From Sandaracinus amylolyticus (GTDB lineage Bacteria > Myxococcota_A > Polyangia > Polyangiales > Sandaracinaceae): a stretch of 64,000 bases of DNA. The DNA lies in assembly GCF_000737325.1 (NCBI RefSeq), contig NZ_CP011125.1, positions 5,146,001 to 5,210,000 of the forward strand. The letters run 5' to 3'. The notes beneath the pieces were generated by a model. That model was not told the origin of the DNA and did not search any database. It saw only the letters and a program-made list of their open reading frames with translations. This document shows, one piece after another, positions 1-64,000 of the stretch (position 1 is the first letter of the stretch; every line of letters starts with the position of its first letter). A program made the translations under genes and the position numbers.

Positions 1-245
1 CGCACGTCCGCGGCGCGCTCGCCCTTCACGGCCGCGGCCTCGACCCGCAGCGCGAGCGACGCGCCCGCGAGCACGAGGAACGCCGGGAGCGCGAGGGTCT
101 GCAGGAAGACGCGCTCGATCGCGTACCACGTCGTCTCGCGCGCCTCGGGCGAGGTCCATGCGTCGAAAGCGTGCCCCTGCACCATCAACATCGACGCGAT
201 CCCGCGAGCGACGTCGATGCCCTGCACGCGCGCGGGCTTCGTCAC
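1..245 (-). CDS. Membrane acyltransferase, DUF1624/YeiB-like (C-terminal part outside window)
   Basis: Only the first 81 codons are inside the window. The N-terminus carries the pattern GIDVARGIASMLMVQGHAF, which resembles the opening helix of the DUF1624/YeiB group of polytopic membrane acyltransferases (an R-G pair, then hydrophobic residues and a conserved His). A second hydrophobic stretch, TLALPAFLVLAGASLAL, follows. I place the start at GTG 245 because it forms a GTGA overlap with the stop of the DUF1343 gene upstream; GTG 263 is an alternative in the same frame. It would be the last visible gene of the pyrR-pyrB-DUF1343 run. The family is inferred from the N-terminus alone; other multi-helix acyltransferases are possible. 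Confidence 0.55.
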   Translation of the reverse strand, partial: MTKPARVQGIDVARGIASMLMVQGHAFDAWTSPEARETTWYAIERVFLQTLALPAFLVLAGASLALRVEAAAVKGERAADV

Positions 246-1393
246 CTCGGGTACAGCAGCCACGCGCGGCGCTCCTCGCCGAAGCGCGCCACCGCATCGC
301 GCTCCGCGTCGAGGATCGCGTCGACATCGGCGCCCGCGTCGATCGCCTCGCGCACCTCGGGCCCACCGCACAGCAGATCGATCGCCGGCACGTGATCGAC
401 GAACTCGTAGCGCTCGGTGCGCCACGCGAAGTCCCCGCGATGGGCGCGCGCGATCGCGGCGAGCATCCGCACGTACGCCGCGTACGGCGCGAAGCGCGCC
501 TCGTCGGTCACGTGCACCTGCACGCCGCCGCACACCATCTTCGCGTGCTTGTGGAACGTCGGCGAGAACGTCAGCGGGCGCAGGACCGCGCCCTCGATCA
601 CCACGTCGCGCGCGAGCGCGCGCCCGTCCACGAACGGCGCGCCGAAGATCTCGAACGGCCGCGTCGTCCCGCGCCCTTCGCTGAGGTTCGTGCCCTCGAT
701 CAGACAGCCACCGGGATACACGCGCGCGGTGTCGAGCGTCGGCATGTTCGGCGACGGCAGCACCCACGGCAGCTCCCACCCGCGCGTCGCGTCCCAGCCG
801 TCCATCGTCACGACCTCGAGCGCGTCGATGCCGCGCAGCGACGCGACCATCGTGACGATCTCACCGATCGTCATCGCGTGCCGCACCGGCACGTCGTGGA
901 GGCCCACGAACGAGCGATATCCCGCGCGCTGCGGCGCGCCCTCCATCACGACGCCGCCGAGCGGGTTGGGACGATCGAGGATCACCGTCGTGATCCCGAG
1001 CGCGCTCGCGGCCTCGAGACACAGCGCCGCGGTCCACACGAACGTGTAGTAGCGACTCCCGACGTCCTGCAGATCGATGACGAGCGCGTCGATGCCCGCG
1101 AGCTGCGCCGGCGTCGGCGAGAGCGACGCGAAGCTGTCCCCGTAGAGCGTGTGGATCGGCGCACCGTCCGGCGCGCGCGCATCACCCACGCCGATCATGT
1201 CCTGCGCCTCGCCGCCGAAGCCGTGCTCCGGCCCGAAGTACGCGACGATCTCCGCGCCTGCGCGCGTCAGCACGCTCGACGCATGCTCGAACGTCGACGT
1301 CACGCTCGCCGGATGCGCGACGAGCCCGACGCGCCGCCCGCGCAGCGACGTCACCTCTCCGCGCGCGACGCGCTCCAGCCCGGTGCGCGTCAC
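242..1393 (-). CDS. DUF1343 / NamZ-like exo-beta-N-acetylmuramidase family protein
   Basis: The 383-residue protein shows the DUF1343 (NamZ, glycoside hydrolase family 171) signatures: [13 protein letters not shown] around residues 54-66 with the Glu-His pair, [12 protein letters not shown] around 107-118, DRPNPLGG, and [16 protein letters not shown]. Characterised family members release MurNAc from the non-reducing end of peptidoglycan fragments. Those enzymes are normally exported, but no signal peptide is visible here, so this copy may act on imported muropeptides in the cytoplasm. ATG 1393 overlaps the pyrB stop by four bases (ATGA), so it is probably co-translated with pyrB. Family assignment is firm; substrate is inferred. 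Confidence 0.85.
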
Positions 1394-2340
1394 CCCTGCG
1401 TGCCCGGGCCGGCGCCCGCTTCACCCGCGAGCAGATAGAGCACCGCCATGCGCACCGCGACGCCGGCCTCGACCTGATCGAGGATCGCGCTGCGCGCGTG
1501 ATCCGCGACCTCCGGCGAGATCTCGACGCCGCGGTTCATCGGCCCGGGGTGCATGACGATCGCGTCCGGCTTCGCGTAGCCCAGCGTGCGCGGCGAGATG
1601 CCGAACGTGCGGCTGTACTCGCGCATGCTCGGGAGGAGCGCGCCCTCGAGCCGCTCGCGCTGGATGCGGAGCACCATCACGACGTCGGCGCCTTCGAGCG
1701 CGGGCTCGAGCCGATCGAATACTTTGACCCCCAACGATTCGACCTCGCTGGGCATCAGCGTGCGCGGCCCGACCACGCGCACCTCGCTCCCGAAGAGCCG
1801 CAGGAGGAGCGCGTTGCTGCGCGCGACGCGCGAGTGCGCGACGTCCCCGCAGATCGTCACGACCAGCTTCGACAGCGTGCCCTTCGCGCGGCGGATCGTG
1901 AACGCGTCGAGCAGCGCCTGCGTGGGGTGCTCGTGCGCGCCGTCGCCCGCGTTGACGATGCTGCACCCGACGCGCTCGCTGACGTAGTGCGGCGCGCCCG
2001 ACGCGGAGTGCCGGATCACGACGACGTCGGGGTGCATCGCCTGCAGCGTCTGCACCGTGTCGAGCAGCGTCTCGCCCTTCGTCACGCTCGACGTCGACGT
2101 CGAGATGTTCACGACGTCCGCGCTGAGTCGCTTGCCCGCGAGCTCGAAGCTCGTGCGCGTCCGCGTGCTCGCCTCGAAGAACAGGTTGATGACGCTCTTG
2201 CCGCGCAGCGTCGGAACCTTGCGCACCGGGCGCCGCGACACCTCGTAGAACACCTCGGCCGCATCGAGGATCTGCGCGACGTCGCTCGCCTCGAGCCCTT
2301 CGATCCCCAGCAGATGCGTGTGCCTGAACGGCCTCGTCAC
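1390..2340 (-). CDS. pyrB: Aspartate carbamoyltransferase catalytic subunit
   Basis: This 316-residue protein joins carbamoyl phosphate to aspartate in de novo pyrimidine synthesis. The carbamoyl-phosphate loop STRTRTSFE lies at residues 58-66, HPTQALLD in the middle contributes to the active site, and [11 protein letters not shown] near the C-terminus is typical of PyrR-linked ATCases. The frame stays open upstream, but the start is placed at GTG 2340: this gives the usual family length and a GTGA overlap with the pyrR stop. The order pyrR-pyrB is classical. The following DUF1343 gene overlaps its stop. No pyrI regulatory-subunit gene is visible nearby. Confidence 0.96.
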
Positions 2341-2879
2341 GTCGTCGCGCTCCTCACGCAGATCGCACGCTCGAACCCGACGTCGTCGAGCTTCACCTCG
2401 AGGCGCGCGCCATCGGGCACCTGGACCACGCGGCCCACGAAGTCGGGCGCGATCGGCAGCTCGCGCCCGCCGCGATCGAGCAGCACCGCGAGCCACACCC
2501 GGCGCGGCCTTCCGTAGTCGAGCAGGCAGTCGATCGCCGCGCGGATCGTGCGGCCCGTCTGCATCACGTCGTCGATCAGCACGACCTCGCGTGCGTTCAC
2601 GTCGAAGTCGATCCGGCTCGGACCGATCTTCGGGTCGGGCAGCGCGGTCGCGGCGTCGTCGCGATAGAGCGCGATCTCGACGCTGCCCACCGGCACCACG
2701 CGCTTCTCGGCCTCTTCGATCGCACGCGCGACGCGCTCCGCGATCGGCACGCCGCCTCGTCGCACGCCGACCAGCGCGAGCCGCTCGGTTCCCCCGGCGC
2801 GCTCGACGATCTCGTGCGCGAGCCGACGCACCGTCCGCGCGATCGACTCCGCGTCCATGACGGTCTCGCCCGGCTGCAT
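2337..2879 (-). CDS. pyrR: Bifunctional pyr operon regulator / uracil phosphoribosyltransferase
   Basis: The 180-residue protein aligns along its length with the PyrR pattern. It has the PRPP-binding motif [13 protein letters not shown] (acidic pair at 103-104), VGVRRGG near residue 38, the LYRDD element and DRGGRELPI. PyrR proteins bind pyr mRNA to attenuate transcription and can make UMP from uracil and PRPP. ATG 2879 gives an N-terminus that matches the family; ATG 2858 is a shorter alternative and neither has a strong Shine-Dalgarno sequence. It directly precedes and overlaps pyrB. I did not recognise a pyr attenuator upstream, where only 49 bases separate it from the preceding gene. Confidence 0.94.
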
Positions 2880-2928
2880 CGGCGGCGTGTTCTACGCGCG
2901 GGGATCCCGCGTCGTCAATGCGCGGGCG

Positions 2929-3372
2929 TCAGCTGCGCGAGGTCTTGCCGCACATGCGCCAGCCGCCGCCGGGCTGGCGCTCGCGGTGCTCGGGGCGCAG
3001 CTCGCTGCGCGCGTCCTCGGCGAGCAGCTCACACGGATCGAACCAGTGCAGCGTGCGCGCGACCCCGAGGATCGCCGGCATCGTGCCCCGGAACTCGTCG
3101 TTCTCGGGGCACCGCCACCGCCACACGCCTTCGATCTCCGGCGCCTCGGCGGTGCACAGCACTTCCTTCACACCGCCGTTGCAGTTCGTCGAGACCACGA
3201 GGAACGCGCCGGGCAGCGCCCGCGCGTCGTGGACGCGCAGCACCACGTCGTGGTGGAACTCGCCCTGCGTGTGGTGCTGCACGAGATCGTACCCGCCGCA
3301 CAGACGACGCACCGCCTCGAGCAGGTCGCCCAGCGTCATCCGCGACGCGAGCGTCTCGAGCAGATCGCTCAC
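2929..3372 (-). CDS. Hypothetical protein downstream of ccmE
   Basis: A soluble protein of 147 residues with no signal peptide or membrane segment and no family I recognise. It is moderately acidic in the first two thirds, with four cysteines spread along the chain (in LCGG, NCNGG, LCTAE and WRCPE) and a basic tail ending WRMCGKTSRS. ATG 3372 overlaps the ccmE stop by four bases, so the two genes are probably translated together and may share a task. The coding frame is supported by the overlap and by third-position G+C, not by a family match. Confidence 0.6.
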   Translation of the reverse strand: MSDLLETLASRMTLGDLLEAVRRLCGGYDLVQHHTQGEFHHDVVLRVHDARALPGAFLVVSTNCNGGVKEVLCTAEAPEIEGVWRWRCPENDEFRGTMPAILGVARTLHWFDPCELLAEDARSELRPEHRERQPGGGWRMCGKTSRS

Positions 3373-3953
3373 GACGGGGGTCGCGGCATCCCGACCGCCG
3401 ACGTCTCCGGCGGCGCCGCGTGCGGCATCGCCTCACCGGCCTGCTGCCGCTGGTCCATCTCGTAGCGCGACGGGCACTTCGGGATCACCTGGCTCGCGAG
3501 GAACGAGCCGTCCTCGCGCAGGCGCCCTTCGACCGTCACCGAGATCCCCATGCCGTCGCGGAACGTGTCGGGCACCACGCACTGCGGGAACTCGACGGGC
3601 ATCCGGCGCTCGCCGCTCTCGAGCACGAAGCGCCACTCGCACGGCTCCTCGCGGAACTGCACCGAGCCGTTCGTCAGGGCGCCCTCGACGCGCAGCGTGC
3701 GACCCAGGTGCTCGCTCGGCTCGGCGACGACCTCTTCGATCGTCTCCGAGTACACGAACGTGTCCTCGCCGCTCAGCAGCCACCCGACCGCGCCCGCGCC
3801 GACCGCGAACACCGTGGCGAGCGCCACGACGCGCACCCACGCGGGCGTCGGCTTCTCGCCGGGTGCGTCGCCGCGCGGAGACACCGCCACGGGCGCATCG
3901 GCGCCGGCCTTCGCACGCTCGAGCAGGTCCTCGGTCTCGTCGCGGGCGTCCAT
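3369..3953 (-). CDS. ccmE: CcmE-like heme chaperone with a CxxxY motif
   Basis: The 194-residue protein has a 40-residue charged N-terminus, one membrane span (about 41-60) and a CcmE/OB-fold domain: VYSETIEEV, HLGRTLRVEGALTNGSVQ, MPVEF, DGMGISVTVEGRL and FLASQVIPKCPSRYEM. In canonical system I CcmE the heme is bound through a His in an HDxxY-type motif. Here that place reads Cys160-Pro-Ser-Arg-Tyr164, the CxxxY variant known from archaea and Desulfovibrio-type bacteria (system I*). Two more cysteines (105, 125) sit in the fold. No other ccm gene is next to it: its neighbours are an unknown gene downstream and a PilZ protein upstream. Confidence 0.82.
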   Translation of the reverse strand: MDARDETEDLLERAKAGADAPVAVSPRGDAPGEKPTPAWVRVVALATVFAVGAGAVGWLLSGEDTFVYSETIEEVVAEPSEHLGRTLRVEGALTNGSVQFREEPCEWRFVLESGERRMPVEFPQCVVPDTFRDGMGISVTVEGRLREDGSFLASQVIPKCPSRYEMDQRQQAGEAMPHAAPPETSAVGMPRPPS

Positions 3954-3992
3954 GCGAGTCCGAGTATGTGGCGGTGCTCGCGCCTCGGCCAG

Positions 3993-4325
3993 CTACTCCG
4001 CCGTCTTCGGCGTGCCGTCGAGGTCGTGGAGGAGCCCGCTCCAGACGTCGCGTCCCTCGCAGAACTGCACGAAACGCAGGCCCATCGCGCCGCGCCCGCG
4101 CCCCGCCTGCGCCCACACGACCTCGGCGTCGATCACCACGCGGCCGCGTCCCGGCTCCTCGAGCGAGATGCGCAGCTTCGTCCCCGGCGGTGGGGGGATC
4201 GACGTCCGCAGCTGCACGCCGCCCTCGCTCGCGTTCACCGTCTGCAGCGCGACGGTGTAGCGCTCCCCCTCGCACCAAAGGCGGCGACGGAGGTCGTAGC
4301 GACGCTGGCGACGTTGTTCGGGCAT
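3993..4325 (-). CDS. PilZ-domain protein (probable c-di-GMP binding)
   Basis: A single PilZ domain makes up this 110-residue protein. The two ligand motifs are visible: an arginine-rich RRQRRYDLRRR at residues 5-15 (the RxxxR loop) and NASEGG at about 32-37 (the D/NxSxxG element). The rest, with GTKLRISLEEP, VIDAEVVWA and GAMGLRFVQF, follows the family's beta-barrel. It has no output domain of its own, so it most likely binds c-di-GMP and acts on a partner. It sits alone, 39 bases upstream of ccmE on the same strand; the functional link is unclear. Confidence 0.85.
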   Translation of the reverse strand: MPEQRRQRRYDLRRRLWCEGERYTVALQTVNASEGGVQLRTSIPPPPGTKLRISLEEPGRGRVVIDAEVVWAQAGRGRGAMGLRFVQFCEGRDVWSGLLHDLDGTPKTAE

Positions 4326-4612
4326 GCAGGGGCGGCTCGCGCTCGGCGCCCCCCCGAGCTCCGAAACGCTCGCGAATATATCGAGATGCGCGTCGCGACG
4401 TCAAACTTTGCAGGAGTGTTCGTCCCGCCGGTCCCGGACGGGAGAGACGGCGCGAAGCGCGCGGACGGAAGGCCCGGTGGACGAGCCGAAACATCGCGCG
4501 CGCATGCACAGTGCGGACGACGGAAGCACGACGAGCCGACGCTCCGAAGAGCGCCGGCCCGTCGTTCGAGCTTCGATGAGCGAGCTCGGGCGCCGTCACC
4601 GGCGCTCGAGGA
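4326..4612. other. Intergenic stretch between pilZ and atpE with one copy of a dispersed repeat
   Basis: This 287-base gap holds a 77-base element (4413-4489), present again in inverse orientation at 14781-14854. Outside it I see no gene, clear terminator or RNA. The A+T-richer patch at about 4370-4415 could be the pilZ promoter region, but no convincing -35/-10 pair stands out. Confidence 0.5.
4413..4489 (+). repeat. Dispersed intergenic repeat, copy 1
   Basis: The element runs from GGAGTGTTCGTCCCGCCGG to GGACGAGCCGA and matches the reverse complement of 14781-14854 over nearly its whole length, with a variable centre. It contains a self-complementary core built from TCCCGCCGG and its near-complement CCGGACGGGA, so it could fold into a hairpin. 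Both copies lie in gaps just downstream of minus-strand genes (atpE here, the RCC1 lipoprotein at copy 2), which fits a terminator-like or REP-like element. Confidence 0.7.
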
Positions 4613-4939
4613 TCACCCGCCGAGCGGCCCGATGAAGCCGCCCGCGATGAGGAGGGCGTAGATCACGAGCGACTCGATGAGGGCGAGGCCGAGGATCATC
4701 GGGACGAACAGCTTGCCCGACGCGTTCGGGTTGCGCGCGATGCCCTCGAGCGCCGCCGCCGCCGCGCGGCCCTGACCGAGCGCGCCGCCGAGCGCCGCGA
4801 TCGAGATCGCGAAGCCCGCCGCGATCGCCTTCCACATCTGGACGTCGTACTGGTTGGTCCCCGCGTCCTGCGCGAACGCCGTCGAGGTGATCGCGAGGAT
4901 GGACAGGAACGTGGTGAGACCGAGCAGATTCTTCTTCAT
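4613..4939 (-). CDS. atpE: ATP synthase F0 subunit c, with signal peptide
   Basis: At 108 residues this is longer than a minimal c subunit because of an N-terminal signal peptide (about 1-23, ending AFAQ). Two hydrophobic helices then flank the polar loop ARNP at 68-71. The ion-binding carboxylate is Glu89, in LALIESLVIY. Gln56 in GGALGQG of helix 1 and Ser90 next to the Glu occupy positions that coordinate Na+ in sodium-type rings, although the following Thr of that motif is Leu here. It is the last gene of atpZ-atpI-atpB-atpE. The F1 genes are not in the window. Confidence 0.95.
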   Translation of the reverse strand: MKKNLLGLTTFLSILAITSTAFAQDAGTNQYDVQMWKAIAAGFAISIAALGGALGQGRAAAAALEGIARNPNASGKLFVPMILGLALIESLVIYALLIAGGFIGPLGG

Positions 4940-5075
4940 GACGAACGTGCCTCCTGCGAACCCCGGCGGGCACCGTGCCTCGATGACGAGGCTGCACAGC
5001 CGCGGCTAGCCGACCGGAAAACGGGTTGCCTTGCTTCTCTCCGAACGAGCCGCTCGGGAGAGCGGCCGAGCTCTT

Positions 5076-5882
5076 TCAGTGGTGGCCTTCGTCGTGCTGG
5101 ATCGCGAGGCCGATGTAGACCGTCGAGAGGATGCAGAACACCAGCGTCTGCACGATGCAGACGAGCGTTCCGAGCACCATGACGGGCACGGGAACGAGGA
5201 ACGCGAACACGGTGAGGAACGCGCCGACGACCAGGTGGTCGGCGACCATGTTCGCCATGAGACGAATCGAGAGCGAGATGGGGCGCGCGATGTGGCTGAT
5301 GACCTCGATGCAGAACATCAGGAGCATCAGCGGCAGCGCGTACCACGCGACGATCGGCCCGAAGAGGTGCTTCACGTGGTTGAAGCCGTTCTCCTTGATG
5401 CCGTAGACGTGCGTCGCGAGGAAGATGACGAGCGCCATCGCGAGCGTCGTGTTCAGGTTGTCGGTCGGCGGCGTGAAGCCGGGGACGAGACCGAGCAGGT
5501 TCGAGAAGAGGATGAAGAACGCGCAGGTGCCGATCAGCGGCAGGAAGTAGCGCGCCGGCTTCGGCCCCATGATGTCCGACATCATCGAGTAGGCCGCGCC
5601 CACGAAGAGCTCGACGAAGGTGCGCGGCGTGAGCCGGTCCTCCGGCACGATGGCCGCCTTCGTGTCCTTCACCTTCGTGTTCGCGACGAACGCGATCACC
5701 GCGATGAGCAGGAGGATGAAGAGCGCGCCGAACACGTGACCGACGTGACCGGTCTCGTTCGCGAGGATCGAGTCACTCTCGCCCGTCATCAGGTTGTTGA
5801 TGACCATGACGAGGTTGACGACGTTGTCCCAGAGCGTCGTCCCTCGGAACGCCAGCGTGAACCACGACTCGCCGTGCGGCAT
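5076..5882 (-). CDS. atpB: ATP synthase F0 subunit a
   Basis: The 268-residue polytopic protein is the stator channel subunit against which the c ring turns. The essential arginine is in ISLSIRLMANM, and other family signatures are NLLGLVPGF, a PTDNLNTTLAMAL loop and a His-rich C-terminus (HDEGHH). Six or so hydrophobic stretches are present. It lies seven bases after the atpI-like gene and 136 bases before atpE. That gap contains no gene. Confidence 0.97.
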   Translation of the reverse strand: MPHGESWFTLAFRGTTLWDNVVNLVMVINNLMTGESDSILANETGHVGHVFGALFILLLIAVIAFVANTKVKDTKAAIVPEDRLTPRTFVELFVGAAYSMMSDIMGPKPARYFLPLIGTCAFFILFSNLLGLVPGFTPPTDNLNTTLAMALVIFLATHVYGIKENGFNHVKHLFGPIVAWYALPLMLLMFCIEVISHIARPISLSIRLMANMVADHLVVGAFLTVFAFLVPVPVMVLGTLVCIVQTLVFCILSTVYIGLAIQHDEGHH

Positions 5883-5889
5883 CGCTCGC

Positions 5890-6288
5890 TCAGTCCCTCT
5901 CGCCGGCGCCGAGGACGCCTTCGTCCTGCGCGTTCAGCGAGCCGTTGAAGTGGAGATGCAGCGCCCCACCGAACAAGCCGGTGACGAGCGCACTGACGCC
6001 GAGGATCAACCCCGTGGCGTCGAAGATGCGGAGCAGGATCGCCGCGCCCGCGAGGACGAAGCCGATCTTCGCGACGAGCACCGAGGTGAGGCCGAAGCCG
6101 CGATCACCACGACGCACGATCGCCATCACGACCCAGCGGATCACCAGCCAGTTGAGCATCGCGAGCGACGCGCCCGCGATCGCACCGAGACCACGCTCGA
6201 GCCCACCGCCCACGAACGCGATCACCACGAGAGGAAGCGTGCTCGCTCCCACCCAGCGCGTGATCGTGTCGACGATGCGGTGTTCCAA
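5890..6288 (-). CDS. atpI: ATP synthase subunit I family protein
   Basis: A 132-residue membrane protein with four hydrophobic segments (about 15-32, 36-58, 66-85, 91-112) placed between atpZ and atpB, the normal position for the poorly conserved subunit I family. These proteins assist assembly of the c ring and may move Mg2+. The sequence WVGASTLPLVVIAFVGGG and the GASLAMLNWLVIRW segment suit the family. Assignment rests on membrane topology plus gene order. Confidence 0.8.
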   Translation of the reverse strand: MEHRIVDTITRWVGASTLPLVVIAFVGGGLERGLGAIAGASLAMLNWLVIRWVVMAIVRRGDRGFGLTSVLVAKIGFVLAGAAILLRIFDATGLILGVSALVTGLFGGALHLHFNGSLNAQDEGVLGAGERD

Positions 6289-6312
6289 GGATGTGTTCCG
6301 GTGCTGCGAGCG

Positions 6313-6540
6313 TCAGAGCTCGTCGAGGTTGGTTCTCTTCGCGAGGTCGTAGAGGCCCTTGAAGCCGGCGAAGATGCCGAGGGCCAATCCGACGTAGGTG
6401 AGAATGGGGCTGGTTCCGAAGTATCCGTCGAGCCAGGTGCCTCCGAAGTACCCGAGCATCGTGGCGATCACGAGCTCGAGCCCGACGGAGCCGACACGCC
6501 CCGCCGTCTTCAGCTGCTTGCGCTGCTCGGGTCCCAACAA
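6313..6540 (-). CDS. atpZ: AtpZ/AtpI-type F0F1 assembly protein
   Basis: The short 75-residue protein has two membrane helices separated by a GGTWLDGYFGTSP loop, the usual AtpZ pattern with a conserved glycine-rich hairpin, and a C-terminal KGLYDLAKRTN. It is the first gene of the F0 run and probably acts with the next gene in c-ring assembly. The start at ATG 6540 is preceded by the purine-rich TGAGGGAG, a good Shine-Dalgarno sequence. Confidence 0.85.
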   Translation of the reverse strand: MLGPEQRKQLKTAGRVGSVGLELVIATMLGYFGGTWLDGYFGTSPILTYVGLALGIFAGFKGLYDLAKRTNLDEL

Positions 6541-6647
6541 ACTCCCTCAGGCCCGACGGCGCGCGCCATGTAGCATGGCGTTTTCGGGGGTGCAAGGATG
6601 GTCAGGCGCGCGCCAACCCGACCATTTTGCGCTGTGATAACCGCCAG

Positions 6648-7934
6648 TTACACCGCCGCGAACGCAGCCCGAGCGGCCGCCGCGGTGTGCCGCAGGGTGG
6701 CCTGGTCGTGGGCACTGCTCACGAACCCGGCCTCGTACTGAGCAGGGGGCCACATCACGCCCGCGTCCAGCATCGCGTGGTGCCATCGACCGAACGCCGC
6801 CGTGTCGCAGCGCGCCGCGTCCTCCCACGAGCGCACCTCGCCCTCGCAGAAGAACGGCGTGATCATCGAGCCCGTGCGCTGCACCCGCACCGGCACCTTC
6901 GACGCCTTCGACGCCTCCACCAGCACCGCTTCGAGCTCGGCGCTCGCGGCCTCGAGGCGATCGTAGAAGCCCGCGTCGCCGTCGAGGATGCGCAGCGTCG
7001 CCAGGCCCGCCGCCACCGCGAGCGGGTTCCCGCTCAGCGTGCCCGCCTGGTAGACCGGCCCGATCGGCGAGACCTTCTCCATGATCTCGCGCCGCCCGCC
7101 GTACACGCCGACCGGCAGGCCACCGCCGACGATCTTGCCCAGCGTCGTGAGGTCCGGCGTGATCCCGAAGCGCTCCTGCGCGCCGCCCTTCGCGAGGCGG
7201 AAGCCCGTCATCACCTCGTCGAACACCAGCAGCGCGCCGTGCTTCGTCGTCAGCGCGCGCAGCGCGTCGAGGAACGCGCGGTCCGGCGGCACCGTCCCCA
7301 TGTTCCCGACCACCGGCTCGAGGATCACCGCCGCGATCTCGCTGCCGCGCGCCGCGAAGAGCTCGTGCAGCGCCGTCACGTCGTTGTACGGGAGCACCGT
7401 GCACGTGCTCGCGATCGCCGCCGGCACACCCGCGCTCGTCGGCACGCCGAACGTCGCGAGCCCGCTGCCCGCCTTCACCAGCAGGTAGTCCGCGCCGCCG
7501 TGGTAACAGCCCTCGAACTTCACGACGAGGTCGCGCCCCGTGAACCCGCGCGCCACCCGCAGCGCGCCCATCACCGCCTCGGTGCCGCTCGACGTGAAGC
7601 GCATCATCGAGATCGACGGGACCATCTTCGCGATCAGGTCCGCGAGGTCCGTCTCCTGCGCAGTCGGCGCGCCGTAGCTCGCGCCGCGCGTCATCGCGTG
7701 CTGCACCGCGCTCACCACGTCGGGGTGCGCGTGCCCGACGATCATCGGGCCCCACGAGCCGACGTAGTCGACGTACTTCTTGCCGTCCGCGCCCCACAGG
7801 TACGCGCCCTCGGCGCGGTCGACGAAGACGGGCGTACCACCCACCGCGCGGAACGCGCGCACGGGGGAATTCACGCCACCGGGGAAGCGCTCCTGGGCGC
7901 GGCGGAAGTGCTCGGCGGAGACGGGGTCGCTCAT
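6648..7934 (-). CDS. hemL: Glutamate-1-semialdehyde 2,1-aminomutase
   Basis: A 428-residue PLP enzyme that turns glutamate-1-semialdehyde into 5-aminolevulinate in the C5 route to heme. Landmarks are [11 protein letters not shown] at 18-28, SSGTEA at 115-120, FDEVMTGFR near 238-246 and the PLP lysine 267 in [13 protein letters not shown] 7934 gives the family's usual N-terminus; the frame remains open far upstream only because of the 107-base repeat array. The start codon is 16 bases from the array and has no purine-rich Shine-Dalgarno sequence. The pathway gene hemB is 22 kb away. Confidence 0.96.
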
Positions 7935-7950
7935 GGGGCGCGCAGCATAG

Positions 7951-8378
7951 CAGTCCGAGGATCGACGCCGCGCTCGGAGCGGGTCGCCTTCGCGAGCAGC
8001 CGACGCGCGGAGGGCACGGTGGCGATCCTCGGACTGCGATGACACCGAGGAGCACAGCAGTCCGAGGATCGACGCCGCGCTCGGAGCGGGTCGCCTTCGC
8101 GAGCAGCCGACGCGCGGAGGGCACGGTGGCGATCCTCGGACTGCGATGACACCGATGAGCACAGCAGTCCGAGGATCGACGCCGCGCTCGGAGCGGGTCG
8201 CCTTCGCGAGCAGCCGACGCGCGGAGGGCACGGTGGCGATCCTCGGACTGCGATGACACCGAGGAGCACAGCAGTCCGAGGATCGACGCCGCGCTCGGAG
8301 CGGGTCGCCTTCGCGAGCAGCCGACGCGCGGAGGGCACGGTGGCGATCCTCGGACTGCGATGACACCGATGAGCACAG
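7951..8378. repeat. Four tandem 107-base repeats in the hemL leader
   Basis: The unit starts CAGTCCGAGGATCG and recurs at 7951, 8058, 8165 and 8272 with almost no changes. Each unit contains the inverse complement CGATCCTCGGACTG (first copy 8023-8036), so arms of 14 bases can pair within a unit (58-base loop) or between neighbours (21-base loop). The base before GAGCA at the unit end alternates G, T, G, T, which points to duplication of a 214-base dimer. The period is not a multiple of three. The array fills most of the gap between hemL and the divergent kinase gene. Confidence 0.97.
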
Positions 8379-8423
8379 CCCGGGCGGATTGACGCGCGAG
8401 GGTGCCGGAGTGACGCTCGGCGC

Positions 8424-9524
8424 GTGCCCGCCGACAACTCGCGCATCTCGACGAAGCTGCGGCGCGCGCCCACGCGCTACGTGCCGACGCAGCGCATCGC
8501 CGCGGGCGGCATGGCCGAGGTGTGGAAGGGGCTCGCGCACTTCGAGGGCGGCGACTCGTATCCCGTCGCGCTCAAGCGCGTCCTGCCCGAGCTCGCGGCG
8601 CAGGAGCTCTACCGCTCGATGTTCATGGACGAGGCGCGCCTCGGCATGCAGCTGCGCCACCGCAACATCGTGCGGGTCTACGACGCGCGCGAGGTGCAGG
8701 GCTCGCTGATCATGGTGATGGAGCTCGTCGAGGGGACGACGCTCAAGGCGGTGCTCGATCGCGCGCACGCACGCGGCGCGTGCATGCCGGTCGCGACCGC
8801 GCTCTGGATCACGCGCGAGCTCGCGCGGGCGCTCGCTTATGCGCACGAGGCGCAGGACGCGACGGGACGCCCGCTGCAGATCGTCCATCGCGACGTCTCG
8901 CCGCACAACCTGCTGCTCGGCAAGGACGGCGCGGTGAAGCTCGCGGACTTCGGGCTCGCCGACGCGAACGTGCACGAGACGCAGCTCGGCGGCGGGATGA
9001 TGGGCGGCAAGCTCGGCTACCTCGCGCCGGAGATCATCCAGCAGCAGCCGACCACGCCGCAGATCGACGTGTTCGCCGCGGGGATCGTGCTGTGGGAGAT
9101 GCTGTGCGGGCGGCGGCTCTTCCAGCGCGACGACGACGGCGCGACGGTGCGCGCGGTCGCGGCGTGCGAGGTGCCGCGGCCCTCCGCGATCAACCCGCGC
9201 ATCCCGCGCGAGGTCGATCGCCTGGTGATCGGCGTGCTCGCGCGTGATCCCGCGAAGCGCACGGCGGGCGCAGGCGCGCTCGCGAGCGCGCTCGACGAGC
9301 TGATCCAGTGGCTCGACCCGAAGGTGTCGGCGCGGGACGTCGCGCTGGTGGTCGGGCTCCAGCTCGCGACCGAGCCCCCGAAGCCGACGAAGACCGTGCT
9401 GCCGCCCGCGCCGAACTTCCTCGCGGAGCTCGACACCCTCGCCGAGACCGCGAACGAGTCCGACTTCGGCGCGGCGCCGCTCGATCCGAGCCTGTTCGAC
9501 GGCGGCCGCCGGCGCGGCCGCTGA
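8424..9524 (+). CDS. Hanks-type serine/threonine protein kinase
   Basis: A soluble kinase of 366 residues. The glycine loop is [11 protein letters not shown] (26-36), the ATP lysine is Lys51 in VALKRV, helix C has Glu70, the catalytic loop is HRDVSPHN with Asp157 and Asn162, and DFG is at 175-177, followed by APE. After the kinase fold come about 60 residues ending in an acidic tail ([16 protein letters not shown]), with no membrane segment or sensor. The start is GTG 8424. It faces away from hemL and is followed by a convergent repeat-filled gap. Substrates are unknown. Confidence 0.92.
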
Positions 9525-9948
9525 CCGCTCCGAGCCTGCGACCAGGCATCCCGCGTATCGGGAGTGAGCCGGCCGCGGGCCCCCGAGGGCTCCGTGCCCG
9601 TCCTGGAGCGGGCCCGACGCGGCGAACATGGGCGCCTTTCACGTCGCCGGGCGTCGCGGGGAGGCCCCCACGAGGCGTCGTGGCCGTCGCGGAGGGCGAT
9701 CGAACGCCTCGAAGGTGCGGCCGTGACGTCCGCGGAGCCGGATCCGGCGCGTGGATCCGGCTCCGCGACCGTCGAGATGGGCGCTCGAACGCCCGGATCG
9801 CGCGCCCGGGGCGTCGCCGGAGCCGGCTCGAGCGCGTCGATCGGGCTCCGCGGGCCCTCGGGACGGCGGCTCGAGCGCGTGGATCGGGCGCCGCGGGCGT
9901 CACGGGCGACGACTCGAAGCGTTCGATCGCGCTCCGCGACGCGCTGGG
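9525..9948. other. Repeat-filled junction between convergent genes
   Basis: The 424-base gap between the kinase and the next minus-strand gene has no gene I can support. Its right half is a degenerate array with a period near 43 bases. The left half is G+C-rich with shorter related fragments (GGATCCGG, CTCGAACGC). Open frames across it exist in several phases and I regard them as by-products of base composition. Confidence 0.6.
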
Positions 9949-9953
9949 TCAGG
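9740..9953. repeat. Degenerate tandem array, period about 43 bases
   Basis: Units begin at 9825, 9868 and 9911 with exact 43-base spacing. They share the pattern ctcgagcg-gt-gatcgggctccgcg followed by a variable part. Two more diverged units of 41 and 44 bases precede them (9740 and 9781), and traces go back to about 9697. The last unit runs five bases into the end of the convergent lipoprotein gene. Confidence 0.8.
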
Positions 9954-11076
9954 GCCGCGACGCGCGGACGACGCGCGCGTGATACGCGCGGGGGTCGCGC
10001 GCGCGGCGCTCCGGGCCGTCGGGCGCGAGCGTGCCGATCGAGTAGCTCACGACGAGCGCGTCGGGACGCAGCGGGTCGAACAGCTCGACGTGGATGCCGG
10101 GGCCCGCGCAGTACGCCTCGGGGTCGCCCTCGGGGAGCTCGCAGTCGATCAGCGGGCGCGGCGCGGACCACGGGCCCTCGGGGCGATCGGCGCGCTGGAT
10201 CTCGAGGCGCTCGCCGAAGCCGATCGCGTAGACGTGCAGGAGGCCGGGCCCGCGGGGATCGCGCACCACCGGGCCGCGGTGCGGGCCGCTGCCGAACACC
10301 CGGCGCGGCGCGCCCTCGCCCCATCCGCGCTCACCGAGGACCTGCCACGCGTCGCGATCGTCGACGGCGTCGAGCGGCGCGCGCGCGACGAAGCAGTCCT
10401 CTTCGAGCCACTCCGGCGGGCCGGGGCAGCCGTACGCGTAGAGGTGATCCTCGAAGACGATCGCCGCGTCGCCGAAGTCCTCGGTGTCGGGGTCGAAGAG
10501 CCAGTCGGGGACGACGAAGCGCTCGCCCTCGCGGCGCGCGAGCCCGACGCCGAGCGCGCGCACGCCGAAGCCCGCGTCGGGATCGAAGGCCCAGCCGCGC
10601 ACCAGCACGCGTCCGTCGACCGCGGCCTGCGCGCCGACGAGGTCGGCGCCGTCGGGCGTCGTGATCACCGGCTCGAGCGACGCCGGCAGCGCGAGCGCGT
10701 CGCAGGTCCGCGCGACGTCGACCCGCACGTGCGCGCGCGGCGCGCCGTCGTGCTCGAGCGCCGGGAGCAGCCACGCGCAGCGATCGTCGAGCGGGATCGC
10801 GATCGGCGCTTCGTGGACGATGTCGGCGTCGCCCTCGAGCGGGAGGCAGCGATCGTCGGGCCACGGCGCGACGTGCTCGCGCGCGCCCTCGGGGCAGCGC
10901 CACGCGAGCGCGTCGCAGAGCGGGGCCGCGAGCTGGAGCGGATCGCAGGGCGCGGCGCGGGTCACGCAGGTCGGGCGCGTCGCGGGATCGCAGGTGGTGG
11001 TGCCGCCGTCGCCGGCGTGCTGGTGCGACGCGTAGCAGCCGGAGAGCAGCACGAGCATGCACAACGAGGGGCGCAC
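9949..11076 (-). CDS. Secreted lipoprotein, possible DUF4185/beta-propeller-type fold
   Basis: The 375-residue precursor starts with a short lipoprotein signal ending LLSGC (Cys14), so it is probably anchored in the outer membrane. The mature chain holds about ten cysteines and repeated short segments such as GRVLVRGWAFDPD, FGDAAIVFEDHLYAYGC, GPVVRDPRGPGLLHVYAIGF and PDALVVSYSIGT, separated by about 50 residues. These resemble blades of a five-bladed propeller as in DUF4185 or GH43-like proteins. I recognise no catalytic triad, so only the export and the repeat architecture are well supported. The start is GTG 11076. Confidence 0.6.
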   Translation of the reverse strand: MRPSLCMLVLLSGCYASHQHAGDGGTTTCDPATRPTCVTRAAPCDPLQLAAPLCDALAWRCPEGAREHVAPWPDDRCLPLEGDADIVHEAPIAIPLDDRCAWLLPALEHDGAPRAHVRVDVARTCDALALPASLEPVITTPDGADLVGAQAAVDGRVLVRGWAFDPDAGFGVRALGVGLARREGERFVVPDWLFDPDTEDFGDAAIVFEDHLYAYGCPGPPEWLEEDCFVARAPLDAVDDRDAWQVLGERGWGEGAPRRVFGSGPHRGPVVRDPRGPGLLHVYAIGFGERLEIQRADRPEGPWSAPRPLIDCELPEGDPEAYCAGPGIHVELFDPLRPDALVVSYSIGTLAPDGPERRARDPRAYHARVVRASRP

Positions 11077-11146
11077 GGCGATGCGCTCAGCATGCCGTGT
11101 GCCCGCGCGATTTCGTGGGGATTCGCGCGGGGCGTGTGCCCGCGAT

Positions 11147-12297
11147 TCACGGCGCGGCGCGGAGGCCCTGGGCGGTGACGAGGAAGAGCGCGGGGGTGAT
11201 GCGGTGCGGTGCGCGCGCGGCTTCGTCGGCGGCGCGCGCGGCGAGCGCGGCGCGGGCGCTCGGTGTCGCGGCGTAGAGCGCGTCGCGGTGGGGGATCGCG
11301 GCCAGGAACGGCGAGCCGAGCTCGGGGGCGAGCACGTCGTGCAGCGTGGGCAGCAGCAGGCGCGCGGAGTCGAGGCCGTCGCCGGTGCGCGCGATCACCA
11401 TCGCGCCCTCGGCGGTGTCGACGCGCGCGAAGCGCGCGGACGCGGAGCGCGCGGCGAGGTTCTCGAGCGCGAGGCGCACCGCGTCGTCGTCGCCGAGGCC
11501 CCAGCCGTCGATCTCGCGGGCGCGAACGAAGCGCGAGCGCCCTTCGTACGCGAGCACGAGCGAGAGGCGCACGTCGTTGGGGAGCACGCGCGAGAAGAGC
11601 GCGGCGCTCACGTCGGCGGCGAGATCGGGGGCGACGACGCGCGGCAGGAGGCGCGCGGCGGCCTCTTCGCGATCGACGGTCGTGCCCTCGCCGCCGGGCA
11701 GCATCGAGACGAGCTTCGCGACCGACTGCTCGACCGCGGCAGCGCCCTGCCCTTCGGTCGCGTCGATCGCGCGCGCGAGATCGACCTCGATGTCGTCGGA
11801 GAGGAAGAGCCGGCGATCGAAGCGATCGCGCACCCGGAGCTCGGGGCGCTTGGTCTCGAGCAGGCGCTCGAAGACGAGCGCGGCGCGGCCGACGCCGTCC
11901 TCGCCGCGGGCCTCGCGCTCGGCGCGGGCGACCTCGGCGATCAGCACGTCGCGCGCGGCGGGCGCGTCGAGCGCGGCCTCGATCGCGGCGAAGGGATCGA
12001 AGAAGCCGCGCGCGCCGACGCGCACGCGGTGGGAGCCGTCGCGCGCGACGTGGCCGCCCTCGCCGACGTGGTCGAGGAGGACGAGCGCGAGGAGCGCGCC
12101 CGCGCCCTCGACGAACGCGCTCTCGTCGCGCGCGCTCGCGTCGTCGCGCTCGGCGAAGCGATCGACGCGGCGCGCGAGCCATGCGAGCGCGGCCGCGCCG
12201 CGTGGAAGTGGCGGCTCGGCGAGGTCGCGCTCGCGCGCGAGGAAGCGCTCGGCCGCGGCGAGCAAGGGGCCCGCGTCGCGCACCGCGCGGATCCAGC

Positions 12298-12301
<4 letters not shown>
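11147..12301 (-). CDS. DUF1444-like protein
   Basis: A soluble protein of 384 residues. The second half follows the DUF1444 (YtpQ-like) pattern: LPRVVAPDLAAD, PNDVRLSLVLAYEG, a run ALENLAAR, TGDGLDSARLLLP and AAIPHRDALYAAT. The first half is Ala/Arg-rich and helical with no recognised domain. GTG 12301 forms a GTGA overlap with the stop of the acyl-CoA dehydrogenase gene, so it is the last gene of that run. No biochemical function is established for the family. Confidence 0.68.
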
Positions 12302-13512
<1,211 letters not shown>

Positions 13513-13518
13513 GTTCGT

Positions 13519-14325
13519 TCACCTTTCGAACCGAGGCGCGCGCTTCTCGACCCACGCGTCGTAGGCCTCGCGGAAGTCCGGGTGCTGCATGCAGATCGCC
13601 TGGGCCTGCGCCTCGGCCTCGATGCCCGTCGCGAAGTCCACGTGGGCCTCGTAGTCGAGCATCTTCTTGGTCATCGCGTGGGCGAAGGCGGGGCCGTCGG
13701 CGATGGTGCGCGCGAGCTTCTTCGCGTCGGCGAGCACGTCGGTGCTGACGCGGTTGAAGAGCCCGATGCGCTCGGCGCGCTCGGCGTCGACGAACTCGCC
13801 GGTGAGGAGCAGCTCGCTCGCGCGGCCGTAGCCGACGATGCGCGGGAGCAGCCACGACGCGCCCATGTCGGCGCCGCTGAGGCCGACCTTCGGGAAGAGG
13901 AACGCGATGCGCGCGTCGGGCGCGGCGATGCGCACGTCGGACGCGATCGCGATGACGGCGCCGGCGCCGCACACGACGCCGTGGAGCGCGGCGATCACGG
14001 GCGCGCGGCACTGGTGGATCGCGGCGACGAGCGCGCCGGTCATGCGCGTGAACTCGAGCAAGCCGCGCATGTCGCGCGAGAAGAGCTCGCCGATGATGTC
14101 GCGCACGTCGCCGCCCGAGCAGAAGCCGCGGGGGCCTTCGCCGTGGAGGAGGATCGCGCGCACCTCGCGCATCTCCGAGAACGCGCGGAACGCGTCGCGC
14201 AGCGCGGCGTAGCTCGCGAAGGTGAGCGCGTTGATGCGATCGGGACGATCGAGGGTGACGGTGAGCACTCCGTCCTCGAGCGCGAGGCGGAAGCCCTCTT
14301 GCTTCAGCTGATCGATGGTCGTCAC
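13519..14325 (-). CDS. Crotonase-fold (enoyl-CoA hydratase/isomerase family) protein
   Basis: At 268 residues it has the usual length. The CoA-binding and oxyanion elements are visible (GEGPRGFCSGGDV, HGVVCGAGAVIAIASDVRIA), as is FPKVGLSGADMG. The two glutamates that act in true enoyl-CoA hydratases are not at their usual places: the first loop reads GAGAVIA and the second SGADMG. It may therefore be an isomerase, hydrolase or ring-cleaving family member rather than a hydratase. ATG 14325 overlaps the ridA stop by four bases, and acyl-CoA dehydrogenase follows directly. Confidence 0.88.
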   Translation of the reverse strand: MTTIDQLKQEGFRLALEDGVLTVTLDRPDRINALTFASYAALRDAFRAFSEMREVRAILLHGEGPRGFCSGGDVRDIIGELFSRDMRGLLEFTRMTGALVAAIHQCRAPVIAALHGVVCGAGAVIAIASDVRIAAPDARIAFLFPKVGLSGADMGASWLLPRIVGYGRASELLLTGEFVDAERAERIGLFNRVSTDVLADAKKLARTIADGPAFAHAMTKKMLDYEAHVDFATGIEAEAQAQAICMQHPDFREAYDAWVEKRAPRFER

Positions 14326-14720
14326 GGGATCACCGCCGTCGCTTCGATCTCGACCTTCGCGCGATCCTCGAGCAGCGCGGCGACCTGCACGAGCGCCATC
14401 GCGGGGTAGTGCTTGCCCATGCGCGCACGGTACGACGCGCCGATCGTCTTCGCCGCTGCGATGTACTCGTGCTTGTCGGTCACGTAGATCGTGAGGCGCC
14501 CGACGTGCTCGGGCGCGCCGCCGGCTTCGCGCACCACGTCGAGCACGTTCGCGAGCGCGAGATCGAATTGGGCCGCGAGCTCGTCGCTCGGGAAGCGACC
14601 TTCGCGATCCCAGCCGATCTGCCCCGCGACGAAGAGCACGCGGCCGTTCGCGGGAAAGAGCAGGCCGTTGGAGTACCCGCGCGGCGGCGCGAGCGAAGCG
14701 GGATGGATGACGTCCGGCAC
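14322..14720 (-). CDS. RidA/YjgF family protein lacking the deaminase arginine
   Basis: The 132-residue protein has the Rid fold pattern (LFVAGQIGWDREG, DLALANVLDVVREAGG, ALVQVAALLED). In enamine/imine deaminases an arginine lies in the PARSxVEVAxL segment. Here that segment reads YPAMALVQVAAL, with Met108 at the Arg site, so this belongs to a Rid subgroup not expected to hydrolyse 2-aminoacrylate. Such forms occur beside crotonase and acyl-CoA dehydrogenase genes in aromatic-CoA clusters. It is the first gene of the run. Upstream lies a 143-base gap with the second copy of the dispersed repeat. Confidence 0.85.
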   Translation of the reverse strand: MPDVIHPASLAPPRGYSNGLLFPANGRVLFVAGQIGWDREGRFPSDELAAQFDLALANVLDVVREAGGAPEHVGRLTIYVTDKHEYIAAAKTIGASYRARMGKHYPAMALVQVAALLEDRAKVEIEATAVIP

Positions 14721-14780
14721 GCGCGGACGGTATCGAGCCGCGATCCTGCGCTCAAGAGCGAGGGCTCACGAGCGACGAAA

Positions 14781-14854
14781 TCGGCTCGCCCGCCGGGCCC
14801 TGCCGTCCGCGCGCTGCGCGCGCTCCCGTCCGGGACCGGCGGGACGAGCACTCC
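14781..14854 (-). repeat. Dispersed intergenic repeat, copy 2
   Basis: This is the inverse-orientation partner of 4413-4489. It occupies most of the gap between the RCC1 lipoprotein stop and ridA and includes TCCCGTCCGGGACCGGCGGG, which can fold on itself, plus an adjacent GCGCGCTGCGCGCGC palindrome. Confidence 0.7.
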
Positions 14855-14863
14855 GGCAAGCAC

Positions 14864-16081
14864 TCACTCCACGCCGATGCCCTGCACCTCGGTGAAGACG
14901 TCGCGGCGATCGGGATCGCCCACGCCGAGGCGTCCGTCGCCGTTCTCGCCGGTGCACCACACGCTGCCGTCGGTGCGCTGCGCGCACGTGTGGAACCAAC
15001 CGACCGACACGCGCGCCCAGTCGGTGCGATCGTCGACGCGCGTCGGGCGGTTGCGATCGTCGATGTCGCCGAGGCCGAGCTGGCCCTCGATGCCGCGGCC
15101 CCAGCACCAGAGCGTTCCGTCGTCCTTCACGCCGCAGGTGTGGAAGACGTAGGTCGCGATCTCGCTCCATCCCGCGTCCTCGCCGACGCGCGTGGGCACG
15201 TCGAAGCGCGAGCCGCGCGTGATGCCGATCTGACCCGAGAAGTCGTCACCCCAGCACCACAGCGTGCCGTCCTGCCGGAGCCCGCAGGTGTGGCTCATGC
15301 CGCACGCGAGCGAGGCCCAGTCGACGTCGGTGCCGACGCGCATCGGCTCGCGCAGCTGCCGCGGCACGTCGGGGCCGAGCCCGAGCTGGCCCTCGGTGTT
15401 GCGGCCCCAGCACCAGAGCGATCCGTCGGTCGCGATCGCGCAGCCGTGGCCCTGGCCGGTGCACACGTCGCGGAAGCGCAGCTCCGACGCGATGCGCTGC
15501 GGCGTGAGCCCGTCGGCGCCCGGATACGCATCGGCGCGCGCGAGCTGACCCTCGATGTTCGCGCCCCAGCAGAGCAGCTCGCCGCCCTCGAGGATCGCGC
15601 AGACGAACTCGCGCGACGCGCGCACCAGCGTCGCCGCGCCGGGCAGCGTGACCTCGGCGGGCGAGCGACGCGGCTCGCGATCGCCGAGCCCGAGCTGGCC
15701 GAGCTCGTTCGTGCCCCAGCACCACACCGCGCCGTCGCGCAGCCCGCAGGTCATGCCCTGCCCGGCCTCGATCGCGCGCCAGTCGCTCGCCGTGCCGACG
15801 CGCGCGGGCACCAGGCGATCGCCGCTCGGGCCGGTGCCGAGCGCGCCTTCGGTGCCGTCGCCCCAGCACGAGAGCGCGCCCCCCACGATCGCGCACGAGT
15901 GCGCGCCGCCCGCCGAGACGTCGCTGACGCCCGGCATCGGCATGCGCCCGTCGTCGCGCGGCACCTGCGCGTCGATCTGCGCGTCGCTCTCGGGCGGGAC
16001 GATGCCGGCGTCGTCGGGCCCGAGCACCTGCGCGGACTCGACGCACCCGACGAGCAGCAGCACGAGCGCGTACCACCTCAC
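14864..16081 (-). CDS. Secreted RCC1-repeat lipoprotein
   Basis: The 405-residue precursor has a lipoprotein signal ending LLLVGC, an acidic Asp-rich linker, then about seven RCC1-type blades. Each blade has a core like CWGxxxxGQLGLG preceded by HTC or HSC, for example HSCAIVGGALSCWGDGTEG, and the regular cysteine pair per blade suggests intrablade disulfides. RCC1 propellers bind proteins; in myxobacteria they are often surface-exposed. GTG 16081 gives a GTGA overlap with the upstream gene, making it the terminal gene of the sigma factor-FecR run. Confidence 0.9.
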   Translation of the reverse strand: MRWYALVLLLVGCVESAQVLGPDDAGIVPPESDAQIDAQVPRDDGRMPMPGVSDVSAGGAHSCAIVGGALSCWGDGTEGALGTGPSGDRLVPARVGTASDWRAIEAGQGMTCGLRDGAVWCWGTNELGQLGLGDREPRRSPAEVTLPGAATLVRASREFVCAILEGGELLCWGANIEGQLARADAYPGADGLTPQRIASELRFRDVCTGQGHGCAIATDGSLWCWGRNTEGQLGLGPDVPRQLREPMRVGTDVDWASLACGMSHTCGLRQDGTLWCWGDDFSGQIGITRGSRFDVPTRVGEDAGWSEIATYVFHTCGVKDDGTLWCWGRGIEGQLGLGDIDDRNRPTRVDDRTDWARVSVGWFHTCAQRTDGSVWCTGENGDGRLGVGDPDRRDVFTEVQGIGVE

Positions 16082-17133
16082 GGCAGCACCTCCAGCGCGA
16101 AGCTCAGGGCGGCGTGGATCTCGAGCCCGGTGAGCCCGACGACGACCCCGCGATCGTCGCGCGCCTCGCGACCGAGGATCGGCACGCCGAGCCCGAGCGC
16201 GACGCCGAGCTCGCTGCGATCGATCGCGAGCGCCGCGCGCAGCCCCGCGCGCGCCATCACCACCGCGCCGGCGTCGTCCCGTGCGAGCGATCCGCCGTTC
16301 GCGTCGGCCTCGAAGCTCAGCCATCCGGCGCGCGCGACGACGAACGCCTCGAGCCGCACCGGGCTCGGTGCGGACACGAGCAAGAACACCGGACCGAGCT
16401 CGCCGCCGAGCATCCAGCTGCGCACCACGCCACGCGCGCTCTCCTCGTCGAGCCCGACGCGCGCGCCGAGACCGAGCTCGAGCCCGACGCGCTCCGCGAG
16501 ATAGAGCCGCACCGTGAGATCGCCGCCGACGAGCGTGAGCCCGCCGAGGTAGCCCTCGACCGCCCCGCGCGCGCCGAGCGAGAGGGCGGGACGCGGGAGC
16601 GTCGGAGAGAGCGCGGCCGCGAGGCGCTCGTCGACGATCGGCGCGACGACACGCTGCTCGACGTACGCCTCGACCGCGGGCGGCGGCTCGATCGCCGGCG
16701 GCGGCGCGTCGGCGATCGCGAGCTCGGCCCAGCTCGCGCGCAGGAGCTCGTCGGCGCCCGCCGCGATCGCGACGCTCCATCCGTCGCTCGGCACGCGCGT
16801 GAGATCGATCGCGCGCTCGACGTGCTTGCCGGTGATCACGTCGTCGATGCGCACGAGGCACGCGGGCGCGCCGTCGCTCGGCGCGGTCACGCGCACCGTC
16901 GCGACCACGCGCTCGGCGCCGTCCTCGGCGTGCACCAGCTCGAGCCCTTGCGCGCGCAGCGCCGCGTCGAGATCGGCGCGCACCGCGAGCCGCAGCGCGT
17001 CGGGCCACTCGCCCTCGAGGCCGAGCTCGACGCGCGGCGCCGGCTCCAGCGGCGCATCCTGCGCAGACGCGACCGCGCCGGCGATCGCATGGATCGCCAG
17101 CGCCGTGGCCACGATGAGCGAGCGCGCCGGCAC
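16078..17133 (-). CDS. Exported protein, possibly outer-membrane associated
   Basis: The 351-residue precursor has a signal peptide (about 1-25, ending ASAQDAP). The N-terminal half contains ADLDAALRAQGLELVHAEDG and a RIDDVITGKHVERAIDL element. The C-terminal half is a series of alternating hydrophobic strands (GLTLVGGDLTVRLYLAERVGLELGLGAR and similar) ending in a terminal SFALEVLP, as in outer-membrane beta proteins. I know no named family for it. GTG 17133 starts one base after the FecR/TPR stop, and the RCC1 gene overlaps its end, so the products probably work together at the envelope. Confidence 0.65.
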   Translation of the reverse strand: MPARSLIVATALAIHAIAGAVASAQDAPLEPAPRVELGLEGEWPDALRLAVRADLDAALRAQGLELVHAEDGAERVVATVRVTAPSDGAPACLVRIDDVITGKHVERAIDLTRVPSDGWSVAIAAGADELLRASWAELAIADAPPPAIEPPPAVEAYVEQRVVAPIVDERLAAALSPTLPRPALSLGARGAVEGYLGGLTLVGGDLTVRLYLAERVGLELGLGARVGLDEESARGVVRSWMLGGELGPVFLLVSAPSPVRLEAFVVARAGWLSFEADANGGSLARDDAGAVVMARAGLRAALAIDRSELGVALGLGVPILGREARDDRGVVVGLTGLEIHAALSFALEVLP

Positions 17134-17134
17134 G

Positions 17135-18187
17135 CTACTCGGCGCAGCGACCCTCGACCTGCGCGCGGTGCACGCCCTCGGGGTACGCGCGCAGGTAGCG
17201 CTCGCGCGCCGCGCGACAGCGCGCGTCCTGACCGGTCTCGTCGTACGCGCGGACCAGCCTCGCCATCGCGTCCTCGCGGAACACGCCCGCGGAGATCGCG
17301 CGCTCGAGCGGCTCGATCGCGCCGCGCTCGTCGCCCAGCGAGTCCATGCGGATGCGCGCGAGCTCGAACGCCGCGAGCCCGGCGTGGCCATCGCGCGGAT
17401 GACGGCGGAGGAGCTGCTCGTACGCGCTCGCCGCCTCGCCGTCGCGCCCGTCACGACGCGCCGCGCGCGCCGACTCGAACAGATCGCTCGCGCTCGGGCC
17501 TTCGCGGCGCGGGCGATCACGATCCGGGCTCTCCTCGACCGCGTCCTCGCTCGGCACCGCGACGTCCTCGTCGCGCGCGACGGCATCCCCGGACCACGTC
17601 TCGCCCGCCGCGAGCTGGTGCACCGCACGCCCGGTGTGCACGTCGACGCGACCGCGCGTGACGTGCACCGCGACGCGCGAGGCTTCGCTCGCCACCGAGA
17701 ACCGCGTCCCGACGACGACGACCTCGACGTCGCCCGCCGCGACCACGAAGCGACGCCCCTCGTCGCGCGCGACCTCGAACGTCGCGCGGCCGTGGCGCAG
17801 CGCGAACCGCACGTCGCGTCCCTCGGCTTCGGTCGCCTCGAGCCGCGTCGACGGATCGAGCGCGATCTGCGAGCCGTCCGCGAGCCGCACGTCGATCGGC
17901 GCGGGACCGCTCTCGATCACCGCGCCTGGGGTCGACGACACGGTCGCGCCCGCGACGCTCGGCAGCGGCGCGAGCGGCGCCTCGCGCGTCGTCACGAGCA
18001 CCGCGATCGCCGCGGCGATCGCGATCACCGACGTGCCACCGATCCACCAACCCCAGAGGCCCCCGCGGCGATGTCCGCGTCGCTCGCGGATGGCGGACCA
18101 CTGCTTCTCGAGCACCACGTCGTCGAGCGGTGGCTCGACCCACTTCGCCAGCGATCTCGGCGGCGGCAACGGCTCCGGCGCGCTCAT
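17135..18187 (-). CDS. FecR-domain membrane protein with C-terminal TPR repeats
   Basis: A cytoplasmic 45-residue N-terminus is followed by one membrane span (about 46-66), a FecR domain (VRLADGSQIALDPSTRLEA, FEVARDEGRRFVVAAGDVEVVVVGTRFSV, VAVHVTRGRVDVHTG) and a periplasmic TPR-like tail from residue 235 on. Adjacent and overlapping the ECF sigma gene (ATGA at 18184-18187), it looks like its membrane partner, controlling sigma release in response to an envelope signal. The TPR tail could be the sensing part. The partnership is inferred from gene order and domain type. Confidence 0.85.
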   Translation of the reverse strand: MSAPEPLPPPRSLAKWVEPPLDDVVLEKQWSAIRERRGHRRGGLWGWWIGGTSVIAIAAAIAVLVTTREAPLAPLPSVAGATVSSTPGAVIESGPAPIDVRLADGSQIALDPSTRLEATEAEGRDVRFALRHGRATFEVARDEGRRFVVAAGDVEVVVVGTRFSVASEASRVAVHVTRGRVDVHTGRAVHQLAAGETWSGDAVARDEDVAVPSEDAVEESPDRDRPRREGPSASDLFESARAARRDGRDGEAASAYEQLLRRHPRDGHAGLAAFELARIRMDSLGDERGAIEPLERAISAGVFREDAMARLVRAYDETGQDARCRAARERYLRAYPEGVHRAQVEGRCAE

Positions 18188-18855
18188 CGCTCCCCTCCCA
18201 CTGCGAGCCTCTCGCCGAGCTTCGTCTCCGCGGCGTCCAGTCGCCGCTTCACCGTCGCCAGCGAGAGCCCCATCTGCTCCGCGATCTCCGCGAGCTGCAG
18301 CCCCTCGACGCGCCGCAGCACCAGCGCGATGCGCGACTCGGTCGGCAGCTCGTCGAGCAATCGATACATCGCGCGCAGCTCCGACTGCACGTCGGGCGGC
18401 GCCGACGACGAGATCACCGCGTCGACGTCGACCGGCTCGCGCCGCGCGAGGCCGAGCCGCAGCTTCAAGCGCTTGCGGCGCAGCCGCTTGTGCGCGGTGC
18501 GGATCGTGATCGATCCGATCCAGCTCCCGAACGCAGCGGGCTCGGTGAGCCGGTCGAGCGCGTCGAGCGCCTGGATGAACACGTCCTGCACGAGATCCTC
18601 GACGTCGGGATCACCGGGCATGAGCCGCCACGCGAGGCCGTTCACCATGCGCGCGTACCGCCGGTAGAGGGCTTCCTGAGCCCATGCTTCGCCGGCACGC
18701 GCAGCGACCACGAGCGCGGCGTCCGAGGGGCCCGAGCCGGACTTCGTGCGGGGCGAAGACGCCCCGTCGGAAGTGTCGCGGGTCTCGCGGGCGCGCTGAC
18801 GTACGTCGTCGGGCACGGCGGCATCGTAGCGGCTCTCCGGGCCGGGTTTCGTCAT
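18184..18855 (-). CDS. ECF-family RNA polymerase sigma factor
   Basis: The 223-residue protein shows sigma region 2 (ALYRRYARMVNGLAWRLM, DVEDLVQDVFIQAL) and region 4 (LPTESRIALVLRRVEGLQLAEIAEQMGLSLATVKRRL), with a basic linker rich in Lys and Arg between them. The Asp/Ser-rich 45-residue N-terminal extension is unusual. I prefer ATG 18855; GTG 18888 would add 11 residues. It heads a four-gene run with its FecR partner, an exported protein and an RCC1 lipoprotein, which are likely part of its regulon. It is divergent from thioredoxin. Confidence 0.9.
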   Translation of the reverse strand: MTKPGPESRYDAAVPDDVRQRARETRDTSDGASSPRTKSGSGPSDAALVVAARAGEAWAQEALYRRYARMVNGLAWRLMPGDPDVEDLVQDVFIQALDALDRLTEPAAFGSWIGSITIRTAHKRLRRKRLKLRLGLARREPVDVDAVISSSAPPDVQSELRAMYRLLDELPTESRIALVLRRVEGLQLAEIAEQMGLSLATVKRRLDAAETKLGERLAVGGER

Positions 18856-18993
18856 CGTTCGTACCGCGACGTCGAGAGAACGGCTCACGCGATGTTCCGC
18901 GGAGCAGAGAGTGCTCCGCCGCCACGTGGCGAATCACCACGCGTGATGTGCGCTTCGTTGACGTGGCCGCGTGCTGGGTGCAGGAACGTGGCC

Positions 18994-19335
18994 ATGGCGG
19001 TCGAAGATCTGGACGACACGACGTTCGCACAGAAGCTCGCGGGCTCCGACATGGCGGTGGTGGACTTCTACGCGGGCTGGTGTGGGCCCTGCATGATGTT
19101 CAAGCCGAAGTTCGCGCGGCTGAGCGACGAGTACCCGCACGTGAAGTTCTTCGTGTGCGACGGAGAGAAGGCGCCGGAGTCGCGCAAGACGGTCGAGATC
19201 CCCGGGCTGCCGTTCTTCGGGATCTACAAGAACGGGAAGCTGATCGACGGCTTCACGACGGCGAAGGAAGCGGGCTTCCGCGAGCGCCTCGAGCAGCACT
19301 TCGGCAAGGGCCCCGAGGGCGGCGGCATCGAATGA
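18994..19335 (+). CDS. Thioredoxin
   Basis: A 113-residue single-domain thioredoxin with the WCGPC active site in VDFYAGWCGPCMMFKP and the cis-proline loop GLPFFGIYKNG. It has no signal peptide, so it is cytoplasmic. An AGGA sequence eight bases before ATG 18994 supports this start over an upstream in-frame GTG. The downstream gene overlaps it by ATGA. Confidence 0.93.
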   Translation: MAVEDLDDTTFAQKLAGSDMAVVDFYAGWCGPCMMFKPKFARLSDEYPHVKFFVCDGEKAPESRKTVEIPGLPFFGIYKNGKLIDGFTTAKEAGFRERLEQHFGKGPEGGGIE

Positions 19336-19583
19336 AGCCCGCAGAGGCGCGAAGGCTCGCGGTCGAGCACACGATGGTCGACCTCGGGCACGCGGCGGAG
19401 GCGCTGGCGGAGGAGCAGGATCCACCGTTCCGCGTCGAGGGCGAGGATCACGGCGAGAAGCTCACGCACGTGCTGCTCGCCCAGCGCATCCGAGAGCGCA
19501 TCGACGGCGGTGAAGACGTCAAGGACGCGTTCCGCCACGTGATGGGCTCGGTGCGCGGCGTCTTGTCGAACTCCTCCGACTGA
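19332..19583 (+). CDS. Small hypothetical protein coupled to thioredoxin
   Basis: An 83-residue acidic, helical protein with no cysteine, signal or membrane segment. Its start overlaps the thioredoxin stop (ATGA), so the two are surely co-translated. Segments such as HTMVDLGHAAEALAEEQ and RIRERIDGGEDVKDAFRHV suggest a small helical bundle. I do not recognise the family; a thioredoxin client or partner is a guess. Confidence 0.65.
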   Translation: MKPAEARRLAVEHTMVDLGHAAEALAEEQDPPFRVEGEDHGEKLTHVLLAQRIRERIDGGEDVKDAFRHVMGSVRGVLSNSSD

Positions 19584-19604
19584 GAAGGCTTCGGCGAGAG
19601 GCGC

Positions 19605-19779
19605 GTGGTGGTGGGTCCGCCGCGCGGGTGCTCGCGGGCTGCCGTTCGAGAGGGCGTGAGCGTCGGGAGTCGGTGATCGCATCGCGGCGCGCGCTTCGCG
19701 CTCTGCCGCGATGCTTCGAACACTCCGTGGTCGACGTCTGCGAGCCCCCGTCGCACGAGCGCGTCGGACCCACCACCAC
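19605..19779. repeat. Nested inverted repeat
   Basis: The outer arms are GTGGTGGTGGGTCCG (19605-19619) and CGGACCCACCACCAC (19765-19779), a perfect 15-base match. Inside lies a second pair, GCATCGCGGC near 19679 and GCCGCGATGC near 19705. A transcript from either strand could fold into a two-level stem of about 175 bases. No coding frame is convincing here. Confidence 0.6.
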
Positions 19780-19878
19780 ACGCCCGGTACCGCGGTTCTG
19801 CCGCCTCGCTGGGGGAGGCTGAGGAGGCTCGCGACCGATCCGCGCTGCTCGCGCGGCTCGGACGCTCGCGCGTAGCAG

Positions 19879-19897
19879 CGCGCGGCAAAGCCGCGCG
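19879..19897. terminator. Short perfect hairpin downstream of the thioredoxin pair
   Basis: CGCGCGGC, loop AAA, GCCGCGCG forms an eight-base stem with a three-base loop. It is followed on the plus strand by ACTGG, without a T run, so it would be a weak or factor-dependent terminator. It sits about 300 bases after the last plus-strand stop. Confidence 0.4.
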
Positions 19898-20000
19898 ACT
19901 GGAGCCGATTTGGGGCGCGCCTGGATGCCGCATCGTCTCGCACGGACGCTCCGCGGAGCGGAGGGGCCGGGCGAGAGGGTGTCGGAGGGAGGGGCGGAGC

Positions 20001-20320
20001 GCTGGCTCACCTCGGTGCGAACGCGGAGGCCCTCGGCCCCCGAATTCTCATCTCGATGCGAACGTGGAGGGCCTCGACCTCCGAATTCTCATCTCGATGC
20101 GAACGTGGAGGGCCTCGACCCCCGAATTCTCATCTCGATGCGAACGTGGAGGGCCTCGACACCCGAATTCTCATCTCGATGCGAACGTGGAGGGCCTCGG
20201 GCCCCGAATTCTCATCTCGATGCGAACGTGGAGGGCCTCGGGCCGCGAATTCTCATCTCGACTCGAGCGCGGAGGCCGTCCGCCCCCCGAGTTCCCATCT
20301 CGACTCGAGCCCGTAGTCCG
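20001..20320. repeat. Tandem 41-base array with EcoRI-site spacing
   Basis: GAATTC occurs at 20042, 20083, 20124, 20165, 20206 and 20247, exactly 41 bases apart. The unit is GAATTCTCATCTCGATGCG, then AACGTGGAGGGCCTCG and a short variable end. Five units are nearly identical; the flanking ones (from 20001 and after 20247) decay progressively. The array lies between convergent genes, 55 bases from the end of the sensor kinase gene. Confidence 0.97.
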
Positions 20321-20374
20321 ATCCCGAGCGCTGCCCGGAGCCCGCTCCCGACAGCGACCCGGACCCCGACCCCG

Positions 20375-22273
20375 TCAGGCCGCAGCGTCTTCGCGCGCGG
20401 CGTCTTCGTGCTGCGGGAGCGTCATGCGGAACACGGTGCGGCCCGGCTCGCTCTCGACCTCGATCGTGCCGCCGTGGTCGTCGACCACCTTGCGCACGAT
20501 CGCGAGGCCGAGGCCCGTTCCGCCTTCTTTGCCGTGCGTCGTGAAGCTCTCGAACAGGCGCTCGCGGATCTCCTCGGGGATGCCCGGGCCGTCGTCGCGG
20601 CACGAGATCAGGAGCGCGTCGTCGTCTCGGCGCTCCACGCGGATCGTGAACGTGCCCCCGCGACGCCGCGCGTTCGGCGCGCCGATCGCCTCCGCCGCGT
20701 TGCGCGCGAGGTTGTGCACCGCGCGCTGGATCTTGTGCTGGTCGAACCTCGCGACGCCGCGATCCAGCAGCTCGAGATCGATGCGGATGCCGCGCCCCTC
20801 GAGCTCGCGCGCGACCTGATCGCGCAGCTCCTCGAAGAAGCTCTTCAGGTAGACCTTCCGCACCCAGAGCGAGCGATCGCCGCGCGCGAACGCGAGCGTC
20901 TCGCGCGTCATCGCGTTCATCAGCTCGATCTGCTTCAGCACCGACTGCGCGAAGCGCTCGCGCATCGCGCGATCGTCCTCCGCGACGAGCTCGCGCACGT
21001 AGCCCGCGATCACCGTGAGCGGCGCCTTGAGGTCGTGCAGCACGCCCGAGAGCAGCTGGCCGATCGTCGACAGGCGCTCCTGCTTGTCGCGGCGCTCGCG
21101 CGCGTTCGCGAGCTGGATCGCGGTCGACACATGGCTCGCGATCACCGTGGCGAGGCGCACGTCGTCCTCGGTGAACGAGTCGCGCCCCGCGTTCTTGTTG
21201 AGCAGCTCGAGCGCGCCCTCGCCGTCCTCCCAGACGAGGGGCACCGCGAGCACCGAGCGCGGGTGGTAACCGACGCGATCCGACACGTCGCGGTAGTGAC
21301 GCACTCCGTCGGGCGACGAGTGACGATCGACGTCGTTCACCACGCGCGGGAGCTTGTTCTCGACGACCCAGCCGCAGATCCCGGTGCCGCGCGGGATGCG
21401 CATGCGCGTGACCTTGTCGGGCGCGCCGCCGACCGCGCAGCGGAACTCGAGATCACCGCTGCTCTCGTTCGCGATCAGGATCGAGCCCGCCTCGGCGTCG
21501 ACCGCGCGCACCGCGCGATCGAGCACCATGCGGAGGAGATCGTCGAGGCGCGTCGCACCGGCGGACGCCATCGAGATCTCCATGAGCGCCTCGAGCTCGC
21601 GGACCTTCCGCTCGAGCTGCTGCTTCGTCTCGAGCAGCTCCATGTTCTTCTGGATCGTCGAGACGAAGAACTTGTTGTTCTCGATCGTGACCGCGGCCTG
21701 CGCCGCGAGCGCGCTCGCCATCGCCTCGTCGTCCGCGTCGAACGCGTGCCCGTAGCGCTTGTTGAGCACCTGCACGACGCCGAGCGGACGCCCGAGCCGG
21801 TTCTTCATCGGCACGCAGAGCACGTTGCGCGTGCGGTAGCCGGTGATGCGATCCCACGTGGGATCGAAGCGCTTGTCCGAGTACGCGTCGACGATGTTCA
21901 GCGGCTGACCGCTGCGCGCGACCCAGCCCGCGATGCCCTCGCCGACCGCGAGCCGGATCTCGTGGCGCTCGGCGCTCGCGAGCGGATCACGCGGCGCGCC
22001 GGCGCCGCCGAAGCTCTGCGCGACACGCGAGACGAGCTGCTGTCCGTCGTCCTCGAGGAGGTAGATCGTCGAGCGATCCGCCTCGAGCACCTGCGTCATG
22101 CGATCGACGACGAGCTCGAGGATCTCGTCGAGGCTGAGCATGGCGCCCGCGGCGGCGCCGATGTCCTGGAACGCACGAAGTCGCGCGTGCTCCACGGCGA
22201 GCGCTTCCCGCAGACCCGCGATCTCTTCGGACGGGGTCGCGAGAGGGCGCCTTCGGCCGTTCTCGTCGCGCAT
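20375..22273 (-). CDS. Soluble sensor histidine kinase with two GAF domains
   Basis: The 632-residue protein begins with a short coiled coil, then GAF 1 (about 45-200), a coiled-coil linker, GAF 2 (about 240-395) and a kinase core. The H-box is SGVLHDLKAPLT (phospho-acceptor His in the middle), the N-box HNLARNAAEAI, then DDGPGIPEE and GGTGLGLAIV. The chain ends in an Asp/Glu/Ala-rich tail. No membrane segment is present, so it senses an internal ligand through its GAF domains. No response regulator is adjacent, so it is an orphan kinase. The start is ATG 22273. Confidence 0.94.
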   Translation of the reverse strand: MRDENGRRRPLATPSEEIAGLREALAVEHARLRAFQDIGAAAGAMLSLDEILELVVDRMTQVLEADRSTIYLLEDDGQQLVSRVAQSFGGAGAPRDPLASAERHEIRLAVGEGIAGWVARSGQPLNIVDAYSDKRFDPTWDRITGYRTRNVLCVPMKNRLGRPLGVVQVLNKRYGHAFDADDEAMASALAAQAAVTIENNKFFVSTIQKNMELLETKQQLERKVRELEALMEISMASAGATRLDDLLRMVLDRAVRAVDAEAGSILIANESSGDLEFRCAVGGAPDKVTRMRIPRGTGICGWVVENKLPRVVNDVDRHSSPDGVRHYRDVSDRVGYHPRSVLAVPLVWEDGEGALELLNKNAGRDSFTEDDVRLATVIASHVSTAIQLANARERRDKQERLSTIGQLLSGVLHDLKAPLTVIAGYVRELVAEDDRAMRERFAQSVLKQIELMNAMTRETLAFARGDRSLWVRKVYLKSFFEELRDQVARELEGRGIRIDLELLDRGVARFDQHKIQRAVHNLARNAAEAIGAPNARRRGGTFTIRVERRDDDALLISCRDDGPGIPEEIRERLFESFTTHGKEGGTGLGLAIVRKVVDDHGGTIEVESEPGRTVFRMTLPQHEDAAREDAAA

Positions 22274-22433
22274 CCGCGACAGCCTCCCACGGATGAGGCA
22301 CGAGTTTCAACGGACGCGCGCGCTCGCACGCGGGTGCCAACGAGCGTGCGATCGCGCATTCGAGCGTGGACCCGAACGCGCGCGTCGAGCCCACCGTGCG
22401 CGCGATCGAGCGCGCGTTCGCAACGATAGCGGA

Positions 22434-22466
22434 GACGCGGAGCGTCGCGCGTCGACGCTCCGCGTC
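22434..22466. terminator. Hairpin with 14-base perfect stem
   Basis: GACGCGGAGCGTCG (22434-22447), loop CGCGT, CGACGCTCCGCGTC (22453-22466). It is the last of the hairpins met by transcription from the LysM gene. It could be a backup terminator or part of the kinase leader. Confidence 0.5.
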
Positions 22467-22515
22467 GAGAGCGCTTCGGGCGGGAGGGGGACCCGATCCG
22501 GCTCCGCCGGTCGGG

Positions 22516-22540
22516 GGAGGGTTCGCCGCACGAACCCTCC
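22516..22540. terminator. Hairpin with 10-base perfect stem, next to a bulged one
   Basis: GGAGGGTTCG, loop CCGCA, CGAACCCTCC. Directly before it, CCCGATCCGG (22492-22501), loop CTCCG, CCGGTCGGG (22507-22515) makes another stem with one bulged T. No T run follows on either strand. Confidence 0.5.
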
Positions 22541-22551
22541 GGGTAGAAAGC

Positions 22552-22602
22552 ATTGATTGCAGCGCGCTCGAGCGTCAGCGCGAGCGCGCGTTCGCAATCA
22601 AT
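22552..22602 (-). terminator. Large palindrome spanning the LysM gene stop codon
   Basis: The outer arms ATTGATTGC and GCAATCAAT enclose the inner arms GCGCGCTCG and CGAGCGCGC, giving a long two-part stem around a loop of about ten bases. The right arm contains the TGA stop of the LysM gene (22598-22600). The A+T-rich ends stand out in this genome. A terminator or RNA-stability hairpin for the desaturase-CpoB-LysM run is likely. Confidence 0.55.
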
Positions 22603-23770
22603 ACCCGCGGCGGAGCTGCGCGCGATCGCCGATCGAGATCGGCACCGTCGCGCGGGTGACGAGGAGCCCGGCGCTGTTCGGGCGCAGCGAGACGACGCGC
22701 GCCTCGGCGATCACTTCGTCCGGGTACTCCTCGGGCTCGGCGGGCGGATCGATCGTCGCGGCCTGCCGCTGCGACTCCGCGAGCTCCTCGCGCCAGCGAT
22801 CGCCGGCGCGCACGACGAAGAAGCGATGCCCCACGCGCACGCCTGCTTCCTCGCCGACGGGCACGAACACGATCTGCTGATCGCCGACGAGCTCGGTCGG
22901 GTTCAGCGTCGCGACGATCTCGGTGTCGAGATCGATCTCCGAGCGCTCGGGCGGCACGACCTCGAAGCGACGCGGGAGCGCCGCGACCTGGTAGCCACGC
23001 TCGATCGGATCGAGCGCCTCGACGATCGTCGCGCGCGCGGTGCGGCGCTCGGAGTCCCACGAGTCGATCCGGAGCGCGCCGAGGATGCGCACGAGCGTGC
23101 CCTCTTCGCCCTCGGTGCGCTGTCCCGCCTCGATCGCGCGGAAGATCGTGTACTCGCCCTGCGGCGCGCTCTGGCCGTCGGGCAGGTGATCGAAGCGCAC
23201 GTACGCCTGGTCGAACGGCGACAGCATCATGTGATCGTCGGGCGAGCCGACGATCACGCCGGCGGTCTCGAGCGCGTCCTCGTCGAGCCAGCCCTGCTCG
23301 CGCAGGAACACGGTGCCGGTCTCGACGCCGCGCCGCACCACGACCCGCGAGCCGCGCGTCGGCGCCGCGATCGTCGTCGGCGTGCCCTCGGGGAGCAGGC
23401 GCACCGACTGATCGGGATAGATCCAGTGCGGGTTCGTGATCTCCGGGTTGTACGACCACACGCGCGGCCACTCGTACGGGTTGCCGTAGAAGTGCCCGGT
23501 GATGTCCCAGAGCGTGTCGCCGCGACGGACGGCGTAGCTCGGCGGGATCTCGCGGGGGGCGATCTGCCCGAGCCGCATGCCCTGCCCGCTGCGCGTCGCC
23601 TCGTCGAGCGAGCTCGGGCCCCCGCGGTCACGGCTGCGCGGTGAGCGCGAGTCGTCGCCGACGTCGACCCAGTAGTCGTCGTCCTGCGCGCGGGCGCGCT
23701 CGGGCGAGGCGACGAACGTCGCGCCGGAGAGCGCGCCGAGCAGCAGAACGCGCTCGATCGTGCGGCGCAT
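22598..23770 (-). CDS. Exported LysM-domain protein
   Basis: The 390-residue precursor has a signal peptide (RVLLLGALSGATFVAS, cleavage near ARAQ), then a LysM domain at about 78-128: SYAVRRGDTLWDITGHFYGNPYEWPRVWSYNPEITNPHWIYPDQSVRL. This is the peptidoglycan-binding form with the longer insert common in deltaproteobacteria. The C-terminal 250 residues carry two similar segments typical of unnamed FlgA/SAF-like regions, but I cannot name them. ATG 23770 has GGAGG ten bases upstream; GTG 23776 is an alternative. It follows the CpoB-like gene without a gap. Confidence 0.85.
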   Translation of the reverse strand: MRRTIERVLLLGALSGATFVASPERARAQDDDYWVDVGDDSRSPRSRDRGGPSSLDEATRSGQGMRLGQIAPREIPPSYAVRRGDTLWDITGHFYGNPYEWPRVWSYNPEITNPHWIYPDQSVRLLPEGTPTTIAAPTRGSRVVVRRGVETGTVFLREQGWLDEDALETAGVIVGSPDDHMMLSPFDQAYVRFDHLPDGQSAPQGEYTIFRAIEAGQRTEGEEGTLVRILGALRIDSWDSERRTARATIVEALDPIERGYQVAALPRRFEVVPPERSEIDLDTEIVATLNPTELVGDQQIVFVPVGEEAGVRVGHRFFVVRAGDRWREELAESQRQAATIDPPAEPEEYPDEVIAEARVVSLRPNSAGLLVTRATVPISIGDRAQLRRGY

Positions 23771-23772
23771 GA

Positions 23773-24663
23773 TCACGTTTCCTCCCGCGACGCCAAGCGC
23801 GCCGCGACGCTGTCGGGGTACTGCTCGCGCACGCGGCGGAAGTGCTCGCGCGCACGCTCGAGGTCGCCGAGGCGCTCGTAGGACACGCCGATGCGCAGGA
23901 GCGCGTCGGGCACCTTGTTGCCCTCGGGGTAACGGACGAGGAGCGCGCTCCAGAGCTCGATCGCGCGCCGGTACTCGCGGCGCGCGAAGGCGATCTCGCC
24001 CTGCCAGAAGAGCGCGTTGTCCGCGTAGGGATGCGATGGATGCGCGTCGGCGAACGCGCGCAGGCTCGCGAGCGCGTCGTCCCAGCGGCGCGCCTCGACG
24101 AGCGCGAGCGCGGCGCGGTACGTGCGCACGATCGGATCGTCCTCGCGCGGCTCGGGGTCGACGCGCGGCGCGACGATCACCGGGTGATCGGGGATCGCGG
24201 GGACCTCGGGCGTCGTCATCACGGGGAGACGTCCGAGCGCGGCGATCTCGGGAGGCGGCGGCACGATCGGGGGCGCGGCGGGCCCGGGGATCGCGGCGCG
24301 CGGAGGACCGTAGAGGCGCAGCACCAGTCGCGCGCCGGCGGACATCGCCTCGCCCTCGGGCGCGCGCTCGTCGTCGCCGCCGGGCTCGATCTCGACGTGG
24401 ATCTCGGGCGAGATCGCGGCGGTGTCGAGGCGCGTGCGATCGCCGCCGATCGTCACGGTGTCGCGCGGGACGGTGCGCGTGGCCTCGAGCTCGGTGCGCA
24501 GGTCCTGGACCTCGGCGCGCTGCGACGCGAGGTCGGCCTCGAGCGCGCGGATGCGCTCCTCGTCCGCGCGCGCCTCCGCCGTCGTCGACGACGATGCAGC
24601 GGCAGGCGCGCCCCCGCACCCCACGAGGAGCGCGGCGACGGCGAGCAGACGGCGATGGCGCAT
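23773..24663 (-). CDS. CpoB/YbgF-like TPR lipoprotein
   Basis: The 296-residue precursor has a lipobox ALLVGC near residue 16, a coiled coil (ADEERIRALEADLASQRAEV and on, about 33-65), a proline-rich linker and three TPR repeats at the C-terminus (YRAALALVEARRWDDALASL, ADNALFWQGEIAFARREYRRAIELW, LLRIGVSYERLGDLERAREHF). This coiled coil plus C-terminal TPR plan is that of CpoB/YbgF, which links Tol-Pal and peptidoglycan synthesis. The overlapping LysM gene fits an envelope job. No tol or pal gene is in the window. Confidence 0.82.
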   Translation of the reverse strand: MRHRRLLAVAALLVGCGGAPAAASSSTTAEARADEERIRALEADLASQRAEVQDLRTELEATRTVPRDTVTIGGDRTRLDTAAISPEIHVEIEPGGDDERAPEGEAMSAGARLVLRLYGPPRAAIPGPAAPPIVPPPPEIAALGRLPVMTTPEVPAIPDHPVIVAPRVDPEPREDDPIVRTYRAALALVEARRWDDALASLRAFADAHPSHPYADNALFWQGEIAFARREYRRAIELWSALLVRYPEGNKVPDALLRIGVSYERLGDLERAREHFRRVREQYPDSVAARLASREET

Positions 24664-24716
24664 CGACGCGATCGTAGAAAGCCGCCGCGACGCCGGGCAA
24701 GAAAAGCGAGCGCGGC

Positions 24717-25511
24717 TCAGGCGGGGCGCTGCCAGACGCCGGTCACGAGGCGCTCCGGCGGGATGCGCGCCGCGTCGCGCACCGCGGTGCCGAGCGGCTG
24801 GATCGCGAGGAAGTACGCGACTCCGAGCACGCCGCCGATCGTGCTGATCGTCCCGAGCGCCGGCGGCCAGCACGCGATGAGGCTCACCACCGCGCACGAG
24901 AGCACGGTGAGCACCGCGAAGCCCGCGAGCAGCGCGCGCTTGCGCGTGCACTCCGCGACCGGATCGAGCGCCGCGATGCGCAGGACTCCGTCGGCGCCGC
25001 GGTGCAACCAGACGCGCGCGCCGCGCTCGATGCGCTGCTCGAGGGTCGACACGCAGCCCTTGTTCGTCGACGCGCGCGACCACGCGCGCTCGAAGTCGGC
25101 GTCGCGACGCGCCGAAGGCGCGTCGTCGCGCAGCCAGATCTCGATCGACTCGCCGCGCGCGGCCTCCACGTCGAGCGTCTCGCCCGCGTCGGTGCGCACC
25201 ACGCCGCCGAAGATCTCCTCGTCGACCGCGCGCTCCGTGAAGAGGATGCGATCGGGCCCCGAGATCGTCAGCGCGCGCCCCATCTGCTCGACGTGGCGCA
25301 TCGCGATCGCACCCTCGGGCCCACGCCCCTCCTCGACGATGCCGCTCACCAACGTCCCGTCGTGACGCCCTGCGATCATCGTCGCGCGGATCGCGCCGAG
25401 CGCGCTCCGCTGCTGCCATGCCGCCGCCGCGATCAGCAGCGTGTTGACCCAGAGGATCCCGAGCGCGAGCAGGCCGAGCCACTCGTAGGGCAGCGCATCG
25501 AGCGGGGTCAC
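24717..25511 (-). CDS. Membrane protein of unknown function
   Basis: A 264-residue protein with one N-terminal membrane helix (about 9-28), a soluble domain of about 150 residues and two C-terminal helices. The soluble part includes SGIVEEGRGPEG, DGVLRIAALDP and a surface rich in Asp and Arg; its layout recalls GIDE/MULAN-type domains, but the match is weak. GTG 25511 is four bases after the desaturase stop, so it probably belongs to the desaturase operon. Confidence 0.6.
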   Translation of the reverse strand: MTPLDALPYEWLGLLALGILWVNTLLIAAAAWQQRSALGAIRATMIAGRHDGTLVSGIVEEGRGPEGAIAMRHVEQMGRALTISGPDRILFTERAVDEEIFGGVVRTDAGETLDVEAARGESIEIWLRDDAPSARRDADFERAWSRASTNKGCVSTLEQRIERGARVWLHRGADGVLRIAALDPVAECTRKRALLAGFAVLTVLSCAVVSLIACWPPALGTISTIGGVLGVAYFLAIQPLGTAVRDAARIPPERLVTGVWQRPA

Positions 25512-25515
25512 GCGA

Positions 25516-26523
25516 TCACTCCGCGAGGCTCGCGGCCTCGGCCTCCGCGAGACGCTCCGCGCGCGGCGCGAGCACCGCGGCGATCTCCGTCTCGCGCTGC
25601 TGGGCCGCATCGCGATCGATCGAGCGCGACATGCCGAGCACGAAGGTGCGCACGAGGTACCAAGTCATGCTCGGCTCGTCGAGCGCGGGATCGACGCGGC
25701 CCGCGCACTCCTTGCGATGCACCTCGTGCAGCACCGACCAGTGCAGCCCCGCGCGGTTGTGATGGATCGTGTGATAGCCGTTGTTGCACATGATCCAGTT
25801 GAAGAAGCGGCCGACGAAGTTGCGCGAGTGGTTCCACTCGCTCTTCGTGTCGCAGCCGTCGTGCTGGATCAGGTTGATGCGCAGGATCCCGCGCGCGCCC
25901 CAGAGCTGCGGGATCAGGATGAAGAACAGCGTCGTCCAGAAGTCGAGCGCGAAGAGCACGCCGGTGAGCCCGAACGCGAACACCTGCTCGATCAGGTACT
26001 GACGGCGGAAGTCCTTCTGGCGCGTGGTCGTGGCCCAGCGCGAGACGCCGTTGAACGTGTTGGGCCCGACGACGTTCGGGAAGTGGATCAGGTTCAGGAG
26101 CGGCCACGAGAAGCGCGCGGTGCGCTGGTAGTACTCGTAGGGATCCGCCCAGTCCGGCTGTCCGTCGTCGTCGAAGTGATGATGGACGAGGTTGTGCGAC
26201 GCGATGTTCGCGCTCGCCGGATACAGGCTGCCGAAGCTCAGCACGCAGCGGAACGCGCGGTTGAGCGTCTTCGACTTGAAGATGCCTTTGTGCAGGTGGT
26301 TGTGGATCACCACCGCGTTGAGGAACGAGAAGTAACAAGCGAGCGCGAGGAAGACGACGTTGCGGCACGCGGGCACGAGCCACATCGAGAAGAGCAGCGC
26401 CCAGTAGACGACGACGATCCCGATCTGCCGTCGATCCGCGCGGTGGTGCAGGAGCCAGGTTTCTTCTGCGCGGCGCGCCGGCTTCGCCTGGGCGTGCTCC
26501 TCGGTGGCGCTCACGACCGACAT
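25516..26523 (-). CDS. Membrane fatty-acid desaturase/hydroxylase family protein
   Basis: The 335-residue protein carries the three histidine clusters of the di-iron membrane desaturase superfamily: HNHLH near residue 74, HNLVHHH near 109 and HTIHH near 250, plus further His at LIQHDG and SEWNHS. Hydrophobic segments are spaced as in the family. It would introduce a double bond or hydroxyl into an acyl chain. It is 16 bases after a second desaturase gene, so the pair is transcribed together; whether they act in sequence is unknown. Confidence 0.87.
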   Translation of the reverse strand: MSVVSATEEHAQAKPARRAEETWLLHHRADRRQIGIVVVYWALLFSMWLVPACRNVVFLALACYFSFLNAVVIHNHLHKGIFKSKTLNRAFRCVLSFGSLYPASANIASHNLVHHHFDDDGQPDWADPYEYYQRTARFSWPLLNLIHFPNVVGPNTFNGVSRWATTTRQKDFRRQYLIEQVFAFGLTGVLFALDFWTTLFFILIPQLWGARGILRINLIQHDGCDTKSEWNHSRNFVGRFFNWIMCNNGYHTIHHNRAGLHWSVLHEVHRKECAGRVDPALDEPSMTWYLVRTFVLGMSRSIDRDAAQQRETEIAAVLAPRAERLAEAEAASLAE

Positions 26524-26539
26524 CGCTCCCTCGTGACGC

Positions 26540-27385
26540 TCAGGCGGCTTCCGCCTCGTCGCGCTCGCCGTGCGCGGTCGACTCGCTGCGCGCGCGGACG
26601 GGCATGTGCATCGGGTTGAACAGCATCGCCATCTTGTGGTGATTGCCGTGATAGAAGATGCCGAAGAAGATCCGATTGAGGATCCAGAAGATCCCGTGAT
26701 CGAGGTTCGCGGGCTCGATCGGGCCGTCCGCCTCGTGCGCGTTGTGCCCGGCCCAGTTGAAGAAGATCACGAAGAGCGCCGCGAAGAAGAACGCGGGCAG
26801 GTACAGCACGAAGAACACCGGCGCGCCGAGCAGCGTGAGCCAGCCGAAGATCAGCGCGACGCCGCTGATGAACGAGAGCGCGGAGCGGATCTTCTCGTGG
26901 CGACGCGTCTCCGGCGTGTCGCCGTAGAGATCGAAGTACTGCTGCTGGAGCTGCTTCTCGACGTTGATGAGCGTGTTGATCGCGTAGCGCCAGTAGTGCC
27001 GCTCGGCGGGGTGCGGATCGCGCTCGGGATCGTCGGAGTAGCGGTGGTGCCGGCGGTGGACGATCTCCCACGACGCGAACTTCGTCAGCACGACGACGCC
27101 GCAGATCTCACCGACGATGCGGTTGATCGACTTCGGGAAGTTCCCGTGCGACGCGTTGTGGATGAACACGTGCGCCATGATCACGACGTAGGTCGCGATC
27201 GGCAGCAGCAGCGGGAGCCACCACGCGAACTCCTGGACCGGCGAGCGCCAGCCGATCGCGTGCAGCGCCGCGACGAAGGCGAGCGCGCACACGAGGTAGG
27301 CGGCGTCGTAGACGAAGTAGAAGTTCGGAGAGCGCTTGAATTGCGCGAAGGGCAGCGTGGTGAGCGTGGTGGCGATGACGTTCAC
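26540..27385 (-). CDS. Membrane fatty-acid desaturase
   Basis: A 281-residue protein with histidine boxes HNASHG, HRRHH, HNAHEAD and HGNHH and about four membrane helices (YLVCALAFVAALHAI, LPLLLPIATYVVIMAHV, FISGVALIFGWLTLL, AFFFAALFVIFFNW). I set the start at GTG 27385 rather than the longer ATG 27439 because GGAGGGGGAG lies nine bases upstream of the GTG. The first gene of the desaturase-CpoB-LysM run, it is preceded by a gap with several TTGGC-type dyads that could be regulatory. Confidence 0.88.
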   Translation of the reverse strand: MNVIATTLTTLPFAQFKRSPNFYFVYDAAYLVCALAFVAALHAIGWRSPVQEFAWWLPLLLPIATYVVIMAHVFIHNASHGNFPKSINRIVGEICGVVVLTKFASWEIVHRRHHRYSDDPERDPHPAERHYWRYAINTLINVEKQLQQQYFDLYGDTPETRRHEKIRSALSFISGVALIFGWLTLLGAPVFFVLYLPAFFFAALFVIFFNWAGHNAHEADGPIEPANLDHGIFWILNRIFFGIFYHGNHHKMAMLFNPMHMPVRARSESTAHGERDEAEAA

Positions 27386-27605
27386 GACGAGCAGCTCCCC
27401 CTCCGATGGCGCGCACGAGCGCGCGTCCAGTGCCCGCACCCTACCCTAACGGGCAGCAAAGCGGCGACCCGACTAGCACATCCGGTTCCGCAGGTCACGC
27501 ATCGGGAACGAGAGGGGTTTTCGCGAATTGTGTGCGCGCACGACCATCCGGGACGTGCACTGCCGTTCTCGCAGCGTGAGTGAGATTCACACGAATCGTG
27601 CCCAG

Positions 27606-27673
27606 TTGGCGCACTGGCACACACGGGTGCGTGCCAGTCAGGGTGCCAATCGGCGCAGATCACGGAGCGCCAA
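27606..27673. promoter_or_regulatory. Cluster of TTGGC/ACTGGCAC dyads upstream of the desaturases
   Basis: ACTGGCAC (27613-27620) pairs with GTGCCAGT (27631-27638). It is nested in TTGGCGC (27606-27612) and GCGCCAA (27667-27673), with another GTGCCAA at 27643-27649. The symmetry and spacing are operator-like. The site is more than 200 bases upstream of the desaturase start, so a link to it is an inference. Confidence 0.4.
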
Positions 27674-27681
27674 AACGCACG

Positions 27682-27715
27682 AGAGCCGAGCCGCGGAGAC
27701 CGCGTGCTCGGCTCT
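27682..27715 (-). terminator. Strong hairpin terminator after the FKBP gene
   Basis: AGAGCCGAGC (27682-27691) pairs with GCTCGGCTCT (27706-27715), and CGCGG/CCGCG extend the stem inside, giving about 15 paired bases. Read on the minus strand it is followed by CGTGCGTTTTGG, a short T tract. On the plus strand CTTCTTCT follows, so it may work both ways. Confidence 0.65.
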
Positions 27716-27744
27716 CTTCTTCTGCGTGAGGACCGCGAGGACGA

Positions 27745-28725
27745 TCAGTCGAGGATGCGGAGCAGCTCCACGTCGAACACGAGCGTGCCCTGGGGCCCGG
27801 GGCGTCCTTCGTACGCGAGGCTCGCGGGGATCCAGAAGCGACGCTTCTCGCCCTCGACCATCAGCTGCACGCCCTCGGTCCAGCCGGGAATGACGCGGTT
27901 CAGCGGGAACTGCGCGGGCTGACCGCGGGTGACGGAGCTGTCGAACATCTGGCCGTCGGTGGTCCAGCCGCTGTAGTGGACCTCGACCCGGCTCGTCTCG
28001 CTGGGATGACGCGTGCCGGTGCCGGGACGCAGGACGCGCGACGCGAGGCCCGACGCGGTGCGCTGCGCGGTGCGCGGCGCTTCTGCGACGTCCTCGGGGA
28101 CCGCGGGCGGCTCGGGCGCGCGCTCGAACGAGAGCAGCTCGACGTCGAACACGAGCGTGCCCTGCGGGCCGGGGCGACCTTCGTACGCGAGGTTCGCGGG
28201 GATCCAGAAGCGGCGCTTCTCGCCCTGCACCATCAGCTGCACGCCCTCGGTCCAGCCGGGGATGACGCGATCGAGCGGGAACGTCGCGGGCTCGCCGCGG
28301 GTCACCGAGCTGTCGAACATGCGGCCGTCGGTGGTCCAGCCGGTGTAGTGGACGGTCACGCGATCGCGCGGGCCGGGGTGATCGCTGCCGGTGCCGCGCT
28401 GGACGACCTTCGACGCGAGGCCCGACGCGGTGCGCTCGGCATCCGCGGGCGCAGCGGCGACGTCGGCGGGCGCGGGCAGGCCCTCGGGCTCCTCGGGCTC
28501 GGGACGCGCGGCGCGCGCGTGCGGATCGGCATGCGGATCGGCGTGCGGATCGCGCGCCGCATGCGGGTCGCGCGCGGCGTGCGGATCGCCGTGCGCGGCC
28601 GCGCCTTCGCTGCTCGAGGGGCGGAACTGCGGCTCGTCGCGATCGCACGCGGAGAGCGCGGCGGTGCTCGCACCAGCGAGCGCGAGAGCGATGGAGAGGG
28701 CGCGGATCCCGTGCGTGCCGTTCAT
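27745..28725 (-). CDS. Lipoprotein with two FKBP-type peptidyl-prolyl isomerase domains
   Basis: The 326-residue precursor has a lipobox ALSAC (Cys27), then a low-complexity spacer of DPHA-type repeats with about six histidines, and two FKBP domains in tandem. Both contain RVxVHYxGWTTDGxMFDSS, a VIPGWTEGVQLM loop and LAYEGRPGPQGTLVFDVELL, and both keep the catalytic-pocket Tyr, Phe-Asp and Trp. The domains are very similar in DNA too, so the duplication is recent or homogenised. I choose ATG 28725 because it opens directly into the signal peptide; ATG 28749 is an alternative. It should act as a periplasmic or surface folding helper. Confidence 0.92.
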   Translation of the reverse strand: MNGTHGIRALSIALALAGASTAALSACDRDEPQFRPSSSEGAAAHGDPHAARDPHAARDPHADPHADPHARAARPEPEEPEGLPAPADVAAAPADAERTASGLASKVVQRGTGSDHPGPRDRVTVHYTGWTTDGRMFDSSVTRGEPATFPLDRVIPGWTEGVQLMVQGEKRRFWIPANLAYEGRPGPQGTLVFDVELLSFERAPEPPAVPEDVAEAPRTAQRTASGLASRVLRPGTGTRHPSETSRVEVHYSGWTTDGQMFDSSVTRGQPAQFPLNRVIPGWTEGVQLMVEGEKRRFWIPASLAYEGRPGPQGTLVFDVELLRILD

Positions 28726-28796
28726 TGCGAGGCCGTCGTACCCGAGCACGTCGGGCTTGTCGAGCGTGCCCTACGCGGTGTCATACTCGCGCGGAG

Positions 28797-29516
28797 ATGA
28801 GCGCGACCCGAGCCGAGATGGTGCTGCTGCGCGAAGCGCTCGAGGGCGTGGTCGCACCCGAGATCGCGACGGCGCTCCTCTTCGACGCGCTGGAGATCTC
28901 GGGGAGCAAGCCACCTCGGTCGCTCGAGGAGACGCGCTCGTTCGCGGAGCAGGCGCTCGCGGAGGCGGTGCGTCGCAAGGTGCGGCCCGAGGACGCGTCG
29001 CAGATCCTGCGGATCATCGACGATCTCTTCGCGCGCGCGATCGAGGGAGACGGAGTCGCGGTGGACGTCGAGGTCGATCACGAGGCGTGGGGCGAGAGCG
29101 ATCCGACGGCGACGACGCAGATGGCGGTCGTGCAGAAGCCGGTGCCGGTGGTGGTGCTCGGCGCGAGCGAAGCGTTCGCGGAGCGGCTCACGGCGTGCCT
29201 CGGCGAGGATCGTGTGTACGCGGTGGCGGTGGTCGACGAAGCGGCGTTCCGCAAAGCGGTGTTCGCGTACTCACCGCTGATCGTGTTGATCGACGCGACC
29301 AGCCCCGCCGCGGTGGAGCCGCGTGCGCTGACCGCGATGCTGCGGGGTGTGCCGGTGAGCGCGATGCCGGTGGTGTGGGGCTCGGAGAGCGGCTGGGCGC
29401 GCGCGGTGCTGCCGGGCCTCGAGGACGCGGGTGTGCCGCTCGTCACGCTGCGTCGCGAGGAAGGGATCGAGCCACTGCTCGACCTCGTGCTCGCGCGCTT
29501 CCGCGGCGACGCTTGA
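28797..29516 (+). CDS. Receiver-like protein with a degenerate acidic pocket
   Basis: A soluble protein of 239 residues. The N-terminal 95 residues are helical and acidic. From residue 116 a receiver-like alpha/beta pattern appears: VPVVVLGASEAFAERLTACL, YSPLIVLIDATSP (an Asp at the phospho site position), AMPVVWGS and GVPLVTLRREEGIEPLLDLVL. The acidic pair at the end of strand 1 is missing (LGAS instead of DD), so phosphorylation is doubtful. Divergent from the FKBP gene. Function not recognised. Confidence 0.7.
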   Translation: MSATRAEMVLLREALEGVVAPEIATALLFDALEISGSKPPRSLEETRSFAEQALAEAVRRKVRPEDASQILRIIDDLFARAIEGDGVAVDVEVDHEAWGESDPTATTQMAVVQKPVPVVVLGASEAFAERLTACLGEDRVYAVAVVDEAAFRKAVFAYSPLIVLIDATSPAAVEPRALTAMLRGVPVSAMPVVWGSESGWARAVLPGLEDAGVPLVTLRREEGIEPLLDLVLARFRGDA

Positions 29517-29546
29517 TCGCCCGAGCGGCGCGGCGCCCCCGCGCGA

Positions 29547-29798
29547 TCACAGCGCGCTGTCGAGCTCGACGCGCTCGTCGATGACGAAGTTCGGGACGCC
29601 GTCCTCGACGAGGTAGGCTGCCTTGCGATCCGTCGTGAGGAACGCGCCCTCGAACGAGGGAACCGCGTGGCCGTCGCGGCGGCGAGCGCGACGCTCGGCG
29701 ATCGCGGTGCGCAGCTTGGCGAGATCGTCGTCGCCCGCACGCGAGAGCGGACCGTGCGTCTCGGGATCGGCGAGCACGTCGAACAGGTAAGGCTGCAT
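29547..29798 (-). CDS. Trm112-like small protein without zinc cysteines
   Basis: An 83-residue protein whose ends follow the Trm112/UPF0434 pattern: an opening LFDVLADPETHGPL and a closing KAAYLVEDGVPNFVIDE (compare the family LLEIIACPxCxGPL and LAYPIRDGIPVML). The cysteines that bind zinc in many relatives are absent, and the middle has an Arg-rich insert. It is five bases downstream of hemB and likely co-transcribed. Bacterial relatives are small accessory proteins; a specific role is unknown. Confidence 0.72.
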   Translation of the reverse strand: MQPYLFDVLADPETHGPLSRAGDDDLAKLRTAIAERRARRRDGHAVPSFEGAFLTTDRKAAYLVEDGVPNFVIDERVELDSAL

Positions 29799-29803
29799 CG
29801 GGC

Positions 29804-32472
<2,669 letters not shown>

Positions 32473-32486
32473 TAGGGTCCTCGAGT

Positions 32487-32550
32487 CGCCAGCCCTCACG
32501 GGCTGGCGTTTTCGTTTCCCGCACGCGCCAGCCTCCGGCTGGCGTTTTCG
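32487..32550 (+). terminator. Two tandem intrinsic terminators with the same stem
   Basis: First: CGCCAGCCC (32487-32495), loop TCAC, GGGCTGGCG (32500-32508), then TTTTCGTTT. Second: CGCCAGCC (32526-32533), loop TCC, GGCTGGCG (32537-32544), then TTTTCGTT. The near-identical stems suggest duplication. They close the hydrolase transcript before the next gene on the same strand. Confidence 0.9.
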
Positions 32551-32674
32551 TTCCGTCTCCATCGCGACGAGCCGGCGCGCGCATGCGCGCCTCTCCGCTC
32601 GTCGCTCTCCACGCTGCCGGGGCCCACCGCGCGCGAGACGCGCCGGTGCGTCCTCGTGCGCCCGCGAGGCCTCG

Positions 32675-33196
32675 ATGCGCCGCTCCGATCTCGTCGCCGA
32701 CTGCAGCGCGTGCGCCGCGCTGTGCTGCACTGCCCTGCCCTTCGACGCGTCCGAGGAGTTCGCGATCGACAAGGGCGCCGGCGAGCCTTGCCGGTACCTG
32801 TGCACGGATGATCGCTGCGCGATCCACGATCAGCTCGTCGTGCGCGGCTTCTCGGGGTGCGCCGCGTTCGACTGCTATGGCGCCGGGCCGCGCGTCACGC
32901 GCGCGTTCGCCGACGCGCCGCAGCGCGACGACGCGTTCCGCGTGCTGCGCGAGCTGCACGAGCTGCTCTGGCTGCTCACCGAAGCCGCGAAGCTCGTCCC
33001 GCCGACGCACGCCGAGCTCCGCGCACGGCTCGCGTCGGAGGTCGATGGGATCGAGGCGATCGCGTGCGGGCCAATCGACGCGCTGCTCGAGGTCGATCCA
33101 CGCGGACACCACGAGCGTGCGCACGCGCTGCTCCGTCGCGTCGGCGACACGCTCGGCGGTCGCCGGCGTGCGCTCGTCGTGATCACTCGCAGGTGA
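32675..33196 (+). CDS. Cysteine-rich protein of the YkgJ-like / pentapeptide-leader type
   Basis: The 173-residue protein has a dense cysteine cluster in its first 70 residues: CSACAALCC, PCRYLC, DDRCAIHD, GFSGCAAFDCYGAG. This matches the metal- or cluster-binding leader found in front of some pentapeptide-repeat proteins, but no pentapeptides follow. The rest is a helical domain (FRVLRELHELLWLLTEAAKL). A GAGG sequence five bases before ATG 32675 supports the start. Its 3' end overlaps the convergent lipoprotein gene by 14 bases. Confidence 0.75.
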   Translation: MRRSDLVADCSACAALCCTALPFDASEEFAIDKGAGEPCRYLCTDDRCAIHDQLVVRGFSGCAAFDCYGAGPRVTRAFADAPQRDDAFRVLRELHELLWLLTEAAKLVPPTHAELRARLASEVDGIEAIACGPIDALLEVDPRGHHERAHALLRRVGDTLGGRRRALVVITRR

Positions 33197-34004
33197 TCCA
33201 GATCACGGTCTCGGTGTCCGGCCGCACCGGCACCCGCACCGCGTTCACCGCGCCATCGCGCGCCTGCCATGCGCCGTCGGTCTGCGAGCACGTGCGTCCC
33301 GGCGCGACGAGCTCGATCTCGAGCTCGCTCCAGCCCTCCCACGGGCGCGCGACGAAGAACACGAGCTCGCTCTCGTCCTCGAGAAACGTGGCGGAGGGAT
33401 CGATCCGGCCTCCGTCGTCCGCGCTGTAGAACGCGCCGTGACCGCTGCCGGATCGCAGCCGCGCGGTCAGGCCCTCGACGGCGCCGTTCGCGTCGATCGT
33501 CACGAGCGCGCTCGACCCGTCGGGGTACGTCACGCCGGTCGGCGAGAGGTATCCGGTGTTCTCGCTGTTGCGCGCGAGCAGCACCGAGAGATCCGTCGGG
33601 TCCCCGGCGACGCCGCGCCAGAGCCACACGCCGCTCGCGAAGCCGTCGGCCTCGAACGAGATCGCCGCGTCGCCGATCGGCGCGCACGCGAGGAGATAGA
33701 AGCCCGCGGCGTTCGTCGTCGCGCACGGGATCTCGGGGTGCTCGAGCACGCAGACCCGCGCGCCCGCGATCGCCGCGCGATCCGCGAGCGCCTGCACCGT
33801 GCCCGAGAACGACGCGACCCCGCCCGCCGCGCAGTCGATCGGCCCCGGCGGCGGTGGAGGCGGCGGTGGCGGTGTGGTCACCGCCGCGTCGTCGCCGACG
33901 AGCGGCACCGAGCCATCGACTGGCGGTGTCGTCCCGCCGCCGTCGCCGCACGCGGCGACGAGCAACGAGAGCGTTCCCGCGACCAGCGCCCCACCCTTGT
34001 GCAT
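33183..34004 (-). CDS. Lipoprotein with a carboxypeptidase-regulatory-like domain
   Basis: The 273-residue precursor has a lipobox LVAAC (start ATG 34004), a linker with nine prolines in a row, and a CarboxypepD-regulatory-like domain: SFSGTVQALADRAAIAGARVCVLEHP, TNAAGFYLLACAPIGDAAISFEADGF. A second beta-rich part ends in WITCE. Cysteines are paired through the chain. It is probably surface-attached, with a structural or adhesive role. The 3' end overlaps the opposing gene. Confidence 0.75.
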   Translation of the reverse strand: MHKGGALVAGTLSLLVAACGDGGGTTPPVDGSVPLVGDDAAVTTPPPPPPPPPGPIDCAAGGVASFSGTVQALADRAAIAGARVCVLEHPEIPCATTNAAGFYLLACAPIGDAAISFEADGFASGVWLWRGVAGDPTDLSVLLARNSENTGYLSPTGVTYPDGSSALVTIDANGAVEGLTARLRSGSGHGAFYSADDGGRIDPSATFLEDESELVFFVARPWEGWSELEIELVAPGRTCSQTDGAWQARDGAVNAVRVPVRPDTETVIWITCE

Positions 34005-34138
34005 CACCAATTCCCTGGGCGTGCACGATTGCGAACCGCGCGCCGACGCGGATTCCTTCGCGCGTACGCGGACCACGTCCTCGATCGGGCGTCACACGCG
34101 CGCCACGACCGTCGCGCGCGCTCGCCACACCTCGCGCG

Positions 34139-35332
34139 TCAGGCGGGCGAGGCGCCCTGCGCGCGCAGCTCGCGGATCTTCGCGCGCAGCGGGAGGATGA
34201 AGTCCATCGAGAACGTCTTGTTCTGACCGCGGACCGCGCGCGCGGTGTGCCACTTCGAGAGCCCGAGGCGCGCGACCGCGCGCACGAACTCCGTGCCCTT
34301 GCCGCCCTTGCGGAACCACGCGACGAGCCCGCCGAACGCGGAGCACACGAGGTCGAGCTCCTTCTGCGAGAGGTGCCCGAGCGCGACCTCGTCGAGCAGG
34401 TGCTCGCGGATGATCCGACCGCGCCGCACCACGAGGACCATCACGATGATCACGAACGCCGCGACGAAGACGAGCCAGAGCGGCAGGAGCAGCAGGAAGA
34501 TGCCCGACGCGCCCATCGCGTCGGCGAGCGTCGCCGAGCCGTTCCACAGCGCGTGGAGGAACACGGCGCCGCCGTAGCCCATCAGCGGCGCGAGCAGCTT
34601 CACCCAGGTGCGGTGGCTCTCGCGCGCGATGCCGAGCCCGATGCCCGTCATCGACGTGTAGAGCGGGTGGCCCCACGGCGCGATCACGCCGCGGATGACG
34701 AACGTGAACGCGAGCGCCTGCGGGTCCTCGCTCAGCGCGTTCGCGTAGTAGATGACGTTCTCGGTCGCGGCGAAGCCGATCGCGGTGAACGTCGCGTAGA
34801 TGATCCCGTCGACGACGCCGTCGAACTCGTTGCGCAGGAAGTAGAAGACGCCGACGACGGCGATGCCCTTCCAGAACTCCTCGACGAGCGGCGCGGACAC
34901 GACCGCGCCCACGGTGTTGCCCCACTCGGCGCCCGCGACCGACGCGACCGCCGCGTCGACGCCCGAGTTGATCAGCGCCGAGAAGCCGCACGCCGCGCAC
35001 GCGCCCCAGAGCAGACACAGAGCGAGCGCGTAGAACGGCTCGGGGTCGTAGCGATCGAGCAGGCGCGGGAACGTCAGGTAGACGCACATCGCCGGGAACG
35101 CGAGCGACGCGCCGACCGCCATGCCGAAGAACGCCTGCCCGGGGTTCGCCGAGAGCGCGGGCAGGAGCACGAAGAGCATCACCAGCAGCGCCAAGCCGAC
35201 GATCTGCCCGAGCAACCACAGGATCCCGCCGACGATCTTGCGCGTGCGGTACGGGTCCTCGATGTGCGTGCTCGGCAGCGAGCGATTCGCGTGACCGGGA
35301 GCGACCGGCGCCGGCGAGTGCTGCGGGTGCAT
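34139..35332 (-). CDS. PrsW-family intramembrane metalloprotease
   Basis: A 397-residue polytopic protein with about eight membrane helices. The PrsW motifs are present: PLVEEFWKG (EExxK), ATFTAIGFAATEN, HPLYTSMTG and FLHALWN, whose Glu and His residues form the predicted metal site. Relatives cleave anti-sigma factors within the membrane (RsiW in Bacillus). The C-terminal 90 residues are soluble and basic. ATG 35332 shares its A with the accA stop (TGATG), so it is coupled to accA although the functions look unrelated. Confidence 0.88.
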   Translation of the reverse strand: MHPQHSPAPVAPGHANRSLPSTHIEDPYRTRKIVGGILWLLGQIVGLALLVMLFVLLPALSANPGQAFFGMAVGASLAFPAMCVYLTFPRLLDRYDPEPFYALALCLLWGACAACGFSALINSGVDAAVASVAGAEWGNTVGAVVSAPLVEEFWKGIAVVGVFYFLRNEFDGVVDGIIYATFTAIGFAATENVIYYANALSEDPQALAFTFVIRGVIAPWGHPLYTSMTGIGLGIARESHRTWVKLLAPLMGYGGAVFLHALWNGSATLADAMGASGIFLLLLPLWLVFVAAFVIIVMVLVVRRGRIIREHLLDEVALGHLSQKELDLVCSAFGGLVAWFRKGGKGTEFVRAVARLGLSKWHTARAVRGQNKTFSMDFILPLRAKIRELRAQGASPA

Positions 35333-36297
35333 CAGCTGTCCGTCGGCGAGAGGGAGTGCATCACGCCCATCGCGCGGAACTTGCGATAGCGCTGCTCCAC
35401 GAGGGCAGCGCCGTCCATCGCGCCGAGCTCCGCGAGGTGGCGCCGCAGCGACGCGCCGAGGCGCCGCGCCGCGTCGTCGGGATCGCGGTGGGCGCCGCCG
35501 GTCGGCTCGGTGACGACCTCGTCGACGACCCCGAGCTCGCGCGCGTTGCCCGCGAGCAGCTTGAGCTGCACCGCGGCCTCGGCCGCGCGCGTTCCGTCGC
35601 GCCAGAGGATCGACGCGCAGCCCTCGGGCGTGATCACGGAATACGTCGCGAACTGCATCATCAGCACGCGGTTCGCGACGCCGAGCGCGAGCGCGCCGCC
35701 CGATCCGCCCTCGCCGATCACCGTGGCAATCACCGGCACGCGGAGGCGCGACATCACGAGGAGCGACTGTCCGATCGCCTCGCTCTGCCCGCGCTCCTCC
35801 GCGCCGATGCCGGGGTACGCGCCGGGCGTGTCGATGAACGTGAGCACCGGGCGGCGGAAGCGATCCGCCATCTCCATGATGCGCATCGCCTTCCGATAAC
35901 CCTCGGGGTGCGCCATGCCGAAGTTGCGGCGCAGCTTCTCCTTCGTGGTGCGGCCCTTCTGGTGGCCGATCACCGCGACGCTCTTGCCGTCGAGGCGCGC
36001 GAACCCGGAGACGATCGCCGGATCGTCGGAGAACGCGCGATCGCCGTGGAGCTCGACGACGTCGTCGAAGAGGCGCTCGAGATAGTCGAGGAAATACGGG
36101 CGATCGGGGTGTCGGCTGAGCTGGACCTTCTGCCAGACGGAGAGCTCGTCGTAGATCTCCTTCTGCAGCGTGGTGACGCGCTCCTCGAGCTTGCGGAGCT
36201 CCGACTCGAACCCCTGCTCGCGCACGCCGTAGAGCTTGAGCTCACGGATACGATCCTCGAGCTCGACGATGGGCTTCTCGAAATCCAGATGGGCCAT
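35332..36297 (-). CDS. accA: Acetyl-CoA carboxylase carboxyltransferase subunit alpha
   Basis: The 321-residue protein is a full-length AccA: an N-terminal coiled coil (LDFEKPIVELEDRIRELK), RHPDRPYFLDYL, FGMAHPEGYRKAMRIM, FIDTPGAYPGIGAEERGQ, GEGGSGGALA and SVITPEGCASILW. It carries the carboxyl transfer from biotin to acetyl-CoA, the first step of fatty-acid synthesis. The start is ATG 36297. accD is not in the window. Confidence 0.97.
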   Translation of the reverse strand: MAHLDFEKPIVELEDRIRELKLYGVREQGFESELRKLEERVTTLQKEIYDELSVWQKVQLSRHPDRPYFLDYLERLFDDVVELHGDRAFSDDPAIVSGFARLDGKSVAVIGHQKGRTTKEKLRRNFGMAHPEGYRKAMRIMEMADRFRRPVLTFIDTPGAYPGIGAEERGQSEAIGQSLLVMSRLRVPVIATVIGEGGSGGALALGVANRVLMMQFATYSVITPEGCASILWRDGTRAAEAAVQLKLLAGNARELGVVDEVVTEPTGGAHRDPDDAARRLGASLRRHLAELGAMDGAALVEQRYRKFRAMGVMHSLSPTDS

Positions 36298-36381
36298 GCC
36301 GGAAGGCGCCGATGCTAGCAGCCCTGGATCGCGGGGCGAAGCGTCGTGCGTGCCCCCGGGCACATCGCCCGCGCGAGGATG

Positions 36382-36410
36382 TTGACGTCCCCGAATCTGG
36401 GCCGATAACT
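36382..36410 (+). promoter_or_regulatory. Candidate sigma-70 promoter of the chemosensory operon
   Basis: TTGACG (36382-36387), a 17-base spacer, GATAAC (36405-36410) lies in the divergent gap between accA and the hybrid kinase, about 70 bases before the kinase start. The fit is good at -35 and moderate at -10. Confidence 0.45.
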
Positions 36411-36477
36411 GGGATCGGCGCTCGTCTGCTCGTTGGTGCACCGACGCGTCGGAAAGAACGACGCCGCGCACGTGAGC

Positions 36478-38073
36478 ATGACCGAGGGAGCACGGCCGAC
36501 CGTCTGGGTCGCCGAGGACGTCACGATCGAAGCCGAGGCGGTTCGACGCACGTTGTCCGCGACCTACCACGTCGTGCTCTTCAGCGACGGCGCGGGCGTA
36601 TTGGAGCGCGCGGCCACGGGCGAGCTGCCCGATCTGCTGGTGCTCGACTGGCACATGCCCGGCGTGCAGGGGATCGAGGTGTGCCGGTTCCTGCGCACGC
36701 AGGAGGCGACGCTCGGGCTGCCGATCCTCGTGTTCACGTCGACCGGTGACGAGCAGGACATGCTCGAGGCGCTCACCGCGGGCGCCGACGACTGGGTCGG
36801 CAAGCAGGCGAGCGCGGCCGAGCTGTTGGCGCGCGTGGCGACGCTCGTGCGCGCGAAGCAGCTGCGTGATCGCGCCGAGCGCGCGGAGCGCGAGATCGCC
36901 ACGCTGCTCGTGCGCGAGCGAGAGGCGCGCGCCGAGGCCGAAGCCGCGAACCGCGCGAAGGACGTGTTCCTCGCGATGGTCTCGCACGAGCTGCGGACGC
37001 CGCTCAACGCGATCCTCGGATGGTCGCGCCTCTTGCGCTCGGGGACGCTCGACACGACGCGCTCCGAGCGCGCGCTCGACACGATCGAGCGCAACGCGCG
37101 CGCGCAGGCGCGCATCGTCGACGACCTGCTCGATCTCTCGCGCGTGATCGCGGGGAAGCTGCGCCTCGAGCGCGTGACGCTCGACGCCGCCGACGAGGTC
37201 GAGCAGGCGATCGAGAGCCTGCGTCCCGCGGCCGCGGCGAAGGGCGTGGTGATCGAGCAGCGCGTCGACCGCGGGCTGATGATCTGGGGCGATCCCGCGC
37301 GCGTGCAGCAGGTCGCGTGGAACCTCGTGTCGAACGCGATCAAGTTCACGCCGGCGGGCCGTCGCATCGAGGTGACGCTCGCGCAGGAGTGCAACGACGT
37401 CTGCCTGCGCGTGCGCGACGAGGGCATCGGGATCGATCCCGCGCTCGTGCCGCACGTGTTCGATCGCTTCCGCCAGGCGGACTCGACGACGACGCGCGAG
37501 CAGGGCGGGCTCGGCCTCGGGCTCGCGATCGTCCGGCAGCTCACGGAGCTGCACGGCGGCCGCGTGCAGGCGTTCAGCGCCGGTCCGGGCCACGGCGCGA
37601 CGTTCGAGATCCACCTCCCTGCGCACACGATGCACGAGCGGCCGGACGCGACGGAGGTACCGCGGGTGCGCGACGACGCGCGCGGGCTGCACCTGCTCGT
37701 CGTCGACGACGATCCCGACGGGCTCGAGCTCCTGCGCGTCGCGCTCGAGCGCGCGGGCGCGTCGGTGCAGACCGCGTCGTCGGCGGCCGCGGCGCTCGCG
37801 TTGCTCGAGACATCGGTGCCCGACCTGATGGTGTCGGACGTCTCGATGCCGAACCTCGACGGTTACGGGCTGATGCGCGCGGTGCGCGCGCGGCTCGGCG
37901 CGAAGTGGGTACCGGCCATCGCGCTCACCGCGCACGCGCGCGACGAGGATCGCTGGGAAGCGCTCGCCGCGGGCTTCCAGGTGCACGTGCCGAAGCCGCT
38001 CGACATCGACGAGCTGCTCTCGGTGATCCGCAGGCTCGTTCGGCGTCCCGAGGCTCCTCCGCCGGAACGTTGA
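36478..38073 (+). CDS. Hybrid histidine kinase, REC-HisKA-HATPase-REC
   Basis: The 531-residue soluble protein starts with a receiver domain (VAEDVTIE, LVLDWHMPG with the phospho-Asp), then a coiled coil, HisKA (MVSHELRTPLN), HATPase (NLVSNAIKF, DEGIGIDP, GGLGLGLAIV) and a second receiver (VVDDDPDGLELL, VSDVSMPNLDG, KPLD). It has no membrane span. ATG 36478 is preferred over GTG 36472. It heads the chemosensory operon with a 96-base gap to cheY, so it may feed phosphoryl groups into or out of it. Confidence 0.93.
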   Translation: MTEGARPTVWVAEDVTIEAEAVRRTLSATYHVVLFSDGAGVLERAATGELPDLLVLDWHMPGVQGIEVCRFLRTQEATLGLPILVFTSTGDEQDMLEALTAGADDWVGKQASAAELLARVATLVRAKQLRDRAERAEREIATLLVREREARAEAEAANRAKDVFLAMVSHELRTPLNAILGWSRLLRSGTLDTTRSERALDTIERNARAQARIVDDLLDLSRVIAGKLRLERVTLDAADEVEQAIESLRPAAAAKGVVIEQRVDRGLMIWGDPARVQQVAWNLVSNAIKFTPAGRRIEVTLAQECNDVCLRVRDEGIGIDPALVPHVFDRFRQADSTTTREQGGLGLGLAIVRQLTELHGGRVQAFSAGPGHGATFEIHLPAHTMHERPDATEVPRVRDDARGLHLLVVDDDPDGLELLRVALERAGASVQTASSAAAALALLETSVPDLMVSDVSMPNLDGYGLMRAVRARLGAKWVPAIALTAHARDEDRWEALAAGFQVHVPKPLDIDELLSVIRRLVRRPEAPPPER

Positions 38074-38169
38074 CCGCGCGCGCGGGAGCGTTCGACGATC
38101 GCGCGCTCCGCGTTCGTCGCTTCCTTCCCCGGACCGGCTCGATGAGAGCCCTCGAGACCTGAGGTCAGC

Positions 38170-38550
38170 GTGGCCAACATCCTCGTGGTGGACGACAGCA
38201 AGGTGATGCGCGACATGGTCGTCGCGTGCCTGCGAGGTCTGCCCGGCGCCGTGTTCGCCCACGCGGGCAGCGGCCTCGAGGCGATCGAGCGGCTCTCGAT
38301 GGAGCGCTTCGAGCTCGTCGTGCTCGACCTCAACATGCCGGACATCGGCGGCATCGAGGTGCTCGAGTTCGTGCGCGGGCAGGATCACCTCAAGACGCTG
38401 CCGATCATCGTGGTGACGACGCGCGGCGACGAAGGGTCGCGCGCGAGCTCGCTCGAGGCGGGCGCGTCGCGGTTCATGGTCAAGCCCTTCTCGCCGGAGG
38501 AGATCCTCGCGGAGACGCGCGCTCTGCTCGGCCCCGCCGAGGGCGTGTGA
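38170..38550 (+). CDS. cheY: CheY-like single-domain response regulator
   Basis: The 126-residue receiver has the acid pair DD (8-9), phospho-Asp53 in VVLDLNMPD, Thr in VVTTRGDEG and the lysine of MVKPFSP. GAGG six bases before GTG 38170 serves as ribosome site. It overlaps cheA by GTGA. The place within a che operon makes it the likely soluble CheA target. Confidence 0.94.
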   Translation: MANILVVDDSKVMRDMVVACLRGLPGAVFAHAGSGLEAIERLSMERFELVVLDLNMPDIGGIEVLEFVRGQDHLKTLPIIVVTTRGDEGSRASSLEAGASRFMVKPFSPEEILAETRALLGPAEGV

Positions 38551-40595
38551 GCCGCGTCGATCTGCGCGAGTTCCTCGACGCATACCTCGACGAGGTCGAC
38601 GAGCACCTCGCGAACGCGAACACGCAGCTCCTCGCGCTCGACGCCGCGCTGCGCGCGGGGGAGCCGACGCTGCGCGCGGTGCGCGAGCTGTTCCGCGCGC
38701 TGCACACGATCAAGGGGCTCTCCGCGATGGTCGGCGTGGAGCCGATCGTCGCGATCGCGCACCGGATGGAGGCGTCGCTGCGCGCGGCGGATCGCGCGGG
38801 CGGGCACGTGCCCGAGGGCGCGATCGACGTGATGCTGCAGGCGGTCGCCGCGATCCAGCAGCGCGTTCGCGCGCTCGCGAGCGATCGCCCGGTGCCCGCG
38901 CCGCCGAGCGCGCTGCTCTCGGCGCTCGACGCGCTCGACGAGGTCCGCACGCCGCTGCCGGTCGCGCGTGCGACCGGCGGGCTCGCGCTCGATCCCGTGG
39001 TGAACGCGAAGATCGCGGCGTTCGAGCGCGACACGCTGGAGCGCGGCATCGCCGGTGGCCGGCGCGCGCTGTGCGTGCGCTTCGCGCCGTCGCCCGAGCG
39101 TGCGGCGGCGGGCACGAACATCAACACCGTCCGCGAGCGGCTCGGTGTCATCTCCGAGATCGTGAAGGTCGTCCCGGTGTCGGCGCCGCGGAGCGCGGAG
39201 GCACCGGCCGGGCTCACGTTCGCGCTGCTCGTGCTCACGCACGCATCCGACGAGGAGGTCGTGCGCGCGGTCGGCGTCGATGCCGGCTCGATCGAGATCG
39301 TGGGCGAGCCCGCGGCGAGCGCGCCGGCGCCCGAGCCGCAGGTCGCGCCGATCCCGGCGATCGAGGACGACGAGCGCGACGACGTGCAGCGCCGCGGCGT
39401 GGTGCGCGTCGACGTCGCGCGGCTCGACGAGGCGCTGGAGCGGCTCGCGCAGCTCGTGATCTCGCGTGGCGTGCTCGCGCGCGAGATCGCGGCGCTCGCC
39501 TCGCGCGGCGCGGACGTGCGAGGGCTGCAGATCGTCCTGCGCGAGCAGTCGCGGCAGCTGCGCGACATGCGCGCGGCGGTGCTGCAGCTGCGCATGGTGC
39601 CCGCGAGCGAGGTGCTGGAGCGCGTGCCGCTGGTCGTCCGCGGGCTGCGGCGCGCGACGGGCAAGGCGGTGCGCCTCGAGCTCGACGCGGGGCGCACCGA
39701 GCTCGACAAGGCGGTCGCCGAGCGGCTCTTCCCGGCGCTCGTGCACCTCGTGCGCAACGCCGTCGATCACGCGATCGAGCCGGCGGAGGAGCGACGGCAG
39801 GCGGGCAAGCCGGAGGAAGGTCTTCTCCGCGTGACGTTCGAGACGCGCGGCACCGGGCAGATCGCGCTGATCGTGCAGGACGACGGACGCGGCATCGACG
39901 CGGAGCGCGTCGCCGCGCGCGCGGGCGTCGAGGTGCCGAACAACGACGCGGCGCTCCTCCAGCTGCTCTGCCGGCCCGGGCTCTCGACGCGCGATCAGGT
40001 GAGCACGACGAGCGGACGCGGCATCGGCATGGACGTGGTGCGCCGCATCGTCGTCGAGGAGCTCGGCGGCGATCTCGCGATGACGACGACGCCCGGGCGC
40101 GGCACGACGATCACCGCGCGCGTGCCGCTCACGCTGTCGATCGTCGACGTGCTCACGTTCGAGTGCGGCGCGCAGCGCTTCGTCGTCCCGATGGCGACGA
40201 TCGACGAGATCATCGAGGTCGATCCGACGCACGTCTCGGCGCCGCCGCGCGTGCACGGTGCCTCGACGGTCGCGCTGATCGAGCGGCGCGGCGAGCCCGT
40301 GCCGCTGGTGCGGCTCGATCGGACGCTGGGCCTGTCGAGCTCCGATCCCGAGCGCCCCAAGGCGCTCGTCGTACGGCGTGACGGCGACGCGATCGCGTTC
40401 GCGATCGATCGCACGATCGGCCAGCAGGAGGTCGTGGTGAGGCCGCTCGAAGATCCGCTGCTGCGCGTGCCCGGCGTGACCGGCGCGACCGATCTCGGCG
40501 ACGGCAGGCCCACGCTGGTCGTCGACCTCGTGGCGCTGCTCTCGCGGATGAGCGCCGAAGTGCGCTCCTTCGAGCCGAGCGAGGTGCGGACGTGA
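38547..40595 (+). CDS. cheA: Chemotaxis histidine kinase CheA
   Basis: The 682-residue protein has an HPt domain (His53 in FRALHTIKGLS), a linker, a dimerisation domain (VRVDVARLDEALERLAQLVISR), an ATPase (HLVRNAVDHAIEP, DDGRGIDAE, GRGIGMDVV, TPGRGTTI) and a C-terminal CheW-like domain. There is no clear P2 domain with CheY/CheB docking; in its place is a region with GINTVRERLGVISEIVKVVPV-like folding. GTG 38547 forms GTGA with the cheY stop. No attached receiver. Confidence 0.96.
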   Translation: MSRVDLREFLDAYLDEVDEHLANANTQLLALDAALRAGEPTLRAVRELFRALHTIKGLSAMVGVEPIVAIAHRMEASLRAADRAGGHVPEGAIDVMLQAVAAIQQRVRALASDRPVPAPPSALLSALDALDEVRTPLPVARATGGLALDPVVNAKIAAFERDTLERGIAGGRRALCVRFAPSPERAAAGTNINTVRERLGVISEIVKVVPVSAPRSAEAPAGLTFALLVLTHASDEEVVRAVGVDAGSIEIVGEPAASAPAPEPQVAPIPAIEDDERDDVQRRGVVRVDVARLDEALERLAQLVISRGVLAREIAALASRGADVRGLQIVLREQSRQLRDMRAAVLQLRMVPASEVLERVPLVVRGLRRATGKAVRLELDAGRTELDKAVAERLFPALVHLVRNAVDHAIEPAEERRQAGKPEEGLLRVTFETRGTGQIALIVQDDGRGIDAERVAARAGVEVPNNDAALLQLLCRPGLSTRDQVSTTSGRGIGMDVVRRIVVEELGGDLAMTTTPGRGTTITARVPLTLSIVDVLTFECGAQRFVVPMATIDEIIEVDPTHVSAPPRVHGASTVALIERRGEPVPLVRLDRTLGLSSSDPERPKALVVRRDGDAIAFAIDRTIGQQEVVVRPLEDPLLRVPGVTGATDLGDGRPTLVVDLVALLSRMSAEVRSFEPSEVRT

Positions 40596-41029
40596 GCGTG
40601 CTGCACGTGCTCTTCCGCGTCGGCGATGCGGAGTACGCGATCGCCGCCGACGAGGTGCTCCAGATGGAGTCGTACGACGGCGCGACGCCGGTCCCGAACG
40701 CGGCGGCGCACGTCGCGGGGATCGTGCAGGTGCGCGGGCGCGTGGTGCCGGTCGTCGATCTGCGCGTGCGCTTCAACGCGCCGGTGCGCGAGCGGACGAT
40801 CGATACGCGCGTGGTCGTCGCGCAGCGCGGCGAGCGCGCGGTGGCGCTGCTGGTCGACGCGGCGCGCGAGGTCGCGCGGCTGGCGCCGGAGCAGCTCAAG
40901 CCGCCGCCGCCGATGGTAGCGGCGCAGAGCGCGGGTTTCGTGCGCGCGATCGCGCAGGTCGCGGGGCGCATGGTGATGCTGATCGATCTCGACCGGGTGG
41001 TCGGCGAGGAGCGGCTCGATGGCGAATGA
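40592..41029 (+). CDS. cheW: Chemotaxis coupling protein CheW
   Basis: The 145-residue adaptor keeps the family pattern: [50 protein letters not shown] and a C-terminal [13 protein letters not shown]. It bridges receptor tips and CheA. GTG 40592 overlaps cheA by four bases, and the receptor gene starts inside it (11 bases). Confidence 0.95.
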
Positions 41030-43571
41030 GCAGACGGACAACGGGACCTCGTACGCCGCGGCGGCGCTCGGGCAGCTCGGCGCGATCGCGCGCGCGCTCG
41101 CGGAGACCTCCGAGCTCGGGCGCGGCATCGAGGTCTCGGCAGAGCAGATCGCGGGCGCGGGACGCGAGCGGGCCGCGGCGGGCGACCAGGTGCGCGCCGC
41201 GATCGAGGCGGTCGCCACGGGCATCGAGAGCGCCTCGGTGTCGGCCGAGGAGCTCTCGCGCTCGCAGGCGAACGTCGGTGATCTCGCGCGCGGCCTCCAG
41301 AAGAGCGGCGAGGAGACGGCGAGCGGCCTCTCCGAGGTCGCGGCGTCGGTGCGCAAGGTCGAGGCCGACGCGGCGTCGCTCGCGCAGTCCGCGGACGCGA
41401 CCGCGACGACGCTCGAGCAGACCGCACGCTCGGTGAAGAGCGTCGCGAGCGACGCGCAGGAGCTCGCGGCGGCGAGCGAGCAGCTCCTCGCGAGCGCCAG
41501 CGAGACCAGCGCGACGGTCGCGGACATCACGGCGCGCGGTCAGACGAGCGCCGCATCGGTCGAGCAGGTCGCGGCGACCGCGGCCGAGATGTCGGCGGGG
41601 ATCACGCGGCTCGCGACCGACGCACGCGGCGTGGGCGCGCGGATCGGCGAGGTCAGCACGACCGTCGCGTCGGTCGGCGACGCGCTCGCCGTGGTCGCCC
41701 GCGACAGCGCCGAGATGGCGGCGGCGGTCGACCAGACGAGCACGACGACCGAAGAGCTCGCGCGCTCGATCCGCAGCACCGCCGATCACGCGCGCGCGCT
41801 GCAGGAATCGGCGGCGAACGTGGGGTCGAACACGAACGAGATCGCGTCGTCGGTCGAAGAGGTCGCGGCGACCGCGCAGAAGAACGCGAGCGTCGTCGAC
41901 GCGAGCGCGACGGCGATCGAGCAGCTCGCGCGCACGGCGCAGCTGTCCGCGCGCGGCGCGGAGCAGATCGAGCAGCTCGCCGCCACGAGCGCGACGGCCG
42001 CGGGGCAGCTCGAGACGTCGACGCGCCGGATGGCGCAGGTCGCGGAGAGCGCGCGCATCACCGCCGATCGCGTGGGCGGTGCGGCGCGCGAAGGCGGCGC
42101 GACGGTCGCGAAGTCGATCGCGGGGCTCGGCCGGATCCGCAATTCGATCGCGGAGTCGGCGGGGGTCGTGAAGGAGATGGGCCGCCGCGCCGAGGAGATC
42201 GGCGACATCGTGCAGACGATCAACGTCATCGCGGATCGCACGAACCTGCTCTCGCTGAACGCGAGCATCGAGGCGGCGCGCGCCGGCGAGCACGGTCGCG
42301 GGTTCGCGGTCGTCGCCGAGGAGATCCGCGCGCTCGCGGATCGCGCGGCCGCGGCGAGCGCGGACATCGCGAAGATCGTCCGCCAGCTGCAGAGCACGGC
42401 GCGCGACGCGGTCAGCTCGTCGAGCGACGGGCTGCGCGCGGCGGACGAAGGGGCGTCGCTCGCGGGCGACGCCGAGCGCGCGCTGGCGACGATCCTCGGC
42501 GGTGTCGAGGAGCTCGGCGGCGGAGTCCGCGATCTCGCGCGCGGCGCGGCCGAGCAGACGGGCGCGGTGCAGGCGGTCGTCGGCGCGACGCAGCGCACGA
42601 GCGAGCACGCGCGCACGATCGCGAACGCGGCCGACGAGCAGGTCCAGGCGACGCAGACGCTCACGCGCGACGCGAACGAGCTGCGGAAGATGGCGCGCCA
42701 GACGTCCGAGGCGACCGCGGATCAGGCGCGCCGCCTGCGCGACGTGGTGCGCGCGAACGCGCAGCTCACGACGACGGCCGAGCAGGTCGCGGTCGCCGCG
42801 CAGGAGCAGGCCGCCGCGTCGACGCAGCTCGCGGGCGCGGCGAACCGCCTCCGCGGGCTCGCGCAGCGGACGACCTCCGCGATGGCGGAGCAGAGCAAAT
42901 CGATCGGCGCGACGGCTGCCGCGGCGGCCGAGGTCGCGACCGCGACGCAGCGCACGATCGGAGGGCTCGGCGAGCAGGCCCGCGGCGCGAGCGAGATCGC
43001 GAAGGCGATGGACGCGTCGCGCAAGGACGCGGTGCAGACGGCCCGCGCCCTCGACGAGCAGTCCCGCGCGACGAAGGAGATCGAGTCGACGGCGCGCGAG
43101 GTCGCGCGGCTCGCGCAGTCGATCACGCGGGCCGCGTCGGAGCAGAGCCAGGCGACGTCGTCGCTCGCGAAGGGCGGCGACGACGTGCGGCGCATCGCGA
43201 AGCAGACGGCGCGCGCCGTCGAGGAGCAGAGCCGCGCGCTCGAAGATCTCGCCGCCGCGGCGACGCGCCAGAGCCGCGACATCACCACCGTCGCGCGCGC
43301 GACGATCGAGCAGGGCAGCGTGAGCTCGAGCATCGCGAAGGAGCTCGGCACGATGCGCGAGCGCGCGAGAGAGATCGTCGGCGTCACCGCGCAGCAGGCG
43401 ACGGGGCTGCGCACGCTCGCGTCGAGCGCAGCGGAGATCGCCGAGGGCGTCTCGCGCGTCCGCGAGCTGGTCGCGGAGCAGAACGAGACGGTCTCGACGC
43501 TGGCCGCGGCCGTCTCGACGGAGAGCGGCGGTCCGGGGAGCGGCGTCCACCGCGGCACGGGGCACGCGTGA
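41019..43571 (+). CDS. Soluble methyl-accepting chemoreceptor of exceptional length
   Basis: The 850-residue protein lacks membrane spans and any ligand-binding domain I can see. The receptor tip lies in the centre (about 399-450): [40 protein letters not shown]. On each side about 400 residues of Ala/Glu/Gln/Ser-rich heptads run to the ends, so the chain may form one antiparallel hairpin with symmetrical arms. That is roughly twice as long as cytoplasmic receptors such as FrzCD. Many Glu-Gln and Ala-Ala pairs could be methylation sites for CheR. It overlaps cheW and the HEAT gene. Confidence 0.93.
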
Positions 43572-45922
43572 CCTCTCGTCTCGCGCTCTCGGCCGCCGAT
43601 CGCGCGCGCGCGGCCGAGGTCGACGAGCTCGCGTCGCAGCTGCCCGCGACGCTGGGCGAGCTCGTCGCGTGCCTCGATGCGCCGACGTGGCCGGTGCGGC
43701 GCGCGGCCGTCGCGGCGCTCGCGCGCGCCGGGGACGTCGCGGTCGCGCCGCTGGTCGAGATCCTGAAGAGCCGGCGCGATCGCGAGGCGCGCCTCGCGGC
43801 GGCGGTCGACGCGCTCGCCGCGTCGAGCGGTGACGTCGACGCCGCGATGCTCACCCTCGCCGACGCAGCGCCGCCCGCGGTGGTGTGCGACGCGCTGCAG
43901 GTCCTCGGTCGTCGGCGCAGCGCGGTCGCGATCCCCGCGATGGCCGAGCGCGTCTCCGACCCCGACGACAACGTCGCGGTCGCGGCGCTCGAGGCGCTCG
44001 GTCGCGTGGGCGGCGGCGCCGGGCTCGACGCGGTGATCGAAGCCGCGAGCAGCGGTCGCTTCTTCCGCGTGTACCCCGCGATCGACGTGCTCGCGCGCTC
44101 GGGGGACGCACGCGCGATCCCGCCGCTCGAGCGGCTCGTGGACGATCCCCTCTGCGGCCCCGAGGCTGCTCGTGCCCTGGCGCGTCACGGCGATCTCGCG
44201 GCGGTCGGCGCGCTCGCGCGGCGCCTCGTCGCACGCAGCACGTCGATGGCGCGCGTCGCTGCGATCGCGCTGGTCGAGGCGATCGATCGCCTGCACGACC
44301 GGTTCGGCGCGGCGCCCGGCGCGATCGAGGCGATCCGCGCCGAGCTCGCGGAGCACGAGGGCGCAGCAGGACAGATCGCCCAGGCGCTCGCGGGCAGCGA
44401 CGCCGAGGCTCGCGTCGCGCTCGCGCGCGTGCTCGGCTGGCTCGGCGACGACGACGGTGCCCCGCCGCTGATCGATCTGCTCGCGGACGACGACCCGCGC
44501 GTCGCGCGCGCCGCCGCCGAGGGGCTCGCGAGCATCGGCCGCGCCGCGGAGCGCAGCCTCGTCGACGCACTGCCGCGGATGTCGAGCGAGCTGCGCGCCC
44601 TGGTCGTCCCGCAGATCGTCGCGCGCACCGAGTACGCGTCGGCGATCGCGTCGTGCCTCGACGATCCGCGCCCCGACGTGCGCGCGATCGCGTGCGCCGC
44701 GCTCGCGCGTGCCGGCGCGACGGAGGTCGTGCCGCGGCTCTTCGCGCTCGTCGCCGATCCCGACGCGCGCGTCGCGCAGGCCGCGCTCGCCGCGATCCAG
44801 GCGCTCGGCGACGCGTCGACCGAGCCCCTCGCGATCGCCGCCACGCGGGATGCCGATCCGCGCGTCCGGCGCGCCGCGCTGCGCCTGCTCGGGTACTTCG
44901 GCTGGCCGAGCGCCCTCGCCCCGCTGCTCGCGGCGGTCGCCGAGCCCGACGATCGCATCGCCGAGCTCGCGCTCTCGAGCCTCGCGTACGTCGAGCATCC
45001 GCAGGCGCGCTCGGCCCTCCTCGACGCGAGCCGGAGCCCGCGCCCGCGTGTCCGCGCCGCTGCGCTGCGCGCGCTCGGCGACCTGGATCGCAGCGACGAG
45101 ACCGTCGAGCGCCTCGTCGAGGCGCTCGACGACGAGGCGCCGTGGCCGCGCTACTTCGCGTGTCAGGCGCTCGGTCGCCTCGGCGCGACGGCGGCGATCG
45201 ACGCGCTCGTCGCGCACCTCGGCGATCCCGCCGGCCAGGTGCGCATCGCGGTGATCGACGCGCTGGCGCGCCTTCCCGGCGAGCGCGCGTCGCAGGCGCT
45301 GCTCGACGCCGCGCGCTCCGCCGATCCCGATCTGCGTCGCGCCGCGCTCGTGGGCCTCGGCATCGCGCGACCGCCCGACGCGCGCGCGGCGCTGCTCGCC
45401 GCCAGCGACGACGCCGATCCCGCCACGCGCATCATCGCGCTCTCCTCGCTCGGCTCGCTCGAGGGTGACGACGTGCTCGCCGCGCTCGTGCGCGCGGTCC
45501 GCACCGGCGACCCCGAGACGCGCGCCGCGGCGCTCGGCGTGCTCGCGACGCGCGACGGTCGCGACACCACGCGCGCGCTGATCGAGCTCGACCGCGACGA
45601 GCCGCTCGGCGAGCTCACGCTCGCCGCGCTCTCGACCCCCGCGAGAGGACGCATCCCCGCGATGCTCGAGCTGCTCGAGGACGCCGACGCCGCGACGGCG
45701 TCGCGCCTCACCGCCGCGCTCGCACGCATGAACCGCGAGGACGCGCGCGCCGCGCTCGGCGTCGCGCTCGCCACGACGTCGGTCGAGGCGCGCCGCGCGG
45801 CTGCGGCGGCGCTCGCCGCGATCGCGCCCCGCGAGGCAGCCGCGCAGCTCGAGCGCGCGCTCTCGCGAGATCCGGATGCCGAGGTGCGCCGGTTCGCGGC
45901 GCACGGGCTCGCACGACGATGA
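43568..45922 (+). CDS. HEAT-repeat protein (PBS-lyase/CpcE-like)
   Basis: The 784-residue soluble solenoid consists of about 24 HEAT-like repeats with the pattern D..vR..A..aLg.lg.....pL, for example [20 protein letters not shown] and [18 protein letters not shown]. The start GTG 43568 overlaps the receptor stop (GTGA) and cheR overlaps its end (ATGA), so it is an integral member of the che operon. In Myxococcus xanthus the Che7 system also has a HEAT-repeat partner (Cpc7) that acts with its CheY. A binding target or scaffold role is likely here too. Confidence 0.9.
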
Positions 45923-46728
45923 CCGATCGCGCTCCGCAGCAGATCCTGACGGTGCTCGCGCGCCTCGTCGAAGAGCGCACCGGCCTCCACTACTCCGAGC
46001 GCGACCGCGATCTCTTCGAGCAGAAGCTCGCCGATCACGCGGCCGAAGAGGGCTACCCCACGCTCCTCGAGCTCTACTACGCGCTGCGCTACGACGACCC
46101 GGACGGCGAGGTGCTCGATCGCGTCATCGACGCGCTCGTCGTCGGTGAGACGTACTTCTTCCGCGAGGCGCGCGGCCTCGAGGTGCTGCTCGAGCCGCTG
46201 ATCGAGCGCGCGCGGCGCGGCGAGCAGGTGCGCATCTGGTCGGCCGCATGCGCGACCGGCGAGGAGCCGATCACGATGGCGATCCTCCTCGATCGCGCCG
46301 GCGTGCTCGATCGCGTGGAGCTGGTCGCGACCGACATCAGCCCGCGCGCCCTCGAGCGCGCTCGACGCGGCGAGCACACGCGACGCGCGCATCGCGCCGT
46401 GCCGGACGGAATGCCTCCGTGGATCCAGGTCGACGGCGATCGCGCGATCGTGGACGAGCGACTGCGCGCGCGCATCGACTGGCGCCGCGTGAACCTCGTC
46501 GACGAAGCCGCGGTCGCGGCGCTCGGGCGCTTCGACGCGATCGTCTGCCGCAACGTGCTCATCTACTTCCACGACGAGCAGATCCAGCGCGTCGCGAGCT
46601 CGCTCGCGCGCGCCCTCCAGCCCGGCGGCGAGCTCCTGATCGGCGCATCGGAGTCGCTGCTGCGCTTCGGCAGCATGTTCCAGTGTGTCGAGCGCGGCGG
46701 CGTGTTCCTCTACGGCGTGACCTCATGA
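45919..46728 (+). CDS. cheR: Chemoreceptor methyltransferase CheR
   Basis: A 269-residue protein with the N-terminal helical domain (LVEERTGLHYSERDRDLFEQ), the ETYFFRE motif, SAM-binding WSAACATGEEP, ATDISPRALERAR and FDAIVCRNVLIYF. It methylates receptor glutamates. No TPR extension is present. ATG 45919 and the next start both overlap by ATGA, so it is fully coupled. Confidence 0.96.
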   Translation: MTDRAPQQILTVLARLVEERTGLHYSERDRDLFEQKLADHAAEEGYPTLLELYYALRYDDPDGEVLDRVIDALVVGETYFFREARGLEVLLEPLIERARRGEQVRIWSAACATGEEPITMAILLDRAGVLDRVELVATDISPRALERARRGEHTRRAHRAVPDGMPPWIQVDGDRAIVDERLRARIDWRRVNLVDEAAVAALGRFDAIVCRNVLIYFHDEQIQRVASSLARALQPGGELLIGASESLLRFGSMFQCVERGGVFLYGVTS

Positions 46729-47774
46729 GCGCTCCGCACCGCAAGGTCCGCGTGCTCGTGTGCGACGACTCCGCGTTCGCGCGCAAGGTGCTGCGCGACG
46801 TGCTCTCGCGCAGCGATCGCATCGAGGTCGTCGACGCCGCGCGCGACGGCATCGACGCGCTCGAGAAGATCGCGACGCTCCGCCCCGACGTGATCACGCT
46901 CGACCTCGTGATGCCGAACCTCGACGGCCTCGGCGTCCTCGCTGCGATGCCTGCGGTGGACGCGCCGCGGGTCGTCGTCGTGAGCAGCTCGGCGTCGGAG
47001 AGCGATCTCGTGGTGAGGGCGCTCGAGCTCGGCGCGATCACGACCATCGAGAAGCCGACGGCGCTCGCCACCGAGCGCCTCTACGAGCTCGCGGGCGCGG
47101 TCGAGCGCGCCGTGCTGCTCGCCGCCGAAGCGAAGGTGCACCCCGCCGCCACGGCGACGCCGGTCACACCGATCGTCGTCGCGCCCCAGGCCGCGCGCAC
47201 GAAGCTCCTCGTGCTCGGCGCGTCGACCGGTGGCCCGCGCGCGATCACGCGCGTGCTGTCCGCCCTCCCCGCGTCGTTCCCCGTGCCGATCGCGGTCGTG
47301 CTCCACATGCCGGTCGGGTACACCGAGGCATTCGCTGCGCGCGTCGACGAGGCGAGCCCGCTCGAGGTCCTCGAGGCGCGCGACGGCCTCGAGCTCGTCC
47401 CCGGCCGCGTGGTGGTCGCCCGCGCCGGCATGCACCTGTCGATCGTGCGCGAGGACGAGCGTGTGGTCTGCGCGCTCGACGTGCTCCCGCTCGAGACGCC
47501 GCACCGTCCGGCGGTCGACGTCCTCTTCCGCAGCGCCGCGAAGGTGTTCGGCGCCGACGTGCTCGGGGTCGTGCTCACCGGGATGGGCAACGACGGCCTC
47601 GCCGGCGCGCGCGACCTCGTCGCGGCCAACGCGCAGGTGATCGTCGAGGACGCGAGCACGTGCGTCGTCTACGGCATGCCCCGCAGCGTCGCCGAGGCCG
47701 GCCTCGCTGCGGCCGAGGTGCCGATCGACGCGATGGCCGCCGAGATCGTCGCGCGCGTCGCGCAGGAGCCCTGA
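46725..47774 (+). CDS. cheB: Chemotaxis glutamate methylesterase CheB
   Basis: The 349-residue protein has a receiver (VLVCDDSAFARKVLRDVL, ITLDLVMPNLDG, KPTAL) and a methylesterase domain with the catalytic Ser in LLVLGASTGGPRA, His in VLHMPVG and Asp in LTGMGNDGLAGAR. It removes methyl groups from receptors. It is the last gene of the operon and ends four bases from the convergent cyclase gene. Confidence 0.96.
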   Translation: MSAPHRKVRVLVCDDSAFARKVLRDVLSRSDRIEVVDAARDGIDALEKIATLRPDVITLDLVMPNLDGLGVLAAMPAVDAPRVVVVSSSASESDLVVRALELGAITTIEKPTALATERLYELAGAVERAVLLAAEAKVHPAATATPVTPIVVAPQAARTKLLVLGASTGGPRAITRVLSALPASFPVPIAVVLHMPVGYTEAFAARVDEASPLEVLEARDGLELVPGRVVVARAGMHLSIVREDERVVCALDVLPLETPHRPAVDVLFRSAAKVFGADVLGVVLTGMGNDGLAGARDLVAANAQVIVEDASTCVVYGMPRSVAEAGLAAAEVPIDAMAAEIVARVAQEP

Positions 47775-47777
47775 GGC

Positions 47778-49649
<1,872 letters not shown>

Positions 49650-49715
49650 CGCGTTGAACGGCTTGGGCGAGTCGGATGCTATCGGGACGGCCGGGCCGAG
49701 TAAATAGCGACGAGC

Positions 49716-50981
49716 GTGCCGCCCGGGACACCGATTAGAGTGCGCGACGTGTGGCGCGCCGCGGACGAGGCCCTGCTCGCTCGGATCGAGGACGAGCACG
49801 TGCTCGAGCGTCTCTGGGCGCGCGCCGCGCCGGGCGCGACGCCGCTCCATCCGCGCGCGTCCGGCATGGTGCGTCTCCTGCGCGAGCGCGCCGACGCGCG
49901 CGACGCGATCGCGGCGGCGGAGTCGGGCAACGCCGCGCCGCTGCTCGTGCGGCTCGAGCCCTCGCGGCTCGAGGGCTGGTCGCCCGCCCTGGTGCACCAC
50001 CTCGCGCTCTTCCACCGCGCGCGCGCCGAGCACGCGATCGCGCGGGACGCGGTGAGCACGAGCGCGGCGCGCCAGACGCTCGAGCACGCGCTGATGCTGA
50101 TCGGCGCGACTTGGATCGCGCTCGGGCGCGAGCAGACCTACCTGCGCGAGCTCGCGCTCGACGTGATCGCGGGCGCGCTCCCCGCCGGCGAGATCGATCG
50201 CGCGGTCGACGCCGCCGCGATGCGAGGGCTCGACGTGATCGCCGCGATCGCGCGCGAGGGCATCGACGCGCGGCGCGGCGGCGCCGCGATCGCGCTGCGC
50301 GTGCTCGGTCGGGCGAGCGAGGTCGTCGCGATCGCCGGCGCGGACGGAGCGCTCGCCGATCGCGCGCAGGATCGCGCGCTCGGGCTGCGCAGCGAGCTGG
50401 TGCACACGATGCTCGCGCCGCTGTCGATCGAGATCGAGGAGCTCGCCGCGCGCGAGTGGAAGCCGATCGAGGTCGCGTCGGTGCTCGAGCGGGCGCGCGA
50501 TGCGTGGCGCTGGGCGGGCGAGGAGGTCGAGGTCGAGCGCTTCGTGGTGCGCGAGCTGCCGCGCTTCGCGTGGGACCTCTATCGCGCGCGCAAATGGGAC
50601 GACCTGCGGCTCGTGTTGCGGCCCCTCGAGCAGCCGAGCGACTCGCTCGCGATGCGCATCCAGCGTGACCCGATGGAGCTCGCGTGGGCGGCGCAGTGCG
50701 CGCAGGTGCTGGTCTTCCGCGCCGAGCTCGCGCCCACGCTCGACGCGCAGATCGGCCTCGCCGAGCGCGGCTACGCGCTGTGCCCGACGCTGCGCAACGC
50801 GCGGCTCGTGCTCGCGGATCTGCTCTGCGCGCGCGCCGAGCGCAGGCTCGAGGGGCCCTCCGTCCTGCGCGCCGCCGACTCCTGGCAGGACGCCAAGCGC
50901 GACATCACGCGCGCCGAGGAGATCCACCCCGAGCTGTCGCGCCTGCCCGCCGCGCGCGAGAAGCTCGCGAGGTCGCGATGA
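49716..50981 (+). CDS. Hypothetical helical-repeat protein
   Basis: A 421-residue soluble protein of unknown family. It is almost all helical and Ala/Arg/Glu-rich, with short TPR-like pieces in the last third (AAQCAQVLVFRAELAPTLDAQ, AERGYALCPTLRNARLVLADL). No catalytic motif is visible. The start could be GTG 49716 or GTG 49740. It is divergent from the cyclase gene and overlaps the next gene by ATGA. Confidence 0.6.
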   Translation: MPPGTPIRVRDVWRAADEALLARIEDEHVLERLWARAAPGATPLHPRASGMVRLLRERADARDAIAAAESGNAAPLLVRLEPSRLEGWSPALVHHLALFHRARAEHAIARDAVSTSAARQTLEHALMLIGATWIALGREQTYLRELALDVIAGALPAGEIDRAVDAAAMRGLDVIAAIAREGIDARRGGAAIALRVLGRASEVVAIAGADGALADRAQDRALGLRSELVHTMLAPLSIEIEELAAREWKPIEVASVLERARDAWRWAGEEVEVERFVVRELPRFAWDLYRARKWDDLRLVLRPLEQPSDSLAMRIQRDPMELAWAAQCAQVLVFRAELAPTLDAQIGLAERGYALCPTLRNARLVLADLLCARAERRLEGPSVLRAADSWQDAKRDITRAEEIHPELSRLPAAREKLARSR

Positions 50982-51358
50982 CGACGATCAAGAAGAGCCC
51001 TTTCGAGCGCTTCGACATCGACCCGCGCGGAGGGCCCGTCGCGATCACCGAGCGACTGCGCGAGCTCGCGGAGGAGACGACCGACGCCGACGAGCGCGCC
51101 GCGATCCGCGCTGCCTGGGAAGAGCTCACGCTGCACCCGCTGCGTCGCCTGACGGCCGCGCTCGACAGCTTCCCCGAGTCGCGCGCCGCGATGGGCACGC
51201 CGCCGCGCCGCGCCGCGCCGATCGCGTCCGACGCGCCGCTCGATCTGCCCGATCTGATCGCCCGCCCGCGCGCCCGCGCCGCCCTCCCTCCGCCGACCGA
51301 CGACGAGCGCGCGCTGCTCGCGCCGCCGTCGCCGACCGATCCGCTCGGCCGGCGCTGA
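50978..51358 (+). CDS. Small hypothetical protein
   Basis: A 126-residue protein with an amphipathic helical first half (FERFDIDPRGGPVAITERLRELAEE) and a disordered, Pro/Arg/Asp-rich second half. It is coupled to the preceding helical-repeat gene by an ATGA overlap and is probably its partner. No family recognised. It ends five bases from the convergent lipoprotein gene. Confidence 0.55.
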   Translation: MTTIKKSPFERFDIDPRGGPVAITERLRELAEETTDADERAAIRAAWEELTLHPLRRLTAALDSFPESRAAMGTPPRRAAPIASDAPLDLPDLIARPRARAALPPPTDDERALLAPPSPTDPLGRR

Positions 51359-51362
51359 TCGA

Positions 51363-52445
51363 TCACTCGTCGAAGCAGCCGCGCGCCGCCGCGTAGCTCG
51401 TCCCGCGGCAGAACCCGTCGTGATAGACGACGTCGGTGGCGCTGCTCGCCGCGCGATAGAGCCCGTGCTGGACCCAGACGCCGCTCACCCAGCCGTCGCC
51501 CCAGCGCTGCGCGTAGCCCTCGTGGATCCGCCCTTGGTCGGTCGACCACTGCAGCGTCGGCACGTCGCGCACCGCGAGCACCGACTCGAACTCCGCCTCG
51601 CCCTCGAGCCGGTGCCACACCTCGACGCTCCCGCTCGTGTCCGCGCGGAAGTCGATGCGCACGATGAAGTCGTGCCAGCGCCCCGGCGAGAGCGCGTCGA
51701 GCACGCGATGGCTCTCCTCGTACTCGGCGGGCCACCAGCTGTCGATGTTCCCCGAGCTGAACACGAGGTCGAGCTCGTTCGCGCCCGCGTCGAACGCGAG
51801 CGGCGGCGAGATGTCCGTGTGCGCGTGCCACTGCATCACGATCCCCCAGCGCTCCGGCGCTCGCCATCCCTCGGGGAACAGCGTCGACCACGCGTAGTAG
51901 AAGGTGTCGCCCTCGCGCTCGCGCCGATAGTCCCAGAGGTGCACCTCGGCGCGCTCGCCGCTCGTCGTGCGATAGCGATCGCCCGGGCGCACCTGGAAGC
52001 GCGCGGCGTAGCGCCCCTGCCGCACGACGTCGCTCACCACCTGGATCTGCGCGTCGGGATCACGGCCGAGCGGGCCGTCCCACTGCGTGCGGTCGCCGGT
52101 CTCCCAGTCCGCCACGAGATCGGGCGCGGCCTCGCACGCCGCGTCGGTGCCGCAGTCCTCGTCGGCGCAGTCGATCCGTCCGTCGCCGTCCTCGTCGTCG
52201 CCTCCGGTGCAGCGCTCGATCGGATCGGGCGCGTCCGCGTCGATGTCGCGCGCACCGCCGTCGGGATCGAGCGCCGCGTCGGACTCGCGCGCGCCCCCAT
52301 CGCTGCGCTGCGCATCGGGCGCGGTCGCGGCATCGAGCGCGCGCGCGGCGTCGGGCGACACCGCCTCGCGAGCCGGCGCACAGGCGGTGGAGATCACGAG
52401 CGCGACGACGGCGACGAGCACGCGCGAGTGCCGGGTGTGCATCAC
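51363..52445 (-). CDS. Polysaccharide-lyase-like lipoprotein with a calcium-loop linker
   Basis: The 360-residue precursor has a lipobox ISTAC, an Ala/Asp-rich spacer and a DEDGDGRIDCADEDCGTDAAC loop, the D-rich cysteine motif common in myxobacterial lipoproteins. The C-terminal 240 residues resemble the Polysacc_lyase fold (heparin lyase I/PL20-like): GERAEVHLWDY, YAWSTLFPEGW, WGIVMQWHAH, WHDFIVRIDFRAD, GLYRAAS. It would bind or cleave an acidic polysaccharide at the cell surface. I could not confirm a catalytic set. Confidence 0.72.
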   Translation of the reverse strand: MMHTRHSRVLVAVVALVISTACAPAREAVSPDAARALDAATAPDAQRSDGGARESDAALDPDGGARDIDADAPDPIERCTGGDDEDGDGRIDCADEDCGTDAACEAAPDLVADWETGDRTQWDGPLGRDPDAQIQVVSDVVRQGRYAARFQVRPGDRYRTTSGERAEVHLWDYRREREGDTFYYAWSTLFPEGWRAPERWGIVMQWHAHTDISPPLAFDAGANELDLVFSSGNIDSWWPAEYEESHRVLDALSPGRWHDFIVRIDFRADTSGSVEVWHRLEGEAEFESVLAVRDVPTLQWSTDQGRIHEGYAQRWGDGWVSGVWVQHGLYRAASSATDVVYHDGFCRGTSYAAARGCFDE

Positions 52446-52548
52446 CCAGCTCTAGCGAGCGCCGGCGCGCATCTCCCTTACGCTCGCTGCGCGCATCGTC
52501 GCCGCGCGCGTGCGATGCTCCGCTTCCCTCGCACAGGAGAGAGCTCGC

Positions 52549-55152
52549 ATGTTCGTCGATCGCGCCGTCGGCATCGATCTCGGCACGACCAACTCGGAGA
52601 TCGCGCTGCTCGAGCCCAGCGAGCGCGAGATCCTCGTCTACGCCGATCGCTTCGGGCGGCGCACCGTGCCCTCCGCGGTCGCGTGGGACCCGAAGGCGCA
52701 GGCGTTCGTCGTCGGTCGCGCGGCGCGCGCGCGGCGCGGTCAGACCCCGGGCCCCATCGAGTCCATCAAGCGGCGCATGGGCCAGGCGGTGAAGGTCGCG
52801 GTCGGCCCGCACGAGCTCACGCCCGAGGAGATCTCGTCGAAGATCCTCGCCGAGCTGCGCGAGCGCATGCGCGAGGATCTCCAGGCGCGCTCGGGCGACG
52901 TCGAGGTGCGGATCGCGCGCGCCGTGATCACCGTGCCCGCGTACTTCGACGCGCCGCAGGTCGAGGCCACGCGTCGCGCCGGCGAGCTCGCGGGGCTCGA
53001 GGTCGCAGCCGTGCTCCAGGAGCCGACCGCCGCCGCCATCTATCACACGTGGAAGAGCCAGCTCGGCGACGGGACGGGGGGTCGACAGGGGGGGCGCGCA
53101 GCCCCCCCGGGGGGAAACTTCCTCGTCTACGACCTCGGCGGCGGGACCTTCGACGTCTCGGTGCTGCGCTGCCTCGGCGGCGAGTACCAGGTGCTCGCGA
53201 TCGACGGCGACAACTTCCTCGGCGGCGACGACTTCGATCGCCGCTTCGCGGAGCGGCTGCGCCGCATGCTCGTCGACAAGGGCTACGCGCTCGAGCTCGA
53301 CGTGCGCGGCAGCGCCGAGGACGCCGCGCGCTTCGCGCGGCTCGTGCACGTCGCGCAGGAGGTCAAGGAGTCGCTCTCGACGAGCGACGTCGTGCACCTC
53401 TCGAAGACCGACGTGCTGATCGATCAGGCGGGCGAGCCCGTGTCGATCGAGATGGAGCTCGGGCGCGCCGAGCACGAAGAGGCGATCCGCGATCTCGTCG
53501 AGACCACCATCGCGTGCTGCGAGCGCGCGCTCGCGCGCAGCAAGGAGGTCGCGGGCGTCGGCCTCGCGGACGTCGATCACGTCGTGCTCGTCGGCGGCTC
53601 CACGCGGGTGCCGATGGTCGTGCGTCGCGTCACCGAGGCGCTGTGCTCCGGCAAGAGCAAGTGCGTCCAGCCGCTGCAGGACCAGGTCGACACCTGCGTC
53701 GCGCTCGGCGCGGCGGTGCACGCGGCGCAGCTCGGCGGGCTGCGCATCGGCGACGACGCGATGCAGGCGCGCTTCACGACGCCGCTGGTCGGGCGCGGCG
53801 AGCGACTCCGGGTCGGGCTCGAGCTCGAGCGCGCGCCGGAGGGCACCGCGGAGCTCGGCGTGGTGAGCGCGGATGGATCGGAGCTCGGACGCGCGGAGCT
53901 CGCGAGCGTGCCCGCCGCGGTGCGCGTCGAGTGCGCGCTCGGCGGCGAGGAGGAGAACGCCGCGCGCGTCGAGGCGCGCGACGCGTCGGGCCGCGCGCTC
54001 GCGTCGCTGCCCTTCGCGCTCTATCGCGGCGAGCTCAAGCCGCGCGCGAGCGCGCTCAGCCAGCCCTCGGTCGTCGCGAAGGACATCGCGCTCGAGGTGC
54101 TGCGCGCCGGGCGCCGCGAGCGGAAGGTGCTGATCCCGCGCGGCTCGGGCCTGCCGCTCTCGACCACGCACGAGCTCGCGACGTCGGATCGCAGCGGCGC
54201 GGTGGTGCTGCGCCTCCTCCAGAACCGGCTTCCGATCAAGACCCTGATGCTCGAGGTGCCCGCGGATCTGCCGGTGGGCACGCCGGTGACGCTCGAGCTC
54301 AAGTGCGACGAAGCGATGCGGCTCGAGGCGCGCGCCGAGGTCGCCGGGCGCGAGCTCTGGGCGCGCGTCGAGCCCGCGGCCGCGACGCCGGCGAGCGCCG
54401 AGGAGATCGAAGCGCTGCTCGCGGAGAGCGAGGAGGTCGCGCGCGGTCTGTGGGGACGCGACGCGCACGCGTTCCGCCGCGAGGCCGAGCCGCTCTCCGC
54501 CGGGCTGCGCGAGGTGGTGGGCACCGATCCCGACAAGCTCTCCGCGCTCGCGACGCAGCTGCGCCACCTGATCGACGAGTTCAAGACCGCCGGAGGTGGC
54601 GAGCTGTCGCCGCCGCTCCACCGGTTCGAGCACGTGCTCGACGCGCTGCGCCGCACCGTCTACCGCGCGCAGGGCGCGCTGCTCGGGATGGACGCGACGA
54701 CGTGGGAGCGCCGGATCGAGGATCTCGACGCGCGCGGCCGCGCCGCGTGGGACACGAGCGACGCGGTCGCGTGGCGCCGCGTCTACAACGAGACGCAGGC
54801 GCTGCTCGAGACCGCGCAGACGCAGGAGCTCGGCGCGCAGCGGCTCGACGATCCGACGTACCTCGCGCGGCGGGTCGCGGGGCTGGTCGCGTGGAGCGTC
54901 GCGATCGAGCGCTCGCTGAGCGACTTCGTTCCGTCGCGCGCCGACGAGGTGCGCGGGCTGCAGCTCGCGGAGCGCGATCGGCTGATGGGCGCGCTGCGCA
55001 CGAAGGTGCGCGAGCCCCTCGAGAAGCTCGGCGAGACGAAGGGCGCGCAGGACACGCGGCGCGCCCTCGACGGGATCGCGTCGGAGCTCGAGCGCATCGA
55101 GAACGCGGTCGAGCGCCTGCCGTCGATCGGGGTGGTGACCGAGCGGCGCTGA
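52549..55152 (+). CDS. Hsp70/DnaK-like chaperone with a divergent C-terminus
   Basis: The 867-residue protein has the Hsp70 nucleotide fold: GIDLGTTNS (8-16), [22 protein letters not shown] (194-206) and [12 protein letters not shown]. Between the first two lobes, at about 172-189, lies an added Gly/Arg/Pro stretch encoded by G and C runs. The substrate region is recognisable only in parts, and the last 250 residues are helical and unlike DnaK. AGGAGAGAG before ATG 52549 fixes the start over an earlier ATG. No dnaJ or grpE is next to it. Confidence 0.9.
53071..53117 (+). repeat. Homopolymer-rich insert within the Hsp70 gene
   Basis: Runs of six and seven G, then seven C and six G, occur within 47 bases. 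The G7 and C7 runs are complementary and flank CGCGCA, making a hairpin. The insert keeps the reading frame and encodes a Gly/Arg/Pro loop absent from normal Hsp70 at this place. Confidence 0.8.
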
Positions 55153-55703
55153 GACGCGCGCGGACGCTGCGCGCGCCGTCGCAACCACCGCCCGACCCGT
55201 CGCAAAGACCGTCCCGCTCGCGCCGACGCCGCCCGAGCTGTCGCCGACGCCGCTGTCCTGTGCCCGACGCCGCGCGAGCTGTCCCCGACACCGCTGTCCT
55301 GTGCCTGACGCCGCGCGAGCCGTCGCCGACGCCGCTGTCCTGTGCCCGACGCCGCGCGAGCTGTCGCCGACGCCGCTGTCCTGTGCCCGACGCCGCGCGA
55401 GCTGTCGCCGACGCCGCTGTCCTGTGCCCGACGCCGCGCGAGCTGTCGCCGACGCCGCCGTCCTGTGCCCGACGCCGCGCGACCTGTCGCCGACGCCGCT
55501 GTCCTGTGCCCGACGCCGCGCGAGCTGTCGCCGACGCCGCTGTCCTGTCCCCGACGCCGCGCGAGCTGTCGCCGACGCCGATTTCGTGTCCCCGACGCCG
55601 ATTTCCTGTCCCCGACGCCGATTTCCTGTGCCCGACGCCGCGCGACCTGTCCGCGACACCGAACACCCTGTGCCCGGCGCCGCGCTTCCTGCGCCGCCGG
55701 GCG
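55153..55703. other. Repeat-filled junction between convergent genes
   Basis: The 551-base gap between Hsp70 and the Sel1 gene is occupied from about 55220 to 55690 by the tandem array. The first 70 bases are Arg-codon-like G+C-rich sequence without a gene. I support no coding frame here, although frames stay open. Confidence 0.65.
55220..55690. repeat. Tandem 41-base array built from 20/21-base half units
   Basis: The word GCTGTCC recurs at 55252, 55293, 55334, 55375, 55416, (55457), 55498 and 55539, exactly 41 bases apart. Each unit consists of a 21-base half (CCGACGCCGCTGTCCTGTGC type) and a 20-base half (CCGACGCCGCGCGAGCTGTC type) with a shared core CCGACGCCG and end CTGTC. From 55570 on the array switches to half units with GATTTC. 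It lies between convergent genes. Confidence 0.95.
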
Positions 55704-57533
55704 TCAGCGCGCGCCGGGGCGCTCGCACGCTGCCGCGTAGCCGCCGGCGCACGCGCGGCGGAACAGCTCGGTCGCGAGCCGCGCGTCGCGCGCGACGCCG
55801 GTGCCGCTCTCGTACAGCGCGCCGAGGTTGCTGCACGCGAGCGCGTGGCCCGCGTCGCACGCCTGGCGGAACAGCACCGCGCCCTGCGCCGGCGCGCGGG
55901 TGACGCCCTCCCCGCGCACGTAGAGCGCGCCGAGGCTCGTGCATCCGGGCGCGACGCCGCCGTCGCACGCGCGCTGGTAGAGGCGCGCCGCGGCGCCGAC
56001 GTCGGCGGCCGTCGCGAGGCCGCGCTCGCGCAGGTACCCGAGCGCGTTGCAGCCGCGCAGATCGCCGCCGTCGCACGCGCGCGTGAAGAGCTCGAGCGCG
56101 CGCCGATCGTCCTGCGCCACCCCGGTGCCGTGGCGGTGCGCGAGGCCGAGCAGCGTGCAGCCGTAGAGCTCGTCGCCGTCGCAGGCGCGGGTGTACAGCG
56201 CGATCGCGCGCGTGAGGTCGCGGGTGACGCCGCGACCGTCCTCGTGCAGCGCGCCGAGGTTCGCGCAGCCGAGCAGATCACCGCCGTCGCACGCGCGACC
56301 GTAGAGCTCGGCGGCGCGCGCGGCGTCGGCGGGCACGCCGCGCCCGCGCTCGAGCATCCAGCCGAGGTTCGCGCAGCCGTAGAGATCGCCCTCGTCGCAC
56401 GCGCGGCGGAAGAGGCGCACCGCCTCCGCGGGATCGCGCGCGACGCCGCGACCGTCGTCGTGCATGCGACCGAGGTGGATGCAGCCGAGGCGCTCGTGGC
56501 GCTGGCAGGCGTCGCGGAAGAGGCGCGCCGCGGCCTCGAGATCGCGGGTCGCGCCGCGCCCTTCTTCGCGCAGCAGGCCGAGGCTGACGCAGCCCAGGCC
56601 ATCGCCGCCGCGGCACGCACGATCGTAGAGCGCGGCGGCGCGCGTCGGATCGGCGGGGATGCCGGCGCCCTCGTCGTGCAGGCGTCCGAGGTTCACGCAG
56701 CCGACGAGCTCGCCGCCCTCGCACGCGCGCTCGAAGAACGGCGCGGCCTGGGCGCCGCCGCGCGCCTCCTCGAGCAACAACCCGAGGTCGTTGCACGCAG
56801 GCGCGCGCTCCGCGTCGCAGGCGCGGCGGAGGGAGCGCTCGGCGCGGCGGGGATCGGCGGGGACGCCCTGCCCTTCGCGCAGCATCGCGCCGAGCTGCTC
56901 GCAGCCGGCGGCGTCGTCCTGATCGCACGCGAGCTCGTAGAGCTCGAGCGCGCGGGCGGCGTCGCGGGCCACGCCGCGCCCTTCGGCGTGCATCCACCCG
57001 AGCAGCGTGCACGCGGGCGCGTCGTTCAGCGCGCAGCCCATCTCGAGCAGCGCGGCGGACTCGCGCAGCTCGCGCGCGCCGCTGCTGCCCGAGAGCATGC
57101 GGCCGACGTGGGTGCACGACGCGCCGTGGCCCTGGCGACAGCCGCGCTCGTAGAACCCGCGAGCGCGCGTGAAGTCCGCCTCGCGACCGATGCCGCGCTC
57201 GATGATGCGCCCGAGATCGAAGCACGCCTGCGCGTCGCCGGCCTCGCACGCGGTCTGGAACTGCACGCGCGCCTGCGCGGGATCCTGGGGCACGCCGACG
57301 CCCAGGAGCTGCATCGCGCCGAGGCGGCGACACGACTCGGCGTGGCGGCTCGCGCAGCCGCGGCGGTAGAGATCGGCGGCGCGCGCGAGGTCGCGAGCGA
57401 CGCCGGTGCCCTCCTCGTACGCGCGGCCCGCGGTGGCGCACGCGTCGGGATCCTCGGGGCTGCAGGCGTCGGGCGCCTGCGCGCGCACGAGCGATGGGAC
57501 GAGAAGGAGAAGGAAGAGGACGGCGACGCGCAC
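55704..57533 (-). CDS. Secreted cysteine-rich Sel1-repeat protein
   Basis: The 609-residue precursor has a signal peptide (VLFLLLLVPSLVRAQ) and about 15 Sel1 repeats of 36 residues. Each carries two cysteines, as in RACDGGDLLGCANLGALHE followed by GRGV and RDLTRAIALYTRAC. Such paired cysteines form a disulfide per repeat in the Helicobacter Hcp family, so this should be a rigid extracytoplasmic solenoid. The last residues are ACERPGAR. GTG 57533 starts it; the gene follows another minus-strand gene after 16 bases. Confidence 0.9.
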   Translation of the reverse strand: MRVAVLFLLLLVPSLVRAQAPDACSPEDPDACATAGRAYEEGTGVARDLARAADLYRRGCASRHAESCRRLGAMQLLGVGVPQDPAQARVQFQTACEAGDAQACFDLGRIIERGIGREADFTRARGFYERGCRQGHGASCTHVGRMLSGSSGARELRESAALLEMGCALNDAPACTLLGWMHAEGRGVARDAARALELYELACDQDDAAGCEQLGAMLREGQGVPADPRRAERSLRRACDAERAPACNDLGLLLEEARGGAQAAPFFERACEGGELVGCVNLGRLHDEGAGIPADPTRAAALYDRACRGGDGLGCVSLGLLREEGRGATRDLEAAARLFRDACQRHERLGCIHLGRMHDDGRGVARDPAEAVRLFRRACDEGDLYGCANLGWMLERGRGVPADAARAAELYGRACDGGDLLGCANLGALHEDGRGVTRDLTRAIALYTRACDGDELYGCTLLGLAHRHGTGVAQDDRRALELFTRACDGGDLRGCNALGYLRERGLATAADVGAAARLYQRACDGGVAPGCTSLGALYVRGEGVTRAPAQGAVLFRQACDAGHALACSNLGALYESGTGVARDARLATELFRRACAGGYAAACERPGAR

Positions 57534-57549
57534 GCTCGAAGGGTACCGC

Positions 57550-58932
57550 TCACCCACGCGCGGCGCGCGCCTCGAGGAGGTGCTCGCGTGCGTCGTCGCG
57601 GCGACCTTCGCTCCACGCGCGCCATCCCGCGCGGACCAGGGCCTCGATGCGGCGCTCCTTCGCGCCGGGCTCGCGCTGCTCGTGGGCGCGCGCCATCGCG
57701 CGGAGCGCGAGCGTCTCGGCGCCGGCGTGCTCGAGGTGCGACGCGATGTGCAAGAAGCCGCGCGGCGGCGTGCCGCGCGTCGCGAGCAGCGCCTCGGCCA
57801 GCGCGATCGCGTCGGGGCGGGTCGCGGGACGCGCGAGCGCGCACCACGCGGCGGTCCACGCCGCGGGCTCACCGTCGCCGACCCCGATCGCGCGGAGCTC
57901 GCGCACCCGATCGCGCGCGTCGTCGTCACGGCCGGCGCGCAGCGATGCGATCACCGCGAGCGCGCACCACGTGCCCGCGTCGCGCGAAGGCCGCGGGCCC
58001 ACCGCGCCGCCGCTCAGCACGGCGCGCGCGCGCTCGAGCTGGGCGCGCGTCGTGTCGTCGACCGCGGCGGCGCGCACCAGGGCGGCGCTGCGCGCGGCGT
58101 CGTCGGTGTCCACCGTCGCGGCGATCGCGTCGAGCGTGGCGAGCACACGGGCGCGCTCGTGTGGGTCGGGCCACTTCGCGGCCGCGCTGCGCACGCGCTC
58201 GAGCTCGACGCCGGTGAGCGCCGCGCCCGACTCGTCGGCGTGGGCGCACGCGGCGCGGATCGCGGCGCGCGCGATCGTCTCGTCGCGCTGCGACGCGAGC
58301 TCGACCAGCGCGTCGAGCCCGCGCACCCGCGCGTACCGCCCCGTCTCGCCGAGGCGCGCGATCGCGAGCACGAGGCGCTCGCGCGCGCCGGCGTCGTCCT
58401 CGGGGATCGACGAGGCCACGCGCGCCGCGTCGAGCTTGCGGCCCGACTGCCGCGCGAGGAGGCGCGCGAGCTCGACGCGCGCCGCGCGCGCACGGCGTGG
58501 ATCTCCGGCGCGCTCGGCCTCGCTCGCGGCGGAGCGCCAGTCCGCCGCGGCGTCGTCGAGCGCGCCGCTCTGCTCGTGCACCACGGCGCGGAGCGCGCGG
58601 GAGAGCGGGTGATCGCGGCGGAGCACCTCGGCGTCGGCGAGCACGCGCGCGAGCGGCTTCGAGGTGCGGAGCAGCGACGCGATCACCGGGGCGACGTCGG
58701 CGGTGCGCGCGCCGACGTGCTCGACGGCCCACCACGTCGCGAGCGACTCGAGCGCGTCCGCGTCGCCGACCTCGGCCGCGCACTCGAGCGCGACGACGAT
58801 CGCGGCGGCGCGCGCGGGGCTCGGATCGCTGCTCGCGATCATCGGCGAGAGCACGCGCAGCGCGCCGCGCGCGCCGAGGCGTGTGCGGAGCGAGCGCGCC
58901 GCGCCGAGGCCGAGATCCGAGAGCAGGCCCAT
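57550..58932 (-). CDS. Hypothetical helical-repeat protein upstream of the Sel1 gene
   Basis: A 460-residue soluble protein of unknown family. The chain is helical with TPR- or HEAT-like pairs ([63 protein letters not shown]) and a few cysteines. No signal peptide is visible, unlike its neighbour. The short spacing to the Sel1 gene implies co-transcription. Function not recognised. Confidence 0.62.
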   Translation of the reverse strand: MGLLSDLGLGAARSLRTRLGARGALRVLSPMIASSDPSPARAAAIVVALECAAEVGDADALESLATWWAVEHVGARTADVAPVIASLLRTSKPLARVLADAEVLRRDHPLSRALRAVVHEQSGALDDAAADWRSAASEAERAGDPRRARAARVELARLLARQSGRKLDAARVASSIPEDDAGARERLVLAIARLGETGRYARVRGLDALVELASQRDETIARAAIRAACAHADESGAALTGVELERVRSAAAKWPDPHERARVLATLDAIAATVDTDDAARSAALVRAAAVDDTTRAQLERARAVLSGGAVGPRPSRDAGTWCALAVIASLRAGRDDDARDRVRELRAIGVGDGEPAAWTAAWCALARPATRPDAIALAEALLATRGTPPRGFLHIASHLEHAGAETLALRAMARAHEQREPGAKERRIEALVRAGWRAWSEGRRDDAREHLLEARAARG

Positions 58933-58996
58933 CCGACGCGCGAAGGTACACGACCGGACGCGGTGCTATGACAGCCCTCTTCCCCACCGCCGCTCG

Positions 58997-60034
58997 ATGC
59001 GCGCCGTCACGCACCGCTACGAGGACCCTCTCGACCGTGTCTGGATCACCTGCGCCGAGCGCATCGGCCTGCGCGTGGTGCGGCTCGAGGGCGCGTACGC
59101 GACGACCGACGGGCGCGGCACGCTGGCGATCGCGACGCCGCCCGAGCTCGATGCCGACGACTCGCTCGCGCAGATGATCTTCCACGAGCTCTGCCACTCG
59201 CTGGTGCAGGGCCCCGAGTCGTTCGAGCAGCCCGACTGGGGGCTCGACAACGAGAGCGACCGCGACGTGGTGCGCGAGCACGCGTGCCTGCGCCTGCAGG
59301 CGCTGCTCACGCGGCCGCTCGGGCTCGCGGGCGTGCTCGCGCCGACGACGGACTTCCGGCTGTTCTGGGACGCGCTGGGGCCCGACCCGCTCGCGCCCCA
59401 AGACGACCCCTCGGTGCCGCTCGCGCGGCTCGCGTCGGTGCGCAGCACGCAGCGGCCGTGGGCGCCGCACCTGCTCGAGGCGCTGCACGCGACGGCGGCG
59501 ATCGCGCATGCGACCGCGGCGCACGGCGCGCACGCGCCGGGCTCGTCGTGGTCGCGGGTCGAGCCGGCGCGACCGCGGCATCCGACGACCGAGCTCCCGC
59601 TGGCAGCCGCGGGGACGCCGGGCGAGCACGAGACCTGTGGGACCTGCGCGTGGGCGGCGCGTCACGGCACCGGCAGGCGCTGTCTGCAGGCCGAGCGTCC
59701 CACGCGCGCGTCGTCATCGGCGTGCGAGCGCTGGGAGCTCGCGACGCTCGACTGCCAGGCATGCGGCGCGTGCTGCCGCGAGGCGTTCGACACGCTGCTG
59801 CTGCACGGGCGCGAGCGCGTCGCGCGACGCCACCCCGAGCTCGTGGTGGTGCGCGACGACGTGCTCGAGATCCCGCGCCCCGGCGGGCGCTGCCCGGCGC
59901 TCGAGGGCGACGGCAGCGAGCGCGCGCGCTACGCGTGTCGCGTGTACGACGATCGGCCGCGCACGTGTCGCGACTTCACGGTCGGCAGCGCGAACTGCCT
60001 GCTCGCGCGGCGGCGCGTGGGGCTCGCGCGGTAG
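58997..60034 (+). CDS. Fusion of an HExxH metallopeptidase-like domain and a YkgJ-type cysteine domain
   Basis: The N-terminal 110 residues contain FHELCHSLV (an HExxH zinc motif, starting at about residue 60) and a downstream DNESDRDVVREHAC that could supply the third ligand. A middle part has CGTCAWAARHGTGRRC. The C-terminal 95 residues follow the YkgJ/UPF0153 pattern: DCQACGACCREAF, a Pro-Gly-Gly-Arg-Cys turn and YACRVYDDRPRTCRDF, then NCLLAR, all likely metal or cluster ligands. Length 345 residues, cytoplasmic. I know neither domain in this combination. Confidence 0.8.
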   Translation: MRAVTHRYEDPLDRVWITCAERIGLRVVRLEGAYATTDGRGTLAIATPPELDADDSLAQMIFHELCHSLVQGPESFEQPDWGLDNESDRDVVREHACLRLQALLTRPLGLAGVLAPTTDFRLFWDALGPDPLAPQDDPSVPLARLASVRSTQRPWAPHLLEALHATAAIAHATAAHGAHAPGSSWSRVEPARPRHPTTELPLAAAGTPGEHETCGTCAWAARHGTGRRCLQAERPTRASSSACERWELATLDCQACGACCREAFDTLLLHGRERVARRHPELVVVRDDVLEIPRPGGRCPALEGDGSERARYACRVYDDRPRTCRDFTVGSANCLLARRRVGLAR

Positions 60035-60038
60035 CGCG

Positions 60039-61850
60039 CTAGTCGGTCTCGCCGGTCAGGCGCAGCGCGGCGTCGAAGAGCATCCGCGTCGTCGTGTGCA
60101 GCGCCTCGAGCCCGATGTGCTCGTCGGCGCCATGCCCCGCGTAGCGATGGCCGGGCAGTGAAGGACCGAAGTCGACCGCGCCGGGGAACAAGCGCGCGTA
60201 GGTCCCCCCGCGGATCGAGATCGGCATCGCGCCGGGCTCGTCGCGCGCGCTGCGCCACACCGCCAACAGCGTGGGCACGAGCTCGCCCTCGAGATCCGCG
60301 ACGTGGGGATCGCCGACGTGCACGTCGTCGGTCGCACGCACGCTCGGGTGCTCGGCGCGCACGCGCTCGAGGGCGGCGTCGAGGCGCGCGCGGAATTCGT
60401 CGGCGCTCGGGCCGCGCGGGCGGCGCATGTTGACCTGGAGCGTCACGCCACCGTCCGCGCTCGTGCGGAGCAGCGTCGCGGCGGACGTGAGCGGGCCCAT
60501 GAAGTCGTCCTCGTAGCCGACGCCGAGCCGCTCTCCGAAGTGATCTCCGTCGAAGTGCGCGCGCACGATCGCGAGCGCGCCGGGGATCGCGCCGGGCGCG
60601 AGGTCGAGCCGCGACGCGAGCCCGGCGAGCAGCCACAGCGCGTTGTGGCCCTCCTCGGGCACCGACGAGTGCGCGGAGCGACCGCGCGCGACGATGCGCA
60701 CGACGCGCTCGCCCTCGCGCTCGATCGTGTCGACGTCGATCCGATACGCGGGCTCGCGGCGGGCCTCGAGCTCGATCCGCGCGGCCTCGCGCGCCCTCTC
60801 GATCCAGGTGTCGATCGCCACGCCGCGCGGCGGGCGCACCACGAGCTCGGCCTCGTCCGGGATCTGCGTGAGGAACAGCCCCGCGCGCGCGTCGAGCGCG
60901 ACGGCGCGGCGCTCGGTGCGTCGCAGCTCGATCGCGGGCACCACGATCCCCCACGCGACGAACCCGCTCTCCGCCGCGACGACCGGGTACGACGCGTCGA
61001 CCGAGACCACGTGACGCGCGCGCGGCGCGCTCGCGGCGTAGCGGCGCATCGGCTCCCAGTCGTGCTCCTCCGCGGTGCCGAGCGCGAGCACGATCGATCC
61101 GGCCTCGGGCGCGATCCCCGCGTCGCGCAGCGATGCGAGCACGATCATGCCGGCCGCGATCGGCCCCTTGTCGTCCTCGGTGCCACGGCCGTAGAGGCGC
61201 CCGTCGACGACGCGCGCTTCGAACGGCGGGACGGTCCATCCGCTCGGCACGGCATCGCTCGCGATCACGCTCGGCGGCTCGTTCACCGGCACCACGTCGG
61301 CGTGGAACACGTACGAGAGCGCGCGCTCGTCGCGCTGTCCGGCGAGCTCGATCTCCCACGCGTCGTGCTCGCCCGAGACGCGGAACGCGAGCCCCGCGTC
61401 CTCGCTCCACCGCGCGAGCCACGCCGCGAGGCGCGCGTGCTCGGGGTTGCTCGCGGGCGGCGCGATCGCCGCGACGGTCTGGAAGCGCACCAGCTCGGTG
61501 GTCAGCGCGATCGCGTCGCGCTCGCCGCAGCGCTCGATCGCGCGTCGCGCGGCATCGATCGCGACCGCGCGCGCGTCCTGATCGAGCGGCGCGATCGGCC
61601 CGCGCTCGCACCCGCGCGGGCACCACGCCTCGAGCGCGGTGACGGTGCGTACCTCACCGCGCGCTCGCGCGCGCTGGAGATCGAGCTGGCGGAAGCGCTC
61701 GAGGCGCTCGCGCACCGGGCCCGCGTCGCACGCATGCGTCCACGCGTCGTCCGCGGGATCGACGACGGCGACTGGCTGCGCGACCGGCGGCGCGCTCGAG
61801 CCGCACGACGCGAGCAGCGCCGCGAGCGCGATCACACGAGCGCGGGGCAC
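60039..61850 (-). CDS. M20-family metallopeptidase lipoprotein
   Basis: The 603-residue precursor has a lipobox LLASC behind a short Arg-containing start (GTG 61850; GTG 61835 would give GTGA with the purN stop but a poorer signal). The M20 motifs follow: FHADVVPVNE, GRGTEDDKGP, GTAEEHDWE and ESGFVAWG, with RSAHSSVPEEGHNAL in the dimerisation part and HGADEHIGLEAL near the end. It should be a di-zinc aminoacylase or dipeptidase at the cell surface. It overlaps purN. Confidence 0.88.
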   Translation of the reverse strand: MPRARVIALAALLASCGSSAPPVAQPVAVVDPADDAWTHACDAGPVRERLERFRQLDLQRARARGEVRTVTALEAWCPRGCERGPIAPLDQDARAVAIDAARRAIERCGERDAIALTTELVRFQTVAAIAPPASNPEHARLAAWLARWSEDAGLAFRVSGEHDAWEIELAGQRDERALSYVFHADVVPVNEPPSVIASDAVPSGWTVPPFEARVVDGRLYGRGTEDDKGPIAAGMIVLASLRDAGIAPEAGSIVLALGTAEEHDWEPMRRYAASAPRARHVVSVDASYPVVAAESGFVAWGIVVPAIELRRTERRAVALDARAGLFLTQIPDEAELVVRPPRGVAIDTWIERAREAARIELEARREPAYRIDVDTIEREGERVVRIVARGRSAHSSVPEEGHNALWLLAGLASRLDLAPGAIPGALAIVRAHFDGDHFGERLGVGYEDDFMGPLTSAATLLRTSADGGVTLQVNMRRPRGPSADEFRARLDAALERVRAEHPSVRATDDVHVGDPHVADLEGELVPTLLAVWRSARDEPGAMPISIRGGTYARLFPGAVDFGPSLPGHRYAGHGADEHIGLEALHTTTRMLFDAALRLTGETD

Positions 61851-62482
61851 ACCAGCGCTCCTTCGCCGAACGGACAGCTCGGCGCGAAGCTCGGGCGCGC
61901 GCCGGGCACGATCCATCCGCGCGCGATCGCGTCGATCACCGCGGGGAAGACGCGATGCTCTTGCGCCTGGATGCGCGTGTGGAGCGTGCTCGCGTCGTCG
62001 CTCGGCAGCACCGGCACCGCGGCCTGCGCGAGGATCGGCCCGGTGTCGACGCCCGCGTCGACGAGATGCACGGTGCACCCGCTGAGGCGCACGCCCGCGG
62101 CGACCGCCTGCGCGGGTCCGTCGGTGCCGGGGAACGCGGGGAGCAGCGCGGGGTGCACGTTGACGATGCGGTACGGAAACCGCGCGAGCATCGCGGGCCC
62201 GACGATGCGCATGAAGCCCGCGAGCACGACGAGGCCCGGCGCGAAGGACGCGACCTCGTCGGCGAGCGCCGCGTCCCACGCCTCGCGCGACGCGTGATCC
62301 TTGGGACGACACACGCGCGTCGGGATGCCGCGCTCGGCCGCGAACGCGAGCGCGTCGGCCTGCGAGCGATCCGCGAGCACGCCGGCGATGCGCGCGTCGC
62401 AGCGCCCCGCGTCGATGGCCGCACAGATCGCGCGGAGGTTGGAGCCACGGCCGGAGACGAGCACGGCGAGGTCGAGGGTCAT
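61832..62482 (-). CDS. purN: Phosphoribosylglycinamide formyltransferase
   Basis: The 216-residue enzyme transfers a formyl group from 10-formyl-THF to GAR in purine synthesis. Its motifs are VSGRGSNL (10-17), LAGFMRIV, the active-site HPALLPAFPGTDG (Asn and His just before) and VDAGVDTGPILAQ. I choose ATG 62482 for the usual family length; an upstream in-frame ATG 62596 would add 38 residues without family similarity. No other purine gene is nearby. Confidence 0.95.
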   Translation of the reverse strand: MTLDLAVLVSGRGSNLRAICAAIDAGRCDARIAGVLADRSQADALAFAAERGIPTRVCRPKDHASREAWDAALADEVASFAPGLVVLAGFMRIVGPAMLARFPYRIVNVHPALLPAFPGTDGPAQAVAAGVRLSGCTVHLVDAGVDTGPILAQAAVPVLPSDDASTLHTRIQAQEHRVFPAVIDAIARGWIVPGARPSFAPSCPFGEGALVCPALV

Positions 62483-62566
62483 CGCGCGCGCATGAGAGCA
62501 GAGGAGCCCCGGGGTCGCCAGCGACGGCGACGGCGCGCGACCGGTGAACACGTCGCGCGCGGCGCG

Positions 62567-62625
62567 AAATATGAATCGTATAATTTGATCTTCCAACTGT
62601 TGTACGGATCATCTAGATTCCGCTT
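62567..62625. promoter_or_regulatory. A+T-rich island between purN and the hydrolase-like gene
   Basis: This short stretch is strikingly A+T-rich for the genome. It contains TATAAT (62579-62584) and AATTTGATCTTCCAACTGTTG. No matching -35 sits 17 bases upstream of the TATAAT, so only promoter-like composition is claimed. It lies about 20-80 bases before the plus-strand start. Confidence 0.4.
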
Positions 62626-62645
62626 CGCAGGGGGAGGGAACGCTG

Positions 62646-63911
62646 ATGAGCACCTCGTCGGCACAAGGGGAGCGGCCTGCGCTGTCGTGGTCGCGGCTCG
62701 CGTGGCAGAGCGCTCGCGCGGTGTGGGGCCTGGTCCGCTGCGCGCCGCACGTGCGGCTGCGCCATCTGCGCGCGGTGCGCGAAGCGACGCGTCGCGCACG
62801 CGCGAGCGATCCACGGCCGTCGCCGCTGCGACGCGTCGCGGACGGAGTGCACGAGATCGATCCGCGCTGGCTCGACGGTGCGCCCTCCGAGCCGCTCCGC
62901 TGCGTGGACTCGATGATCGTCCTGCACTTCGTGGGGACCGGCGAGACGCGGCACGGCCCGCTGCCCGGCATCGCGCGGCTCGTGCGGGCGTGCCCCGCGC
63001 TGCGCGCGCCGCGGCACTTCGTCGTCGACGGTCCGTCGGACCCGCTCGCGTACGAGGATCTCGCGACGCTGAGCCCGCGCATCTGGGCCTCGATCGAGCC
63101 GCTGATCGATGCGTCGAGCGGGCCCTTCGTGCTGGTGGGGCTCAGCCGCGGCGGCGCGCTCGCGCTCGAGGCGGCGGCGCGCATCGCCGACGAGAAGCGC
63201 AAGGCGGTGTCGTGCGTCGCGCTCTCACCGCCGCTCGCGCGGCCGCGGCGTCTGCCGCGCATCGTCGAGACGATCGCGGGGTTCGGCGCGCTCGCGACGG
63301 CGTACACGGACGCGGTGGAGCGCGGCGTCGTGCCTACGTGGCTCGTGCGCTGCGCGACGCGCGTGGTGCGCGCGCTGCAGCTCGCGATCACCGCGTACAT
63401 CCTCGCCGACCTGCGCGCGGCCGACGACGAGACGCTCTCGTGGACGCTGCGCGATCTCGACGACCACGAGGGCGTCGACTCCGCGCTCAGACAGGTCGGC
63501 GAGTTCGGGCTGCTCCAGCGGACGAGCGAGGTGGAGCTCGTGCGCTTCACGCGCTTCGTGGCGCGCTCGCTCGTCCACAACGAGCTCGCGTGGGCGCTCG
63601 CGCTCTGGGGCGAGGACGACAGCTGGCTCGCGCCGAGCGCGTGCCGTGGGCAGATCGAGCGCGCGCTGGCGCGGCTGCGGAGCGCGCAGGGCGCGATCGC
63701 GACGTGCATGGTGCCCGGCCACCACAACCTCTCGCGCAGCGCGACGGACGACCTCCACGCGCTGAGCCCCCACTTCGAGCGCGCGGTGAGCGAAGCCCGC
63801 GCGCGCGCCGAGCACGAAGCACGGCGCCAGCGCTCGCGCGCACGGCTGGAGCGCCGCATGCGCGAGGGCCTGACGACGACCGACCCCGCCTCCGAGGAAC
63901 GACATGTCTAG
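62646..63911 (+). CDS. Alpha/beta-hydrolase-like protein
   Basis: The 421-residue protein has a Ser-nucleophile element VLVGLSRGGALALEAA near residue 162 and a strand-rich region before it (MIVLHFVGTGETRHGPLPG). A His in VPGHHNLS around 355 could complete a triad. The C-terminus is Arg-rich and helical. No signal or membrane span is clear. GGGGGAGGG eight bases before ATG 62646 is an excellent ribosome site. The next gene overlaps it by eight bases. Substrate unknown; a thioesterase- or lipase-type activity is a guess. Confidence 0.7.
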   Translation: MSTSSAQGERPALSWSRLAWQSARAVWGLVRCAPHVRLRHLRAVREATRRARASDPRPSPLRRVADGVHEIDPRWLDGAPSEPLRCVDSMIVLHFVGTGETRHGPLPGIARLVRACPALRAPRHFVVDGPSDPLAYEDLATLSPRIWASIEPLIDASSGPFVLVGLSRGGALALEAAARIADEKRKAVSCVALSPPLARPRRLPRIVETIAGFGALATAYTDAVERGVVPTWLVRCATRVVRALQLAITAYILADLRAADDETLSWTLRDLDDHEGVDSALRQVGEFGLLQRTSEVELVRFTRFVARSLVHNELAWALALWGEDDSWLAPSACRGQIERALARLRSAQGAIATCMVPGHHNLSRSATDDLHALSPHFERAVSEARARAEHEARRQRSRARLERRMREGLTTTDPASEERHV

Positions 63912-64000
63912 CCCCGGCGAACGCGACGATCTCACCACGCTCGAAGGCATCCGCAGGACGTTCGCGCGCCGCTTCGAGACGAGCCGTCTCGGCTACCACG
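63904..64000 (+). CDS. N-terminal fragment of an unknown gene (cut by the window edge)
   Basis: Thirty-two codons are visible (MSSPGERDDLTTLEGI and on). The start overlaps the preceding stop by eight bases, so it is probably a partner of the hydrolase-like gene. Too little sequence is present to name a family. Confidence 0.5.
   Translation, partial: MSSPGERDDLTTLEGIRRTFARRFETSRLGYH

Follow-up and report, generated by a model that had tools for sequence, protein, structure and literature searches.

The tandem array that lies between hemL and a divergent protein kinase gene in Sandaracinus amylolyticus is, in our estimate with a probability of roughly 0.83, the product of a lineage-specific event in which a small palindromic repeat of the non-autonomous kind inserted at the promoters of the two genes, and of subsequent tandem amplification. 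Its sequence is best regarded as selfish DNA, any effect being incidental at most. The array is found in a 64,000-nucleotide stretch of DNA (the window, to which all coordinates refer unless a genome is named) from a 10,327,335-bp single-contig genome, designated here as G000, and the most informative comparison is with G002, a relative from the same genus.

The array consists of four units of exactly 107 bp, 428 bp in total (TRF score 851, 98% matches; Table 1). A sequence-only reading of this DNA had placed the units at 7951, 8058, 8165 and 8272 and had described a G, T, G, T alternation at one base, and both the coordinates and the sequence bear this out. In particular, the units differ solely in this alternation, at unit position 106, and in one base at the hemL-side boundary, which reads ATAG where all other unit boundaries read ACAG; units 2 and 4 are identical. 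These differences agree with the history proposed in that reading, from unit to dimer to two dimers, and the fact that the units show no other difference suggests that the last duplication was recent. The copy number may plausibly vary. The PacBio reads of S. amylolyticus DSM 53668 average 4.67 kb at about 85x (PMC5010890) and span the 428 bp, so that an assembly artefact is unlikely if this strain is the source.

Table 1. Features of the hemL/kinase region of the window and loci of the dispersed hairpin family.
Feature	Position	Strand	Remarks
hemL, glutamate-1-semialdehyde 2,1-aminomutase	6648..7934	-	TIGR00713, PF00202
Predicted hemL -10, TATGCT, 9 nt from ATG	7944..7949	-	Position kept in relatives; genome-wide leaderless signal
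Boundary repeat AGCATAGC, left copy	7944..7951	.	Core ATAG 7947-7950, putative insertion target, single in G002
Left perfect 15-bp arm of unit 1 hairpin	7950..7964	+	Recurs each 107 bp
Tandem array, four 107-bp copies of a palindromic mobile-type element	7951..8378	.	Absent at same G002 junction
Unit 1, hemL-proximal, G at alternating base	7951..8057	+	Covariance-model match 7946-8041
Right perfect 15-bp arm of unit 1 hairpin	8023..8037	+	Recurs each 107 bp
Unit 2, T at alternating base	8058..8164	+	Covariance-model match
Unit 3, G at alternating base	8165..8271	+	Covariance-model match
Unit 4, T at alternating base	8272..8378	+	Covariance-model match
Boundary repeat AGCACAGC, right copy	8372..8379	.	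Core ACAG 8375-8378, read as mutated target duplicate
Predicted kinase promoter, TTGACG-N17-GACGCT, 6 nt before GTG	8389..8417	+	Kept in G002 and G001
Divergent Ser/Thr protein kinase	8424..9524	+	PF00069
Family loci in G000	hemL array; 6400286; 3438501; 5253112 (deleted copy); 7046235 (partial)		
Family loci in G002	1771526; 3611165; 6383761; 1426331 (deleted); 8209305 (truncated)		

Each unit carries perfect inverted arms, as had been noticed, of 15 bp rather than 14 (GCAGTCCGAGGATCG / CGATCCTCGGACTGC). The arms are spaced by 58 nt within a unit and by 19 nt between neighboring units, and the two pairing geometries proposed for them, within a unit or with the next one, hold as folding potential. 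They are embedded in a longer imperfect hairpin with 40-nt arms that are 78% complementary, and the predicted fold of a single unit reaches -65.9 kcal/mol (z of -5.6 relative to shuffles). In a genome as GC-rich as this one, perfect 15-bp arms by themselves are nothing unusual (approximately 8-12 expected per 1.26 Mb); what stands out is the whole hairpin and its tandem repetition, not the bare arms. A scan of the region returned no intrinsic terminator and no consensus sigma-70 promoter, and a search of the unit against Rfam gave no family at the gathering score, the sub-threshold hits being microRNA-like and sRNA chance matches only. An integron attC site was set aside by eye, as the stem edges carry no RYYYAAC/GTTRRRY core, and the neighboring repeat at 9694-9938 is unrelated to the unit (19.8 bits, i.e. 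noise).

Evidence for an insertion comes from G002, whose HemL is 96% identical and whose hemL/kinase junction lacks the array, while the flanks are otherwise near-identical. On the hemL strand this junction reads GCGCCCGGGCTATGCTCCGCGCGCC-ATG, and the window splits that same sequence at CTAT/ATAG by 428 bp. In other words, relative to G002 the array is a clean 428-bp insertion at ATAG, which leaves the hemL -10 intact on the hemL side, and an array-free junction in a same-genus relative means that the array is no part of a conserved hemL control region. The target is a single ATAG in G002 and appears as ATAG/ACAG around the array. That the right copy is ACAG instead of ATAG counts against the insertion reading, and the 8-bp boundary repeat could point to a different insertion chemistry at this site.

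How does the array relate to the expression of its neighbors? The identity of hemL is given by a TIGR00713 score of 583.7 bits (cut-off 527.3), and the 16 nucleotides between array and ATG, the missing Shine-Dalgarno sequence and the 46 bases to the kinase start are all as had been claimed. A C/T-A-n-n-C-T hexamer is present 8-9 nt from the ATG in all nine hemL genes of the family that were examined, and outside the genus six of six relatives have a TTG-containing hexamer 17 nt above the -10-like hexamer. Upstream of the kinase, the arrangement TTGACG-N17-GAsGCT-N6-GTG is shared by all three genus members. What is more, TAnnnT is strongly enriched 6-11 nt before coding ATG/GTG codons in 1.26 Mb of the genome (74 cases over the six spacings), with 7-16 cases per spacing before coding starts versus 0-6 elsewhere. 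Taken singly, the promoter scores are not above background, and the case therefore rests on conserved position and spacing. On these grounds the hemL transcript, as judged from its predicted start, is probably leaderless, which would explain why hemL has no Shine-Dalgarno sequence, and both mRNAs are predicted to be essentially leaderless. The -10-like TATGCT occupies the gap between array and ATG, which places the array upstream of the predicted hemL start site; and since this -10 and the kinase promoter lie on either side of the array and face away from it, neither predicted transcript should include it. The edge of the element also places a TG one base before the hemL -10 (TGcTATGCT, compared with GGcTATGCT in G002), and we infer that it may serve as a compensating extended -10. 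In the array-free G002 the two promoters overlap, with the kinase -35 falling in the sequence that directly precedes the hemL -10, and the likely physical effect of the array is hence a separation of the two by approximately 428 bp. In another genome, G008, the upstream neighbor of hemL seems to be a gene that reads the same way as hemL and ends in a kinase-like C-terminal tail, an arrangement unlike the divergent pair of the genus.

The search for the unit elsewhere in the genome, which the sequence-only reading had suggested, came out differently by method. BLAST with the unit found no second place in its own genome outside the array, and searches with the unit or with its arms, whether by BLAST or by exact pattern, returned nothing above chance level outside the array; covariance models, however, find diverged family members. 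Namely, a first model built from the four hemL units alone matched G002:1771526 (E 2e-14), G000:6400286 (1e-11) and G000:3438501 (5e-10), and further copies were gained with later models, to which found members had been added, and with BLAST from a better member. The members are interlinked by BLAST from one of them at 81-91% identity (E 4e-19 to 1e-15) and add up, over the two genomes, to some nine or ten loci, about four in G000 and five in G002; G000:9226157 (40.8 bits) was excluded as doubtful after its sequence had been read. The hemL unit itself is a divergent member (65-73% identity), and three members score 61-64 against it by sequence only, where the best of 4,494 null windows scores 52. 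The covariance models found no member in the third genome of the genus and, among 115 genomes of the order, only one weak match outside the genus. The plasmid collection searched gave no match, and the four matches of the exact core pattern in viral contigs do not include a family member. As far as we searched the literature, the family seems to be undescribed in myxobacteria.

The members are palindromic and approximately 100-115 bp long, and their consensus starts with nTAG-CAGCCCGT and folds into a single long hairpin, interrupted by a symmetric internal loop of GGA/GGA. Across the family, 90.5% of cells in the hairpin are paired and 15 of 40 pairs show compensatory changes, compared with 5.7 in shuffles, none of 500 of which reaches 15; the alignment was informed by structure, so that this covariation leans towards it, and slid controls collapse. 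The hairpin starts at the left edge of the element and ends approximately 16-19 nt before the right edge, and the outermost ends show only weak inverted repeats. The copy at G002:1771526 is also partly duplicated in tandem. Its counterpart, G000:5748500-5749900, keeps GATAGCAGCGCATCGAACGACG and then diverges, and the retained piece looks like a relic of the left end of the element.

Several copies can be compared with their empty sites. For two G002 copies these are present in G000 as CTCTAGGC and ACTCTAGG. The copy at G002:1426331 has a CTAG on either side; at the corresponding place G000 has just one, which is the stop of both convergent genes. The copy at G002:8209305 starts directly after a CTAG that G000 has without the copy; CTAG is rare, at 0.08 per kb. 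Overall, presence and absence at orthologous sites is seen for the hemL array, G002:1426331, G002:8209305 and G000:3438501, and target site duplication at G002:1426331 (CTAG twice) and at hemL (ATAG/ACAG), with no clear one at G000:3438501. A SigJ/SigX4-type sigma-factor gene (G000:3438369-3439361) harbors the copy at G000:3438501, which lengthens the gene by 37 in-frame codons and interrupts region 2; the G002 orthologue is insertion-free. The copy at G000:6400286 lies between two stop codons, and G002 (1113900-1114700) has an unrelated stretch in a similar position between the same stops, so that the insertion there was not simple.

Could the array be something other than an amplified mobile-type element? 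The sequence-only reading had raised a structured leader, in which hairpins at the 5' end of the hemL transcript would switch between two folds and so control heme synthesis. The strong fold of the unit, its two alternative pairings and the adjacency to hemL speak for it, but the predicted -10 puts the hemL start downstream of the array, leaderless starts are common in the host genome, the junction in G002 is array-free, the same hairpin family sits at unrelated genes and no Rfam family reaches its gathering score. Altogether, a leader is very improbable. A multimeric operator, whereby a DNA-binding protein would recognize the palindromic unit and four copies would tune the hemL/kinase pair, had been raised as well. 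The array is indeed palindromic, repeated and located between divergent promoters, and the idea is possible in principle; it is unneeded, however. Against it speak that the unit belongs to a family dispersed at unrelated genes, including places where an operator makes no sense, such as between convergent genes or within a coding gene, and that G002 does without the array. We give it equally little credence.

It could also be argued that the hairpin was born in place by a replication accident and copied in tandem, with no mobile element involved. The growth of the array is itself local, and by BLAST the unit is found nowhere else, which is in keeping with this neutral origin, whereas the existence of homologous hairpins at other loci, which have loops and edges in common, and the precise empty sites for several copies are not; we consider it the least probable of the explanations discussed here.

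Returning to the insertion of a mobile-type repeat, the inserted element would comprise about 103 bp plus the 4-bp target, here ATAG. Against this reading weigh the divergence of the hemL unit from the other members, the weak inverted repeats at the ends and the lack of a Y1 transposase in the three genus genomes. A single copy would have entered at ATAG between the back-to-back promoters of hemL and the kinase, after which the distal target copy would have mutated to ACAG. The 107-bp unit may then have been duplicated by slippage or by unequal exchange between the boundary repeats AGCAYAGC, a single base would have changed in one unit of the dimer, and the dimer would have been duplicated in turn (1 to 2 to 4). 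In such a scheme, the hemL -10 would stay by the start codon, the element replacing only the DNA upstream and supplying the TG of the extended -10, and the kinase promoter would be left untouched. More tentatively, and in our opinion somewhat doubtfully, the family may represent a novel, genus-specific palindromic family, for which a non-Y1 enzyme recognizes the folded hairpin with its GGA/GGA loop and cuts at CTAG, and which amplifies in tandem and lends an extended -10. Since either strand of CTAG reads as a stop codon, an element that lands where convergent genes overlap would, in that reading, restore both stops.

Among known systems, the Rickettsia palindromic elements measure 105-146 bp (PMC2229807) and occur in intergenic positions as well as in frame within protein genes (PMC2229807, PMC10969869). 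The family described here resembles them in length, long stem-loop, restriction to a genus and the occurrence of intergenic and in-frame copies, a likeness of features and behavior only. It differs in its host, a GC-rich myxobacterium, in far fewer copies, with one in-frame case seen, and in its CTAG/ATAG target and visible empty sites. ERIC, IRU, RU-1 and other bacterial MITEs are imperfect palindromes of approximately 100-130 bp, mostly intergenic and non-autonomous, with a short target duplication (PMC2229807), and the family shares all of these traits with them; unlike them, it is low in copy number and GC-rich, has an NTAG rather than a bare TA target, and shows no convincing terminal inverted repeats and no known parent IS. 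REP elements are abundant and 20-40 bp long (PMC3733652). The nTAG tetranucleotide directly before the hairpin and the conserved stem irregularity recall GTAG-tagged REP/RAYT systems, in contrast to the length of approximately 100-115 bp and the small number of loci. Mobilization of the REP/RAYT kind was rejected, as Y1 transposase (PF01797) was found in none of the three genus genomes, with control genomes positive. By analogy, then, the array appears to behave like a bacterial MITE and to come closest in behavior to the Rickettsia palindromic elements, and we claim membership in no named family.

Other repeats in this genome deserve mention. Tandem arrays with a period of 41-43 bp account for 23 rows in 1.26 Mb, versus 4 at 38-40 bp; the units of different arrays bear no sequence relation to one another, a palindromic core is present in several of them, and in length they come close to four helical turns. 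They include 20006-20303, 55223-55685 and 9796-9938 in the window and, among other loci, L157:13888, L178:12374, L161:3869, L166:10726, L181:12129 and L195:1186. At G000:6130981-6131196, a different hairpin of approximately 117 bp is present in about 1.9 tandem copies beside a third arm, a second tandem hairpin duplication, and the window has, at 27760-28464, a tandem duplication of 372 bp (1.9 copies, 84% matches) that may reflect the doubling of a protein domain.

What looked like a regulatory oddity thus becomes a traceable case of small mobile DNA that settled in the promoter of an essential pathway and multiplied there. In-frame entry into a coding gene, in the manner of the Rickettsia palindromic elements, is encountered here in a free-living, large-genome bacterium unrelated to Rickettsia. 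Finally, the existence of an array-free relative, G002, makes any effect of the array on the expression of hemL and the kinase directly testable.

Follow-up and report, generated by a model that had tools for sequence, protein, structure and literature searches.

The window analysed here, a 64,000-nucleotide stretch of the genome of the soil myxobacterium Sandaracinus amylolyticus (NZ_CP011125.1, positions 5,146,001 to 5,210,000), contains a chemosensory gene cluster in the order CheY-CheA-CheW-MCP-HEAT-CheR-CheB. These genes form one tight operon with overlaps of 4 to 11 bases between neighbors; for CheY and CheA the overlap is 4 bases, between the CheY stop and a GTG start. At its center lies an 850-residue chemoreceptor whose parts are listed together with the other genes, in window coordinates:

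38170..38550, + strand: CheY, 126 aa (PF00072)
38547..40595, + strand: CheA, 682 aa, with Hpt, HATPase and CheW domains (Pfam)
40592..41029, + strand: CheW, 145 aa (PF01584, E 6e-33)
41019..43571, + strand: Mcp7-type cytoplasmic MCP, 850 aa (open reading frame with ATG start; PF00015; identity to Myxococcus Mcp7)
41046..42281, + strand: N-terminal arm, residues 10-421, ~59 heptads (constant heptad phase; predicted helical by AF2)
41184..41924, + strand: N-arm acidic pairs resembling methylation sites, residues 56, 70, 133, 154, 182, 189, 238, 245, 280 and 301
42192..42404, + strand: conserved hairpin tip, residues 392-462 (near-invariant in 38 orthologs; predicted AF2 turn at 422)
42285..43526, + strand: C-terminal arm, residues 423-836, ~59 heptads (constant heptad phase; predicted helical by AF2)
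42552..43481, + strand: EQ ladder of 12 [EDQ]Q pairs at residues 512, 540, 568 and on to 820, at an exact spacing of 28 residues (4 heptads)
43568..45922, + strand: HEAT-repeat protein, 784 aa, Cpc7-like (PF13646 in 11 stretches, E 4.8e-79; place kept in ortholog operons)
45919..46728, + strand: CheR methyltransferase, 269 aa (PF01739)
46725..47774, + strand: CheB methylesterase with receiver domain, 349 aa (PF01339 and PF00072)

Both the operon order and full-length orthology place this system with che7 of Myxococcus xanthus, which consists of CheY7 (6965), CheA7 (6964), CheW7 (6963), Mcp7 (6962), gene 6961, CheR7 (6960) and CheB7 (6959) (PMC3945109). The receptor is 53-55% identical to Myxococcus Mcp7 proteins, and the identity to M. 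xanthus Mcp7 (53%) extends over the whole length. Mcp7 itself (MXAN_6962) has been listed with no membrane span and with an MCPsignal domain only (PMC3945109), and it likewise has no sensor module. Sequence comparison thus identifies the receptor as an ortholog of a protein that is already known. In M. xanthus AM003 the ortholog (L098:9935-12484) has 850 residues from its ATG, whereas Mcp7 of strain DK1622 was published as 821 aa and as a member of class 40H (PMC3945109); the published DK1622 start may lie 29 codons too late.

A genome scan recovered 58 loci with full or partial receptor orthologs (L043-L100), nearly all of them in Myxococcota, with Myxococcus, Corallococcus, Pyxidicoccus, Hyalangium, Polyangium, Sorangium, Minicystis and Kofleriaceae as hosts. 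The operon order is the same in nearly all complete loci; exceptions include one in which the HEAT gene precedes CheY (L052) and one in which no HEAT gene was detected (L094). Labels outside Myxococcota are confined to a few Bdellovibrionaceae and Planctomycetota MAGs and one Comamonas record, and the Mcp7 operons found under such labels (L051, L063, L073 and L079) may reflect mislabelling, mis-binning or gene transfer. In the window itself, a receiver-HisKA-HATPase-receiver hybrid kinase of 546 aa (36433-38073, + strand) lies directly 5' of CheY and could feed Che7, and just past CheB is an FHA + GAF + adenylate/guanylate cyclase-like open reading frame (47778-50927, - strand; translation judged by eye).

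The sole Pfam domain of the receptor is MCPsignal (PF00015, residues 354-527, E 5.5e-40, above the curated cut-off), which includes the invariant hairpin tip expected of an MCP; no sensor, HAMP, PAS or Cache family was found by Pfam in the 850 residues. Kyte-Doolittle hydropathy averaged over 19 residues peaks at 1.35, indicating that a transmembrane span is absent. Over the full length the protein has one proline (residue 839), one phenylalanine, one tyrosine and no tryptophan or cysteine, and alanine makes up 23% of residues. A hidden sensor domain was ruled out by Pfam, NCBIfam, composition and AF2, and models of SMC, Rad50 and tape-measure proteins, which matched weakly, were set aside as generic coiled-coil hits. 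The tip (turn at 422, E424) falls no more than 3 residues from the midpoint of the protein. By homology, residues 392-462 would be the region that contacts CheA and CheW, and E424 presumably matches the tip glutamate of E. coli receptors. A first-pass annotation of this DNA had already placed the tip at mid-protein and had seen neither a membrane span nor a sensor domain; these observations were correct, and no folded domain appears inside either arm, but the annotation missed both the Mcp7/Che7 identity and the conserved adjoining HEAT-repeat gene.

The heptad register was analysed by averaging hydrophobicity per aligned column over ~50 receptor orthologs and following the phase at period 3.5 in windows of 42. 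Across residues 10-836 the best hydrophobicity period was 3.500, and its power (0.172) exceeded the maximum of 5000 column shuffles (0.011), so the periodicity is not due to chance. The phase was constant across 29 non-overlapping windows (R = 0.97, maximum deviation 26 degrees); a slip of a single residue would shift it by 103 degrees, and no slip was found in either arm. A second, tip-anchored measure applied to single sequences gave 59 and 60 coherent heptads in the N- and C-arms of the receptor, 58-60 and 59-62 in the orthologs so tested, and 32 and 32 in a 64H-like receptor (L016). Described chemoreceptor classes have 12-32 paired heptads, with ~10.5 A added per pair, and a few rare receptors are said to appear longer (PMC6628036). 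By this coherence measure, as distinct from class HMMs, the receptor fits neither class 40H (20 paired heptads) nor class 64H, the longest described (32 paired heptads). At ~59 paired heptads it would be about 118H, nearly double the longest class described, and the ~10.5 A rule would give a rod of about 62 nm (~620 A).

The length of the arms is also strongly conserved. Interior indels are absent from 46 of 51 receptor orthologs (mean identity 51%), and indels per 100 residues at the ortholog loci number 0.02 for the receptor versus 1.18 for CheA, 0.90 for CheB and 0.31 for the HEAT protein; alignment of alanine-rich repeats can conceal indels, but the constant heptad phase argues otherwise for the receptor. 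The equal coherent length of the two arms, seen in each ortholog so measured and in shorter relatives, supports their pairing. As a check on antiparallel register, inter-arm charge complementarity was too weak to be of use.

Superimposed on the heptads is a longer repeat. In the C-arm the EQ rungs sit at residue 512 + 28k (k = 0-11), 8 of the 12 being kept in more than 90% of orthologs, and self-similarity peaks at 28, 56, 84 and 112 (z 4.5-6.9); in the N-arm it peaks at 56 and 112 (z 4.7). Counted from the E of EAARAG at the tip, the 12 rungs of Mcp7 run from +94 to +402, those of 64H-like receptors up to +178 (4 in L016), and that of TM1143 (44H) is at +94 only. The N-arm acidic pairs share one heptad position and are conserved in 74-100% of orthologs. 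Matches to the strict methylation consensus average 7.3 per ortholog and number 4 in the receptor, which is not clearly more than in heptad-preserving shuffles (mean 1.5, sd 1.2, max 9), so that composition alone can suffice. By their conservation, these pairs are candidate sites resembling those of methylation along the N-arm.

Receptors of other lengths suggest how the arms came about. A CheY-CheA-CheW-MCP-HEAT-CheR-CheB operon was found once in Gemmatimonadota, outside Myxococcota, on plasmid 2 of Gemmatirosa kalamazoonensis (NZ_CP007130.1; L123:5866-15392). Its receptor of 688 aa is symmetric, with 45 and 47 coherent heptads in the N- and C-arms (~92H) and 8 EQ rungs from +94 to +290. That both arms are shortened alike is the best sequence evidence for pairing along their whole length, coming from this one intermediate. 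No further receptor of the Mcp7 kind and of intermediate length was found among the listed loci in the surroundings of the Planctomycetota MAGs. A hybrid-kinase-like stretch lies 3' of CheB in the Gemmatirosa operon. A paralog in the same genome as the receptor (L001, G000 10250916-10254458) is 64H-like, with 33 and 31 coherent heptads and rungs at +94, +122 and +150. Receptors of class 64H share the hairpin fold and the tip-anchored 28-residue EQ spacing; they have 32 paired heptads as opposed to ~59, and the receptor described here lacks a HAMP or sensor module. The closest solved structure by sequence, Thermotoga maritima TM1143 (2ch7), aligns gaplessly over ~200 residues around the tip and has 22 paired heptads and a single rung, compared with ~59 and 12. 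Probably the ancestor was a shorter receptor whose two arms lengthened together, each gaining matched multi-heptad blocks of 28 residues or a multiple thereof.

Structure prediction agrees with a hairpin of this kind. A full-length AF2 monomer model, built with 38 sequences, gave helices at residues 10-181, 234-421, 423-612 and 664-836 (pLDDT 69, pTM 0.41), with a low-confidence, mirrored break at residues 182-233 and 613-663. Folded alone, residues 150-700 formed unbroken helices at 151-421 and 423-699 (mean pLDDT 84, none below 50), and the helices turn at residue 422 in both models. Because the break disappears in this shorter fold, it is probably an artefact of length. The best solved relatives of the 150-700 model are MCP cytoplasmic domains (2ch7, 3zx6 and MCPB/MCPC models): all 309 residues of the 2ch7 receptor hairpin were aligned (Z 14.0, rmsd 5.0), in keeping with an antiparallel helical hairpin. 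Other long coiled coils match as well, as expected. The overlapping AF2 pieces jointly span residues 10-836, and the full ~62 nm rod is assembled from these monomer predictions, with the dimer taken from the MCP family. The first-pass annotation had made the unusual length depend on all heptads being in register and had named breaks that would reduce the hairpin to a known class as its refutation; the register holds through both arms, the length far exceeds that of the usual classes, and neither the heptad phase nor the 150-700 fold contains such breaks.

Taken together, these data make it likely that the Mcp7-type receptor of Che7 is an unbroken antiparallel hairpin of ~59 paired heptads, ~62 nm long, that builds a cytoplasmic array with output to the HEAT-repeat protein. 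Each subunit would be a single such hairpin, and two subunits would form a four-helix rod, as in the MCP family. The tip would bind the CheW and CheA of the same operon. With no membrane anchor, the rods would assemble into an array standing free in the cytoplasm, probably as a sandwich joined at the tails. Lacking a ligand-binding domain, the receptor would have to take its input from a rod-bound protein, from methylation of the N-arm by CheR/CheB, or from a physical influence on how the rod packs. A bound partner is our first guess, since no part of the receptor appears capable of binding a ligand and the HEAT gene is nearly always next to it. Output would pass from CheA to CheY and on to the neighboring HEAT-repeat protein, as has been reported for the CheY7-Cpc7 pair in M. 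xanthus. In that species, Mcp7-GFP is seen as one or two subpolar clusters of high mobility, and the Mcp7-CheW7 pair provided the positive control for a two-hybrid assay (PMC3945109); Cpc7 interacts with CheY7 and has a role in development under stress (PMC11514114); and Che7 couples aggregation and sporulation, CheY7 being important both for spore viability and under temperature stress (PMC9040617). Control of a HEAT protein by CheY and a role in development or stress are known from M. xanthus only, and would extend to S. amylolyticus by analogy.

Rods of this length would place the baseplates ~62 nm apart if opposed rods overlap fully and ~120 nm apart if they meet tail to tail. An overlap of full-length rods from opposed baseplates, in their distal halves or fully, would put the CheA/CheW layers ~60-90 nm and not ~120 nm apart. 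The arrays of Rhodobacter sphaeroides and Vibrio cholerae do consist of two opposed receptor layers between baseplates (PMC3964821), and the distal arms keep the 28/56-residue spacing and the heptad phase, which would permit side-by-side packing. However, the published sandwich layers meet mid-way, through the ends that point away from their baseplates, and we regard overlap as possible but doubtful. It is unlikely that the rod is instead hinged or folded back halfway along both arms (~180-237 and ~614-664), which would yield a compact receptor and an array of no unusual thickness. The full-length AF2 model breaks at exactly mirrored places, and the two arms carry conserved glycines at roughly equal heights (N-arm G194 and G206, C-arm G649); the mirrored glycines could nevertheless be due to chance, the break is gone on refolding of residues 150-700, the heptad phase runs on uninterrupted with a strong signal at residues 190-252, and neither indels nor prolines accumulate in the region. 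A further reading, in which an ordinary 40H core bears alanine-rich extensions that are unconstrained and structurally unimportant, as the published class of M. xanthus Mcp7 (PMC3945109) and the peak of conservation at the tip might suggest, is very improbable, since the extensions are without indels and keep their length and heptad phase across Myxococcota, and carry EE and EQ motifs that are conserved even at a long distance from the tip.

On this sequence evidence, the published 40H class describes only the core of Mcp7, and its length variant is new; in the literature on arrays and heptad classes we found no account of Mcp7's length or of a ~118H hairpin, and a literature search found no imaged array of an Mcp7-type receptor. 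Array geometry, and the separation of receptor classes from one another, are thought to depend on receptor length. The longest whole receptor in a geometric survey measured 545 A with its sensor and membrane parts included (PMC6628036); the ~620 A predicted here would exceed that maximum, yet the length is kept across Myxococcota. The Mcp7-type receptor may thus build an unusually thick signalling array, and it is a natural case in which to ask why length is fixed and how a signal crosses 60 nm of coiled coil. In sum, we would advance only tentatively, as somewhat short of probable, a ~118-heptad class with a ~92H intermediate that arose by stepwise addition of matched blocks and that combines free cytoplasmic arrays, whose CheA layers lie 60-120 nm from each other, sensing free of a ligand domain, and output to a HEAT protein. 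The predicted rod could be tested in M. xanthus, a harmless laboratory organism, as mcp and cheA deletion mutants and the Mcp7-GFP fusion have been published (PMC3945109).

R. sphaeroides and V. cholerae offer a close parallel in their cytoplasmic arrays, which are membrane-free and built of soluble receptors, as would be expected here; a distance of ~27-35 nm separates the baseplates in those arrays (PMC3964821), compared with ~62 nm for each predicted rod. FrzCD of M. xanthus is likewise a cytoplasmic myxobacterial MCP without a classical sensor, but it has 417 aa, di-HAMP domains and no long arms, and associates with the nucleoid (PMC12077210), unlike the receptor described here.
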